Both the position numbers and the translations under genes were made by a program. Below, in pieces: positions 1 to 44,183 of a DNA stretch of 44,183 nucleotides. Position 1 is the stretch's first letter. Each line of letters begins with the position of its first letter. The DNA is from Bacillota bacterium (GTDB lineage: Bacteria; Bacillota; Sulfobacillia; Sulfobacillales; Sulfobacillaceae): NCBI GenBank assembly GCA_021798975.1, contig JAJZBJ010000006.1:1-44183 (forward strand), written 5' to 3'. The notes beneath the pieces were generated by a model that was not told where the DNA came from, did not search any database, and worked only from the letters and a program-made list of their open reading frames with translations.

Positions 1-1
1 G

Positions 2-247
2 CTCCATCACGACCGGCTCATCATCTATGTGTCGGATAACGGGGTGGGTATCGCGAAAGCCCAACAGTACGAAATTTTTGAGATGGGGCGGGGCAGCGGA
101 ATGGGCGTAGGGTTGTCCAATGTAGCTGAACGCATGATGGGCATTTATGGCCCCCACTACCATTTGCGGCTTCGTTCCCGTGCAGGAGTGGGCACCACGG
201 TGCGCCTGACCATTCCATTGAAGGGGGAGCAGGATGTTACCGCTTAA
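2..247 (+). CDS. LytS/YehU-type sensor histidine kinase, C-terminal end (partial)
   Basis: Only the last 81 residues are present; the frame is open to the left edge. They form the end of an HATPase_c domain: the G1 box DNGVGI near residues 12-17, a glycine-rich ATP lid GMGVGLSNVAERM, and the closing strand GTTVRLTIPL. The GLxNVxxR form of the lid is typical of LytS/YehU kinases, which pair with LytTR regulators. The stop codon overlaps the start of the regulator gene by 14 bp, so the two are translationally coupled. The sensor and membrane domains lie outside the window, so the signal cannot be judged. Confidence 0.9.
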   Translation, partial: LHHDRLIIYVSDNGVGIAKAQQYEIFEMGRGSGMGVGLSNVAERMMGIYGPHYHLRLRSRAGVGTTVRLTIPLKGEQDVTA

Positions 248-983
248 AACCTTAATTGTGGAAGATGAAGCCCCGGCGCGGATGGAACTGCGCTACTTGC
301 TCGCTCCATACCCAGACGCCATCCAGATTGTGGGCGAGGCGGCCAGCGTGCCGGAGGCCCGGGCATTAATCGGGGCCATCGACTATGACGTGGTGTTCTT
401 GGATGTCTCCATGCCGGGCGTCAGCGGCATGGAACTGGCCGCGGAGCTTAAGGCCACCCGCCCGTCTGTCCAAATTGTGTTTGTGTCGGCCTATGAGGAA
501 TACGCTATTGATGCCTTCCGGGTTCAAGCCGTGGATTATCTGGCCAAACCGGTCAGCCCGGCCCGCATCGAAGAGACCATCCGGCGCTTAACAGCCCAGA
601 CGGGAACCAATGCCCCCTCCCCAAGCGCAACCGATGCCGAAGCGGCCGAACTGGAGTGGGTGCCGTGCGACCAAAACGGGCATACCGTTCCCGTGCCGGT
701 GGAGGAGATTGTCTATATCGTGGCGGAACAGGACACCATTTTTGTGGCCACGCGCGACGGACGCCTCGCCACACGGTTCACCCTTGGGGAGTTGGAAACC
801 CGATTGCCGGAGGGGTTTATCCGCACCCACCGCAGCTTTATCGCCCAAACCCGCTATGTGAAGGAAATCATGCCCTATTTCAACGGCACCTACCTGCTGA
901 AGATGAAGGACAAGGCGGGAAGCGAGGTCTTGGTGAGCCGCTCCAACGTGCGCCGAATTAAAGAGGTGTTTCACCTGAACTAG
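234..983 (+). CDS. LytTR-family response regulator
   Basis: A two-domain response regulator of 249 residues. The N-terminal receiver has acidic residues E10-D11, the phosphoacceptor D57 in FLDVSMPG, and the conserved lysine in YLAKPVSP. After a linker rich in Ala, Pro and Ser around residues 120-135 comes a LytTR DNA-binding domain, with VEEIVYIVAEQDTIFV, a conserved FIRTHRSFIAQ and a terminal VSRSNVRRIKEVF. It overlaps the kinase gene by 14 bp and is its evident partner. The ATG at 234 is the natural start. Such pairs often control cell envelope, autolysis or transport genes; the targets here are unknown. Its 3' end overlaps convergent moaE by 26 bp. Confidence 0.95.
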   Translation: MLPLKTLIVEDEAPARMELRYLLAPYPDAIQIVGEAASVPEARALIGAIDYDVVFLDVSMPGVSGMELAAELKATRPSVQIVFVSAYEEYAIDAFRVQAVDYLAKPVSPARIEETIRRLTAQTGTNAPSPSATDAEAAELEWVPCDQNGHTVPVPVEEIVYIVAEQDTIFVATRDGRLATRFTLGELETRLPEGFIRTHRSFIAQTRYVKEIMPYFNGTYLLKMKDKAGSEVLVSRSNVRRIKEVFHLN

Positions 984-1401
984 CGTCCGGATCGTCGTGC
1001 CAATCCGTGGCGCCGTCTGCCCAGCGTTCTTTCTTCCAAATGGGCACCCGGGCCTTGATGCGGTCAATCCCTGCCTGGCAGGCCTTCAGGGCCTCTTCGC
1101 GATGCGCCGACGAGACAGCCACCAGCACCGCGGATTCGCCCAAAGCGAGTTCTCCCACGCGGTGGACCATCACCACATGAGACACCCCGAATTCGGCTTT
1201 CAGTTCGGCGGCAATGGCCGCCATTTCCGCCTCGGCTAGCTCCTGATATGCTTCGTAAAACAAGCCCCAGCTGGGCCGACCCTCGAAATGGTTCCGCACG
1301 GTGCCTAAAAACAGCGCCTGCCCCCCCACGGCCGGGTCTTGAATGGCCTCCAGCGCTTCGCCCATCTCGATGGCCCTGTCCTGTACGCGAATAATATCCA
1401 T
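958..1401 (-). CDS. moaE: Molybdopterin synthase catalytic subunit MoaE
   Basis: Large subunit of molybdopterin (MPT) synthase, which puts two sulfurs into cyclic pyranopterin monophosphate during molybdenum cofactor synthesis. The protein has 147 residues, usual for the family. Recognisable segments are GGQALFLGTVRNHFEG, the VVMVHRVGELALGE stretch, AHREEALKACQAGIDRIK and VPIWKKE with its catalytic lysines. The ATG at 1401 has a GGAGG site eight bases upstream and starts at the family N-terminus; a longer open frame upstream has no support. moaD ends one base before it, so the two subunits are made together. The 3' end overlaps the convergent LytTR gene by 26 bp. Confidence 0.96.
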   Translation of the reverse strand: MDIIRVQDRAIEMGEALEAIQDPAVGGQALFLGTVRNHFEGRPSWGLFYEAYQELAEAEMAAIAAELKAEFGVSHVVMVHRVGELALGESAVLVAVSSAHREEALKACQAGIDRIKARVPIWKKERWADGATDWHDDPDASSGETPL

Positions 1402-1402
1402 C

Positions 1403-1645
1403 CTATCCTCCACTAACCGGCGGAATAACCGCCACTTCGTCGCCGTCCGCCAAGACCCGGGACGGGTCCGCCCAAGCGGCATTCACACTGAACCGGAACT
1501 GCCCGATGGCATCTCCAAGCACTGGGGCCAGCTTCTCGTTGAACAGGGTCTCGACGGTCGTACCATCCGCGACGGCATAGCGGCGCGAGCGGCCGTTCAT
1601 ACGATCCGCCGCGTAGGAGAAGAATAAAACCGTAATGTCTCTCAT
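1403..1645 (-). CDS. moaD: Molybdopterin synthase sulfur carrier subunit MoaD
   Basis: A ubiquitin-like sulfur carrier of 80 residues. It starts MRDITVLFFSYAAD and ends in PPVSGG; the terminal Gly-Gly is the site that is adenylated and thiocarboxylated before sulfur is handed to MoaE. The ATG at 1645 follows GGAGGTG at good spacing. It is the first gene of the moaD-moaE pair and diverges from the L,D-transpeptidase gene across only 32 bp, so the two promoters must be very compact or overlapping. Other moa genes are not in the window. Confidence 0.94.
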   Translation of the reverse strand: MRDITVLFFSYAADRMNGRSRRYAVADGTTVETLFNEKLAPVLGDAIGQFRFSVNAAWADPSRVLADGDEVAVIPPVSGG

Positions 1646-1677
1646 GCCGACACCTCCGTCACAGCAAAGGGGATTGT

Positions 1678-2550
1678 ATGCGTCCATCATCGCGTCTGCC
1701 ATTCCTAGCCCTTGCTGGCTTGCTGTTAATCTCAGCCGCCCATTTAGCGCGGCCGCCTCTGGCCCATGGCGATCCCATGGCCATGGCCGGGCCGAAAGCC
1801 CATTTTTCGCCTCTGCCGCCCCTGGCCGGCGTCGACGAGCCGGTCGTGCTGACCGTGGACCAACCCGAAAGCGCCGCCGCTATCGCACGCCAAATCGCGG
1901 TCCGGCCGTCTGTGCCGGTACGGGTGGAGCGCATCGGACGGGAGCGGTACCGTCTTTTGCCGGTCGGCTTCTGGCCCGGCGCCGAGCACCTGACCATCGG
2001 CTGGTCCGGGTTCCAGAATCACACCGTGCTGACAACCGACGACAGCCGCGAAGTGGTGGTCGACCTGACGACCCAAACCCTAACCGGATTCGAAGACGGC
2101 CGCATCGTCCACACCGTACGCGTGTCCACGGGCGTATCCCCCAAGTGGACGACGCCTTCCGGCACCTTTTGGGTGTTCCGGCGCGTACAGGATGACCATA
2201 TGGTAGGTGGAAAGCCCGATGACCCGGACCACTGGGACGTAAACCACGTGCCCTACGCCCAATATATTCACGGCGGCATTGCGCTGCACGGCGCCTGGTG
2301 GAACCACCGTTTCGGCCATCCCGTCAGTCACGGCTGCATCCAATTGCCCACAGCGGAAGGACCCGACGGCCCCACTGGCGATCCAGCGGAAGCGGAGTGG
2401 CTCTGGCATTTCACCCATTTGGGCACCCCAGTCCTCATCATCGGCCACACACCAGAGGTCAAATCGTCGGCGACGGCGCCCCTTCCGTACCCGACTCAAG
2501 ATTCTCGCGAGCCGAAACCCGCCACGTCCGGCGCATCATCCACCCGGTGA
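1678..2550 (+). CDS. L,D-transpeptidase (YkuD domain), exported
   Basis: A 290-residue exported peptidoglycan enzyme. A signal or anchor segment spans residues 7-28 (LPFLALAGLLLISAAHLA). The YkuD catalytic domain runs from about 123 to 257, opening with VVVDLTTQTLTGF and GVSPKWTTPSGTF. The catalytic motif is H204 in LHGAWW with SHGC at 217-220, C220 being the nucleophile. Family members make 3-3 cross-links or attach proteins to peptidoglycan. The start has an AAAGGGGA site. The last 92 bp overlap the convergent lgt 3' end, encoding a Pro/Ser/Thr-rich tail after the domain. Confidence 0.94.
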   Translation: MRPSSRLPFLALAGLLLISAAHLARPPLAHGDPMAMAGPKAHFSPLPPLAGVDEPVVLTVDQPESAAAIARQIAVRPSVPVRVERIGRERYRLLPVGFWPGAEHLTIGWSGFQNHTVLTTDDSREVVVDLTTQTLTGFEDGRIVHTVRVSTGVSPKWTTPSGTFWVFRRVQDDHMVGGKPDDPDHWDVNHVPYAQYIHGGIALHGAWWNHRFGHPVSHGCIQLPTAEGPDGPTGDPAEAEWLWHFTHLGTPVLIIGHTPEVKSSATAPLPYPTQDSREPKPATSGASSTR

Positions 2551-3268
2551 AGACAAGAATCGGGATGGTGAACCACTGCATCAAGGTCACAAAGCCGATG
2601 CCCCAGTGGAGGTTGAGATAATGCACAAAGTAAATGGGGTTGTCACGCGTGGTCTCGCCGATAACCCCGCGCAGCAACGCGTAATAGAACATCGCGGACC
2701 AGAACTGATATCCCGGCGGCGGCGTCCGGTGCCGTTCAATCCAGAAGTACCGGATAATCAAGATGACGCCCCACGATGAGCCAATCAGCTGTTCCGGCCA
2801 GCGGCCGAAGCCCAGCGTGGTCATGTGGCCCAGCACCTCATGATTGAAGATGTTGCCGATGCGGACCATGAAGATGCCCATGCCAATCCCGGGCACCATC
2901 CAGTCCACCAAACGATTGTAGATGAGCGGCGTCTTCCGCAATTGCACCCACAGCGCCAGAATACCCATGCCCACAGCGCCATCGTAGGCTAAACCACCAT
3001 CCCAGATCTTCAATGCTTGTACGGGATCGGTCCAGATCCATTGCGGATCATTGGCCAGCACGAACAGCAAGCGGGCGCCGACGACGCCCCAGAGAATGGT
3101 CCAAAGCGTAATGGTGGACAATCGGTCGGCGTCCAGTCCCAACTGCCGGCCGCGCTCCATCAGGTACCAGCCGCCCCCCAGAATCGCCAGAACCATGAAA
3201 ATGCCGTACCAGTGCACCCCGATGGGGCCAATTTTAAAAGCGTAGGGATCGAGCCATGGGATATACAT
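2459..3268 (-). CDS. lgt: Prolipoprotein diacylglyceryl transferase
   Basis: An integral membrane enzyme of 269 residues that transfers diacylglycerol from phosphatidylglycerol to the lipobox cysteine of prolipoproteins. Diagnostic segments in order are HWYGIFM, WGVVGARLLFV, DGGLAYDGAVG and the Lgt signature FMVRIGNIFNHEVLGH, followed by YYALLRGVIGE. About seven hydrophobic segments are visible. The ATG at 3268 follows AGAGGTGAG. It lies 10 bp after hemL and is probably cotranscribed with it and the YchF-like gene. It is needed by lipoproteins such as the metal-binding protein at 5774. The 3' end overlaps the L,D-transpeptidase gene. Confidence 0.97.
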   Translation of the reverse strand: MYIPWLDPYAFKIGPIGVHWYGIFMVLAILGGGWYLMERGRQLGLDADRLSTITLWTILWGVVGARLLFVLANDPQWIWTDPVQALKIWDGGLAYDGAVGMGILALWVQLRKTPLIYNRLVDWMVPGIGMGIFMVRIGNIFNHEVLGHMTTLGFGRWPEQLIGSSWGVILIIRYFWIERHRTPPPGYQFWSAMFYYALLRGVIGETTRDNPIYFVHYLNLHWGIGFVTLMQWFTIPILVFTGWMMRRTWRVSARENLESGTEGAPSPTI

Positions 3269-3278
3269 ATCTCACCTC

Positions 3279-4562
3279 TTATAGTGTCCGGAAGACCTCA
3301 TCGGCTGCGCGGAGCGTCTTCTCAATGTCGCCGTCGCTGTGAGCCCAGGACGGAAACGCCGTTTCAAAGGGAGACGGCGGCATGAAAACGCCGCGCTCCA
3401 GCATGCCGTGAAAGTATCGCCGATAGCGCTCAACATCGGACCCGGCCACCTCATCGAAGTTCTTCGGCGGCGTTTCGCGGAAAAACAGTCCAAACATCGC
3501 TCCCGCCTGATTAATGGATAGAGCGATACCGTGGCGGCGTCCCCGCTCCACCAACCCCTCGGCTAAGGTGCGGGTACGCTCGATGAGCGTCGGATAGAAG
3601 GCCGGTTGAGACACCACGCCCAACTGTGCCAATCCCGCTGCCATGGCCAAAGCGTTGCCCGAAAATGTGCCGGCCTGATAGACGGGCCCCAGGGGAGCGA
3701 CCAGTCCCATGTAGGCGCGCCGCCCGCCATACACGCCGACCGGCATGCCGGCTCCCACCACCTTGGCCAAGGTGACCAAGTCCGGCGTCAGTCCGCGCGC
3801 CTCCGCGGCTGTCCCAAAATTAACCCGAAACCCGGTCATCACCTCATCGCTCACCCAGAGCGCTCCATGCGCCTCGGTCAACTCCCGGATGGTCTCGAGG
3901 AATCCCGGAACCGGCGGCACCGTACTCATGTTGCCAGCCACAGGCTCAGCGATGACTGCGGCGATTTCCGAGCCATGGACGCGGAAGGCTTCTTTTAACG
4001 CTTCGATATCGTTGTAGGGTGCGGTGAGGGTCAACGACGCAATGTCTGCCGGCACCCCCGCCGAATCCGGCACGCCCAGCGTCGCCGCCCCGGACCCGGC
4101 CTTAATCAGCAGCGAGTCGTGATGGCCGTGATAGGAGCCGGCAAACTTCAATACGCGCCGACGCCCGGTCACCCCGCGGGCCACCCGCAGAGCGCTCATA
4201 GTCGCCTCGGTGCCGCTATTGACCATGCGCAGCATCTCCATAGCCGGAATGGCGGCGGTGAGGCGTTCCGCCATCTCCACTTCCGCCGCGGTCGGCGCCC
4301 CATAGGACAACCCGCGCTGAGCCTGGCTTTCGACCGCCTTCACCACGGCCGGATGGGCATGGCCCAAAATCAGAGGCCCATAACCCATCACGTAATCTAA
4401 GAACTCACGCCCATCCACGGTTTCCAGCGTGGGGCCATGCCCCGCCCTGACGAAGAACGGCTCACCGCCCACCCCGCGGAAGGATCGCACCGGAGAGTTC
4501 ACCCCGCCGGGCAGAACCGCGCCGGCCCGCTCCCACAGCGAGGGATTTGTTGCGTCAGCCAT
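3279..4562 (-). CDS. hemL: Glutamate-1-semialdehyde 2,1-aminomutase
   Basis: A PLP-dependent aminomutase of 427 residues that converts glutamate-1-semialdehyde to 5-aminolevulinate, the last step of the C5 route to tetrapyrroles. The N-terminus carries the family hallmark LPGGVNSPVRSF. NSGTEATMSALRVAR binds cofactor phosphate, GSYHGHHD follows, D239 in VSDEV faces the pyridine nitrogen, and K267 in LAKVVGAGMPVG is the Schiff-base lysine. The ATG at 4562 has GGAGGG upstream. The gene lies 10 bp from each neighbour, between the YchF-like gene and lgt. No other haem genes are in the window. Confidence 0.97.
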   Translation of the reverse strand: MADATNPSLWERAGAVLPGGVNSPVRSFRGVGGEPFFVRAGHGPTLETVDGREFLDYVMGYGPLILGHAHPAVVKAVESQAQRGLSYGAPTAAEVEMAERLTAAIPAMEMLRMVNSGTEATMSALRVARGVTGRRRVLKFAGSYHGHHDSLLIKAGSGAATLGVPDSAGVPADIASLTLTAPYNDIEALKEAFRVHGSEIAAVIAEPVAGNMSTVPPVPGFLETIRELTEAHGALWVSDEVMTGFRVNFGTAAEARGLTPDLVTLAKVVGAGMPVGVYGGRRAYMGLVAPLGPVYQAGTFSGNALAMAAGLAQLGVVSQPAFYPTLIERTRTLAEGLVERGRRHGIALSINQAGAMFGLFFRETPPKNFDEVAGSDVERYRRYFHGMLERGVFMPPSPFETAFPSWAHSDGDIEKTLRAADEVFRTL

Positions 4563-4572
4563 GTGTACCCTC

Positions 4573-5637
4573 CTAGACGTTGAACCGGAAGTTGACAATA
4601 TCCCCGTCCTGCATCACATATTCCTTGCCTTCCAACCGAACCTGTCCCTGCTCCTTGGCCTTGACCATATTGCCGGCTTCTTGGAGGGCCGTGAAGGCCA
4701 CCACTTCTGCGCGAATAAATCCCCGTTCAATATCGGAGTGAATCTTGCCAGCAGCCTCTTTGGCGGCCGTCCCGCGCTCAATCGTCCAGGCCCTGACTTC
4801 ATCCTCCCCAGCTGTTAGGAAGGAAATAAGCCCCAAATGGTCGTAGGCCGCCTTGGCAAGCCGGGCAGTGCCGGTCTCCGCCACCCCCAGGTCGCGCATA
4901 AATTCGGCGCGATCATCCGCATCCAAGTCCTGGATTTCCTGTTCGATGGCTCCGGCCATCAGTACCAAGGGAATATTCTTCTCGGCAGCCATGGCTTGAA
5001 TGGCGCTCCGATCCGGATAGTCGCCGCTCTTGAAACTATCATCGTCCAAATTCAACAGCCAAATCATGGGTTTGAGTGTGAGGAACTGATAGCCGCTTAG
5101 AAGGCGGCGGTCATCCTCGGCCAAGTCCAGCTGGTCCAAGCGCCGTCCTTCTTCGAGGGCTTGGTAGAGAATGTCCAAGAGCTCCATCTCGTGCCGGTTT
5201 TCCGGCGTCATTTTCTTGCCGCTCTTGAGACGCTCGCGGCGCTTTTCCACCAAATCCAAATCGGAAAGCCCGATCTCCAGCTCCATGTCTTCCAGATCTT
5301 TAAGAGGCGCCGCGCCTTCGCCCAGTTCCGACTCAAAGCCGCGCACAACATGGATTAGCGCATCGACCAGCCGTACATCATTCAAGAATCGGTTCGGCCC
5401 CTGGGATTCTCCCCGGGCCAAACCAGGCACGTCCACGACTTGCAGTTGAGCCGGCGTCAGCTTTTTCGGCTGATACAACCCCGCCAGCCAATCTAGACGC
5501 TCGTCCGGGACAGGCGCCAATCCCTTGCGGGATTCCGCCTTGCCGCCATAGGCACTAGTTTCGGCATGCGAGTGCGTGAGTAAGTTGAAAATCGTTGTCT
5601 TTCCCGATCGAGGCAACCCGATCAATCCTATGTCCAC
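4573..5637 (-). CDS. YchF/Obg-like P-loop NTPase with C-terminal DUF933 (TGS-like) domain
   Basis: A translation-factor-class NTPase of 354 residues related to YchF. The P-loop is GLPRSGKTT at residues 7-15, where canonical YchF has GLPNVGKST. Switch II is VDVPGLARGES. A coiled-coil insertion follows (SDLDLVEKRRERL onwards). The C-terminal DUF933 domain ends KEYVMQDGDIVNFRFNV, a strong family match. The G4 position reads NLDDD rather than NxxE, so ATP preference should not be assumed. The start is GTG at 5637, preceded by AAGGGGGA; the reading frame continues upstream without a plausible site. It heads the set with hemL and lgt. Confidence 0.88.
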   Translation of the reverse strand: MDIGLIGLPRSGKTTIFNLLTHSHAETSAYGGKAESRKGLAPVPDERLDWLAGLYQPKKLTPAQLQVVDVPGLARGESQGPNRFLNDVRLVDALIHVVRGFESELGEGAAPLKDLEDMELEIGLSDLDLVEKRRERLKSGKKMTPENRHEMELLDILYQALEEGRRLDQLDLAEDDRRLLSGYQFLTLKPMIWLLNLDDDSFKSGDYPDRSAIQAMAAEKNIPLVLMAGAIEQEIQDLDADDRAEFMRDLGVAETGTARLAKAAYDHLGLISFLTAGEDEVRAWTIERGTAAKEAAGKIHSDIERGFIRAEVVAFTALQEAGNMVKAKEQGQVRLEGKEYVMQDGDIVNFRFNV

Positions 5638-5702
5638 GCCGGTCCCCCTTTTCCCTTTCCCGATTATAGCGAAACCACGAACACCGCCACAAGCGCAAGC
5701 GC

Positions 5703-5730
5703 TTGACATGCGCGGCGGAGGTGGTATGAT
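5703..5730 (+). promoter_or_regulatory. Sigma-A-type promoter of the metal-uptake operon
   Basis: A perfect -35 TTGACA at 5703-5708 is separated by 16 bp from a -10 TATGAT at 5725-5730. Transcription should begin near 5737, just upstream of the palindrome at 5741-5759. Confidence 0.8.
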
Positions 5731-5740
5731 GTGACTACAA

Positions 5741-5759
5741 ATTGATACAATGTATCAAT
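5741..5759. promoter_or_regulatory. Perfect 19-bp palindrome, probable metalloregulator operator
   Basis: ATTGATACAATGTATCAAT is an exact 9-1-9 inverted repeat lying a few bases past the predicted transcription start and directly before the ribosome binding site of the binding-protein gene. Position and symmetry fit a Fur-family roadblock operator, most simply for the Fur-family protein encoded second in the operon. The sequence is not the textbook Bacillus Zur or PerR box. Confidence 0.7.
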
Positions 5760-5773
5760 AGGAGGTTTGCATC

Positions 5774-6703
5774 ATGTTTGGCATCGTTGGCAAGGCCCGT
5801 TGGCTTTATGCAGCATCCGCCCTAGCGATCGCATCCGCCTGCTCCGGATGCGGGGTGGCCAGTCCCGCCCATCCGCCGGGCGTTGTCAACGCTGTCGGCG
5901 CCGAGAACGAATATGCCAACGTGATTCATCAAATTGGCGGGCGCTACGTCGACGTGACGGCGATTATGAACAATCCCAACACCGATCCGCACAGCTTTGA
6001 AGCCAGCCCCCGCGACGCGCGGGACGTAGGATTGGCCCAAATTGTGGTGCAAAACGGACTCGGATACGACAGCTTCATGACGCGGCTGGAGCAGGCGACC
6101 CCCAGCACCCAACGGACGGTCATTCAAGCAGGACGCGTGCTTCACCTCCCCAGTGAGGTAAAGAACCCCCATGTGTTTTACATGCCGGGCGCGATGGACA
6201 AAGTGGCGGAACGCATCGCCCAAACCCTGGAAAAAATCCAGCCCCGGCACCGCGCCTATTTCGCCCGCCGGCTGGCCGCGTTCCAGGCCTCGCTTGTCCC
6301 CTGGCAAAGGACGCTGGCGAAAATTCATCGTCAATTCCCGGGCGCTCCGGTGGCCGTGACGGAGCCGGTGGCAGACTACATGCTGCAGGGCGCCGGCTTG
6401 GATGTGAAGACGCCTTGGAGCTTTCAGGCCGCGGTGATGAACAGCACCGATCCGTCGCCCGAAGCGGCGGCGCAGGTCCGAGCGTTGCTTCAACATCGCA
6501 AAGTAAAGGTTTTCGTGTACAACCAGCAGGCGGTGGACTCCACCACCGAGTCCCTGTTGGCGCTGGCGAGGAAGTCCGGCGTACCGGTGGTCGGCGTATA
6601 TGAGACCATGCCGGCCGGCCATACCTACCAGAGCTGGATGCAGGCGGAAGCGTCCGCCGTCTTTGAGGCGCTGAAGACGGGCCGCTCCTCGCTCACAATG
6701 TGA
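5774..6703 (+). CDS. Metal (zinc/manganese) ABC transporter substrate-binding lipoprotein, ZnuA family
   Basis: Extracellular metal-binding component of 309 residues. A lipoprotein-type signal covers residues 8-26; C23 (IASAC) or C26 (CSGC) could be the lipidated cysteine. The cluster A-1 fold is shown by ENEYANVIHQIGG, the first metal histidine H73 in NTDPHSFE, H133 in NPHVFYMPGAM with the following helix, and a C-terminal VYNQQ...VPVVGVYET segment. At the place where many ZnuA proteins have Ser-His, this one has TEPVADYML, so a glutamate may serve as ligand. ATG 5774 follows AGGAGG. It is the first gene of the operon, 23 bp before the regulator. Confidence 0.93.
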   Translation: MFGIVGKARWLYAASALAIASACSGCGVASPAHPPGVVNAVGAENEYANVIHQIGGRYVDVTAIMNNPNTDPHSFEASPRDARDVGLAQIVVQNGLGYDSFMTRLEQATPSTQRTVIQAGRVLHLPSEVKNPHVFYMPGAMDKVAERIAQTLEKIQPRHRAYFARRLAAFQASLVPWQRTLAKIHRQFPGAPVAVTEPVADYMLQGAGLDVKTPWSFQAAVMNSTDPSPEAAAQVRALLQHRKVKVFVYNQQAVDSTTESLLALARKSGVPVVGVYETMPAGHTYQSWMQAEASAVFEALKTGRSSLTM

Positions 6704-6726
6704 GCACCCGCGGAAAGGAAGGCGAC

Positions 6727-7281
6727 ATGCCCGAGGAGAGTCTTATGTCTACCGACGCCATCGTGCGGTCCGTCGAAGAGCGTTTGGCCCACGAAGGCTT
6801 TCGCCTGACGGGCGCCCGGCGCGCCATCATCGACGTCATGGCCCGGTTTGAGCACCCGTTCACCACCGGAGAGCTGGAATCCGCGGTAACCCGGGCGGCT
6901 TCCCGCGTGGGACGGGCATCCGTGTATCGGACACTAGCCCTTCTAGAATCCCAAGGATTGGTGGAGAAGTTGCATCAAGCAGGCGCCGAACACTATACGT
7001 TGTGTCTCCGGAGCGAGCACCACCACCATGTCACCTGCATCCGTTGCGGTCAGACTGAAGACTTCCTGTTGCAGGACCGGCTGGACATTGTCGATGCCGT
7101 CGAGGGGCTGACGCGGAGCCTCGGGTATCTGCCGGAACACCATGTGTTGGAGGTGTACGGCACCTGCCCAGCTTGCCAAACCGATCCGCCGACACCTGGT
7201 GCCCGCGGGGCGCACCCGCCGCACCGGCCCGGGCGGCCCGACCAACCCGCAATCCATCATCCATCGGAGGGAACCTCATGA
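6727..7281 (+). CDS. zur: Fur-family metalloregulator, probably Zur
   Basis: A winged-helix repressor of 184 residues. FRLTGARRAIIDVM and GRASVYRTLALLESQGLV form the DNA-binding part. HHHHVTCIRCGQTEDF contributes metal ligands, and two CxxC pairs (CIRC, CPAC) make the structural zinc site. After the last CxxC there is an unusual tail of about 35 residues rich in Pro, His, Gly and Arg. ATG 6727 has AAGGAAGG; ATG 6745 also has a GAGGAG site and is a possible alternative. The stop shares ATGA with the ATPase start, so translation is coupled. Naming it Zur is inferred from the operon; Mn or Fe sensing is not excluded. Confidence 0.88.
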   Translation: MPEESLMSTDAIVRSVEERLAHEGFRLTGARRAIIDVMARFEHPFTTGELESAVTRAASRVGRASVYRTLALLESQGLVEKLHQAGAEHYTLCLRSEHHHHVTCIRCGQTEDFLLQDRLDIVDAVEGLTRSLGYLPEHHVLEVYGTCPACQTDPPTPGARGAHPPHRPGRPDQPAIHHPSEGTS

Positions 7282-8099
7282 AGATCGAGCAGACGGTGCA
7301 AACCACGCCCCAGGCCGCCCTCGAAATTACGGACTTAGGCGTCGCTTACGAATCCACCTGGGTGTTGGACCACATCGACTTAACGGTCAAACAGGGCGAA
7401 TTTATCGGCATCATCGGCCCCAATGGGGCGGGCAAGAGCACCCTCTTGAAGACGCTGGCCGGTCTTATTCGACCCAGCCGGGGTGAAATCCGGTTCCCGG
7501 CCGCCAGGGGCCGCCGCCACCCCGTCGGCTATGTGCCCCAGCGGTTCGATTTGGATCCCGACCTGCCGCTGCGCGCTCGAGACTTGGTGGGTCTCGGATT
7601 GGACGGCCACCGTTGGGGCTTCGCCTGGCCCAATGCGCAACGCGGCCGCAAGATCGAGCAGGCGTTGGCCCAAGTAGACCTGACCGGGTTTGCCGATCAT
7701 CCCGCCGGGAAACTCTCAGGCGGCCAGTTGCAACGGGTGCTGATTGCCCAAGCGCTGGTCTCGGACCCCGAGCTGCTGCTCTTGGACGAGCCACTCTCCA
7801 GCCTCGACTTGGCCAGCGCGCAAACGGTCGTCGACGTCGTGCACCGGGTGTCGCAGAATCTGGGCGTCACCGTGCTCTTGGTGACGCACGACATGAACCC
7901 GCTGCTGCCGGTCATGGACCGCCTCATCTACGTGGTGAACGGTCAAGCCGTTATCGGTACGGTCGACCAAGTGGTGCAAAAGGACGTGCTCGACAAATTG
8001 TACGGATACGACGTGGAAGTCTTGCGATTGCATGGGCGGATTTTGGTGGTGGGTGACGAGACGGCCTCCGGCGATGCCGCAGGCTTCGAGCACCGCTAG
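7278..8099 (+). CDS. znuC: Metal ABC transporter ATP-binding protein, ZnuC family
   Basis: Cytoplasmic ATPase of 273 residues. It has Walker A GPNGAGKST, Q-loop VGYVPQRFDLDPDLPL, signature LSGGQLQRVLIAQAL, Walker B LLLLDEPLSSLD and switch histidine VTHDMNPL. PQRFDLDPDLP resembles the PQ..xD..FP motif of manganese/zinc transporters. The start ATG overlaps the regulator stop as ATGA, with GGAGGG upstream. It energises the two permeases that follow. Confidence 0.95.
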   Translation: MKIEQTVQTTPQAALEITDLGVAYESTWVLDHIDLTVKQGEFIGIIGPNGAGKSTLLKTLAGLIRPSRGEIRFPAARGRRHPVGYVPQRFDLDPDLPLRARDLVGLGLDGHRWGFAWPNAQRGRKIEQALAQVDLTGFADHPAGKLSGGQLQRVLIAQALVSDPELLLLDEPLSSLDLASAQTVVDVVHRVSQNLGVTVLLVTHDMNPLLPVMDRLIYVVNGQAVIGTVDQVVQKDVLDKLYGYDVEVLRLHGRILVVGDETASGDAAGFEHR

Positions 8100-8115
8100 G
8101 GAGGGGGCTCTGACG

Positions 8116-8994
8116 ATGACGTGGTATCAATACATCTGGGCTCCCGGAATCTGGGGAAATCCCGCTGTTCACACGGCCTGGACGGCCGGCACCTTGGTGG
8201 CCCTGGCCAGCGGCACGGTCGGTGTCTTCGTGGTGATGCGCGGGCAATCGTTCACGGGCCATGCCCTCGGTGACGTGGGATCGACCGGCGCGGCGGGCGC
8301 CTTTTTAGCTGGCGTGGGAGCTCTATGGGGTTTCTTGGCGGCTGGCGCCGTCACCGGCGGTTCCATCGAATGGCTGGGCCGGCGCGTCCGAGAACGGGAC
8401 ATTGCCACCGGCGTGGTGATGGCCTTTATGCTGGGATTGAGCGCCCTGTTCCTCTATTTGGTCAGCATCTACACCAATGCCAGCAATGCGCCGATGGCCA
8501 TTCTGTTTGGCTCATTGTTTACCGTTTCCCCGTCACTCCAGCCCGCTCTTTTGGGGCTGAGCATCGCGGCCCTGGCCATCCTGGCACTCATATATCGGCC
8601 GCTCTTGTTCTCGACCGCAACCCCGGAAGTCGCTCAATCGCGCGGCATCCCGGTGCGACTGGTCGGTTTGGCGTTCATGCTGGCGTTGGTGGTTGCAGCG
8701 GAAGAAGCCGCCTTGGCGGTTGGAGCCATTCTGTCGACCGCGCTTCTCATTGGGCCAGCCGCCACAGCCGCCCGGATGGCCCGGCGCCCGGGCATGGCCG
8801 TGCTGTTGGCCGCCGGTTTGGCGGTGGGCAACATATGGCTTGGCATTCTGCTGGCCTATGACAGCTATTGGTGGCCGCCCATTCATACGGGATGGCCGGT
8901 TAGCTTCTTCGTCACGGTGGTCTCGCTGGGGATGTATGCCGCCGGAGGGCTGATCCAGCGGGTCCGCACCACCGTTCGGGAAGGGGGCCGATAA
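8116..8994 (+). CDS. Metal ABC transporter permease 1, ZnuB/ABC-3 family
   Basis: Integral membrane permease of 292 residues with about eight hydrophobic segments. FVVMRGQSFTGHALGDVGSTGAAGAFL is the ABC-3 N-terminal hallmark, followed by ERDIATGVVMAFMLGLSALFLYL, a short cytoplasmic stretch EVAQSRGIPVRLVG that includes the ATPase-contact helix, and AILSTALLIGPAATAARMAR. The chosen ATG at 8116 follows GAGGGGG; an open frame starting further upstream would run into the ATPase gene. It is paired with a second, different permease two bases downstream, suggesting a heterodimeric channel. Confidence 0.94.
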   Translation: MTWYQYIWAPGIWGNPAVHTAWTAGTLVALASGTVGVFVVMRGQSFTGHALGDVGSTGAAGAFLAGVGALWGFLAAGAVTGGSIEWLGRRVRERDIATGVVMAFMLGLSALFLYLVSIYTNASNAPMAILFGSLFTVSPSLQPALLGLSIAALAILALIYRPLLFSTATPEVAQSRGIPVRLVGLAFMLALVVAAEEAALAVGAILSTALLIGPAATAARMARRPGMAVLLAAGLAVGNIWLGILLAYDSYWWPPIHTGWPVSFFVTVVSLGMYAAGGLIQRVRTTVREGGR

Positions 8995-8996
8995 CT

Positions 8997-9791
8997 ATGT
9001 TCCCTCCGGGCCTCTTCACGCTGCAGTTCATGCAAAATGCCTGGATTGCCGGTACCGCCATAGCGATTATTGGCGGCATTGTCGGGTTTTTTGTGGTGTT
9101 GCGCGGCGCCACCTTTGTGGCCCACGCCGTGCCGCGAGCGTCATTCGCGGGGGCAGCGGGCGCCGCTGTCGTGGGACAAAGCAGTGTGCTGGGACTTGGC
9201 ACCTTCGCGGTCCTCAGTGCGCTCGGCATCGCCTCCATCAGCCGGGAGCGGCGCCACGGCGTTGCCACCGCATTGATTCTAGCTGCAGCTCTGGGATTAG
9301 GCGACCTCTTCCTCACCATCGGCCACGTCTACGCTCCGGCCGTCTTCGCACTCCTGTTCGGGCAAATCGTGGGCATCTCGACCCACGACGTCCGCGCTGT
9401 CCTCATCGTCTCGGTCATCACCGTCGTGCTCTTCGCCGCAGCCTTCCGGCCCCTGCTGCTGCAGTCGGTCAGTCCCCATGTGGCTGAGGCACACGGGTTC
9501 TGGACGCGGGGGCTTGAAATCCTGTTTTTGCTGCTAGTGTCTGGCGCGGCGGCCGCCATGGTTCCCGTGGTGGGGGCTCTGTTGGCGTTTAGTCTGATGG
9601 TGGGTCCGGCCGCGGCCGGCAGCATTTTGGGCAAAAGTCCCCTCCAAGCTCTCGCTTGGAGCGTGGCATTCGGGGTCTTGAGCCTGTGGCTCTCGGTCTG
9701 GTTAGCCTACCTAACCTTTTGGCCCATCGGATTCTACGTGAGCGGCTTCTGCCTGTTGTTTTATTTCGCAGCCCGTCTCATCAAACGCTGA
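8997..9791 (+). CDS. Metal ABC transporter permease 2, ZnuB/ABC-3 family
   Basis: Second ABC-3 permease, 264 residues. It has GFFVVLRGATFVAHAVPRASFAGAAGA at the N-terminus, SRERRHGVATALILAAALGLGDLFL in the middle, the cytoplasmic segment HVAEAHGFWTRGLEIL, and PVVGALLAFSLMVGPAAAGSIL near the end. It resembles its neighbour in architecture but not closely in sequence. The ATG at 8997 has AAGGGGG nine bases upstream. It ends the operon, with a strong terminator 8 bp after the stop. Confidence 0.93.
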   Translation: MFPPGLFTLQFMQNAWIAGTAIAIIGGIVGFFVVLRGATFVAHAVPRASFAGAAGAAVVGQSSVLGLGTFAVLSALGIASISRERRHGVATALILAAALGLGDLFLTIGHVYAPAVFALLFGQIVGISTHDVRAVLIVSVITVVLFAAAFRPLLLQSVSPHVAEAHGFWTRGLEILFLLLVSGAAAAMVPVVGALLAFSLMVGPAAAGSILGKSPLQALAWSVAFGVLSLWLSVWLAYLTFWPIGFYVSGFCLLFYFAARLIKR

Positions 9792-9798
9792 TGGCATG

Positions 9799-9834
9799 AA
9801 AAAACGGAAGCCGCAGACCGGTCTTCCGTTTTTT
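9799..9834. terminator. Bidirectional intrinsic terminator
   Basis: AAAAAACGGAAG (9799-9810) pairs perfectly with CTTCCGTTTTTT (9823-9834) around a 12-base loop. The stem reads A-run to T-run in both directions, so it can end both the metal-uptake operon on the plus strand and the cluster finishing at 9842 on the minus strand. Confidence 0.9.
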
Positions 9835-9841
9835 CGGGTGG

Positions 9842-10015
9842 TTACGGCTGAGATTCGCCTTCGCCGTCTGCATGCAAATCGCGCTCAAGTTTTTGAACCT
9901 TGGCTTCCGGAAATCCGGCTCCATGAATATCAATGCCCAATTCCCGTGCCACTTCTTCCTGGAAGCGCTGGCGCGTGAGCTGCCGGATTGTTTGCTGCTT
10001 GTCGTTTTCGGCCAT
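9842..10015 (-). CDS. Small protein of 57 residues, weakly SASP-like
   Basis: The protein begins MAENDKQQTIRQ and contains RQRFQEEVARELGIDI, then FPEAKVQKLERDLHA and an acidic tail. The EEVARELGI stretch faintly recalls the first helix of alpha/beta-type small acid-soluble spore proteins, but the glycine-rich second motif of those proteins is not clear, so the assignment is tentative. ATG 10015 has GGGAGG nine bases upstream; an in-frame ATG at 10024 sits too close to that site. It is the last gene of the reverse cluster, 49 bp after OsmC and 7 bp before the shared terminator. Confidence 0.62.
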   Translation of the reverse strand: MAENDKQQTIRQLTRQRFQEEVARELGIDIHGAGFPEAKVQKLERDLHADGEGESQP

Positions 10016-10064
10016 AGCATGCATCCTCCCTTCCGGGAGTAGCATGCCCGCTCAGGTCCTGATT

Positions 10065-10535
10065 TCACACTGGACGTTGCTGGTGATTGCCGCCGCCATG
10101 ACTCAACGTGCCCTTCAGGTTGCCATTGATATAAATCTCGGCCTCAATGCGGGCGCTAGCCTCCAGCGTGGCCGATACACTGCAATATTTTTCCTGGCTT
10201 AAGCTGACCGCCCGCGTAATCTTTTCCAAATCGGCTTCATCCGCATCAAACTGATACCGCACGGTGATGTATTGATAGGCTCTCGGGTGCTCCTCGCGGC
10301 GTTTGCCCAAGATCTCCATATCGAAGCTCTGAAATTCGACGCGCATTTTGTTCAAAATGGAGACCACATCCATCCCCGTGCACCCGCCTAGAGCCACTAA
10401 TACGGTTTCCATGGGACGGATGCCCTGGTTCTCGCCCCCGGACTCCGGTGCGGAGTCCATCATGACGCGATGGCCGGATCCACTAACTCCTTCAAACAAC
10501 ATTTTGCCTTGATAATGAATACGGGCATTCGGCAT
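10065..10535 (-). CDS. OsmC/Ohr-family peroxiredoxin-like protein
   Basis: A 156-residue OsmC-fold protein. The two redox cysteines are in LGGCTGMDV and in QEKYCSVSATL, the arrangement used for thiol-dependent reduction of organic hydroperoxides. The N-terminal beta segment ARIHYQGKMLFEGVSGSGH and the IRPMETVLVALGGC helix are typical. ATG 10535 follows GAGGAGGTG at good spacing; a GTG two codons earlier is too close to that site. It lies 18 bp after the nuclease gene. The actual substrate is unknown; it could be a general thiol peroxidase or a YhfA-type protein. Confidence 0.92.
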   Translation of the reverse strand: MPNARIHYQGKMLFEGVSGSGHRVMMDSAPESGGENQGIRPMETVLVALGGCTGMDVVSILNKMRVEFQSFDMEILGKRREEHPRAYQYITVRYQFDADEADLEKITRAVSLSQEKYCSVSATLEASARIEAEIYINGNLKGTLSHGGGNHQQRPV

Positions 10536-10553
10536 CACCACACCTCCTCGTTG

Positions 10554-11261
10554 TCACGATACGATATCTTCGGCCGGTTGATAGGCGCCTATCCGCGGCA
10601 GACCAGGAACGGGTTCCCATTCAGGATGTGCGGCCGCCGCCTGCGCTAAGTCGGCTTCGGTGCGGAAACACCGCTGCCAGCGGTCGCAATGGAGACACCC
10701 CACACTCACTTCCCGCTCGGGTAGTTTCCGGCTGGCCTGGAACGTTTTCACTTGCCCAACCCGCGCCTCAATCCATGCCCCCCATTCGGGGTCGAGCCGG
10801 GTGTGAAAGATGAGCTGGCGCCCAGTCGCGCGTTCTTCGACGACCAAGGCCCCCCGCTCCATGCGGCCCACCGCCAAATAGAGCTGCAACTGCGCCCAGT
10901 GGGAAAGCATTGGCCCATTTTGCTGGATGGTGTTGAACCGCTCGGACGACACCGTCTTATACTCCACCACCCACGGCCCATCGGGCGCCTCGATGACCGC
11001 GTCCATACGGCCTGAGACACCCCAGTTGTCGTCCTTCAGCGCCACCTCCACCTGGGCCATGGCATACACCCCGAGCAGTTGCTGTTGAAACTGCTTGTGC
11101 AAGGCCGTGCCGGCCTGCATGGCGGCGCGGCTTTCGGGATCGATGAGACGCCCGAATCCCAAGACTTCCATCACCGCATAGCGCAGGCAGTGCCCCGCGA
11201 GCGACGGCGGAAATCGCCGCGGCGCCCGCGGTTTCTTGTTCGGGGAACCGGCTACCGGCAT
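10554..11261 (-). CDS. PD-(D/E)XK nuclease of RecB/Cas4 type with predicted 4Fe-4S cluster
   Basis: The 235 residues follow the Cas4/AddB-like exonuclease pattern closely. C25 (AGHCLRY) plus C189, C192 and C198 (GCLHCDRWQRCF) give the one-plus-three cysteine set for an Fe-S cluster. H55 (TALHKQF), D87 (GRMDAVIE), E100 and K102 (VVEYK) form the nuclease site, and Q124/Y128 (AQLQLY) the RecB motif. It overlaps the metallo-hydrolase gene by 10 bp. No other cas gene or repeat array is in the window, so a housekeeping role in DNA repair or recombination is more likely than CRISPR adaptation. Confidence 0.85.
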   Translation of the reverse strand: MPVAGSPNKKPRAPRRFPPSLAGHCLRYAVMEVLGFGRLIDPESRAAMQAGTALHKQFQQQLLGVYAMAQVEVALKDDNWGVSGRMDAVIEAPDGPWVVEYKTVSSERFNTIQQNGPMLSHWAQLQLYLAVGRMERGALVVEERATGRQLIFHTRLDPEWGAWIEARVGQVKTFQASRKLPEREVSVGCLHCDRWQRCFRTEADLAQAAAAHPEWEPVPGLPRIGAYQPAEDIVS

Positions 11262-11962
11262 TGCCCGCCGGGCTGCAGCGCGATGACCTCGACCGATTCG
11301 CCCGCCAGCAAGTCCTGAAGCGCCTCCGGTGTTCCGGTCAGGGCGTCAAAAGTGCCATAGTGCATCGGGATGACCGCCTTGGGCTTCAGCAACTTGACAG
11401 CATACGCGGCTTCCTTCGGGCTCATGGTGAAATGGCCGCCAATGGGCAGGAGCGCAATGTCTGGCGCGTACAGATCGCGGATGATGGCCATGTCCGAAAA
11501 CACGTTGGTGTCGCCAGCATGATAAAGCGTCACGCCGTTCTCCAGTGTCACCACGAATCCGCTCGCTTCGCCACCGTAGAGGGTCTGGCCATCCGGCCCG
11601 CTAATGCCCGACGAGTGGTCCGCGTGCACCATGGTGATTTTGATGTCGCCAAGTGTGACGGTGCCGCCTTTGTTCATGCCGATGGTGTTCTCGACCCCTT
11701 GGCTGGCTAAATAGCTCCCAATCTCGAAATTGCTGATGACCGGCGCCCCAGTCCGCTGCGCTAGGTCGGCTGCGCTGCCCATGTGGTCAAAGTGGCCGTG
11801 GGAGATCAAAATGGCGTCGGCCTTGTTCAACGCCTGATATTCCTCCGGACACTTGGGGTTGCCGCTCAGCCAAGGGTCCATGACGATATGTTTTCCGCCC
11901 GGTGTCTCGACCAAAAAGGTTGCATGTCCCAGCCACGTAATGGTGGCTCCTTCCAACTTCAT
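11252..11962 (-). CDS. Metallo-beta-lactamase-fold hydrolase, UPF0173 family
   Basis: A 236-residue metal-dependent hydrolase. The two-metal site is shown by SHGHFDHMG, then HADHSS, HAGDTN and the late PMHYGTFD. The opening ATITWLGHATFLVET and VMDPWLSGNP are characteristic of the UPF0173/YtkL group. Its substrate is unknown. ATG 11962 follows GAGGTGA; a GTG three codons earlier lacks spacing. It sits 15 bp after the HAD gene and overlaps the nuclease by 10 bp, suggesting one transcript. Confidence 0.93.
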   Translation of the reverse strand: MKLEGATITWLGHATFLVETPGGKHIVMDPWLSGNPKCPEEYQALNKADAILISHGHFDHMGSAADLAQRTGAPVISNFEIGSYLASQGVENTIGMNKGGTVTLGDIKITMVHADHSSGISGPDGQTLYGGEASGFVVTLENGVTLYHAGDTNVFSDMAIIRDLYAPDIALLPIGGHFTMSPKEAAYAVKLLKPKAVIPMHYGTFDALTGTPEALQDLLAGESVEVIALQPGGQCR

Positions 11963-11977
11963 TGCGATCACCTCGTT

Positions 11978-12652
11978 TTAAGAATGGAGGCTGGGCAATT
12001 CTCCAGCCCAACCCAACAACGTCTCTACAATCTCGGGCCAGCTCCGGACAGTTACGTCCGCCCCTGCTTCCCGAAGCACCGAATCCGTAAACGTGTTGTA
12101 GATCAGTCCCACGGTGCGCACGCCCGCCTCCTTCCCGGAGGTCATGTCATACGGGCTATCTCCGACGTAGGCCGCCTGATCCGGCTGCCCGCCCATGAGG
12201 CCGAGCGCATGCTGGACTGGCTCCGGGTGAGGCTTGTGGCGCGGGGTGCTGTCCATATGCACCACCACTTGGAACAGATCCAAGAGTCCAAACTGCCTGA
12301 GCCCATGCTCCGTCAATTTCAACCGCTTGGAGGTGACGATACCCAGCGGAAATCCCTGGGCATGCAATGCCCGGAGTCCGTGGTCCGCCCCCGGCACCAC
12401 CGTGACAAAGCGATCGTGCTCGGTCTCATTGTGTTGACGGTAGATCTCCACCAAGCGATGAATGTCGGCATCCGAAAGATGGGGCCGCATGACCTGAAAT
12501 TGAGTCATCAAGGGTCGGCCAAAGTGAACCATCAGCTCGTCCTCGGTGACGGTCTCCCCTAGCCCTTCGCGAAAGGCGTGGACGAAACTGTTCAAAATCA
12601 ACTCAGTGGTGTCCAAGATGGTGCCATCCAAGTCAAACAAAAACTGCCACAA
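11978..12652 (-). CDS. HAD-superfamily phosphatase, PpaX/Gph-like
   Basis: A 224-residue haloacid-dehalogenase hydrolase. Motif I is DLDGTILDT at the N-terminus, motif II IVTSKR, motif III lysine in RHKPHPEPV, and motif IV YVGDSPYDM. The alpha-helical cap between I and II fits the phosphoglycolate phosphatase and pyrophosphatase PpaX group; which of these it is cannot be told. The start is a TTG at 12652, nine bases after AAGGAGG; no ATG or GTG lies where motif I requires. It is first in the reverse five-gene cluster. Confidence 0.9.
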   Translation of the reverse strand: MWQFLFDLDGTILDTTELILNSFVHAFREGLGETVTEDELMVHFGRPLMTQFQVMRPHLSDADIHRLVEIYRQHNETEHDRFVTVVPGADHGLRALHAQGFPLGIVTSKRLKLTEHGLRQFGLLDLFQVVVHMDSTPRHKPHPEPVQHALGLMGGQPDQAAYVGDSPYDMTSGKEAGVRTVGLIYNTFTDSVLREAGADVTVRSWPEIVETLLGWAGELPSLHS

Positions 12653-12768
12653 ACGGGATGTCCTCCTTTGTCTGCCTCTTCATCATACCATCTTCAGGAA
12701 GTTCCGGAACCGGTGCGCCGGGCGCAGCCGCCCTATGAGCCGCAAGGGAATTTTGTCAACTTCTGTAT

Positions 12769-12797
12769 TTGACTTTTCCGTCGTGGCATTGTATTAG
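12769..12797 (+). promoter_or_regulatory. Promoter of the gntR-ABC operon
   Basis: A -35 TTGACT at 12769-12774 and -10 TATTAG at 12792-12797 are separated by 17 bp. The -10 lies inside the inverted repeat at 12788-12803, a layout that implies repression by blocking RNA polymerase. Confidence 0.65.
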
Positions 12798-12803
12798 TAC
12801 AAT
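12788..12803. promoter_or_regulatory. Inverted repeat ATTGTA-TTAG-TACAAT, probable GntR operator
   Basis: An exact 6-4-6 inverted repeat covers the -10 box 15 bp upstream of the gntR start. YtrA-type regulators typically bind short A/T-rich dyads containing TGTA/TACA, so autoregulation is the simplest reading. Confidence 0.7.
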
Positions 12804-12817
12804 TAAGGGAGGCGCCT

Positions 12818-13192
12818 ATGTTCACGCTGCACGACGGAACGGAACCCGTATATCGACGAGTGGCCGAGGCGGTGAAGCAGGCAATCCGGGATGGTCTATA
12901 CCAGCCCGGCGATCAACTGCCCACCGTGCGCGCGGTCGCAGCGGAACTGCTCCTGAATCCCAATACCGTCGCCCGCGCGTACCAGGTTCTGGAGCAGGAA
13001 GGCGTCATTGAGACCACCGTGGGCCGCGGCTCCTTCGTGGTTGACCATGCCGACGAACTGGAGAAAGTCCAGGCATCGATTGTGGAGGGGTTGAGACAGC
13101 TTCACCAAGCCGGGTGGCATCGGGACGACCTGGAAGCCTGGTGCCGCGGCGTGCTGCGGAGCCTGACCGAGGGAAGGGAGTCAACACGATGA
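12818..13192 (+). CDS. GntR-family regulator, YtrA subfamily
   Basis: A 124-residue repressor. The N-terminal winged helix is complete: PVYRRVAEAVKQAIRDGLYQPGDQLPTVRAVAAELLLNPNTVARAY and GVIETTVGRGSFV, followed by only about 45 residues of helical tail. This short form is the YtrA subfamily, which usually controls adjacent ABC transporters. ATG 12818 has AAGGGAGG. The stop shares ATGA with the ATPase gene. The effector is unknown; cell-wall antibiotics are known inducers for some relatives. Confidence 0.94.
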   Translation: MFTLHDGTEPVYRRVAEAVKQAIRDGLYQPGDQLPTVRAVAAELLLNPNTVARAYQVLEQEGVIETTVGRGSFVVDHADELEKVQASIVEGLRQLHQAGWHRDDLEAWCRGVLRSLTEGRESTR

Positions 13193-14094
13193 CGATGGAC
13201 AGAACCGCGTTTGCGGTGCGTTTGGACTCGGTGACCAAAGAGTTCGGCCGATGCCAGGTTCTGAAGAACATTTCGTGGACCGTGCCGAAGGGACAGATTG
13301 TCGGTCTCCTCGGTTTAAACGGCGCGGGCAAAACCACGCTCATGCGCATCTTGTTGGGGCTGGCGAGCCCCTCTGCGGGCCATGTCGCGATCGACGGGGC
13401 GCCGCTAAGCGCGGGAACGCCGGCGCTGCGGGAGCGCGTGGGGTATGTGCCCGAGCGGCCGGTCATCCCCGGCGCGTTCACTCCTAATCGGCTGGAATCG
13501 GTCGGTCGGCACGCCTTTTCTGCTTGGGACGCGGACCAATATCACGCGGCTCTGGAGCGGTTTCACATTCCGCGTTCAAAGCCCCTGTACGTGATGAGTC
13601 AAGGCCAACGCACCATGACAGCGCTCGCTTTCGCCCTCGCCCATCACGCCGACCTGTTGTTGCTGGACGAACCCACCAATGGTCTGGATCCCCTGATTCG
13701 GCGGGAATTCCTCACCAACCTCATTGAGGAGTCCTATGACGCAGGCCGGACGGTAATTGTCGCCTCGCATCGGCTGGATGAGATTGAGCATATCGCCCAG
13801 GACATTGCCGTGCTGCACCGCGGCGCGTTGGTCGCCGCCGGACCTTTAGAGGAGCTGCTGATGCAGGATCGCATCCTCACGTGGCGCCAAGACGCCGCCT
13901 GCGGAGACGTGGCCGATCTGCCCGGCGCGCACCGGGTCCGATGGGTTGACAAACAGGCGGCTGTCTACGTGCGGGGGTTTGCGGAGGGTCCCATCCGCGA
14001 AGCCATGGAAAGGCGCGGCATCAGCCATTGGACGGTACGCGGCGTGTCGCTGGAGGAATTTTTCGAGGAGCGTGTGACGACCGATGTGGGCTAA
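13189..14094 (+). CDS. ABC transporter ATP-binding protein (YtrB/CcmA type)
   Basis: A 301-residue ATPase. Walker A is GLNGAGKTT, Q-loop VGYVPERPVIPGAFT, Walker B LLLLDEPTNGLDP, and the switch residue lies in VASHRLDEIEH. The signature reads MSQGQRTMTALAFAL where LSGGQ is usual, a recurrent variation in YtrB-like exporters. About 80 residues follow the ATPase core, including VRWVDKQAAVYVRGF. The ATG at 13189 overlaps the regulator stop. The 3' end overlaps the permease by 11 bp. Confidence 0.93.
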   Translation: MTMDRTAFAVRLDSVTKEFGRCQVLKNISWTVPKGQIVGLLGLNGAGKTTLMRILLGLASPSAGHVAIDGAPLSAGTPALRERVGYVPERPVIPGAFTPNRLESVGRHAFSAWDADQYHAALERFHIPRSKPLYVMSQGQRTMTALAFALAHHADLLLLDEPTNGLDPLIRREFLTNLIEESYDAGRTVIVASHRLDEIEHIAQDIAVLHRGALVAAGPLEELLMQDRILTWRQDAACGDVADLPGAHRVRWVDKQAAVYVRGFAEGPIREAMERRGISHWTVRGVSLEEFFEERVTTDVG

Positions 14095-14830
14095 AGAGCT
14101 ATGGGACGCCCGGTGGCGAGCGCCAATTTTGAATCCGATCGGCTGGATTTTGGCCGTCTCGTTTCCGTTTTTATTCTCGATAATCAAATTCCACGGCCCC
14201 AACCTGCCAGCCGCGGCGGCCCGGCTTTTGCACTATCCCAACATGGCGTATGGCTGGTTCGGGGAAGATTTGCCCGAGTTGCTCCTGCTGTATGTGATTA
14301 TCTGGGCGATTGCGCAGATTGCGAGGGAATGGCAAACGGGGACCATCGAATTTCTTGGGCAATTGCCCCTGACGTCCGGACAAATTGCGTGGCGCAAGGG
14401 GATAGCGGGAATGGCAGAGGTTGCGGTCCTGTCCCTGACATCGTCGGCCGTGCTCTGGATTGCCAGTCTAGTCGGCGGCCACACCCTGCCGCTGGGCCCA
14501 TTCCTGCTGTCCACGGTACTCATCACGGTCGGCTTTATCGCTGTCTTGTGGTTCGCGAGCCTGTGCGCATGGCTTCTCCACAGCACCTACGCCGTAATCC
14601 TGGTCGTGCTGGCCCTCTACATCGGCAGCATCATCGTCCGCGGGTTTCACTCCATCGACCGGTTTTCACCGCTCACCTATCTCACCAATACCAACCCAGC
14701 TGTCCCCATTGCCGTCCTCTGGGAACATCTGGCGGGAGTGGCGGCCGCCGCCGCGCTCTTGGCATTCCTAGCCGTGCGCGCGGCGGCGCGGCAAGAATTC
14801 ATATCCAATCACGGGAGGGATCAAGTATGA
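14084..14830 (+). CDS. ABC transporter permease, six-helix exporter type
   Basis: A 248-residue membrane protein with about six hydrophobic segments, starting near PIGWILAVSFPFLFSII and ending in a basic RAAARQEFIS tail. REWQTGTIEFLGQLPLTSGQIAWRKG is the cytoplasmic loop typical of ABC-2-like exporters. It overlaps both neighbours (11 bp with the ATPase, 4 bp ATGA with the YbjQ gene), so all four genes are translationally linked. The substrate cannot be inferred. Confidence 0.85.
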   Translation: MWAKELWDARWRAPILNPIGWILAVSFPFLFSIIKFHGPNLPAAAARLLHYPNMAYGWFGEDLPELLLLYVIIWAIAQIAREWQTGTIEFLGQLPLTSGQIAWRKGIAGMAEVAVLSLTSSAVLWIASLVGGHTLPLGPFLLSTVLITVGFIAVLWFASLCAWLLHSTYAVILVVLALYIGSIIVRGFHSIDRFSPLTYLTNTNPAVPIAVLWEHLAGVAAAAALLAFLAVRAAARQEFISNHGRDQV

Positions 14831-15165
14831 GTGACGCCTCGGACGTTATGGCGGTGACCACGCCGGCCATCGCGGGGATGCGCATCGAAAAAACCTACGG
14901 CACGGTCTGGGGACTAGTTGTGCGAAGCCGGGGACTGGGCGGCAATGTTGTGGCCGGTTTGCGCTCGCTGGCGGGCGGAGAAATCAAGGAATACACCGCA
15001 ATGCTGGAGCACGCGCGCCACGCGGCCCTAGACCGTTTGAAGGCTCAAGCCGCCGCTCTCGGCGCCAATGCTGTATTGAGCCTCCGGTTCGATTCATCCG
15101 AACTGGGGCAGACCATGAGCGAGATCGTCGCCTACGGTACCGCCGTATTGATCACGAAGGAATAA
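14827..15165 (+). CDS. YbjQ/UPF0145 family protein
   Basis: A 112-residue soluble protein. It matches the YbjQ family throughout: MAVTTPAIAGMRIEKTYGTVWGLVVRSR, then AGGEIKEYTAMLEHARHAALDRL, AQAAALGANAVLSLRFD and a closing VAYGTAVLI. Family members form small oligomeric rings and are sometimes labelled heavy-metal-binding without strong biochemical support. Its ATG is embedded in the permease stop as ATGA, so it belongs to the GntR/ABC operon and may act with the transporter. Confidence 0.9.
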   Translation: MSDASDVMAVTTPAIAGMRIEKTYGTVWGLVVRSRGLGGNVVAGLRSLAGGEIKEYTAMLEHARHAALDRLKAQAAALGANAVLSLRFDSSELGQTMSEIVAYGTAVLITKE

Positions 15166-15239
15166 TGCGGGGCAACACCGAGGGACGCGGTCGAACGGAG
15201 CCTGCCGGCGGCGCCCCCTGACTTGAAGGAGGTTAACCC

Positions 15240-16223
15240 ATGAGTGAACGAAGTGAAGAGGTCAAATGGGATATCGGGGAAACGACGGTGTACGGCACCC
15301 TCGTCCGGCCGGATGGCCCGGGCCCCTTTCCAGCCGTCATTATGGTGGCGGGAAGCGGGCCGACCGACCGCGATTGGCAATCCCCGCTGCTTCCCGGGAC
15401 CAACGGCAGCGCCCGCCTCATCGCGAAATCTTTGGCGGACGCCGGTTTCGCCTCGCTGCGTTTCGACAAGCGGGCCTCGGGGCCCCATGCGGCCGAGAAT
15501 CTACCCAAAATGATGGGAACCATGACCATGCGCTCCCACCAGGACGAGGTCCAGGGCGGTATCGCGCTTCTAGCCGACCACCCGGACATCCGCCCAAGCC
15601 AAATTTTTGGCCTCGGCAACAGCGAAGGCACCTTGCACCTTTTGCACTATCAGATCGACAATCCGCCCGTTCCGCTCGCCGGCCTCATTCTGACCGGTCT
15701 TCCCGGACGCCCGGTAGGTATTGTGGCGCGCTCGCAGCTGGCTCTCCAAGCGGCCGCCGTGCCGAATGGCGACGCCCTGCTGGCGTTATACGATGAAGCC
15801 ATTGCCCGCTATGTGGCCGGTCAGCCGGCCAACCCGGATCCCGCGTTGCCCGATGACGTGCGAACCTTTATTCAAGCCTTGGAAGTGCCCATTAACCTGC
15901 CATTTGCCCGCGAACTGTGGGTGGCCGACGGTGCCAGCCTGCTGCCGCAGGTGGAGGTTCCAGTCCTCGTAATTATCGGCAAGAAGGACATCCAAGTGGA
16001 TTGGGAGGCCGACGGCGGGCCTTTGATCCGGGCCGCGGAGGGCCACGGCCAGATCCAGTTCGCATTCCCAGAGAACGCCAATCACATCTTGAAGTACGAG
16101 CCGTCGGGCCGGCAGGAGCTCTCGGCGCCGTCGGTCATGATCCGCTACAACGCTGAGGATGCCCAACTCGATCCCGAGACCATGGGCGTAATGATTCATT
16201 GGCTGGCGGCCCGCACCGCCTGA
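15240..16223 (+). CDS. Alpha/beta hydrolase, dienelactone hydrolase/esterase-like
   Basis: A 327-residue serine hydrolase. VIMVAGSGPTDRDW forms the oxyanion region, GLGNSEG holds the nucleophilic serine, GKKDIQVD probably holds the acid, and ENANHILK the catalytic histidine. SLADAGFASLRFDKRASGPH before the nucleophile is common in BAAT-like and YuxL-like esterases. ATG 15240 has a strong AAGGAGG site. It starts 74 bp after the YbjQ gene and could be the last gene of that operon or separate. Substrate unknown. Confidence 0.9.
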   Translation: MSERSEEVKWDIGETTVYGTLVRPDGPGPFPAVIMVAGSGPTDRDWQSPLLPGTNGSARLIAKSLADAGFASLRFDKRASGPHAAENLPKMMGTMTMRSHQDEVQGGIALLADHPDIRPSQIFGLGNSEGTLHLLHYQIDNPPVPLAGLILTGLPGRPVGIVARSQLALQAAAVPNGDALLALYDEAIARYVAGQPANPDPALPDDVRTFIQALEVPINLPFARELWVADGASLLPQVEVPVLVIIGKKDIQVDWEADGGPLIRAAEGHGQIQFAFPENANHILKYEPSGRQELSAPSVMIRYNAEDAQLDPETMGVMIHWLAARTA

Positions 16224-16227
16224 CGAT

Positions 16228-16263
16228 CGGGGCGCCCTCCCACGACGTGGCGAGGACGCCCCG
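16228..16263. terminator. G+C-rich hairpin between convergent genes
   Basis: CGGGGCG (16228-16234) and CCTC pair with GAGG and CGCCCCG (16257-16263), with one mismatch, between the hydrolase stop and the YnfA stop. There is no T-run, so terminator function is plausible but weak. Confidence 0.45.
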
Positions 16264-16271
16264 GCCTCGCG

Positions 16272-16592
16272 TCAGCGTTTCCATAGCATGACCGTCACGC
16301 CGACCAGACAAATGGCCGCGCCAATCCATTCCGAGAGGTCCGGCCTGCGGTGGTCAATGCCCCATCCCCATAAGACCGCCAGGACGATAAAAACGCCGCC
16401 GTAAGCGGCATACACCTTGCCAAAGGACGCAAACTCCTGACGGGTGGCAATCACACCGTACAGAAACAGCACCACACCGCCCACGATTCCCATCCCGATC
16501 GGCTTCCCGTGGCGAAGCCACTGCCACACCAGATATCCCCCGCCGATTTCGGCAAGGCCCGCCAACACAAACAGAGCATAGGCGCGAAGCAT
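16272..16592 (-). CDS. YnfA/UPF0060 small membrane protein
   Basis: A 106-residue protein with four hydrophobic helices, similar in size and topology to small multidrug resistance exporters. Hallmarks are LAGLAEIGGGYLVWQWLR, VLFLYGVIATRQ, FGKVYAAYGGVFI and LWGWGIDHRRPDLSEWIGAAICLVG. Function of the family is not settled. ATG 16592 follows AAGGAGGGG. It lies 50 bp downstream of the HAD gene on the same strand. Confidence 0.95.
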   Translation of the reverse strand: MLRAYALFVLAGLAEIGGGYLVWQWLRHGKPIGMGIVGGVVLFLYGVIATRQEFASFGKVYAAYGGVFIVLAVLWGWGIDHRRPDLSEWIGAAICLVGVTVMLWKR

Positions 16593-16642
16593 CCGGCCCC
16601 TCCTTGGTCACATCATTCGCTCTACGGGAACCGCCTCGACGG

Positions 16643-17287
16643 TTACAATGCCGCCAACGCTTCTAAGGTCACGCCCTGCAGACTGGGCAGGCGCACCACC
16701 CCGTCCGGAAATAGGAGCGCTTCCGTTGAGGGGTTCGGCACCACCACGCATTTCAGGCCTGCGCCAAGCGCCGCTGTTGAGCCGTGCGGGGAATCTTCGA
16801 TGGCGACGGCCCGGGCCGCTTCGATGGCCAACCGCGAGACAGCCACACGGTAGACCGCGGGATCCGGTTTGCCCATGGTGACATCGTCGGCCGTGGCCAA
16901 CGCCCCAAAGTAGGCCTCTAAATGGTGCAACTGGAGAAAGGCTTGGATCCAAACTCGATGTGAACTCGAAGCAATGGCTTGGGGGATGTGCGCGTGGTGA
17001 GCCGCCTCCAACAGAGCCATCACCCCGTCCCTCAGCGGCGCCTCCAGCATATACTGGGTCACCAAGGCTCCGGCCCGCCGATTGGTTTCCAGGCGCGGCA
17101 CTCCGGGGACTCGCGCCATCAAGATATCGATGAGATCAACGTCTCCCCAAGTGCCGACGATGCGGCCCCAATCGGCCGGGGTGAGCTCGTCCCCGTATTC
17201 CGCAAAAATTTCGGACCAAGCCCGATATTGCGGGGTCTCGGTGTCGACAATAGTCCCGTCAAAATCCCAAATTAAGCCCGACAACAC
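16643..17287 (-). CDS. HAD-superfamily phosphatase, beta-phosphoglucomutase-like
   Basis: A 214-residue hydrolase. Motif I is WDFDGTIVDTE, motif II ASSSHRVW, motif III lysine in MGKPDPAVY, and motif IV AIEDSPHG; an alpha-helical cap lies between I and II. The ED in motif IV and the WDFDGTIVDTE opening favour the PGMB/YcjU-like or sugar phosphatase group. Start is GTG at 17287 with AGAGGGGGA upstream; TTG 17284 is the only nearby alternative. Substrate unknown. Confidence 0.9.
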   Translation of the reverse strand: MLSGLIWDFDGTIVDTETPQYRAWSEIFAEYGDELTPADWGRIVGTWGDVDLIDILMARVPGVPRLETNRRAGALVTQYMLEAPLRDGVMALLEAAHHAHIPQAIASSSHRVWIQAFLQLHHLEAYFGALATADDVTMGKPDPAVYRVAVSRLAIEAARAVAIEDSPHGSTAALGAGLKCVVVPNPSTEALLFPDGVVRLPSLQGVTLEALAAL

Positions 17288-17340
17288 GACAGCGGTCCCC
17301 CTCTGTTGTTTTTGCCCGCGAGGGCGCCGCTCCCGCTAGG

Positions 17341-17377
17341 GGTTGGACCCCCAACCGGTATACAATACAGGTATACC
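17341..17377 (+). promoter_or_regulatory. Repeat-rich leader of the Kelch gene
   Basis: GGTTGG (17341-17346) and CCAACC (17351-17356) form a small hairpin, followed by two copies of GGTATAC at 17357-17363 and 17370-17376, 13 bp apart. GTATAC is itself palindromic. This could be a regulator site; I see no convincing -35/-10 pair. Confidence 0.35.
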
Positions 17378-17393
17378 AGACTGGGAGGCTTTC

Positions 17394-18434
17394 ATGAAAG
17401 CGCGTCGTCGTCGCCCCAACGGAAGATTCTGGACCTTATCGGCGCTCGTGGTGATTCTTATCGGCGCGGTGGGCTACCTTCAGCACCGTCCCCAATCCGT
17501 GCGGCCGTCGCAGCCGCGCCTGGCGGGGCAGAAAGCACCTGATCCCAACGCGCGTTTCGCGCTGTCGCATTGGTCGTCGGCCCCCATTACGTTGAACCAA
17601 GCCATGATGGGATTCGCAGCAGTCCACACGCCCGGAGCGATCTGGGTGTTGGGCGGGCTCGTGAACGACCAAAGCACGACCTCTATTCAAAAAATCGGCG
17701 TCAGCGCCAACGGGACACTCCAGCCTATCCAGAATGTCGCTCCCGGTCTTCCGATTGCCAATCATGACGGCTCCGCCGTTCTGTTCGGACGGCAGGTCAT
17801 CTTGCTGGGCGGCGGATCCTATCTATCCAGCAACGCCGTATTCCGCTTGCCTCTGCCGCGCATGAACCCGGCCACCACATTGAACCCGCTTCCGACCCCG
17901 CTCTCAGACCTGCAAGCGGTGGCGGACGGCCCCCGCATTCTGGTGCTCGGAGGGCATGACGCCGGGGCCCCTTTATCCACCATCTGGGCCTATAATCCCG
18001 CCCGTCCCATTACGGTTTGGGCTCACCTGCCGGTCGGTGTCCGCTACCCGGCAGTCGCCCGGGACAGCCAGATGCTCTACAGCATCGGTGGGTTGAGCGC
18101 AACCGGGGTTACCCGCCAAGCCGTCGCGTATAGTCTGAAGACCGGCAAAATGACGAAGCTGCCGCCCTACCCGCTGGCCATCCAATACGCCGAAGCTGCC
18201 GTGATTGGCGGCCACCTGGTGGTGGCGGGAGGTAAAACCGCGTCCAATTGGACCAATGCGGTGTACTGGTACAACACCGCCAAACGCCGCTGGATGCGGG
18301 CCCCGTCCATGCCCTCCGCGGCCGGATATGGCGCCTTGGTGGCGATATCTCCCACCCAAGCCGTCTGGCTGGGCGGAGAGGGTCCCTCCGGAACCTTGGA
18401 TGTCGTCTGGCGGATTTCCGCTAGTACACCGTAA
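17394..18434 (+). CDS. Membrane-anchored Kelch-repeat beta-propeller protein
   Basis: A 346-residue protein. Basic residues 4-11 and a hydrophobic stretch at about 13-29 (WTLSALVVILIGAVGYL) form an uncleaved signal anchor, so the rest is outside. At least six Kelch-type blades are marked by double glycines: WVLGGL, VILLGGGSY, ILVLGGHD, LYSIGGLS, LVVAGGK and VWLGGEG, each followed by a W or Y near the blade end. Such propellers usually bind proteins or sugars; ligand unknown. ATG 17394 follows GGGAGG. The stop region overlaps glnA by 14 bp tail to tail. Confidence 0.87.
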   Translation: MKARRRRPNGRFWTLSALVVILIGAVGYLQHRPQSVRPSQPRLAGQKAPDPNARFALSHWSSAPITLNQAMMGFAAVHTPGAIWVLGGLVNDQSTTSIQKIGVSANGTLQPIQNVAPGLPIANHDGSAVLFGRQVILLGGGSYLSSNAVFRLPLPRMNPATTLNPLPTPLSDLQAVADGPRILVLGGHDAGAPLSTIWAYNPARPITVWAHLPVGVRYPAVARDSQMLYSIGGLSATGVTRQAVAYSLKTGKMTKLPPYPLAIQYAEAAVIGGHLVVAGGKTASNWTNAVYWYNTAKRRWMRAPSMPSAAGYGALVAISPTQAVWLGGEGPSGTLDVVWRISASTP

Positions 18435-19743
18435 GATATTGGTCAATCTCCCAAGGGTGCACTTCGTGGCGAAAGATGTCCCACTCCAGCCGCTTGGCTT
18501 CGACAAACCGCTGGGCGATGTGATCCCCCAGCGCATCCCAAATGACGGGGTCGTTTTCGAGGTATTGCAGGGCTTCCTGAAGGTTCTCGGGCAAGCTTTC
18601 AATACCCAACTCCCGCCGCTCCGCCTCGTGCATGCGGTAGATGTTCCGGGTAATCGGAGCGGGCAAGTCATACCGGCGTTTTAGACCATCCAGCCCCGCC
18701 TTAATGGTGACCGCCAAGGCGAGATAGGGATTGCAGGAGGGGTCCGGCGATCTCAGTTCGATGCGGGTGTCCACGCCCTGCGACTTCGGGACCCGGATCA
18801 TGGGGCTGCGGTTCCCCATCGACCAGGCAATATAGACCGGCGCCTCATAGCCCGGCACCAAGCGTTTATAGCTGTTCACCAAGGGATTGGTGATGGCCGT
18901 ATAGGCGCGGGCGTGGATCATCAATCCAGAAATGTAGCGCATGGCCACCCGGCTCAGTCCATTCGGCTGCTTCGGGTCGAAGAAGGCATTGCCATTATCA
19001 TCGAATAGCGATTGATGCAGATGCAAGCCCGACCCATTAACCCCGGCAATGGGTTTCGGCATAAAAGTGGCGTGGAATCCATGGCGGCGCGCGACCGTCC
19101 GCGCCACCACCCGGAATGTGACTATGGCGTCGGCTGTTGCGAGAGCGTCTGCATAGCGGAAGTCGATCTCGTGCTGTCCGGGAGATACTTCGTGATGCGT
19201 GGCCTCGATGTCAAATCCCATTTCCTCCAAGGCCAGGACAATATCGCGGCGGGCGTCCTCGCCCACATCGCTGGGTGACAAGTCGAAATATCCGCCTTCA
19301 TCCGTCGTCTTGATGGTCGGCGTCCCGTCCGGCGACAACTGGAACAAAAAGAATTCCGGCTCCGGTCCCACCATGATGTCATAACCCATCTCCTTAGCCT
19401 CGCGCAGCACCCGCTTGAGGGCACTGCGCGGGCATCCGGCAAAAGGCGACCCATCGGGATTCTTAATATCGCATAGAAGCCGCGCCGTGAGTCCGGTGCT
19501 GTCCGTCCATGGCAGCACCACAAACGTGTTCGGATCCGGATCCAGATACATATCGGACTCTTCAATGCGCACAAATCCCTCGATGGATGATCCGTCGAAC
19601 ATCATGCGTCCATCGAGCGCTTCGGGCAGCAACTTGGCCGGAATCGATACGTTTTTGACAACCCCTAAAATGTCGGTAAATTGCAGCCGCACAAATTTTA
19701 CGTTGAGCTGGCGAGCCTTTTCCAGGACTTGCTCCTTGGTCAC
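18421..19743 (-). CDS. glnA: Glutamine synthetase type I, alpha subgroup
   Basis: A 440-residue ATP-dependent enzyme making glutamine from glutamate and ammonia. It has FDGSSIEGFVRIEESDM, GPEPEFFLF, the ATP-site NGSGLHLHQS, NPLVNSYKRLVPGYEAP and NRSPMIRVP, in the right order. The C-terminal region reads MHEAERRELGIESLPENLQEAL and has no adenylylation tyrosine motif, so it is the alpha type, regulated by feedback and protein contact. GTG 19743 has AGGGAGG six bases upstream; the frame extends further without a site. It is monocistronic. Confidence 0.96.
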   Translation of the reverse strand: MTKEQVLEKARQLNVKFVRLQFTDILGVVKNVSIPAKLLPEALDGRMMFDGSSIEGFVRIEESDMYLDPDPNTFVVLPWTDSTGLTARLLCDIKNPDGSPFAGCPRSALKRVLREAKEMGYDIMVGPEPEFFLFQLSPDGTPTIKTTDEGGYFDLSPSDVGEDARRDIVLALEEMGFDIEATHHEVSPGQHEIDFRYADALATADAIVTFRVVARTVARRHGFHATFMPKPIAGVNGSGLHLHQSLFDDNGNAFFDPKQPNGLSRVAMRYISGLMIHARAYTAITNPLVNSYKRLVPGYEAPVYIAWSMGNRSPMIRVPKSQGVDTRIELRSPDPSCNPYLALAVTIKAGLDGLKRRYDLPAPITRNIYRMHEAERRELGIESLPENLQEALQYLENDPVIWDALGDHIAQRFVEAKRLEWDIFRHEVHPWEIDQYLTVY

Positions 19744-19774
19744 AGCCGACCTCCCTAATCTTTGCCTTGCCGCC

Positions 19775-19783
19775 ATTCTAGCA
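19775..19783 (-). promoter_or_regulatory. Extended -10 promoter of glnA
   Basis: On the minus strand the sequence reads TGCTAGAAT, an extended -10 element (TGn plus TAGAAT), 31 bp upstream of the glnA start. No good -35 is visible, which is usual for extended -10 promoters. Confidence 0.5.
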
Positions 19784-19822
19784 AAACCGCCGAGATGGAC
19801 ACGAATCCGGCGGGGAAAATGT

Positions 19823-19846
19823 ATGAGCGGCATGCCGGCGGCTCAT
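19823..19846. promoter_or_regulatory. Nested palindrome between glnA and the DUF421 gene
   Basis: ATGAGC (19823-19828) is mirrored by GCTCAT (19841-19846), enclosing the perfect palindrome GGCATGCC at 19829-19836. It lies upstream of both divergent genes. It does not match the GlnR or TnrA consensus. Confidence 0.4.
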
Positions 19847-19885
19847 GCTATCAACACATCAATTTGTGTGTAGGGGAGGCGCGCG

Positions 19886-20410
19886 GTGGAAGCGTTATCG
19901 CTGGTTGGACGGACCGCCATACTCTGGCTTACAGCGCTGGTGGTGTTCCGTATTATGGGCAAGCGGACTTTGGGAAAAATGGGGCCGTTTGACTTTGCCG
20001 TGGTTATCATGATCGGCGAGGCGGTAGCCATTGGCATGGAAGATACCCGCGAACCCCTCATCCACGCCATTGCCATTACGGCCGCGCTGGGCTTTTTGCA
20101 GTGGCTCCTGACCTGGCTGAACTACCGCTTCCGCTGGCTCGAAAAAATCACCCAAGGCCAAGCGGCCACCGTCGTGGTGAACGGGGTTATCAAGACCAAG
20201 ACGCTGCGCAAGGAGCGCATGTCCAAGGCAGACCTCCTCATGGAGCTCCGGCAAGGCCAGGCCAAGCTGAAAGACATCAAAAAGGCGCGGCTGGAGGCGT
20301 CCGGGAAGGTCAGCGTGGTCAACAAGCCTTCGTCTTCTTCGTCGTCGTCTTCCTCTTCGCAAAAAAAGGGCGGCAATAGCTCGGGGGGGCCAGGCGGCTC
20401 GGGATCCTAG
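19886..20410 (+). CDS. DUF421/YetF-family membrane protein with polyserine tail
   Basis: A 174-residue protein. Three hydrophobic segments in the first 80 residues include RIMGKRTLGKMGPFDFAVVIMIGEAVAIG, then a cytoplasmic DUF421 beta domain, VVVNGVIKTKTLRKERMSKADLLMELRQ...LEASGKVSVV. After NKP come ten consecutive serines, then QKK and a Gly/Ser-rich end; this disordered tail is unusual for the family. GTG 19886 follows GGGGAGG. Function of DUF421 proteins is poorly known. The stop overlaps the convergent gene by 4 bp. Confidence 0.88.
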   Translation: MEALSLVGRTAILWLTALVVFRIMGKRTLGKMGPFDFAVVIMIGEAVAIGMEDTREPLIHAIAITAALGFLQWLLTWLNYRFRWLEKITQGQAATVVVNGVIKTKTLRKERMSKADLLMELRQGQAKLKDIKKARLEASGKVSVVNKPSSSSSSSSSSQKKGGNSSGGPGGSGS

Positions 20411-21111
20411 CTGACCCCCACGGTTTTGGCGATCGCATAAATCCAGTCCATATGACTAATCGGCACGGTCATCTGGACCTCAACCCATTGGTGATGGCCC
20501 CAGGTAATGTACATGGCCTGCCCGGCGCTCGTGCCGGACTTCTGGATGGGGGTCCCGAACGTCTGGGGTCCCAGGCTGACGCTGGCATCAGCCGGCTTCT
20601 GGCTGACCACGTCCATGCTCACGCCAAAGGAGGTCCCGCGCTCCCCCCAACGCCATGCCGTGGCTGAGGAAGACAGCGGCGTGCTGAGATTCGCGGGCAG
20701 CCTCAAGCTTATCTGCACTTTCTGATAGGATTCCACCTCCGGAACCCATTTCGCGGATGACGGCAGGTTGGGCGGGTAGGTGGTCGTCGTGGTGACCACC
20801 GGATGGATGGCGGTTGTGCGGCCGTTAGTGGAACCGCCGCCAGCCTGCTGGGTCTCCAGACGATGGATCAGGGCGCTCTGCCGGTATACAACCACGCCTG
20901 TTCCAATCACTAAGGCCGCCCCCGCGACAGCCAACAGCCATTGGGCCAGCGGCATCCTGCGCACAGTCGTATCGTGCGGCGCCGATGTTGGAGCCGTGTC
21001 CTTGGGAAGAAGCCGGCGCCCGCAATGAAAGCAAAACTTGTCGTCCGGCAAGATGGTCTCACCGCACTTCGGGCAACTCAGGGCCGCTTTGGCCTGTCTG
21101 TTCTCGGGCAT
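20407..21111 (-). CDS. Zinc-ribbon single-pass membrane protein of unknown function
   Basis: A 234-residue protein. An N-terminal zinc ribbon has C13-P-K-C16 and C27-F-H-C30, followed by a hydrophobic helix at about 55-74 (LAQWLLAVAGAALVIGTGVV), a Thr/Pro/Gly-rich linker with TTTTTYPP, and a C-terminal beta-rich domain of about 110 residues (VQISLRLPANLS to IYAIAKTVGVS). The ribbon should face the cytoplasm and the domain the outside. ATG 21111 follows GGAGGGAAG. I do not recognise the outer domain. Confidence 0.8.
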   Translation of the reverse strand: MPENRQAKAALSCPKCGETILPDDKFCFHCGRRLLPKDTAPTSAPHDTTVRRMPLAQWLLAVAGAALVIGTGVVVYRQSALIHRLETQQAGGGSTNGRTTAIHPVVTTTTTYPPNLPSSAKWVPEVESYQKVQISLRLPANLSTPLSSSATAWRWGERGTSFGVSMDVVSQKPADASVSLGPQTFGTPIQKSGTSAGQAMYITWGHHQWVEVQMTVPISHMDWIYAIAKTVGVS

Positions 21112-21292
21112 GCCTGTCTTCCCTCCAGTTCGTGTGGTCCCCAGAATCCTTTCCCCTATTGTAACGGTCTCCCGTCGAGATGGAACACTTTAACTGTCAT
21201 TATGTGCCACAAACCCTGCCAGGCCAGTTGTCAGCGGAGGCCGGGTGCGCTACCCTGGGATAGTCCAAAATTTGCCAGAGGAGGGTCTCCCG

Positions 21293-21775
21293 ATGGATGC
21301 TGCCCTGAAGAAACAAGCCCTGCGCCTCTTCACGTACGGTCTCTATGTCGCCACGGCGGGCCGCGGCGAGGAGGTCACAGCCGGCACCATCAACTGGGTG
21401 TCGCAGGCCTCTTTTCAGCCGCCGCTGGTGATGGCCGCCATCAAGTCCGACAGCCACCTGCATGCTGTCATCGAGGCGGCTGGAACGTTCGCTCTGAATG
21501 TGTTGGGAGCCGACCAGAAGCCCATCGCTTCAGACTTTTTCCGGCCCAGCCAGCGGGAAGGCTCCACGATCAACGGGCACGCGTTCGAGACCGGTCCGGT
21601 CACGGGATCACCGTTGCTGACCGAGTTGCCTGCGTGGGTGGAGTGCCGCGTGGTGGGAAGCGTGAAACAAGGCGACCACAGCGTCTACGTCGCGGAAGTG
21701 GTGGAAGCCGGCCTCCGCTCCGACGGCGCGAAAGCGCTGGACATGTGGAACACCGGCTGGTTTTATGGGGGCTAG
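21293..21775 (+). CDS. Flavin reductase-like FMN-binding protein
   Basis: A 160-residue split-barrel flavoprotein. The family signature is YGLYVATAGRGEEVTAGTINWVSQASFQPPLVMAAIK, followed by GTFALNVLGADQ and the strand YVAEVVEAGL. It may supply reduced flavin to a partner oxygenase or act as an NAD(P)H:FMN reductase. ATG 21293 has GAGGAGGG seven bases upstream; an earlier in-frame ATG lacks a site. It is flanked by minus-strand genes on both sides, so it is probably monocistronic. Confidence 0.9.
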   Translation: MDAALKKQALRLFTYGLYVATAGRGEEVTAGTINWVSQASFQPPLVMAAIKSDSHLHAVIEAAGTFALNVLGADQKPIASDFFRPSQREGSTINGHAFETGPVTGSPLLTELPAWVECRVVGSVKQGDHSVYVAEVVEAGLRSDGAKALDMWNTGWFYGG

Positions 21776-21790
21776 CCCGGCTGCCCTGGA

Positions 21791-21815
21791 GCGCGTTCCG
21801 CTTATGCGGACGCGC
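21791..21815. terminator. Hairpin between convergent genes
   Basis: GCGCG-T-TCCGC pairs with GCGGA-CGCGC around TTAT, with one bulged T. It sits 16 bp after the flavin reductase stop and covers the stop codon of the convergent gene ending at 21802. There is no T-run. Confidence 0.4.
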
Positions 21816-22884
21816 TTCGGGCTTCCATCCGGATACGTTCTATCTCGCCATCATCGATAGCCCGCTCAAAGCGCCGAAACCCAGCCATAGAAAATCCATG
21901 CGCCTCCGCCAGCCCACGGATTTCACGCACTCGGGCCACATCGATGCTAGGCCCCAGCGTGAAGCACTCCAAACGCCCTTCCAGAGCCAAAATCATAGTC
22001 TCGGCCATGCACGCCTCAACCATTTTGGGCGGAAATCCAAAGTCAAACCCCATGTCGGCTTCCGCACCCGGCACTTGAATGACGCCCCCGTCCAACACCA
22101 GCACGTCGCGCCTCTTTTCCATGACCGCGCGCGAAAGGTTGCGGGGACGGGCGACGTCCGTCACCACGGCGCCCGGCTTGAGGTCCTCCGGCTCGACGAT
22201 GACACCTGTGGCGGAAGACACCGCCACCACAATATCAGCCGGGCGCACCGCCTCAGGGATATTCGTAGTCCAGCGGACATCGACGTCGGGACATTGCGCG
22301 CGGATTTCTGCTTCAAGAGCCTCCAAGTGCTCGGGCGTCCGCGCCACCAGGGTCAAGTGGCGCACTTGTTCGGCCAAGAGCAGGGTGGCCGCCCGCCCTA
22401 TCGCTCCCGTGGCGCCAATCACCGTGGCCCCGGACGAGCGGACGTCTATCTGCATGCGCTCCGCCGCTTTCAGGGCGCCTTCGACAGCCGTGGCGGTGGT
22501 GTAGGAGTTTCCGGTTGTTACAGGAATCGACAACCGCTGGGACAGAGTGATGCCGCGATCCCCGGCAATCTTGGTGAAGGCCCCCAGCCCCAAGATCTCG
22601 GCCCCCAGCTCCTCGGCCAAGCGGCCGGCCCGTTCCAGTTTTTTCAATACCCACTCATAGGGGGCATTGAGCAAAATCTCGGGCGTAAGCGGCAATCCCA
22701 GCAGCCAACCTTCGAGTTCCTCGCCGCTCTTGGAGCGCACGCCGGTCACATGGCCAATCTTCAGGGGACCCACCTGCTTAAAGGCCCACTCGACCAGCTT
22801 TTCCGGCAAATACTGGGTAACCGGGAACTTCCGGGCGAAATCATCAAACCGCAGCGGGTGAATGATAAAGGCAAACTTGCGCAT
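21802..22884 (-). CDS. Acyl-ACP reductase (AAR)-like / shikimate-dehydrogenase-like oxidoreductase
   Basis: A 360-residue Rossmann enzyme. From memory it aligns along its length with the cyanobacterial long-chain acyl-ACP reductase: LGAFTKI, PVTTGNSYTTATAVEGALKAAERM, nucleotide-binding VIGATGAIG (155-163), the VLDGGVI region, and ACMAETMILALEG holding C292, which lines up with the thioester-forming cysteine of those enzymes. That would make it a fatty aldehyde producer. Annotation as shikimate dehydrogenase would be misleading because the substrate part differs. ATG 22884 follows CGGAGGTG. An inverted repeat lies just upstream; a MaoC hydratase gene is 103 bp upstream. Confidence 0.78.
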   Translation of the reverse strand: MRKFAFIIHPLRFDDFARKFPVTQYLPEKLVEWAFKQVGPLKIGHVTGVRSKSGEELEGWLLGLPLTPEILLNAPYEWVLKKLERAGRLAEELGAEILGLGAFTKIAGDRGITLSQRLSIPVTTGNSYTTATAVEGALKAAERMQIDVRSSGATVIGATGAIGRAATLLLAEQVRHLTLVARTPEHLEALEAEIRAQCPDVDVRWTTNIPEAVRPADIVVAVSSATGVIVEPEDLKPGAVVTDVARPRNLSRAVMEKRRDVLVLDGGVIQVPGAEADMGFDFGFPPKMVEACMAETMILALEGRLECFTLGPSIDVARVREIRGLAEAHGFSMAGFRRFERAIDDGEIERIRMEARSASA

Positions 22885-22895
22885 CTGGCACCTCC

Positions 22896-22913
22896 GTGCA
22901 CAAAACTGTGCAC
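22896..22913. promoter_or_regulatory. Inverted repeat GTGCACA-AAAC-TGTGCAC
   Basis: A perfect 7-4-7 dyad starting 12 bp upstream of the AAR-like start and abutting its ribosome binding site. On the minus strand a possible -10 TAAAAT (22914-22919) lies immediately upstream, so a bound regulator would block initiation or elongation. The regulator is unknown. Confidence 0.6.
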
Positions 22914-22969
22914 ATTTTACCATAGGCGCGAGAGCGCATCCATGCAAACCGGCCGACACAGGTCGCCGA

Positions 22970-23008
22970 ATTCGCTCCCGGCCCGCGCTAGGCGGGCCGA
23001 AGGCGAAT
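22970..23008. terminator. Long nested hairpin at the end of the MaoC gene
   Basis: ATTCGC (22970-22975) pairs with GCGAAT (23003-23008), and inside it GGCCCGC (22980-22986) pairs with GCGGGCC (22992-22998). It includes the maoC stop codon. It lacks a T-run but may slow or end transcription before the AAR-like gene. Confidence 0.45.
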
Positions 23009-23425
23009 CAGCGCCGCCCCTTCGGTCACCATAATCGGCACGGCGTCCTGGTTTTCGACCTCAAAGCGGAATCGAATGATCCCGCGCGGTTTGGAGGTTG
23101 ACCGGCGGGTTTCCGTAATCGTTACCGTGGTATAGAGGGTGTCGCCGGGACGGACCGGAGCCAGCCATTGAACCGTATCCAGACCCGGCCCGCCCATCGA
23201 CTCGTCCCCCATGACATGGGCCTCGGCCCAACGAGCCCACACCACCGCCAAGGTGTGGTAGCCTGAGGCGATCAGGCCGCCGAACGGGCCCTGGGCCGAA
23301 AACGCCTCATCAATGTGGATTTTCTGCGGATCGTACTGCTGTGCAAACTGGATAATATCCTCGCGACTGACCTGAATCGGGTCTAAACGATAGACGGTTC
23401 CTTGCTGGAATTCCTCGAAGTACAT
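22988..23425 (-). CDS. MaoC-like (R)-specific acyl dehydratase/hydratase
   Basis: A 145-residue hot-dog protein. The hydratase-2 motif is visible in YDPQKIHIDEAFSAQGPFGGLIASGYHTLAV, with the catalytic Asp and His at QYDPQKIHID. VQWLAPVRPGDTLYTTVTI is the usual second part. It acts on acyl-CoA or acyl-ACP thioesters. ATG 23425 follows GGGAGG. It lies 74 bp beyond the transhydrogenase genes on the same strand and before the AAR-like gene, hinting at a fatty-acyl role. Confidence 0.92.
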   Translation of the reverse strand: MYFEEFQQGTVYRLDPIQVSREDIIQFAQQYDPQKIHIDEAFSAQGPFGGLIASGYHTLAVVWARWAEAHVMGDESMGGPGLDTVQWLAPVRPGDTLYTTVTITETRRSTSKPRGIIRFRFEVENQDAVPIMVTEGAALIRLRPA

Positions 23426-23499
23426 AGCTCGCCTCCCGACGGCTCTCCCTCAGCCTCTCAGGGCACTGTACCCCGTCTAGCCGCCCAGGCGCAAGTCGG

Positions 23500-24861
23500 T
23501 TACTGGGCGCTCTCCAGTTCCCTCACCAACGCACCCAACGAGTGTTTGGCATCCCCGAACAACATGCGGGTCTTGGGATCGACGTAGAGCGGATTGTCCA
23601 CACCCGCAAATCCCCGCCCCATGGAGCGCTTCAAGACCACCACATGCCGGGCTTCGTCAACATTCAGGATCGGCATGCCGAACAGCGGGCTGCCCGTCTG
23701 GGTTCGCGCCGCGGGGTTGGTGACGTCATTCGCCCCCACCACCAACACCACGTCGGTGTCGCGAAAGCGGGGATTGATGCGATCCATTTCCCACAACTGG
23801 TCATAGGCGACGTCCGCCTCCGCTAGCAAAACATTCATGTGGCCCGGCATGCGGCCTGCCACCGGGTGGATTCCGAACAGCACTTCGACCCCGAACCCGT
23901 TCAGCAAGTCGATCACCTGTTTGACCTCCAACTGCGCGCGCGCGACCGCCAACCCGTATCCGGGGACCACCACCACTTTTTTCGCATAACGCAGCAGCAT
24001 AGCCGTGTCGTCATGCGTAATGGGCTGGACCGTCCCCTCGGCCGTGCCCGCTTCTCCTTGAGCGGCCTTCCCACTCCAGATGACGTTCATCAGCGAACGG
24101 TGCATGGCGCGGCTCATTTGCTGGGTCAAGATGGTCCCCGAAGCTCCGACCAGCGTGCCGGCAATAATCAGCAGCTGGTTTTGCAGCACGAATCCCGTGG
24201 CGGCTGCCGAAAGTCCGGTGAGGGCATTGAGGAGCGATATCACCACCGGCATGTCGGCTCCTCCGATGGGAAGTGTCAAGAGTGCGCCACCCGCCGCAGC
24301 GGCCGCCATGACGCCCAACGCGGCACCGATGCCCCCGTGTCCGGACGTCGCCAGGTAAACGGCGCCCGCCACAACCGCTGCCAGGACCGTCAATCCCAGA
24401 AGACGCAATCCTAGGGCCATGCGCAGATCCACACGGATCCACTCTTGCAGCTTCAAAAAGGCGATGATGCTGCCGCCAAAACTTACGGAACCCAACACCA
24501 TGGTAAGCAGGGCCAGCCAGGATGCCGCCCCCGACGACCCGGGCCATCCCCCCGCCGCCACCAAAGCTGCGGCCCCGCCTCCCAAGCCGTTGAAGAAGGC
24601 CACCATCTGGGGCATGGCGGTCATGCGCACGCGCCGGGCCGAGACAACCCCGATGGCGCTCCCCAATAGGGCCACCAACGCCACCCAGACCACATGGTCG
24701 TAGTGGGGCGCAAAAGCCAACGTCGTACCTAATGCCAACAGCATCCCGATCGCCAACAACCGGTTGCCCGAACGGGCAGACGCCGGCGAACCCAAAAATC
24801 GCACGCCTAGGACGAACAGCGTCGCCGAAGCCATGTACAGCACCTGGGCGATGGGGTTCAT
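23500..24861 (-). CDS. pntB: NAD(P) transhydrogenase subunit beta
   Basis: A 453-residue membrane subunit of the proton-pumping transhydrogenase, which drives hydride transfer from NADH to NADP+. The N-terminal part holds about nine helices, including MPQMVAFFNGLGGGAAALVA. The C-terminal dIII domain binds NADP(H): VVVPGYGLAVARAQ, GIHPVAGRMPGHMNVLLAEA, VLVVGANDVTNPAA, VVVLKRSMGRGFAGVDNPL. The start ATG shares ATGA with the stop of pntAB. It is the last subunit gene of the set. Confidence 0.97.
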   Translation of the reverse strand: MNPIAQVLYMASATLFVLGVRFLGSPASARSGNRLLAIGMLLALGTTLAFAPHYDHVVWVALVALLGSAIGVVSARRVRMTAMPQMVAFFNGLGGGAAALVAAGGWPGSSGAASWLALLTMVLGSVSFGGSIIAFLKLQEWIRVDLRMALGLRLLGLTVLAAVVAGAVYLATSGHGGIGAALGVMAAAAAGGALLTLPIGGADMPVVISLLNALTGLSAAATGFVLQNQLLIIAGTLVGASGTILTQQMSRAMHRSLMNVIWSGKAAQGEAGTAEGTVQPITHDDTAMLLRYAKKVVVVPGYGLAVARAQLEVKQVIDLLNGFGVEVLFGIHPVAGRMPGHMNVLLAEADVAYDQLWEMDRINPRFRDTDVVLVVGANDVTNPAARTQTGSPLFGMPILNVDEARHVVVLKRSMGRGFAGVDNPLYVDPKTRMLFGDAKHSLGALVRELESAQ

Positions 24862-25154
24862 GAGGACCGCCCCGCTTCCCGCTCCGATCGAAACATGGCC
24901 AAAATGCGGTCCGTAACGACAAATCCCCCCACCAAGTTGATGCTGGCGAAGAGCACCGCCGCTAAGGCAATGACGAGCGCGGCTGTTCCGTGCACCGAGA
25001 ACGCCAGAACCAATGCGCCAACCAGAATGATGCCGTGGATGGCGTTGGTGGCGGACATAAGGGGCGTATGCAAAATAGAGGGTACTTTAGCGATGACCTG
25101 AAACCCAGCCAAAACGGCTAAGACGAAAATGTAAATCTCAGCGATTAAGGACAT
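24858..25154 (-). CDS. pntAB: NAD(P) transhydrogenase subunit alpha, part 2
   Basis: A 98-residue membrane subunit with three hydrophobic helices: IYIFVLAVLAGFQVIAKV, SATNAIHGIILVGALVLAF and ALAAVLFASINLVGGFVVT. The VPSILHTPLMSATNAIHG loop is the family signature. ATG 25154 follows AAGGGGGTG. It overlaps pntAA by 17 bp and pntB by 4 bp. The three-subunit form is the one seen in Rhodospirillum and Thermus rather than E. coli. Confidence 0.95.
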   Translation of the reverse strand: MSLIAEIYIFVLAVLAGFQVIAKVPSILHTPLMSATNAIHGIILVGALVLAFSVHGTAALVIALAAVLFASINLVGGFVVTDRILAMFRSEREAGRSS

Positions 25155-26310
25155 CCATGACACCCCCTTCACGACGTTTTACCAGCCCGGTATGGATCAA
25201 CTGCCCTGCGTGGACTAGCACCATGCGGTTCACAATGTCATCATCCGGCAACGATAGCGTGTGATCCGCATCCCAGGCCAAGCCGGCTTGGTCGAGGTAC
25301 TGGAGAAAATTGGCCAGGTTGCGGCCATAGAGCTGGCTTGCATCACGGGGCAGCTCCGAGGCCAAGTTTTGCGCTCCCACGACCTCGACGCCGGCATAGA
25401 ACACGGCGCGCCCGGCCTCCGTCACCTCGGTGTTGCCGCCGCTCTCGGCCGCCAAGTCGATAATGACGGAACCGGGCTTCATGCCGGAAATCATCTCCCG
25501 GGTGATCAAAATCGGAGCGCGCTGGCCGGGAATTTGCGCGGTGGTAATAATGGCATCCGCCCATGCCACCGGTTCGCGCAGGCGCTCATTCTCCTGCCGG
25601 TGGGCCTCCTCGCCCAGTTCTGTGGCATAGCCATCTTGTGTGGCAGACGTTTCGACCTCCAGCGTCAGGAAGCGGGCCCCCAGACTCTCGACCTGCTCGC
25701 GCACTTCGGGCCGCGTATCGAAGGCTTCCACCTGCGCCCCCAGTCGATGGGCGGTGGCGATGGCTTGCAAACCCGCAACACCCGCTCCCAGCACCAAGAC
25801 CCGCGCGGGAGGAATTGTCCCGGCAGCAGTCATCAACAGCGGAAAAAACTTGCGCAGGCGTTCAGCCGCCACCACGGCGGCACGGTATCCGATGACCGTA
25901 CTCAGAGAAGAGAGAACGTCCATGCTCTGGGCCCGGCTGACGCGCGGCAAGGCGTCCATGCTGAGAGCCGTCACCCCGCCGGACGCCCAGAATTCAAAGA
26001 CCTCGACGGGAGCGGAAAAGGGCTTCAGCAGACCCACGACAACCGTACCGCGCGGCACGCCTGCCCAGTCACCCGCATTCCGGGGCCCGTTGACAACCGC
26101 CAGCAGGTCGCTCCCCGCGAGCACGGCGCTGCGGTCCTGCTCTATCACGGCCCCTGCCGCCTGGTATTGCTCGTCATCGAAGCCTGCTCCGTGGCCAGCC
26201 GCAGACTCCATCGTGACCGCATGGCCCTGGGATACTAAGCGGCCCACACTATCGGGGGGCAACGCGACCAGCGTCTCCCCATGCGCCTCCCGCAGCAGTC
26301 CTATCTTCAG
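25138..26310 (-). CDS. pntAA: NAD(P) transhydrogenase subunit alpha, part 1 (CTG start)
   Basis: The 390-residue NAD(H)-binding dI subunit, related to alanine dehydrogenase. VLVLGAGVAGLQAIATAHRLGAQVEAFDTRPEVREQ is the NAD site and TTAQIPGQRAPILI the later loop. The conserved N-terminus KIGLLREAHGETLVALPPDSV is encoded upstream of the first ordinary start (TTG at 26262). It can begin only at CTG 26310, six bases after GGGGGAG, because an in-frame TAG lies at 26323-26325. An ATT at 26316 touches the ribosome site and is unlikely. It is first in the pnt set. Confidence 0.93.
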   Translation of the reverse strand: MKIGLLREAHGETLVALPPDSVGRLVSQGHAVTMESAAGHGAGFDDEQYQAAGAVIEQDRSAVLAGSDLLAVVNGPRNAGDWAGVPRGTVVVGLLKPFSAPVEVFEFWASGGVTALSMDALPRVSRAQSMDVLSSLSTVIGYRAAVVAAERLRKFFPLLMTAAGTIPPARVLVLGAGVAGLQAIATAHRLGAQVEAFDTRPEVREQVESLGARFLTLEVETSATQDGYATELGEEAHRQENERLREPVAWADAIITTAQIPGQRAPILITREMISGMKPGSVIIDLAAESGGNTEVTEAGRAVFYAGVEVVGAQNLASELPRDASQLYGRNLANFLQYLDQAGLAWDADHTLSLPDDDIVNRMVLVHAGQLIHTGLVKRREGGVMDVLNR

Positions 26311-26478
26311 CGCAATCTCCCCCTAACGAATTTCCATGATATTTTGGGTACCTGCGGACCGGATGGCAATCAATCCACCGTGAACGGCCGGTTTTGACCT
26401 GTGGACGGCGGCGGCCTTGCGAACGGCCGAGCCGCCTATCAAAAAATCCGAAGCCCTGCGAAATATTTTCGATTTCTA

Positions 26479-26497
26479 CATGACAACTCCATGACAA
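26479..26497 (-). promoter_or_regulatory. Pho-box-like direct repeat
   Basis: Read on the minus strand, TTGTCAT-GGAG-TTGTCAT shows two identical heptamers 11 bp apart, extended by a G in both copies. This matches the layout of PhoB/OmpR-class sites (CTGTCAT repeats with 11-bp period). It lies about 170 bp upstream of pntAA and about 95 bp upstream of the small membrane protein gene. No clear promoter is seen for either gene in 26311-26592, which otherwise holds a G+C-rich hairpin at 26407-26436. Confidence 0.45.
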
Positions 26498-26592
26498 TGT
26501 GGGGACAGCCTCGAGCCTGTTCCGCCCGGCGCTCTGTCTAGACCGGCGACGGCGGGGAATAATACAGGCAAACTATAAAGGAGGTAAACCAT

Positions 26593-26760
26593 ATGTGGTT
26601 AACCATCGGGATTGTCCTGCTGGTTATCTGGGGACTGGGGTTCTTCCTCTGGCATCTTGGGACCTTTATCTGGCTGGCCCTCATTTTGGCCGCGGCTGCC
26701 TTTGTGTGGCACTGGGTCAGCCATCGGCCCACGGCCAAGACCCGTGAGGGAGAACATTAG
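26593..26760 (+). CDS. Small hydrophobic membrane protein, Lmo0937/DUF5670-like
   Basis: A 55-residue protein starting MWLTIGIVLLVIWGLGFFLW, with two hydrophobic helices at about 3-20 and 23-40 and a short charged tail RPTAKTREGEH. Length and layout match the Lmo0937 group of tiny membrane proteins, often stress-induced in Firmicutes. ATG 26593 has a textbook AAGGAGG seven bases upstream, and a clear terminator follows the stop by 8 bp, so it is a real single-gene unit. Function unknown. Confidence 0.85.
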   Translation: MWLTIGIVLLVIWGLGFFLWHLGTFIWLALILAAAAFVWHWVSHRPTAKTREGEH

Positions 26761-26768
26761 ACAAAAGA

Positions 26769-26803
26769 GCCGATGCCGCTGAGGACATCGGCCCTTCCTT
26801 TTT
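26769..26803 (+). terminator. Intrinsic terminator
   Basis: GCCGATG (26769-26775) pairs with CATCGGC (26786-26792), followed by CCTTCCTTTTT. It ends the small membrane protein transcript. Confidence 0.88.
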
Positions 26804-26826
26804 GGGCGGCCGCACCGGCCCGTATC

Positions 26827-27930
26827 TTATCCCCAGACTTCCCCGGCGATGCGTGCCACATGGGCGAGTTTGGCCCACTGCTCCTCTTCTGTCAGCAAAT
26901 TGCCCTCTTCAGTGGACGCGAAGCCACATTGGGGGCTTAGCGCCAGCCTGTTCCCATCAACATAGCGGGACGCCTCGTCAATCCGGCGTTTAATCGCATC
27001 GGCATCTTCCAGTACACCCGATTTGGATGTGATCAGCCCAAGCACAATCTTCAAATCGGGGCGGACGGCAAAGCGGAGCGGCTCGAAGCCGCCGGCCCGT
27101 TCGCTGTCGTATTCCAAAAAAAAGCCGTCGACGTTAACGGTCCCAAAAAGGGTTTCCGCCACCGGTTCGTACCCGCCGGAGGCAATCCATGCCGAGCGGA
27201 AGTTGCCGCGGCAAATATGCATGGTCACGGTGAGATCGTCGGGGCGGTCTTCTAGAGCCAGATTGATGGCGTTGGCGTATCGACGCTGCACCGCGTCCAA
27301 GTCCCACCCGCGTGCCTCGAGCGCGGCGCGCTGCTCGGTCGAACACAGGTACGCCCATGACGTGTCATCCAGCTGCAAATATCGGCAGCCCAGGTCATAG
27401 AAAGCCTGGATGGCTTTTTTATAGGCACGGCCCAAGTCGGAAAAGAATTCATCGAGGTCGGGGTACGCCGTCTTCTGAATCTCGCCGCGAAAATGCAGCA
27501 TGCTGGGGCTGGGGATCGTCATCTTGGGCAGGGCCTGGCTGGCATGCTCTTTCAGAAACGCAAAATGCCGCAGCATGGGATGGCGGCCGAAGTCCAGGCG
27601 CTTCACCACCCGAATGCTGTGCGACTGCAGCGTCTGTCCTTGAAAGTGGATGCCGTTGTCCTCCGCCTCGAATGGCTCCACGCCATCCAGCCCCTCGAGA
27701 AAGTCAAAATGCCAATAGGCGCGCCGAAACTCGCCGTCGGTCGCGGCGGCCAAGCCCAGATCCTGCTGGCGTACAACGACACGGCGGATCTCCTCATTTT
27801 CCAGTTCGGTTAGCAACTCGCGGCTCAACTGGCCGCGTTGGTAACGGCGGCGCGCCTCTTTCAATACGTCGGGGCGCAACAGGCTGCCGACGTGGTCGGC
27901 ATGAAATGGAGCTAATTTCTTGGATGACAT
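26827..27930 (-). CDS. Cobalamin-independent methionine synthase-like protein (YxjG/YxjH family)
   Basis: A 367-residue barrel related to the C-terminal half of MetE. FHADHVGSLLRP, ATDGEFRR and LQLDDTSW are family marks. Zinc ligands are expected in MHICRGNFRS and SPQCGFAS. YxjG-type proteins are thought to methylate homocysteine from a donor other than polyglutamyl methylfolate. The gene is preceded by a full SAM-I riboswitch, which agrees with methionine supply. ATG 27930 follows GAGGG at nine bases; ATG 27939, three codons earlier, is equally possible. Confidence 0.92.
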   Translation of the reverse strand: MSSKKLAPFHADHVGSLLRPDVLKEARRRYQRGQLSRELLTELENEEIRRVVVRQQDLGLAAATDGEFRRAYWHFDFLEGLDGVEPFEAEDNGIHFQGQTLQSHSIRVVKRLDFGRHPMLRHFAFLKEHASQALPKMTIPSPSMLHFRGEIQKTAYPDLDEFFSDLGRAYKKAIQAFYDLGCRYLQLDDTSWAYLCSTEQRAALEARGWDLDAVQRRYANAINLALEDRPDDLTVTMHICRGNFRSAWIASGGYEPVAETLFGTVNVDGFFLEYDSERAGGFEPLRFAVRPDLKIVLGLITSKSGVLEDADAIKRRIDEASRYVDGNRLALSPQCGFASTEEGNLLTEEEQWAKLAHVARIAGEVWG

Positions 27931-28053
27931 GTAAACCATCCCTCATTTCCTCGATAGTCCGACTGGGACCAAGCCTGCTGAGACGGGTGGATGGATTCTA
28001 TTGCATGGGAAGACGTGAACAAGCGGTCAATGCGCAGTATCCCACGAAACATA

Positions 28054-28078
28054 GAAAAAGCCCCCTTGGTTGGGGCCC
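28054..28078 (-). terminator. Riboswitch-controlled attenuator terminator
   Basis: On the minus strand GCCCC and GGGGC pair around a short loop, with a run of five T immediately after. It lies 36 nt past the S-box aptamer and about 120 nt before the methionine gene, where an expression-platform terminator is expected. Confidence 0.85.
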
Positions 28079-28113
28079 ATCAAGTCGATGCTCAGATGTG
28101 GAAAATACCATCT

Positions 28114-28220
28114 GCCTCTCATCTCTCCCTCCGATGGAGGGAAGGAATTAGCACCATGCCAACCTCAGGCAGGTTGCTGCAGCGTCATCGGGCCAGTCCC
28201 TCGGCTGCTCTTGATAAGGG
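28114..28220 (-). promoter_or_regulatory. SAM-I (S-box) riboswitch aptamer
   Basis: Read on the minus strand, the conserved blocks come in order: CTTATCAAGAG (P1 and kink-turn), GAGGGACTGGCCCGATGA, GCAACC, GGTTGG closing P3, CATGGTGCTAATTCC, a P4 hairpin CCCTCC/GGAGGG, and GATGAG, which closes P1 with CTTATC. All the usual S-box core nucleotides that I can check are present. SAM binding should stabilise P1 and favour the terminator at 28054-28078. An alternative stem CAGATG/CATCTG just after P1 could act as antiterminator. Confidence 0.96.
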
Positions 28221-28235
28221 CCAGTCTTGGGAGGT

Positions 28236-28264
28236 ATTATGCGCGCCTGAGGACCAATCGTCAA
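28236..28264 (-). promoter_or_regulatory. Promoter of the S-box leader
   Basis: On the minus strand, -35 TTGACG (28259-28264) and -10 CATAAT (28236-28241) are 17 bp apart. The predicted start near 28229 is about 10 nt upstream of the aptamer. Confidence 0.8.
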
Positions 28265-28335
28265 GGGAGGAGAAACCGGACCCGGATGATCCGTAGACCA
28301 GGCATGGTGCAGCACCACCCCGCCGTTCGCATCCC

Positions 28336-29568
28336 CTAGCCGGCAGTGATGTGGAGTTCGGGTTCGGGGGCCGCTTCCCGCAGCTTGCGGAAAATCACCA
28401 AGCTGCCCATCAAAGCGGCCAGGGCCGCCCCGCCGAAGGGACCGACAACGCCAAAATGGATGAGACCCGAGGCCGCCAGGGGTCCGACAATGCCACCCAC
28501 GTACATTGGCAAATAAACCAGATTCAAGGCGGTGGTGCGGTGAGAGGCTGGAATGCGGGTGGAAAACAGGGCGAAAATCATCGCACCGCTAATACTCACC
28601 GCGGCACTAAAGGCGGTCAGGATGACGCCAAAGGGCAATAAATGGCGGCTGAAGCCGAGCAGCACGGCCGCCGGGACAATCACAGCGAAAGCCCAGCTCA
28701 GCACCTTGGTAAATCCCACGCGATCACCGAGCCGGCCTGCCACAATGGTAATCAAGGCTCCCACCAAGGCGGCCAAACCGACCATGGCACCGATGGCCAG
28801 CGTGATGCTGCCGCCGTGGTGATAAAATTGCTCAATAGCTACCGGCACGTAGGGGTTCACCATTTGCCGGGTCACCATCAAGAGCCCGTATATCCCAAAT
28901 AAAAGCCATGTCACCGGCAGGTTAAAGGTAAACCGCACCGAGCTCCATGCCGCACGCCATGCCGACTCTGGCGACACGTTATGGGACGGAGCCGCTTCCC
29001 GATACGAGACCAGCAGCATGCTGCCGGTCATCATCGACAACGCGGCATCGACATAATACAAGTCGTGCAAGGTAAAGGCCGTGCCGTGCACCAGCCATCC
29101 TCCCACGAGGGGGCCGAGCGCCATGCCAATGGGCGAAGCCACACTAAAGGTGGATATCGCTGACCCGACCCGGTTGTCCGGCACCAGACGCCGCAGCGAG
29201 GACAGCATGATGCCGGTATTGCCCAACTGGAAGCCCACCAAGGACATCGCGACCACCACGCCCGGCAAACGATGGCTTAACCCCAAGAGGGCGAATACCA
29301 CCGCCTCGACATAGGCGCTCCGGATAATCACCGCTTTTCCGCCATGCCGATTGGCCCACACCCCCCACATCGGCACCAGCGGCAGCCCGACAATAAAGGT
29401 CAACGCACTCAGTACACCCACCCATGTGGTGGCGTGCTGGACCCGCATGCCTTCCAAGTAGACCGGCAAAAAGGCGAGAACGTGGCTATAGCCATAGGAC
29501 TCGACGACGGAGGTGACAAAAAACAGGACCAGGGTAAGTCTCCAACTGCTAGCCGCGCGATGCACCAC
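28336..29568 (-). CDS. Major facilitator superfamily transporter
   Basis: A 410-residue membrane protein with about twelve hydrophobic segments in two halves separated by a loop near SYREAAPSHNVSPESAW. MFS loop motifs are visible as WGVWANRHGGKAVIIRSA and GRLGDRVGFTKVL. FNLPVTWLLFGIYGLLMVTRQMVNPYVPV is reminiscent of multidrug or sugar efflux members, but the substrate cannot be assigned. Start is GTG 29568 (or the adjacent GTG 29565), just after GGGAGGAG; the frame stays open for 68 codons upstream without support. It diverges from the nucleoside phosphorylase across 218 bp. Confidence 0.88.
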   Translation of the reverse strand: MVHRAASSWRLTLVLFFVTSVVESYGYSHVLAFLPVYLEGMRVQHATTWVGVLSALTFIVGLPLVPMWGVWANRHGGKAVIIRSAYVEAVVFALLGLSHRLPGVVVAMSLVGFQLGNTGIMLSSLRRLVPDNRVGSAISTFSVASPIGMALGPLVGGWLVHGTAFTLHDLYYVDAALSMMTGSMLLVSYREAAPSHNVSPESAWRAAWSSVRFTFNLPVTWLLFGIYGLLMVTRQMVNPYVPVAIEQFYHHGGSITLAIGAMVGLAALVGALITIVAGRLGDRVGFTKVLSWAFAVIVPAAVLLGFSRHLLPFGVILTAFSAAVSISGAMIFALFSTRIPASHRTTALNLVYLPMYVGGIVGPLAASGLIHFGVVGPFGGAALAALMGSLVIFRKLREAAPEPELHITAG

Positions 29569-29786
29569 GTTGCTCCTCCCACGATGCGAAACGAATGCAA
29601 AAACCATTGCCCGGAAGTTCCTATGCATCCATGATGACGGAACAACCAGTATTGTCAATTGCCCGCCCCTGCCAGAATTCCCCCAAAAACCGCCGGCCCC
29701 CCCATCCCCATTCTCCCGCAGAGCGAAACATGGTACGTTAGCTAGAAAGACTTTTCCAGCCGGATACGGCATAAGGAGAGAGCGTT

Positions 29787-30518
29787 GTGCAGGAGCATCC
29801 CCATGATCCGCCCCACTTTACGGCCGATCAGTTTGTCGCCTATGTCGCCCGGCAAGCGCAGGTTGACCTTCCGGCGTTTGGCATCCGGCCCGACGTTCTA
29901 TTGACCTATGTGAGCCACTTCCCGCTCTTAGACCGCTGGGGGCTCAAGGAGCCCTCAGCGCGATTGTTTCCGCCCCCCGTCCTGACCGGGTCTGACGCGG
30001 CCGTGATGCGCGGTCCGGTTGGCGCGCCTCTGGCGGCGGCCACCCTGGAAGAGCTCAAAGCTCTGGGCGCTCAGCGTATCTGGGTATTGGGCTATGCCGG
30101 CAGTCTTGACCCCCGATTCCTGTTGGGCGATGTCGTGCTGGTGGAGCGGGCCCTGAGCGACGAGGGAACCTCCCGCCATTACCACCAGGACGGTTGGGGC
30201 ACGCCGGCCCCCGAGAGTCTGGCAGCGTTTCCGGAAGGCCTTCCCCGCGGCTCTCTCTGGACCACGGATGCCATTTACCGGGAAACGCCCCAAAAAATAG
30301 CCCATTTCCGCACCCTTGGGTGCCAACTGGTGGATATGGAAACGTCATGCTATTTCCACGTCGGCGCGTCTCTAGGTCTCCAGGTCGGCGCTCTCATGGT
30401 GGTCAGCGACGAACTCTTCCACCCCTGGAACCCGGGATTTGGGTCGCCCCCTGTCGTCGCGGGAGTGACGCGGGCCTATGCGCTTTTTCGCTCGCTCTTA
30501 ACCCGCGATAGCGATTGA
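29787..30518 (+). CDS. Nucleoside phosphorylase, PNP/UDP family
   Basis: A 243-residue phosphorylase. WVLGYAGSLDPRFLLGDVVLV corresponds to the phosphate-site region of purine/uridine phosphorylases, and VDMETSCYFHVGASLGLQVGALMVVSDEL contains the ribose-binding Met-Glu and the base-contacting acidic residue. It cleaves a nucleoside with phosphate; purine or pyrimidine preference is not clear. GTG 29787 follows AAGGAGA. It is followed after 17 bp by the hydroxyglutarate oxidase gene. Confidence 0.85.
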   Translation: MQEHPHDPPHFTADQFVAYVARQAQVDLPAFGIRPDVLLTYVSHFPLLDRWGLKEPSARLFPPPVLTGSDAAVMRGPVGAPLAAATLEELKALGAQRIWVLGYAGSLDPRFLLGDVVLVERALSDEGTSRHYHQDGWGTPAPESLAAFPEGLPRGSLWTTDAIYRETPQKIAHFRTLGCQLVDMETSCYFHVGASLGLQVGALMVVSDELFHPWNPGFGSPPVVAGVTRAYALFRSLLTRDSD

Positions 30519-30535
30519 GCTTTTGGGGGCAGAAC

Positions 30536-31771
30536 ATGTTGCAGAGCTATGACGTGATGATTGTAGGAGCCGGCATTGTCGGCTTGACCGTTGCCCGCGA
30601 ACTCGCTCAACGCTGGCCGGACGCCCGCCTGCTCATCCTCGACCAAGAGCAGGAATTGGCCTTCCACCAAAGCGGCCGCAACAGCGGCGTCATCCATTCC
30701 GGCATATACTATCGTCCTGGGTCGCTGAAAGCGCGGCTCACGCTCGAGAGTCGCGCCGTTCTGCTGCGTTTTTTGGAAGAGGAGCGCCTGCCCTATGAAC
30801 TCTCCGGCAAACTTATCGTCGCCGTACGGCCCGAGGAGGCGGCCAAGCTGCACCAGCTCTACGAAAATGGCCGGGTCAATGGCGTAGCGGGGATCCGCCT
30901 AATGGGCCCCGACGAAATGCGGGAAATTGAGCCGCATGTGCGCGGGCTGGAGGCCATCTACGTGTCCAGCACCGGCATCACCGATTATCGGCAAGTGGCT
31001 CTGAGGGTCGGGGAACGGCTCATCGAACGGGGAGTGCGCATCCAGTTGGGCGAGCGCGTCAACCGTATCCAGATTCAATCGGATTTAGTAGCGGTGGAAA
31101 CGACGACCGGATTCCGCGCCACGGGCCGTTACCTCATTGCCGCAGCTGGCATCCAAACCGACCGTTTGGCTCGGGCGGCCGGATTGCAACCCAAGTCCCG
31201 CATGGTCCCGGTTCGCGGCAACTATTGGACGCTGTCACCCCAGAGTCGACACTTGGTCCGATCCCTCATCTATCCGGTTCCGGATCCCCGGCTTCCCTTC
31301 CTGGGCGTGCACTTCACACGCCGCATCAGCGACCAGGCTGTGTGGCTGGGTCCCAACGCCGTCCTGGCCGCCCATCGCACCCGCTACCGCCGGCGAGCGG
31401 TTAATCTGCGGGACGTGGCCGACATCGCCGGGCATCCGGGATTCTGGCGTCTGGCCCGCCGGTTCTGGCGTTATGGTGCAGGAGAGTGGTACCGGGACCA
31501 CTGGATTGCCGCCTATCTGCGTCAAGTCCAAGAGTATATTCCGGAACTCACCCGTCGCGACTTGAACCCAGGGCCGTTTGGTATCCGGGCGCAGCTCGTG
31601 GATGCGAATGGCGCCATGGTCGACGACTTCCGCATGATGCGGGCCGGCCGCGCCCTATTTGTCCTGAACGCGCCCTCACCCGCCGCCACCGCGTCCTTCG
31701 CCATTGCCCGCCATGTGGTGGAACGCGGCGCCGAGGAGTTTGGCTGGACCCTTCGGCCGCCAACGGACTAG
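30536..31771 (+). CDS. lhgO: L-2-hydroxyglutarate oxidase (LhgO-like FAD enzyme)
   Basis: A 411-residue FAD-dependent oxidoreductase of the DAO superfamily. VMIVGAGIVGLTVARELAQRWPDARLLILDQEQE is the FAD site, and HQSGRNSGVIHSGIYYRPGSLKARL is the LhgO signature. Later come GITDYRQVALRVGE, RMVPVRGNYW and FVLNAPSPAATASFAIA. It oxidises L-2-hydroxyglutarate to 2-oxoglutarate, passing electrons to quinones or oxygen. ATG 30536 follows GGGGG. It is linked to the nucleoside phosphorylase without an obvious shared pathway. Confidence 0.92.
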   Translation: MLQSYDVMIVGAGIVGLTVARELAQRWPDARLLILDQEQELAFHQSGRNSGVIHSGIYYRPGSLKARLTLESRAVLLRFLEEERLPYELSGKLIVAVRPEEAAKLHQLYENGRVNGVAGIRLMGPDEMREIEPHVRGLEAIYVSSTGITDYRQVALRVGERLIERGVRIQLGERVNRIQIQSDLVAVETTTGFRATGRYLIAAAGIQTDRLARAAGLQPKSRMVPVRGNYWTLSPQSRHLVRSLIYPVPDPRLPFLGVHFTRRISDQAVWLGPNAVLAAHRTRYRRRAVNLRDVADIAGHPGFWRLARRFWRYGAGEWYRDHWIAAYLRQVQEYIPELTRRDLNPGPFGIRAQLVDANGAMVDDFRMMRAGRALFVLNAPSPAATASFAIARHVVERGAEEFGWTLRPPTD

Positions 31772-31832
31772 CGGCGCCTCCGCATCCGCATCATCCCCTC
31801 AATCGTGCCGCCGGGCGCAAGAAACCTTCGGA

Positions 31833-32498
31833 CTAGCCGATAAGGCCTGCAATCCCGTTGGCCGCGAGCAGCATGGCCACGACCGCCAGACCGAGAGTGG
31901 CGCCCCAGAGCGTCCAGATCTGAAATCGACTCCCCATCCATGCCACGCCGCGCGCCGCCAGAATGGCCAGGGCGATTTTCAGGCCGATCATGCCGACATA
32001 GAACATGAGGACGAAGAAGATGCCGAACAGAACCGCCTGGTGGATCGCCCGCACCGCAATGGGGGCCCCGACCACCATCCAAAAAAGCCACGGATGGGGA
32101 TTTAGAAAGTTGACCAACACGGCCCGCGCATACGACACCTGGCCGGCTCGGTTCCGGGGGGGCGGTGCCGGAGGGGGCGCCGTCCCATCTGCGGCGGCGG
32201 CCAGAGCCGGTTCCGCATAGGCTGCCTGCCGCGCCGCCCGCGCCGTATCCCAGGCAATATAGCCCACGAGGACCGCCCCGGCCAGACTTATGCCGTTCAA
32301 CCACACCGTCGGAACCAGCCGAACGACCCCGACCGCGACCACCACAATCACCAGGTCGGATGCCAGCGGCGCCAAGGCCATCGCGGCACCCGCACGCCAT
32401 CCCCGCAGCACAGCTTGGGAAATGACCAAGGTCTGCAGCGGCCCGGGGGAGACCGCCGAACCCAAACCCAGCACCAGTCCTACGATTACATAGTGCAT
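31833..32498 (-). CDS. LysE/RhtB-family exporter
   Basis: A 221-residue membrane protein with about six helices. GLGSAVSPGPLQTLVISQAVLRGWRAGAAMALAPLASDLV is the family N-terminal signature; FLNPHPWLFWMVVGAP is the second conserved segment. A Pro/Ala-rich cytoplasmic loop AAADGTAPPPAPPPRNR separates the two halves. Family members export amino acids or their analogues. ATG 32498 has AAGGAGGAG; the open frame further upstream has no support. Confidence 0.93.
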   Translation of the reverse strand: MHYVIVGLVLGLGSAVSPGPLQTLVISQAVLRGWRAGAAMALAPLASDLVIVVVAVGVVRLVPTVWLNGISLAGAVLVGYIAWDTARAARQAAYAEPALAAAADGTAPPPAPPPRNRAGQVSYARAVLVNFLNPHPWLFWMVVGAPIAVRAIHQAVLFGIFFVLMFYVGMIGLKIALAILAARGVAWMGSRFQIWTLWGATLGLAVVAMLLAANGIAGLIG

Positions 32499-32638
32499 TG
32501 CCGTACTCCTCCTTGCGGCACTCGGGATTCCCGCCCAGTCATTGTGGTAGTCTAGGCCCTGGAAGCATATTCGCAGGAGGTCTGTCGCAAACCGCATCGG
32601 ACAGGTTCGGCGGCGCCTCCCGCATGGGAGAATGAACG

Positions 32639-33043
32639 ATGACGGTGCTCGAAATCGTGACCCGCTCACGGGAAGAAATGCTGGATATTACGGCTCCCCT
32701 GCAAGCCCTGGTTCGAGAATCGGGTATTCAGAGCGGCCTTCTGGCCGTACAGTCGCCCCACACCACGCTGGGCCTCACGGTCAATGAAAACGCGGACCCC
32801 GACGTACAGAAGGACATGCTCGGCCATCTGCGAGCACTCGTTCCGCAAAGCCCCTCGTTCCAACACCGGGAGGACAACTCCGACAGCCATATCAAGGTCT
32901 CCCTAGTGGGCCCCTCGCTCACCCTCATCGTCGAAAACGGCGCGATCCAGTTAGGGACCTGGCAGGGCGTGTATGCCATGGAGTTTGATGGCCCCCGCCG
33001 CCGCGAGATCTGGGTGCAGACAATCGGAACGCGGACGCCCTAA
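32639..33043 (+). CDS. YjbQ/UPF0047 family protein
   Basis: A 134-residue protein matching YjbQ throughout: SPHTTLGLTVNENADPDVQKDM, then HREDNSDSHIKVSLVGPSLTLIVENGAIQLGTWQGVYAMEFDGPRRREIWV. Some members have weak thiamin-phosphate synthase activity, and the Pfam name follows that, but the real role is unsure. ATG 32639 follows GGGAGA. Its stop overlaps the convergent thioesterase gene by 4 bp. Confidence 0.94.
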   Translation: MTVLEIVTRSREEMLDITAPLQALVRESGIQSGLLAVQSPHTTLGLTVNENADPDVQKDMLGHLRALVPQSPSFQHREDNSDSHIKVSLVGPSLTLIVENGAIQLGTWQGVYAMEFDGPRRREIWVQTIGTRTP

Positions 33044-33522
33044 TTCGACCGACCGAAGTTCTCCGGCACTCGAACCGCCACGACGTCGCCGCGGACCGTC
33101 ACGATCCCCTCCGCGGACAGTTCGCTCACGACCCGCACTTTCCGCGCCCCGACCTCGGCAATCGTACCGTGCACCATTAGCGGTACGCCCAGCGGGGTCG
33201 GTTTGAGATAGTCGACTTTCAAGGAACCGGTCACGCATCGAGGAGCCACCGCGCCATCCCCCAGTTCATGGCCGTCTTGCCGGTGCAAGGCCAGCGCCCC
33301 CGATCCTGTCGAATGGCAGTCCATCAACGCCGCTAAGAGCCCGCCGTATACAAACCCGGGAATCGCCGTATGCTCGGGCGAGGGCTCAAACACCGTCAAC
33401 GTCCGCTCCCCATCCCAGCGGGTCCGAAAGTGATGTCCGGGGCCGTTCAACCGGCCGCAGCCATAACACCACGCAAATTCCTCGGCATAGAAATCCTGCA
33501 CGGCGAGAAACGACTCACCCAT
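33040..33522 (-). CDS. PaaI-type hot-dog thioesterase
   Basis: A 160-residue hot-dog protein. The catalytic region is IPGFVYGGLLAALMDCHSTGSGAL, followed by VTGSLKVDYLKPTPLGVPLMVHGTI. The N-terminus has the CYGCGRLNGPGHHF motif seen in a subgroup of acyl-CoA thioesterases. Substrate unknown. ATG 33522 follows AAGGAGG. Confidence 0.9.
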   Translation of the reverse strand: MGESFLAVQDFYAEEFAWCYGCGRLNGPGHHFRTRWDGERTLTVFEPSPEHTAIPGFVYGGLLAALMDCHSTGSGALALHRQDGHELGDGAVAPRCVTGSLKVDYLKPTPLGVPLMVHGTIAEVGARKVRVVSELSAEGIVTVRGDVVAVRVPENFGRSN

Positions 33523-33553
33523 CGAAAATCCTCCTTCAAAACGAAAGCGTGAT

Positions 33554-33579
33554 GGGCCGGCTGTCACCGCTGCCGGCCC
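33554..33579. terminator. Perfect 8-bp G+C hairpin
   Basis: GGGCCGGC (33554-33561) and GCCGGCCC (33572-33579) flank a 10-base loop between the S9 peptidase stop and the thioesterase start. There is no T-run, so any terminator would be weak. Confidence 0.4.
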
Positions 33580-33585
33580 GCGCCG

Positions 33586-35706
33586 TCAATGTGTGGTGGC
33601 ATCCGAAACCGCAATGCCGCCGTATCGGGCCAGCCAGTCGTCAATGCGCTTCAACCGGTCGATTGCTCGAGCCGGCCGCGTGATAGCGTGGTGCTCGCCG
33701 GGGTAGATAATCAACTCGGTGGGCACGCCGCGCTTCTTCAAGGCCACATAGAGTTCTTCGGCTTGATTCAACGGACAGCGCCAGTCATGTTCCCCCGCCG
33801 TAATCAAGAGCGGGGTGCGGATGTTGGCCAGTCCGCTCATGGGCGAAATGCGGTAATAGGTCTCGGGATTTTGCCACGGCACCCCGAGGTCATCCTGCCA
33901 CCACAAATGGCAGTCGTCCGTGCCAAAGGCGCTTACATAATCCCACATCCCATGTTCCGAGACCGCGGCTCGGAACCGGTCGGTGTGGCCGACAGCCCAG
34001 TTTGTCATGATGCCGCCTTGCGAGAACCCGGTACAGAACAGCTGATCCTCGCGCGTCCAGCCGTGTTCCACCAGGTAGTCAACCCCGCACATCACGTCAT
34101 CGTGTTCCCGGGGACCCCAGTCGCCCTGAATGCTTTGGCAGAACGCCTCGCCGTAGGATATCGAACCGCGGTAGTTAACCATCAACACCAGATAGCCCCG
34201 ATTGGCCCAATACTGGGTGTCGAATTCGAATTGCGGCGTGTCATACCACATCGGTCCGCCATGGATGTTCACCAACAGCGGCGCTTGGTCTCGACCCGGC
34301 TCAAACCCCGGCGGCGTCAACACCAACGCTTCAACCGTCACCCCGTCGTGGTTGGGATATTGGATCCAGTGATACGTCCCCACGGTGCGGTTGTCCAACC
34401 AGGATCCCGTGTGGGTAAGCCGACGGAAACTGCCGCGGTCGGAGAAGTAGATTTCCCCTCCGTGCTGCGGGATGTTGTAAATGGCCGCGATGCCATGGGC
34501 GTTGGCATCCGCGTAGGCCACCGTCCCCATCCGTTCGGTCGGCATCAGCACCTCCGATTCGCCCTCCGTCGAAAACCGCATGAGTTTGGATTGGGCCTGG
34601 TCATGCGCCAACGCCAAAATACCTTCGGCATTCCAAGCCACGAGTCGCGACACCGTACCGGCGAACGACTCCGTAACCAGATGCATCGGGGTTTTGCCTG
34701 TTGCCACGGGATAAACACGGGCATGCGCAACGGGGTCGCCCTCCACCTGATCGGGCACGACTCCCCCGACCGAGGACCAGCCTTGACCGATACACTGGCT
34801 GAGCGAAGCCACCGGCGTGGCCATCTCCACCCCGATGGTGTAGAGCCGCTCCAACACGTAGCTGTTTTCCGGCCGCTGGGAGGTCACAAACGCCACCTGC
34901 CCGCCGTCCGGGGCAAAGAGCGCCGACGACACGCCCACATCCCCCTGGGTGAGACGGCGCGTCTCGCCGGCATCGGGACGGATAAGCCACAAATCCGTGC
35001 GGTTGTTGTTGTCGGCGTCACCGGTGCGGTTGGAGAAGAACAGAATCCAGGCGCCGTCCGGCGACCAGAGCGGACCGGTCTCGTCCGCGGCCCCGTCCGT
35101 CAGACGGGTAACCGTCCGCTCAGCCAAGGCGACAGTGAATAGATGCGTTCTCACATTGTCGAGGTAGCCGTCTCCGTCGTGTTTGTGCTGCATCCGATTG
35201 ATGACCAAAGGTCCCGGCTTTTTGTCGTCGCGGATAGCCTTCAGGTACCGCTCCTCCTCCGCTGACGGGTCGCGGCTGGCAAACACCAGCCGGGCCGAAT
35301 CGGGCGCCCAGTCAAAGCTCTCCACCCCTTCGGATCGATTGGTGACCTGGCGGGGTTCGCCGCCCGCAATGCGGTCAAACACCCAAATCTGCGATTTGGG
35401 GTCGGTATCCGGCTTTTCCCACTCTTCGTCGGTCATCAGTTCCATCTCTTTGGGGCGCGATGACAGAAAGGCGAGGTACCGCCCGTCCGGCGACCATTTG
35501 GGCTGCCCGTCCTGCGAGCGGCTGCGGGTCAAGCGATGGGGCTCGCCACCCGATGTTGGCGCCAGCCACAAATTGCGGCTCACCGCGTCAGCTCCTCGGA
35601 TCGGGGCGGCCTCGATGTACGCCACATAGTCCCCCGACGGGGAGAGCGCCAGAGTTTGAAGGGTCCGGGTACGGTAAAAATCGTCAAGGGTAATCTTCTC
35701 AGCCAT
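33586..35706 (-). CDS. S9-family (acylaminoacyl-peptidase-like) serine peptidase
   Basis: A 706-residue peptidase. The N-terminal two thirds is a beta-propeller built from WD40-like PD40 repeats: LSPSGDYVAYIE, WSPDGRYLAFLSSR, WAPDSARLVFASRD, WSPDGAWILFFSNR and FAPDGGQVAFVTS. The C-terminal alpha/beta hydrolase domain has VNIHGGPMW, the nucleophile in TGFSQGGIMTN near residue 560, the acid in ITAGEHDWRCP and the histidine in YPGEHHAIT. It lacks a signal peptide, so it degrades peptides in the cytoplasm. ATG 35706 follows AAAGGAG. It diverges from the GntR gene. Confidence 0.95.
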   Translation of the reverse strand: MAEKITLDDFYRTRTLQTLALSPSGDYVAYIEAAPIRGADAVSRNLWLAPTSGGEPHRLTRSRSQDGQPKWSPDGRYLAFLSSRPKEMELMTDEEWEKPDTDPKSQIWVFDRIAGGEPRQVTNRSEGVESFDWAPDSARLVFASRDPSAEEERYLKAIRDDKKPGPLVINRMQHKHDGDGYLDNVRTHLFTVALAERTVTRLTDGAADETGPLWSPDGAWILFFSNRTGDADNNNRTDLWLIRPDAGETRRLTQGDVGVSSALFAPDGGQVAFVTSQRPENSYVLERLYTIGVEMATPVASLSQCIGQGWSSVGGVVPDQVEGDPVAHARVYPVATGKTPMHLVTESFAGTVSRLVAWNAEGILALAHDQAQSKLMRFSTEGESEVLMPTERMGTVAYADANAHGIAAIYNIPQHGGEIYFSDRGSFRRLTHTGSWLDNRTVGTYHWIQYPNHDGVTVEALVLTPPGFEPGRDQAPLLVNIHGGPMWYDTPQFEFDTQYWANRGYLVLMVNYRGSISYGEAFCQSIQGDWGPREHDDVMCGVDYLVEHGWTREDQLFCTGFSQGGIMTNWAVGHTDRFRAAVSEHGMWDYVSAFGTDDCHLWWQDDLGVPWQNPETYYRISPMSGLANIRTPLLITAGEHDWRCPLNQAEELYVALKKRGVPTELIIYPGEHHAITRPARAIDRLKRIDDWLARYGGIAVSDATTH

Positions 35707-35808
35707 GACTACGCTCCTTTGAATGGAATGAGAGTCTCTTCCCCATCCACGAGACAAATCCCTGCTGTTATCGTGCGTTCCTGCTGGCAGTCCCTCCTCT
35801 CCAAGGTG

Positions 35809-35827
35809 TATAGTGTTGACTAGTCAA
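35809..35827 (+). promoter_or_regulatory. Promoter -10 and operator of the gntR-deoC operon
   Basis: A -10 TATAGT (35809-35814) is followed at once by the perfect 12-bp palindrome TTGACTAGTCAA (35816-35827) covering the predicted transcription start. The -35 is weak (CTGGCA at 35784, 19 bp spacing). The palindrome is the likely site of the GntR protein encoded 20 bp downstream. Confidence 0.6.
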
Positions 35828-35847
35828 GAGAGGAGGCGATTCCTTCC

Positions 35848-36585
35848 ATGGCCGCAAGCCCTGTTCAGTCCAAACACCAGCAGATTGTCCGCTGGATGAA
35901 CGCCCAAATTGATTCAGGCGCCTGGGGGCCCCACCACAAACTGAAGTCCGAGCCGGAACTGGCTTCCGACCTTAAGGTAGCGCGGGGCACGGTACAAAAG
36001 GCGCTGAACGAACTGGTGCGTGCCCGGCGTTTATATCGCGTGCGCGGCAAAGGGACCTTTGTATCCAGCCATGTCGTTGAGCCGTCCTTGGCCCAGAGCC
36101 TGCTCTCATTGTCAGAAGCGCTGGACTTGGAGGGATTAACGGTCAGCACGTCGGTGCTGGGCGTCAAGGTTCTGAGAACCGCTCCTGTCTGGGTGCGCGA
36201 GGCGCTCAGCGCTGACAGCCGCACCCCGATTCTGTATCTGCAGCGCATCAAACAAATGTCGGACGGCCCCGTGGCGGTGCTGGACAACTACCTCAGCTTG
36301 AGTGATTTTCCGGGTTTGCAGCGGGTCGATTTCAAGGAACGGCGTCTCTTTGACGTCATCGAACGCGACTACGGCTTCAGCATCGATTGGGGATCGCGCG
36401 TGTTCGACGTCGTTCAGGCCAGCCCGGCCCTCAGCCGCCATTTGATGGTGGCCGCGGGTACACCGCTGGTCCGGTTGGAACAGGTGGCATACACCGTTGG
36501 CAATACCCCCATTGAATGTTCGCATGTCTGGATTCGACCCGACCGGGTGAGACTACGCTCCGTCATCAAGCGCGAGCACACCTAA
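35848..36585 (+). CDS. GntR-family regulator, HutC subfamily (UTRA domain)
   Basis: A 245-residue regulator. The winged helix is IVRWMNAQIDSGAWGPHHKLKSEPELASDLKVARGTVQKALNELV with RVRGKGTFV. The UTRA effector domain (from about 90) contains PILYLQRIKQMSDGPVAVLDNYLSL, FDVIERDYGF and PLVRLEQVAYTVGNTPIECSHVWIRPDR. It probably senses a sugar phosphate or nucleoside from the operon it heads. ATG 35848 has AGGAGG 11 bases upstream, a rather long gap. Confidence 0.93.
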   Translation: MAASPVQSKHQQIVRWMNAQIDSGAWGPHHKLKSEPELASDLKVARGTVQKALNELVRARRLYRVRGKGTFVSSHVVEPSLAQSLLSLSEALDLEGLTVSTSVLGVKVLRTAPVWVREALSADSRTPILYLQRIKQMSDGPVAVLDNYLSLSDFPGLQRVDFKERRLFDVIERDYGFSIDWGSRVFDVVQASPALSRHLMVAAGTPLVRLEQVAYTVGNTPIECSHVWIRPDRVRLRSVIKREHT

Positions 36586-36635
36586 GGCGGCGCACCCTGC
36601 ACATCCCAACCTACAGTGCCCAAGGAGTGATTCAC

Positions 36636-37313
36636 GTGAGTCAGGAACTGGCCCAGCACATTCAGCAGACGCTGGTACGCCCGGACGCCTCTGTGACCGA
36701 AATCGAACAGTTTTGCGAGCAATGCCGCACCTACGGATTCCAAGGCGCCATGATTTCGCCCTTATGGCTGGGCGTGGTCAAGGAACGGCTCGAGGGAGCG
36801 CCGACCATCTTATGTACCGCGCTCGGATATCCCATGGGCAGCATGACCGCGCTGTCCAAAGCCTTTGAGGTGCGCGACGTCATCGCGCGCGGCGCCCAGC
36901 AAATCGACTTCATGCCCGCGGTCGGCTATCTCAAATCTGGCTGGTATGACGCGTACCGCCGGGACATCGCCGCGGTGGTCGACGCCGCCGAAGGCGTGCC
37001 CATCAAGGTGATGCTGGAATTCGGCATGCTGACCGAGGAGGAAAAGCGCGTCGCGGCCGAACTAGCCGTCGAAGCCGGCGCCACCTATCTTAAGAACTCC
37101 AGTGGGTGGGGCCAAGGCGGCCCAGCGACCGTCGACGACATCCGCCTTCTCGCCTCAGTCGCCCGGGGACGGGCCCTCATCAAGGCGTCCGGCGGCATTC
37201 GCACCGCCGAACAAGCCCGAGCCATGCTGGACGCGGGGGCTGTGCTCTTAGGCACCAGCGCGGGCGTGCAAATCGTCTCCGGACAAGCTCACGCGGTCAA
37301 AGATCAGTACTAA
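36636..37313 (+). CDS. deoC: Deoxyribose-phosphate aldolase
   Basis: A 225-residue class I aldolase that splits 2-deoxyribose 5-phosphate into glyceraldehyde 3-phosphate and acetaldehyde. D91 (QQIDFMPAVGYLKSG), K153 (TYLKNSSGW, Schiff base) and K183 (LIKASGGIRT) are in place. VPIKVMLEFGMLTEEE is typical. GTG 36636 has AAGGAG eight bases upstream; the frame extends upstream into the gntR gene without a better start. It lies 50 bp after gntR and 13 bp before the sugar kinase. Confidence 0.95.
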   Translation: MSQELAQHIQQTLVRPDASVTEIEQFCEQCRTYGFQGAMISPLWLGVVKERLEGAPTILCTALGYPMGSMTALSKAFEVRDVIARGAQQIDFMPAVGYLKSGWYDAYRRDIAAVVDAAEGVPIKVMLEFGMLTEEEKRVAAELAVEAGATYLKNSSGWGQGGPATVDDIRLLASVARGRALIKASGGIRTAEQARAMLDAGAVLLGTSAGVQIVSGQAHAVKDQY

Positions 37314-37326
37314 CGGAGGGACTCTG

Positions 37327-38271
37327 ATGAGGGGACGGGTTGCCGTTGTCGGCAGCTACAATCTCGGCATCACGTATCGCGTCAGCCGCCTGCCGGTCTG
37401 GGGCGAGACCTTGGCGGGCCAATCGGCCCGCTTCGACCACGGCGGCAAAGGGTCCAATCAAGCGGTCGCCTCAGCACGGTTTGGCGCGCCCACCTCATTT
37501 GTCGGCTGTGTGGGCCAGGATCCTGCCGGACACTCGGCCCGGGCACTACTGGCCGACGAGGGGGTCGACATCGGCTCCTTGGAGACGCTGGAGGGCTATG
37601 CGACCGGTGTCGGCAGCATCTTCGTCGATGCCGCCGGTGAGAATGCCATCGTGATCGACTTGGGCGCCAACGCCCAATTAACGCCCCAGGCCTTGGCCAG
37701 CCGCCGCCAGACCCCTTGGCGCACGGCGGACGTGGTGTTGGCACAGCTGGAAGTCCCCTGGGATACCATTAAGCTCGCTTTTCGGGAGTCGGAGGGCCTG
37801 GCCATCCTGAACCCGGCGCCCGCCCATCACGGCCTGGCGACGGTTGACTTTCGGGGCGTGGATCTGTTGACCCCCAATGCGACCGAAGCCCGCCTATTGA
37901 CAGGGATGGATGCCGATGCCGCCGTCTCGGACCGGGACCTGCTGCACCGACTGCTGGAGCGCACCCGGGTTCCCCGCATTGTGCTGACGCTGGGCTCGGC
38001 CGGCTCCCTGGTCTGGGACGGCGAACAGGCTTGGCGAGTCCCGGCGCTGCCCGTTCAGGCTGTCGACACGACCGGTGCCGGGGACGTCTTCAACGGCGTG
38101 CTGGCTGCGGCCCTAGCTCAAGGCACGCCGCTTTTGAGTGCGGTTCGCGCCGCCAGCGCCGCCGCGTCGCTCAGCGTGGGCATCGAAGGCGTCATCCCGG
38201 CCATCCCGCCGGCCGACCTGGTTCACCGCCGGGCTCTCGAGATCAAACCCGAACCGACCAGCCTCGACTAA
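37327..38271 (+). CDS. PfkB-family sugar kinase, ribokinase/deoxyribokinase type
   Basis: A 314-residue kinase. GGKGSNQAVASARFG (39-53) is the N-terminal PfkB signature; VDTTGAGDVFNG (246-257) has the catalytic D253; PNATEARLLTG is the middle motif. The N-terminal sugar site reads GSYNLGITYRVSRLP: the aspartate that ribokinase uses in N-x-D is Gly14 here, and the ITY stretch recalls enterobacterial deoxyribokinase DeoK. With deoC just upstream, deoxyribose is the likely substrate. ATG 37327 follows GGAGGG. Confidence 0.9.
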   Translation: MRGRVAVVGSYNLGITYRVSRLPVWGETLAGQSARFDHGGKGSNQAVASARFGAPTSFVGCVGQDPAGHSARALLADEGVDIGSLETLEGYATGVGSIFVDAAGENAIVIDLGANAQLTPQALASRRQTPWRTADVVLAQLEVPWDTIKLAFRESEGLAILNPAPAHHGLATVDFRGVDLLTPNATEARLLTGMDADAAVSDRDLLHRLLERTRVPRIVLTLGSAGSLVWDGEQAWRVPALPVQAVDTTGAGDVFNGVLAAALAQGTPLLSAVRAASAAASLSVGIEGVIPAIPPADLVHRRALEIKPEPTSLD

Positions 38272-38288
38272 CCGAAGGAGGACACATC

Positions 38289-39248
38289 ATGCACCTCGTA
38301 ATTGACACCGACACCGCCGGCGATGACGTCGTCTCGCTCTTGCTGGCCATGCATACCCCCTGGGTGAACCTGCACGGCATCACCATCAACTGCGGCAACG
38401 TCAACTTTGACCAACAGATTGAAAATGCCTTGAAAACGGTCGAGGTGTCGGGCAAGGCCCACCGCGTCCCAGTCTACGTCGGAGCGCGCTATCCGCTCCT
38501 GCGCGAGTGGGAAGGCGCCGAATACGTGCATGGGCAGGACGGCATGGGCGAAGCCCACTTCCCACGCGTCGAACAGCGGCCCGAACCCCAAGGTGCGGTC
38601 GAGTTTTTGTTGGATGCTTCGCACCGCTATGAAAACGAATTGGTCATCATCGGACAAGCACCCCTGACCAACCTAGCGCTGGCGGTACGCGAGGATCCCA
38701 CCTTTCCCTCGCGGGTCAAAGAACTGTGGGTGATGGGCGGAAGCGCCAATGCCCAAGGCAACGTCGACCCGCTCTCGGAATACAACTTCTACGTCGACCC
38801 AGAGGCCGCGGCCATCGTCTTCTCGGCCGGATTCAACCTCTACATGGTGGGTTGGGACGTCACCCTGCAGGATAGCCTCCTCAGTATGCAGGACCTCGAT
38901 CGGATCCGTGCGATGGATACCCCGCTGAGCCGGTTCTTTTTGCAGACACAGGCTAAAGTGCTGGAATTCAACTTGAAAGAAGGTATACAGGGCACCAGCC
39001 ACCCAGACTCCATCACCATGGCTATGGCCCTTGATCGGGCGATTTGGCAGCGGGGCGCGGACTATTTCGTGGCGATTGAAACCAAGGGTGAATTCACCCG
39101 CGGCACCTCAGTAGTCGATCAACTGAACTTCTGGAAGAAGGAGCCCAACACCCACGTCTGCTTGGCAGCAGACGGCCCGCGGTTTCGAAAGGTGCTGTTC
39201 AACATGCTCGAGCACGGCGACACACGCCTGTCCGAACCGCGGCACTGA
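38289..39248 (+). CDS. Inosine-uridine-type nucleoside hydrolase
   Basis: A 319-residue calcium-dependent hydrolase that releases free base and free sugar. The N-terminal metal and ribose motif is DTDTAGDDVV (D6, D8, D12, D13), a small change from the usual DTDPGxDD. ELWVMGGSANAQGNVDPLSEYNFYVDPEAAAIVF and SHPDSITMAMALD supply the rest of the site. ATG 38289 follows AAGGAGG 17 bp after the kinase gene. It produces the free pentose that the kinase needs. Confidence 0.93.
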   Translation: MHLVIDTDTAGDDVVSLLLAMHTPWVNLHGITINCGNVNFDQQIENALKTVEVSGKAHRVPVYVGARYPLLREWEGAEYVHGQDGMGEAHFPRVEQRPEPQGAVEFLLDASHRYENELVIIGQAPLTNLALAVREDPTFPSRVKELWVMGGSANAQGNVDPLSEYNFYVDPEAAAIVFSAGFNLYMVGWDVTLQDSLLSMQDLDRIRAMDTPLSRFFLQTQAKVLEFNLKEGIQGTSHPDSITMAMALDRAIWQRGADYFVAIETKGEFTRGTSVVDQLNFWKKEPNTHVCLAADGPRFRKVLFNMLEHGDTRLSEPRH

Positions 39249-39293
39249 CCCTATCAGGATGGCCCCGCCTCTGGCTCTGGGGATAACCCGCCA

Positions 39294-39329
39294 CAGCAAC
39301 CCTCGCCCGATGCCGGACGGGGGTTGCTG
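39294..39329. terminator. Hairpin after the nucleoside operon
   Basis: CAGCAACCC (39294-39302) and GGGTTGCTG (39321-39329) make a perfect 9-bp stem 45 bp past the hydrolase stop, with possible further pairing inside. No T-run follows, so termination is plausible but not certain. Confidence 0.5.
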
Positions 39330-39381
39330 CGTTAGGCATTGGCGTCAAATTTCAGGCGGTCCGGTGGATTCAATCGTGTTA

Positions 39382-39410
39382 TTGACACAGTCCAGAATTG
39401 GAAGGATAAT
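39382..39410 (+). promoter_or_regulatory. Promoter of furA-katG
   Basis: -35 TTGACA (39382-39387), 17-bp spacer and -10 GATAAT (39405-39410). A dyad TCCA-GAAT-TGGA (39391-39402) lies in the spacer and could bind FurA. The predicted +1 is 39417, the A of the furA ATG. Confidence 0.8.
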
Positions 39411-39416
39411 ACAGAC

Positions 39417-42088
<2,672 letters not shown>

Positions 42089-42106
42089 CCGCCATCAGAA
42101 AAGCTA

Positions 42107-42133
42107 AGGAGGCTGTCGACGAGACAGCCTCCT
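42107..42133 (+). terminator. Terminator of furA-katG
   Basis: AGGAGGCTGTC (42107-42117) pairs perfectly with GACAGCCTCCT (42123-42133) around GACGA, followed by CTCTTCG. The stem is strong; the U-tract is poor. Confidence 0.75.
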
Positions 42134-42202
42134 CTCTTCGCTATGGGGTAAACACGGAGCGCGGCTCCGGCCCGGCACCGCCCTCAATCAGAATCGGGCA
42201 AG

Positions 42203-42688
42203 CTATCCCATCAAGAACGAATTGGAAAACACGATGCGGAGAATGGACGGCCCGAACAACACCAGTGCGCCAATTCCCAAGAGACTCAGCACAATCACGA
42301 TGGAGACCCAGCTGCGCTGCGGGCGATTGGAACGCGCACCGCCGAAGGCTCCCGTCACCCGCTGTCGCACCGCACAGTAGTGTTCAAACCGCTCACGCGA
42401 AAAATTGACCGACAGCTTGCCGCCCAGAGCCGCCAGATAGGATTCATCCCAGGCCATCTCGGGCTTGAAGTGCTCCCCATCGTGCACATCCCAAAGCGTC
42501 GGCACCCGGGCTTCGGCTTCCGCGATGCGGCCTTCGAGGCCAGCCAACGACACGCTCGTCACGAGCGCAGCGCGAAGCGCAGCGAGATCTTGGTCTTGCA
42601 TGGCCCGTCTGAAATCCAAGGGCTGGATGGACACGCCCGAAACCTCCCCGATTGTCCCGACCGCCGTGGGACAGATGATTCTCAGCAT
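42203..42688 (-). CDS. Hypothetical protein with C-terminal membrane anchor
   Basis: A 161-residue protein I do not recognise. It begins MLRIICPTAVGTIGEVSGVSI, continues with a soluble region including ALRAALVTSVSLAGLEGRIAEAEARVPTLWDVHDGEHF and WDESYLAALGGKLSVNFSRERFEHYCAVRQRV, and ends with a single hydrophobic helix (WVSIVIVLSLLGIGALVLFGPSIL) near the C-terminus, as in tail-anchored proteins. ATG 42688 follows AGAGGTG. The start of the gene could be five codons earlier. Confidence 0.75.
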   Translation of the reverse strand: MLRIICPTAVGTIGEVSGVSIQPLDFRRAMQDQDLAALRAALVTSVSLAGLEGRIAEAEARVPTLWDVHDGEHFKPEMAWDESYLAALGGKLSVNFSRERFEHYCAVRQRVTGAFGGARSNRPQRSWVSIVIVLSLLGIGALVLFGPSILRIVFSNSFLMG

Positions 42689-42740
42689 ATCACCTCTGGC
42701 CACTCACGAAAACTGCTGCTTCGCGTGAAGGAAGACAATG

Positions 42741-42773
42741 CCAGAAGCCGCCCCAAGCCAGCGCGGCTTCTGG
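42741..42773. terminator. Perfect 11-bp hairpin
   Basis: CCAGAAGCCGC (42741-42751) and GCGGCTTCTGG (42763-42773) flank an 11-base loop. It is in the 249-bp stretch between the membrane protein and the PIG-L deacetylase genes, which otherwise shows no convincing gene. On the minus strand it could end the deacetylase transcript, though no T-run follows. Confidence 0.5.
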
Positions 42774-42937
42774 ATCTGGCACGACTTTACGGTCCACAAG
42801 TTCGGGTACAGCAAGTCCGAAATGGGGTTGAAGGTGCGGTAGGTTCCGTAGGCGTTGTGGGCATGCGCCCATAGGCGCCGCAGACTCACCATGGTCAGGT
42901 CACCCGCGCCCGCTAGAGTCAGCCGGCCAGGGCAGGT

Positions 42938-43717
42938 TCATGATTGGGCGTCCTCTCCGCGGTGCAGTTCCCACACGGGAGCAATCTCCCCCATGACCTC
43001 TGGCATCCGGTTCAGCGTAATACGGCGGAACGATTCCACAAATTCCGGGTGCTGGCGATGCTTCACTGTGACCGGATTGTCACAGTCCCGCACCACCCAC
43101 CGGTTGTCGTCGCGCAGCAGTTGGAACAAATAGTCTTCGTCGAGATAGTGCTGGGACACATGGCTCTGCACGGCCGCCTTCTTCTGAGCGAACTCATTTT
43201 CGATGTCAACGAAGACATTGGGGAAGTTGCTCCCGTACATCCACAGTTCCCGCGTGGGCGACGCCGGCAATCCCAACTCCGGAAACATGGTGGCATGCCC
43301 GGCGCCGGGGTAGGCGGCGTCCATGGCCTCTTTGCCCGACGTACGGTGGTCCGTGTGGTTAATGACAGTATCGCCAATCCAAAACGCGGTGGGATCCCAT
43401 GCCAACACGACGTCCGGCTTAACCGTGCGGATGACCCGGACAATGTCGCGCCGCAGCGACAGTCCAGCTTCGAGTTCCCCATCCACATAATTGAAGAAAT
43501 ATACCCCTTCGGCCCCGACTACCTGGCAGGCGGCGCGCTGCTCCGCTTGGCGGGTGGCCTGCATGCCGGCTACCTCCTCCTGGCGTTGGGTGCCTTTGGA
43601 CCCATCGGTACAGATCAGGTAGCTGATGTGATGGCCCTGTTTGGCCAAGCGAATTAGGGTGCCGCCAATCATGGCGTCAATGTCGTCAGGGTGTGCTCCA
43701 ATCGCGAGAAAACGCAT
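42938..43717 (-). CDS. PIG-L/BshB-family zinc deacetylase
   Basis: A 259-residue deacetylase. AIGAHPDDIDAMIGGTL carries the His and Asp-Asp of the zinc site, and NHTDHRTSGKEAMDAA the second histidine. ICTDGSKGT and WDPTAFW are family segments. Candidates are N-acetylglucosaminylmalate deacetylase of bacillithiol synthesis or another GlcNAc deacetylase; no bshA or bshC is in view. ATG 43717 follows AAGGAGG at nine bases. Confidence 0.9.
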   Translation of the reverse strand: MRFLAIGAHPDDIDAMIGGTLIRLAKQGHHISYLICTDGSKGTQRQEEVAGMQATRQAEQRAACQVVGAEGVYFFNYVDGELEAGLSLRRDIVRVIRTVKPDVVLAWDPTAFWIGDTVINHTDHRTSGKEAMDAAYPGAGHATMFPELGLPASPTRELWMYGSNFPNVFVDIENEFAQKKAAVQSHVSQHYLDEDYLFQLLRDDNRWVVRDCDNPVTVKHRQHPEFVESFRRITLNRMPEVMGEIAPVWELHRGEDAQS

Positions 43718-43813
43718 CACGGATGTCCTCCTTGTCACCAGTGCCGTCGAGACCGCATCCGGCGCTTGCCGTGGGAATTGTGCTCCTCACCCTTCGGCGA
43801 AGATCGTGCGCCC

Positions 43814-43842
43814 ATTGTAAGGGTTTCATCGTCGCGGGGCAA
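43814..43842 (-). promoter_or_regulatory. Promoter of the PIG-L deacetylase gene
   Basis: On the minus strand, -35 TTGCCC (43837-43842) and -10 TACAAT (43814-43819) are 17 bp apart, about 95 bp upstream of the start codon. Confidence 0.6.
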
Positions 43843-43951
43843 TGCATTTGGCCAGAATAGCAAAAACCTTCCGACGGCTCCAACACCGGATTAGGTTGCC
43901 CCTGGGGATGGCCCGATGATGGAAATGCCAGGAACACCGGGGGGGCCGGGA

Positions 43952-43980
43952 TTGACGCTCCAAGGCCGGAGAGGCATCAT
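43952..43980 (+). promoter_or_regulatory. Possible promoter of the PfkB kinase gene
   Basis: -35 TTGACG (43952-43957) and -10 CATCAT (43975-43980), 17 bp apart, about 35 bp upstream of the start codon. The rest of 43718-44015 shows no gene. Confidence 0.5.
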
Positions 43981-44015
43981 ATGGGGCAAGATTGCGACTC
44001 AAAGGCAGGAATCGC

Positions 44016-44183
44016 ATGCAGCCAGACTATGACCTCATCGTGCACGGCATTTGCTTTGCGGATCTGATTTACGGCCAAGTCCCCCACCTGCCCGCCCCGG
44101 GCGAGGAGGTGCATTGTGGGGCTTTCGGCTTTTCCGGCGGCGGAGCCTTCATCACGGCGGTGGCCGCGGCGCGGCTGGACCTC
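44016..44183 (+). CDS. PfkB-family carbohydrate kinase, N-terminal part (partial)
   Basis: The first 56 residues of a gene running off the right edge. IVHGICFADLIYGQVPHLPAPGEEVHCGAF followed by SGGGAFITAVAAARL matches the N-terminal sugar-binding lid and GG motif of PfkB kinases. It is not the same as the kinase at 37327. ATG 44016 has a modest AGG-rich site. Substrate unknown; it diverges from the PIG-L deacetylase. Confidence 0.85.
   Translation, partial: MQPDYDLIVHGICFADLIYGQVPHLPAPGEEVHCGAFGFSGGGAFITAVAAARLDL

Follow-up and report, generated by a model that had tools for sequence, protein, structure and literature searches.

Does the gene of a Bacillota genome that resembles cyanobacterial acyl-ACP reductase (AAR) encode an enzyme that could make fatty aldehydes, and how might such a gene be controlled? 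The enzyme is familiar mainly from the alkane synthesis of cyanobacteria and, as a domain, from pigment clusters. In the current study, we followed up a first-pass annotation of such a gene in 44,183 nucleotides of DNA (the whole stretch that was analyzed, here called the window; Table 1). The explanation that we consider best as a whole, and in which we have good confidence, is that the protein would work by an AAR-like mechanism and that its gene lies under an operator whose binding protein is very probably F11, a helix-turn-helix protein of about 190 aa that is encoded elsewhere in the same genome (G000:C81). The enzyme kind itself is known, and the new part is the regulator-operator system together with a link to aminotransferases. 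In the literature that we searched, subscription papers excluded, we found no prior description of a stand-alone Bacillota AAR or of the TGTGCACA operator.

Table 1. Positions of the reductase gene, its control elements, and the genes discussed (window coordinates unless a locus is named)
Feature	Position	Strand	Remarks
aar-like gene	21802..22884	-	Stand-alone acyl-thioester reductase (supported assignment), 360 aa plus stop; GATGAIG at 157-163; predicted acyl-Cys C292
Ribosome binding site GGAGG	22891..22895	-	6 bases before ATG 22884
Operator	22895..22914	.	Double palindrome; minus-strand reading TGTGCACA-GTTT-TGTGCACG; consensus TGTGCACA-N4-TGTGCACA
Extended -10-like box TGGTAAAAT	22914..22922	-	Abuts the operator on its upstream side; read from sequence
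MaoC-like hydratase gene	22988..23425	-	Upstream neighbor; Pfam E 1.9e-20
Flavin reductase-like gene	21245..21775	+	Faces AAR; context only, kept in some close relatives
Glutamine synthetase	18421..19833	-	Near AAR across the order; context only
F5	L183:11682-12602		Copy of the window's genome, contig G000:C81

Identity of the putative reductase

On the minus strand (the first-pass annotation had named none), the gene is an intact open reading frame, and its product contains every motif that the first-pass annotation had cited (LGAFTKI, TTGNSYTTA, and VIGATGAIG); the plus strand of the same interval also holds an open frame, which is unrelated to the reductase. The claimed likeness to AAR along the length of the protein is borne out by full-length sequence, profile, and fold matches far above chance. 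In phmmer searches of the PDB, residues 15-332 matched Synechococcus AAR (6jzq) with an E value of 1.9e-21, and the best sequence match was PigE (4ppm; E 4e-34); a profile built from 81 homologues matched PigE at E 6e-55 and AAR at E 7e-42, in both cases over the full length. C292, which had been proposed as the counterpart of the AAR acyl-cysteine, does indeed align with it, E-A-C-M-A-E-T-M of the window protein falling on A-C-F-A-E-A-M (C294) of Synechococcus AAR. This cysteine is invariant in all 81 homologues, among which the GxxGxxG (GATGxIG) loop and most of TTGN vary little or not at all.

An AlphaFold (AF2) model, built from the window protein and 80 homologues (pLDDT 90; pTM 0.90), had AAR chains as its best PDB matches throughout (6jzy_A; TM 0.77/0.80, E 1e-24), so that the structure comparison proposed by the first-pass annotation yielded a whole-length fold match. 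The AAR fold, a Cys at the C294 position, and the GATGxIG loop place the protein in the superfamily that comprises AAR, the N-terminal part of PigE, and the C-terminal part of TamH (COG5322). Within this superfamily it falls outside both named families. Its score against the cyanobacterial AAR model TIGR04058 was 98.1 bits over the full length, compared with an equivalog cutoff of 449.7; its 206.7 bits against the PigE model NF053554 cover the reductase domain only, short of the score above 850 that marks PigE, and the fusion with a class III aminotransferase that goes with that family is lacking.

Sequence and model thus support a stand-alone acyl-thioester reductase of the AAR/PigE-N type. 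With the AAR of Synechococcus elongatus (PDB 6JZQ, 6JZU, and 6JZY), it shares the full-length three-domain fold, GATGxIG, TTGN, the acyl-Cys, and the stand-alone size; however, identity is 27%, and the gene has the operator and F11 as its putative control. By sequence, the closest characterized relatives are the PigE and TamH reductase domains, not AAR alone. The N-terminal domain of PigE (prodigiosin; PDB 4PPM) and the C-terminal domain of TamH (tambjamine) have the same Cys, and both reduce thioesters to aldehydes, but they occur in natural-product clusters as parts of proteins that also contain a class III aminotransferase, whereas the window protein stands alone, in housekeeping-like surroundings. 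Stand-alone enzymes of this sort make up a widespread subfamily of their own within a known kind of reductase.

Predicted chemistry and alternative readings

In AAR, Cys294 bears the acyl group and GATGDIG binds the cofactor (PMC7089970), and the homologous domains of PigE and TamH have published thioester-to-aldehyde activity (PMC8341465, PMC9594044). In the window protein, an acyl chain carried by ACP (or CoA) would pass to Cys292, forming an acyl-enzyme, and NAD(P)H bound at the Rossmann loop GATGAIG would supply the hydride that releases the fatty aldehyde. We infer its catalysis, substrate, and cofactor from the fold and sequence relation, the invariant Cys, and the dinucleotide loop, and we regard reductase chemistry on a carrier-bound acyl group as highly likely. 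The choice of dinucleotide deserves caution. AAR holds the NADPH phosphate through R189, R193, and R314 (PMC7089970), and the corresponding residues here are R182, H186, and P312; because R182 alone is kept, NADPH use by the window protein is not secure. Across the family, the first position is R in 80 of 81 sequences, and the other two are R or K in 54 and 55 of 81, respectively. Tyr247 of AAR is likewise replaced, by Arg246. TamH, a related domain, is NADH specific and accepts its partner ACP only, not acyl-CoA (PMC9594044); PigE, whose AAR-like part is its N-terminal region, acts on a thioester, as judged by feeding experiments (PMC8341465).

As for the substrate, we lean toward ordinary long-chain fatty acyl-ACP on the strength of homology. 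That the reductase instead serves a special carrier-bound group (a secondary-metabolite or amino-acyl chain) and feeds an amine, as in PigE and TamH, is unlikely but deserves consideration, given that these are the closest characterized domains, that TamH is restricted to its partner ACP and refuses acyl-CoA, and that a class III aminotransferase occurs in the regulon or as a fusion partner in relatives. Against this, the setting of the gene (dusB-F11-F5-AAR-greA-lysS) is vertically inherited, housekeeping-like, and widespread rather than that of a biosynthetic cluster, and neither a dedicated carrier protein nor a ligase was seen beside it. A shikimate or quinate dehydrogenase, which the first-pass annotation had set against the AAR-type reading, or another dehydrogenase of the amino acid type appears very improbable. 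The best Pfam match is Shikimate_DH (PF01488; E 6e-11), and COG5322 bears the name "predicted amino acid dehydrogenase," which points the same way. Yet the PF01488 match spans just residues 143-256, the Rossmann half that the two families have in common; the N- and C-terminal parts, the Cys, and the fold differ, and the model aligns with shikimate/quinate dehydrogenases at a TM of about 0.36. Neither their substrate-domain fold nor the catalytic Lys-Asp pair was found: Lys is invariant nowhere among the 81 homologues, and Lys106, near Asp109, is Ser or Ala in class-level relatives. The invariant Cys, moreover, has no role in shikimate dehydrogenase. We therefore rejected this identity on the Rossmann-only match and the low whole-fold TM. 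Least credible of all is a catalytically dead protein with a structural or sensor role. Four stand-alone copies in relatives (L066, L071, L249, and L250) do carry Arg or Ala in place of the Cys, but such copies were seen only in genomes with a Cys-bearing AAR-aminotransferase fusion, and Cys and dinucleotide loop are intact in 81 of 81 close homologues, the window protein among them.

Gene neighborhood

A MaoC hydratase gene is indeed the upstream neighbor, as had been noted. However, this adjacency is confined to the genus, and a promoter-like box and the operator stand between the two genes; we therefore rejected MaoC as a functional partner, and its presence says little about function. The absence of an aldehyde-deformylating oxygenase (ADO) from the window also holds, and ADO (PF11266) was not detected in the whole draft assembly, which is 87% complete, with a positive Synechococcus control; in this respect, too, the genome differs from those of cyanobacteria with AAR. 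Farther upstream, on the same strand, 23500-26262 encodes pntB plus an alpha-subunit set of NAD(P) transhydrogenase, which few close relatives keep and which is a possible source of NADPH. A poly-Ser/Gly tail (SSSSSSSSSS...GGPGGSGS; 20290-20410) closes the open reading frame at 19886-20410. A search against a defense library gave no match.

In many Bacillota, the gene order is dusB-(F8)-F11-F5-AAR-greA-lysS. F8 (L049:5866-6849) is a protein of about 325 aa without a Pfam match that is conserved between dusB and F11. In the window's genome, dusB-F11-greA-lysS-F5 lies on contig C81 and AAR has been relocated; across the order, the relocated gene adjoins glutamine synthetase. Two of the Cys-less copies, L066 and L071, adjoin greA-lysS.

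F5 is a protein of about 300 aa with no Pfam or NCBIfam match, and a profile search of the PDB with it returned nothing significant. It is present in 100 of 101 relatives (78 of 78 good genomes), and its co-occurrence with AAR, being near universal, is uninformative and was set aside. A fold search with its AF2 model listed AAR among the best matches (TM about 0.45); we rejected F5 as a sequence paralogue of AAR, since profile comparison gave a probability of 0.2% and a weak fold resemblance alone remains.

The operator and F11

The operator spans the stretch between the -10 box and GGAGG. Its position before AAR is kept through most of the order, where the flanks diverge; a -10-like box similar to TGGTAAAAT is conserved in relatives, and the same operator heads F11-F5-AAR operons across Bacillota. 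A strict 14-base pattern was present in 38 of 101 genomes, usually as a single copy, which within the order stands before AAR; the reversed-pattern control was present in 2 genomes. A weight matrix was then trained on the AAR sites of the order, F11 sites being outside the training set. Over 1.66 Mb of AAR loci (two locus sets, in which some genomes are represented twice), it found 72 sites of at least 20 bits, and all 72 lay within 200 bp upstream of AAR (33) or F11 (39); the reversed sequence gave none. The window's genome has exactly two sites with no more than one mismatch, one before AAR and one before F5 (L183:11671-11690); nine further sites have 3 mismatches each, compared with 3 in the control.

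The presence of the operator tracks that of F11. Counting each of 68 genomes once, it occurred in 48 of 50 with F11 and in none of 18 without (Fisher p 1.5e-14, ignoring kinship); by lineage, 14 had both, 11 neither, 2 F11 only, and 0 the site only. As to the two F11-only lineages, the F11 gene of one (G043) is cut by a contig end, and the other (G069) has F11 and lacks the operator. In the window's own family, the three genomes with AAR and without F11 (G015, G016, and G023; 95-97% complete) lack the operator too. From the co-occurrence, the position, and the helix-turn-helix of F11, we infer that F11 binds here: it is in all probability the protein that acts at the operator, is very likely dedicated to the regulation of aldehyde formation, and possibly represents a new regulator family. 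Bound between the -10 box and the ribosome site, F11 would control AAR, and this position suggests repression.

An element in that position that could fold might also be read as an RNA hairpin at the ribosome site, acting in translational control. We consider this most unlikely. Among 69 distinct sites, 64 cells showed a change in one arm only (12 of them G-T), compared with 5 in which both arms had changed; pairing is thus not kept and the changes are mostly uncompensated, which argues for DNA recognition and led us to reject the hairpin. Each half of the operator, in addition, is palindromic by itself, and the element goes with a helix-turn-helix gene. Recognition of the DNA by F11 is the reading that we retain.

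Distribution, fusions, and possible fate of the aldehyde

The location of this AAR homologue outside cyanobacteria, which the first-pass annotation had stressed, stands; that this is an oddity does not, since homologue scans and a tree point to a large, mostly vertically inherited family of Bacillota and Armatimonadota. Among 101 relatives, 84 match at E 1e-3 or better, the majority as full-length family members, and a scan of the genome collection found at least 507 encoding loci; the matches listed include Sulfobacillus, Desulfotomaculum, Pelotomaculum, Sporomusa, Thermoanaerobacter, Carboxydothermus, and Armatimonadota. In the tree, whose clade broadly follows taxonomy, the window protein groups with Sulfobacillus (SH-aLRT 99), which suggests that the window comes from a Sulfobacillus-like organism; the AAR and PigE branches are long, and where exactly they attach is uncertain.

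What becomes of the aldehyde is best approached through relatives that are 45-50% identical and lie outside the window's genus. In three of these (G099, G087, and G046), the operator stands directly ahead of an unlinked class III aminotransferase gene, and in others AAR is fused behind such an aminotransferase (L067-L070), the fusions being placed behind F11-F5. The regulon of these relatives would thereby include the aminotransferase, in trans or as a fusion, and on balance we favor conversion of aldehyde to amine as the best-supported downstream step there, judging by gene arrangement. For the window's own genome, we rejected the idea of a dedicated aminotransferase: its class III enzymes are only 33-44% identical, and none lies behind the operator. 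Transaminase-reductase fusions of Thermaerobacter and Thermincola (PMC10829540) have a reductase of the same family, and such fusions (L067-L070) lie behind F11 and/or F5; these proteins are fused, unlike the window protein, and the published assays considered here concern aminotransferase activity. None of the 11 relatives with an aminotransferase fusion has a Cys-bearing stand-alone copy (from the match list and the reading frames), which is consistent with replacement of the stand-alone copy by the fusion, although the lineages concerned are few. In three further loci (L064:9133-10824, L065, and L201), the AAR domain forms the C terminus of a glycerol-3-phosphate acyltransferase of the PlsY type, which links aldehyde formation to phospholipid synthesis at the domain level.

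One tentative generalization, to which we give somewhat less than even chances, is that in deep-branching Bacillota F11, as a dedicated regulator not described before, and the TGTGCACA-N4-TGTGCACA operator control a core acyl reduction (F5 and AAR, in some with a class III aminotransferase in trans or fused), forming a conserved fatty aldehyde or amine lipid branch outside natural-product clusters. The stand-alone form is mostly vertically inherited, probably tightly regulated, and present in hundreds of Bacillota and Armatimonadota genomes, where generic models match it to shikimate dehydrogenase. The set of enzymes for biocatalysis gains predicted aldehyde-forming reductases from thermophiles and acidophiles, and the operator with its candidate regulator F11 offers a direct handle on the pathway. 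So wide a distribution of the AAR-type form would imply that fatty aldehydes (or amines) belong to the ordinary metabolism of its hosts.
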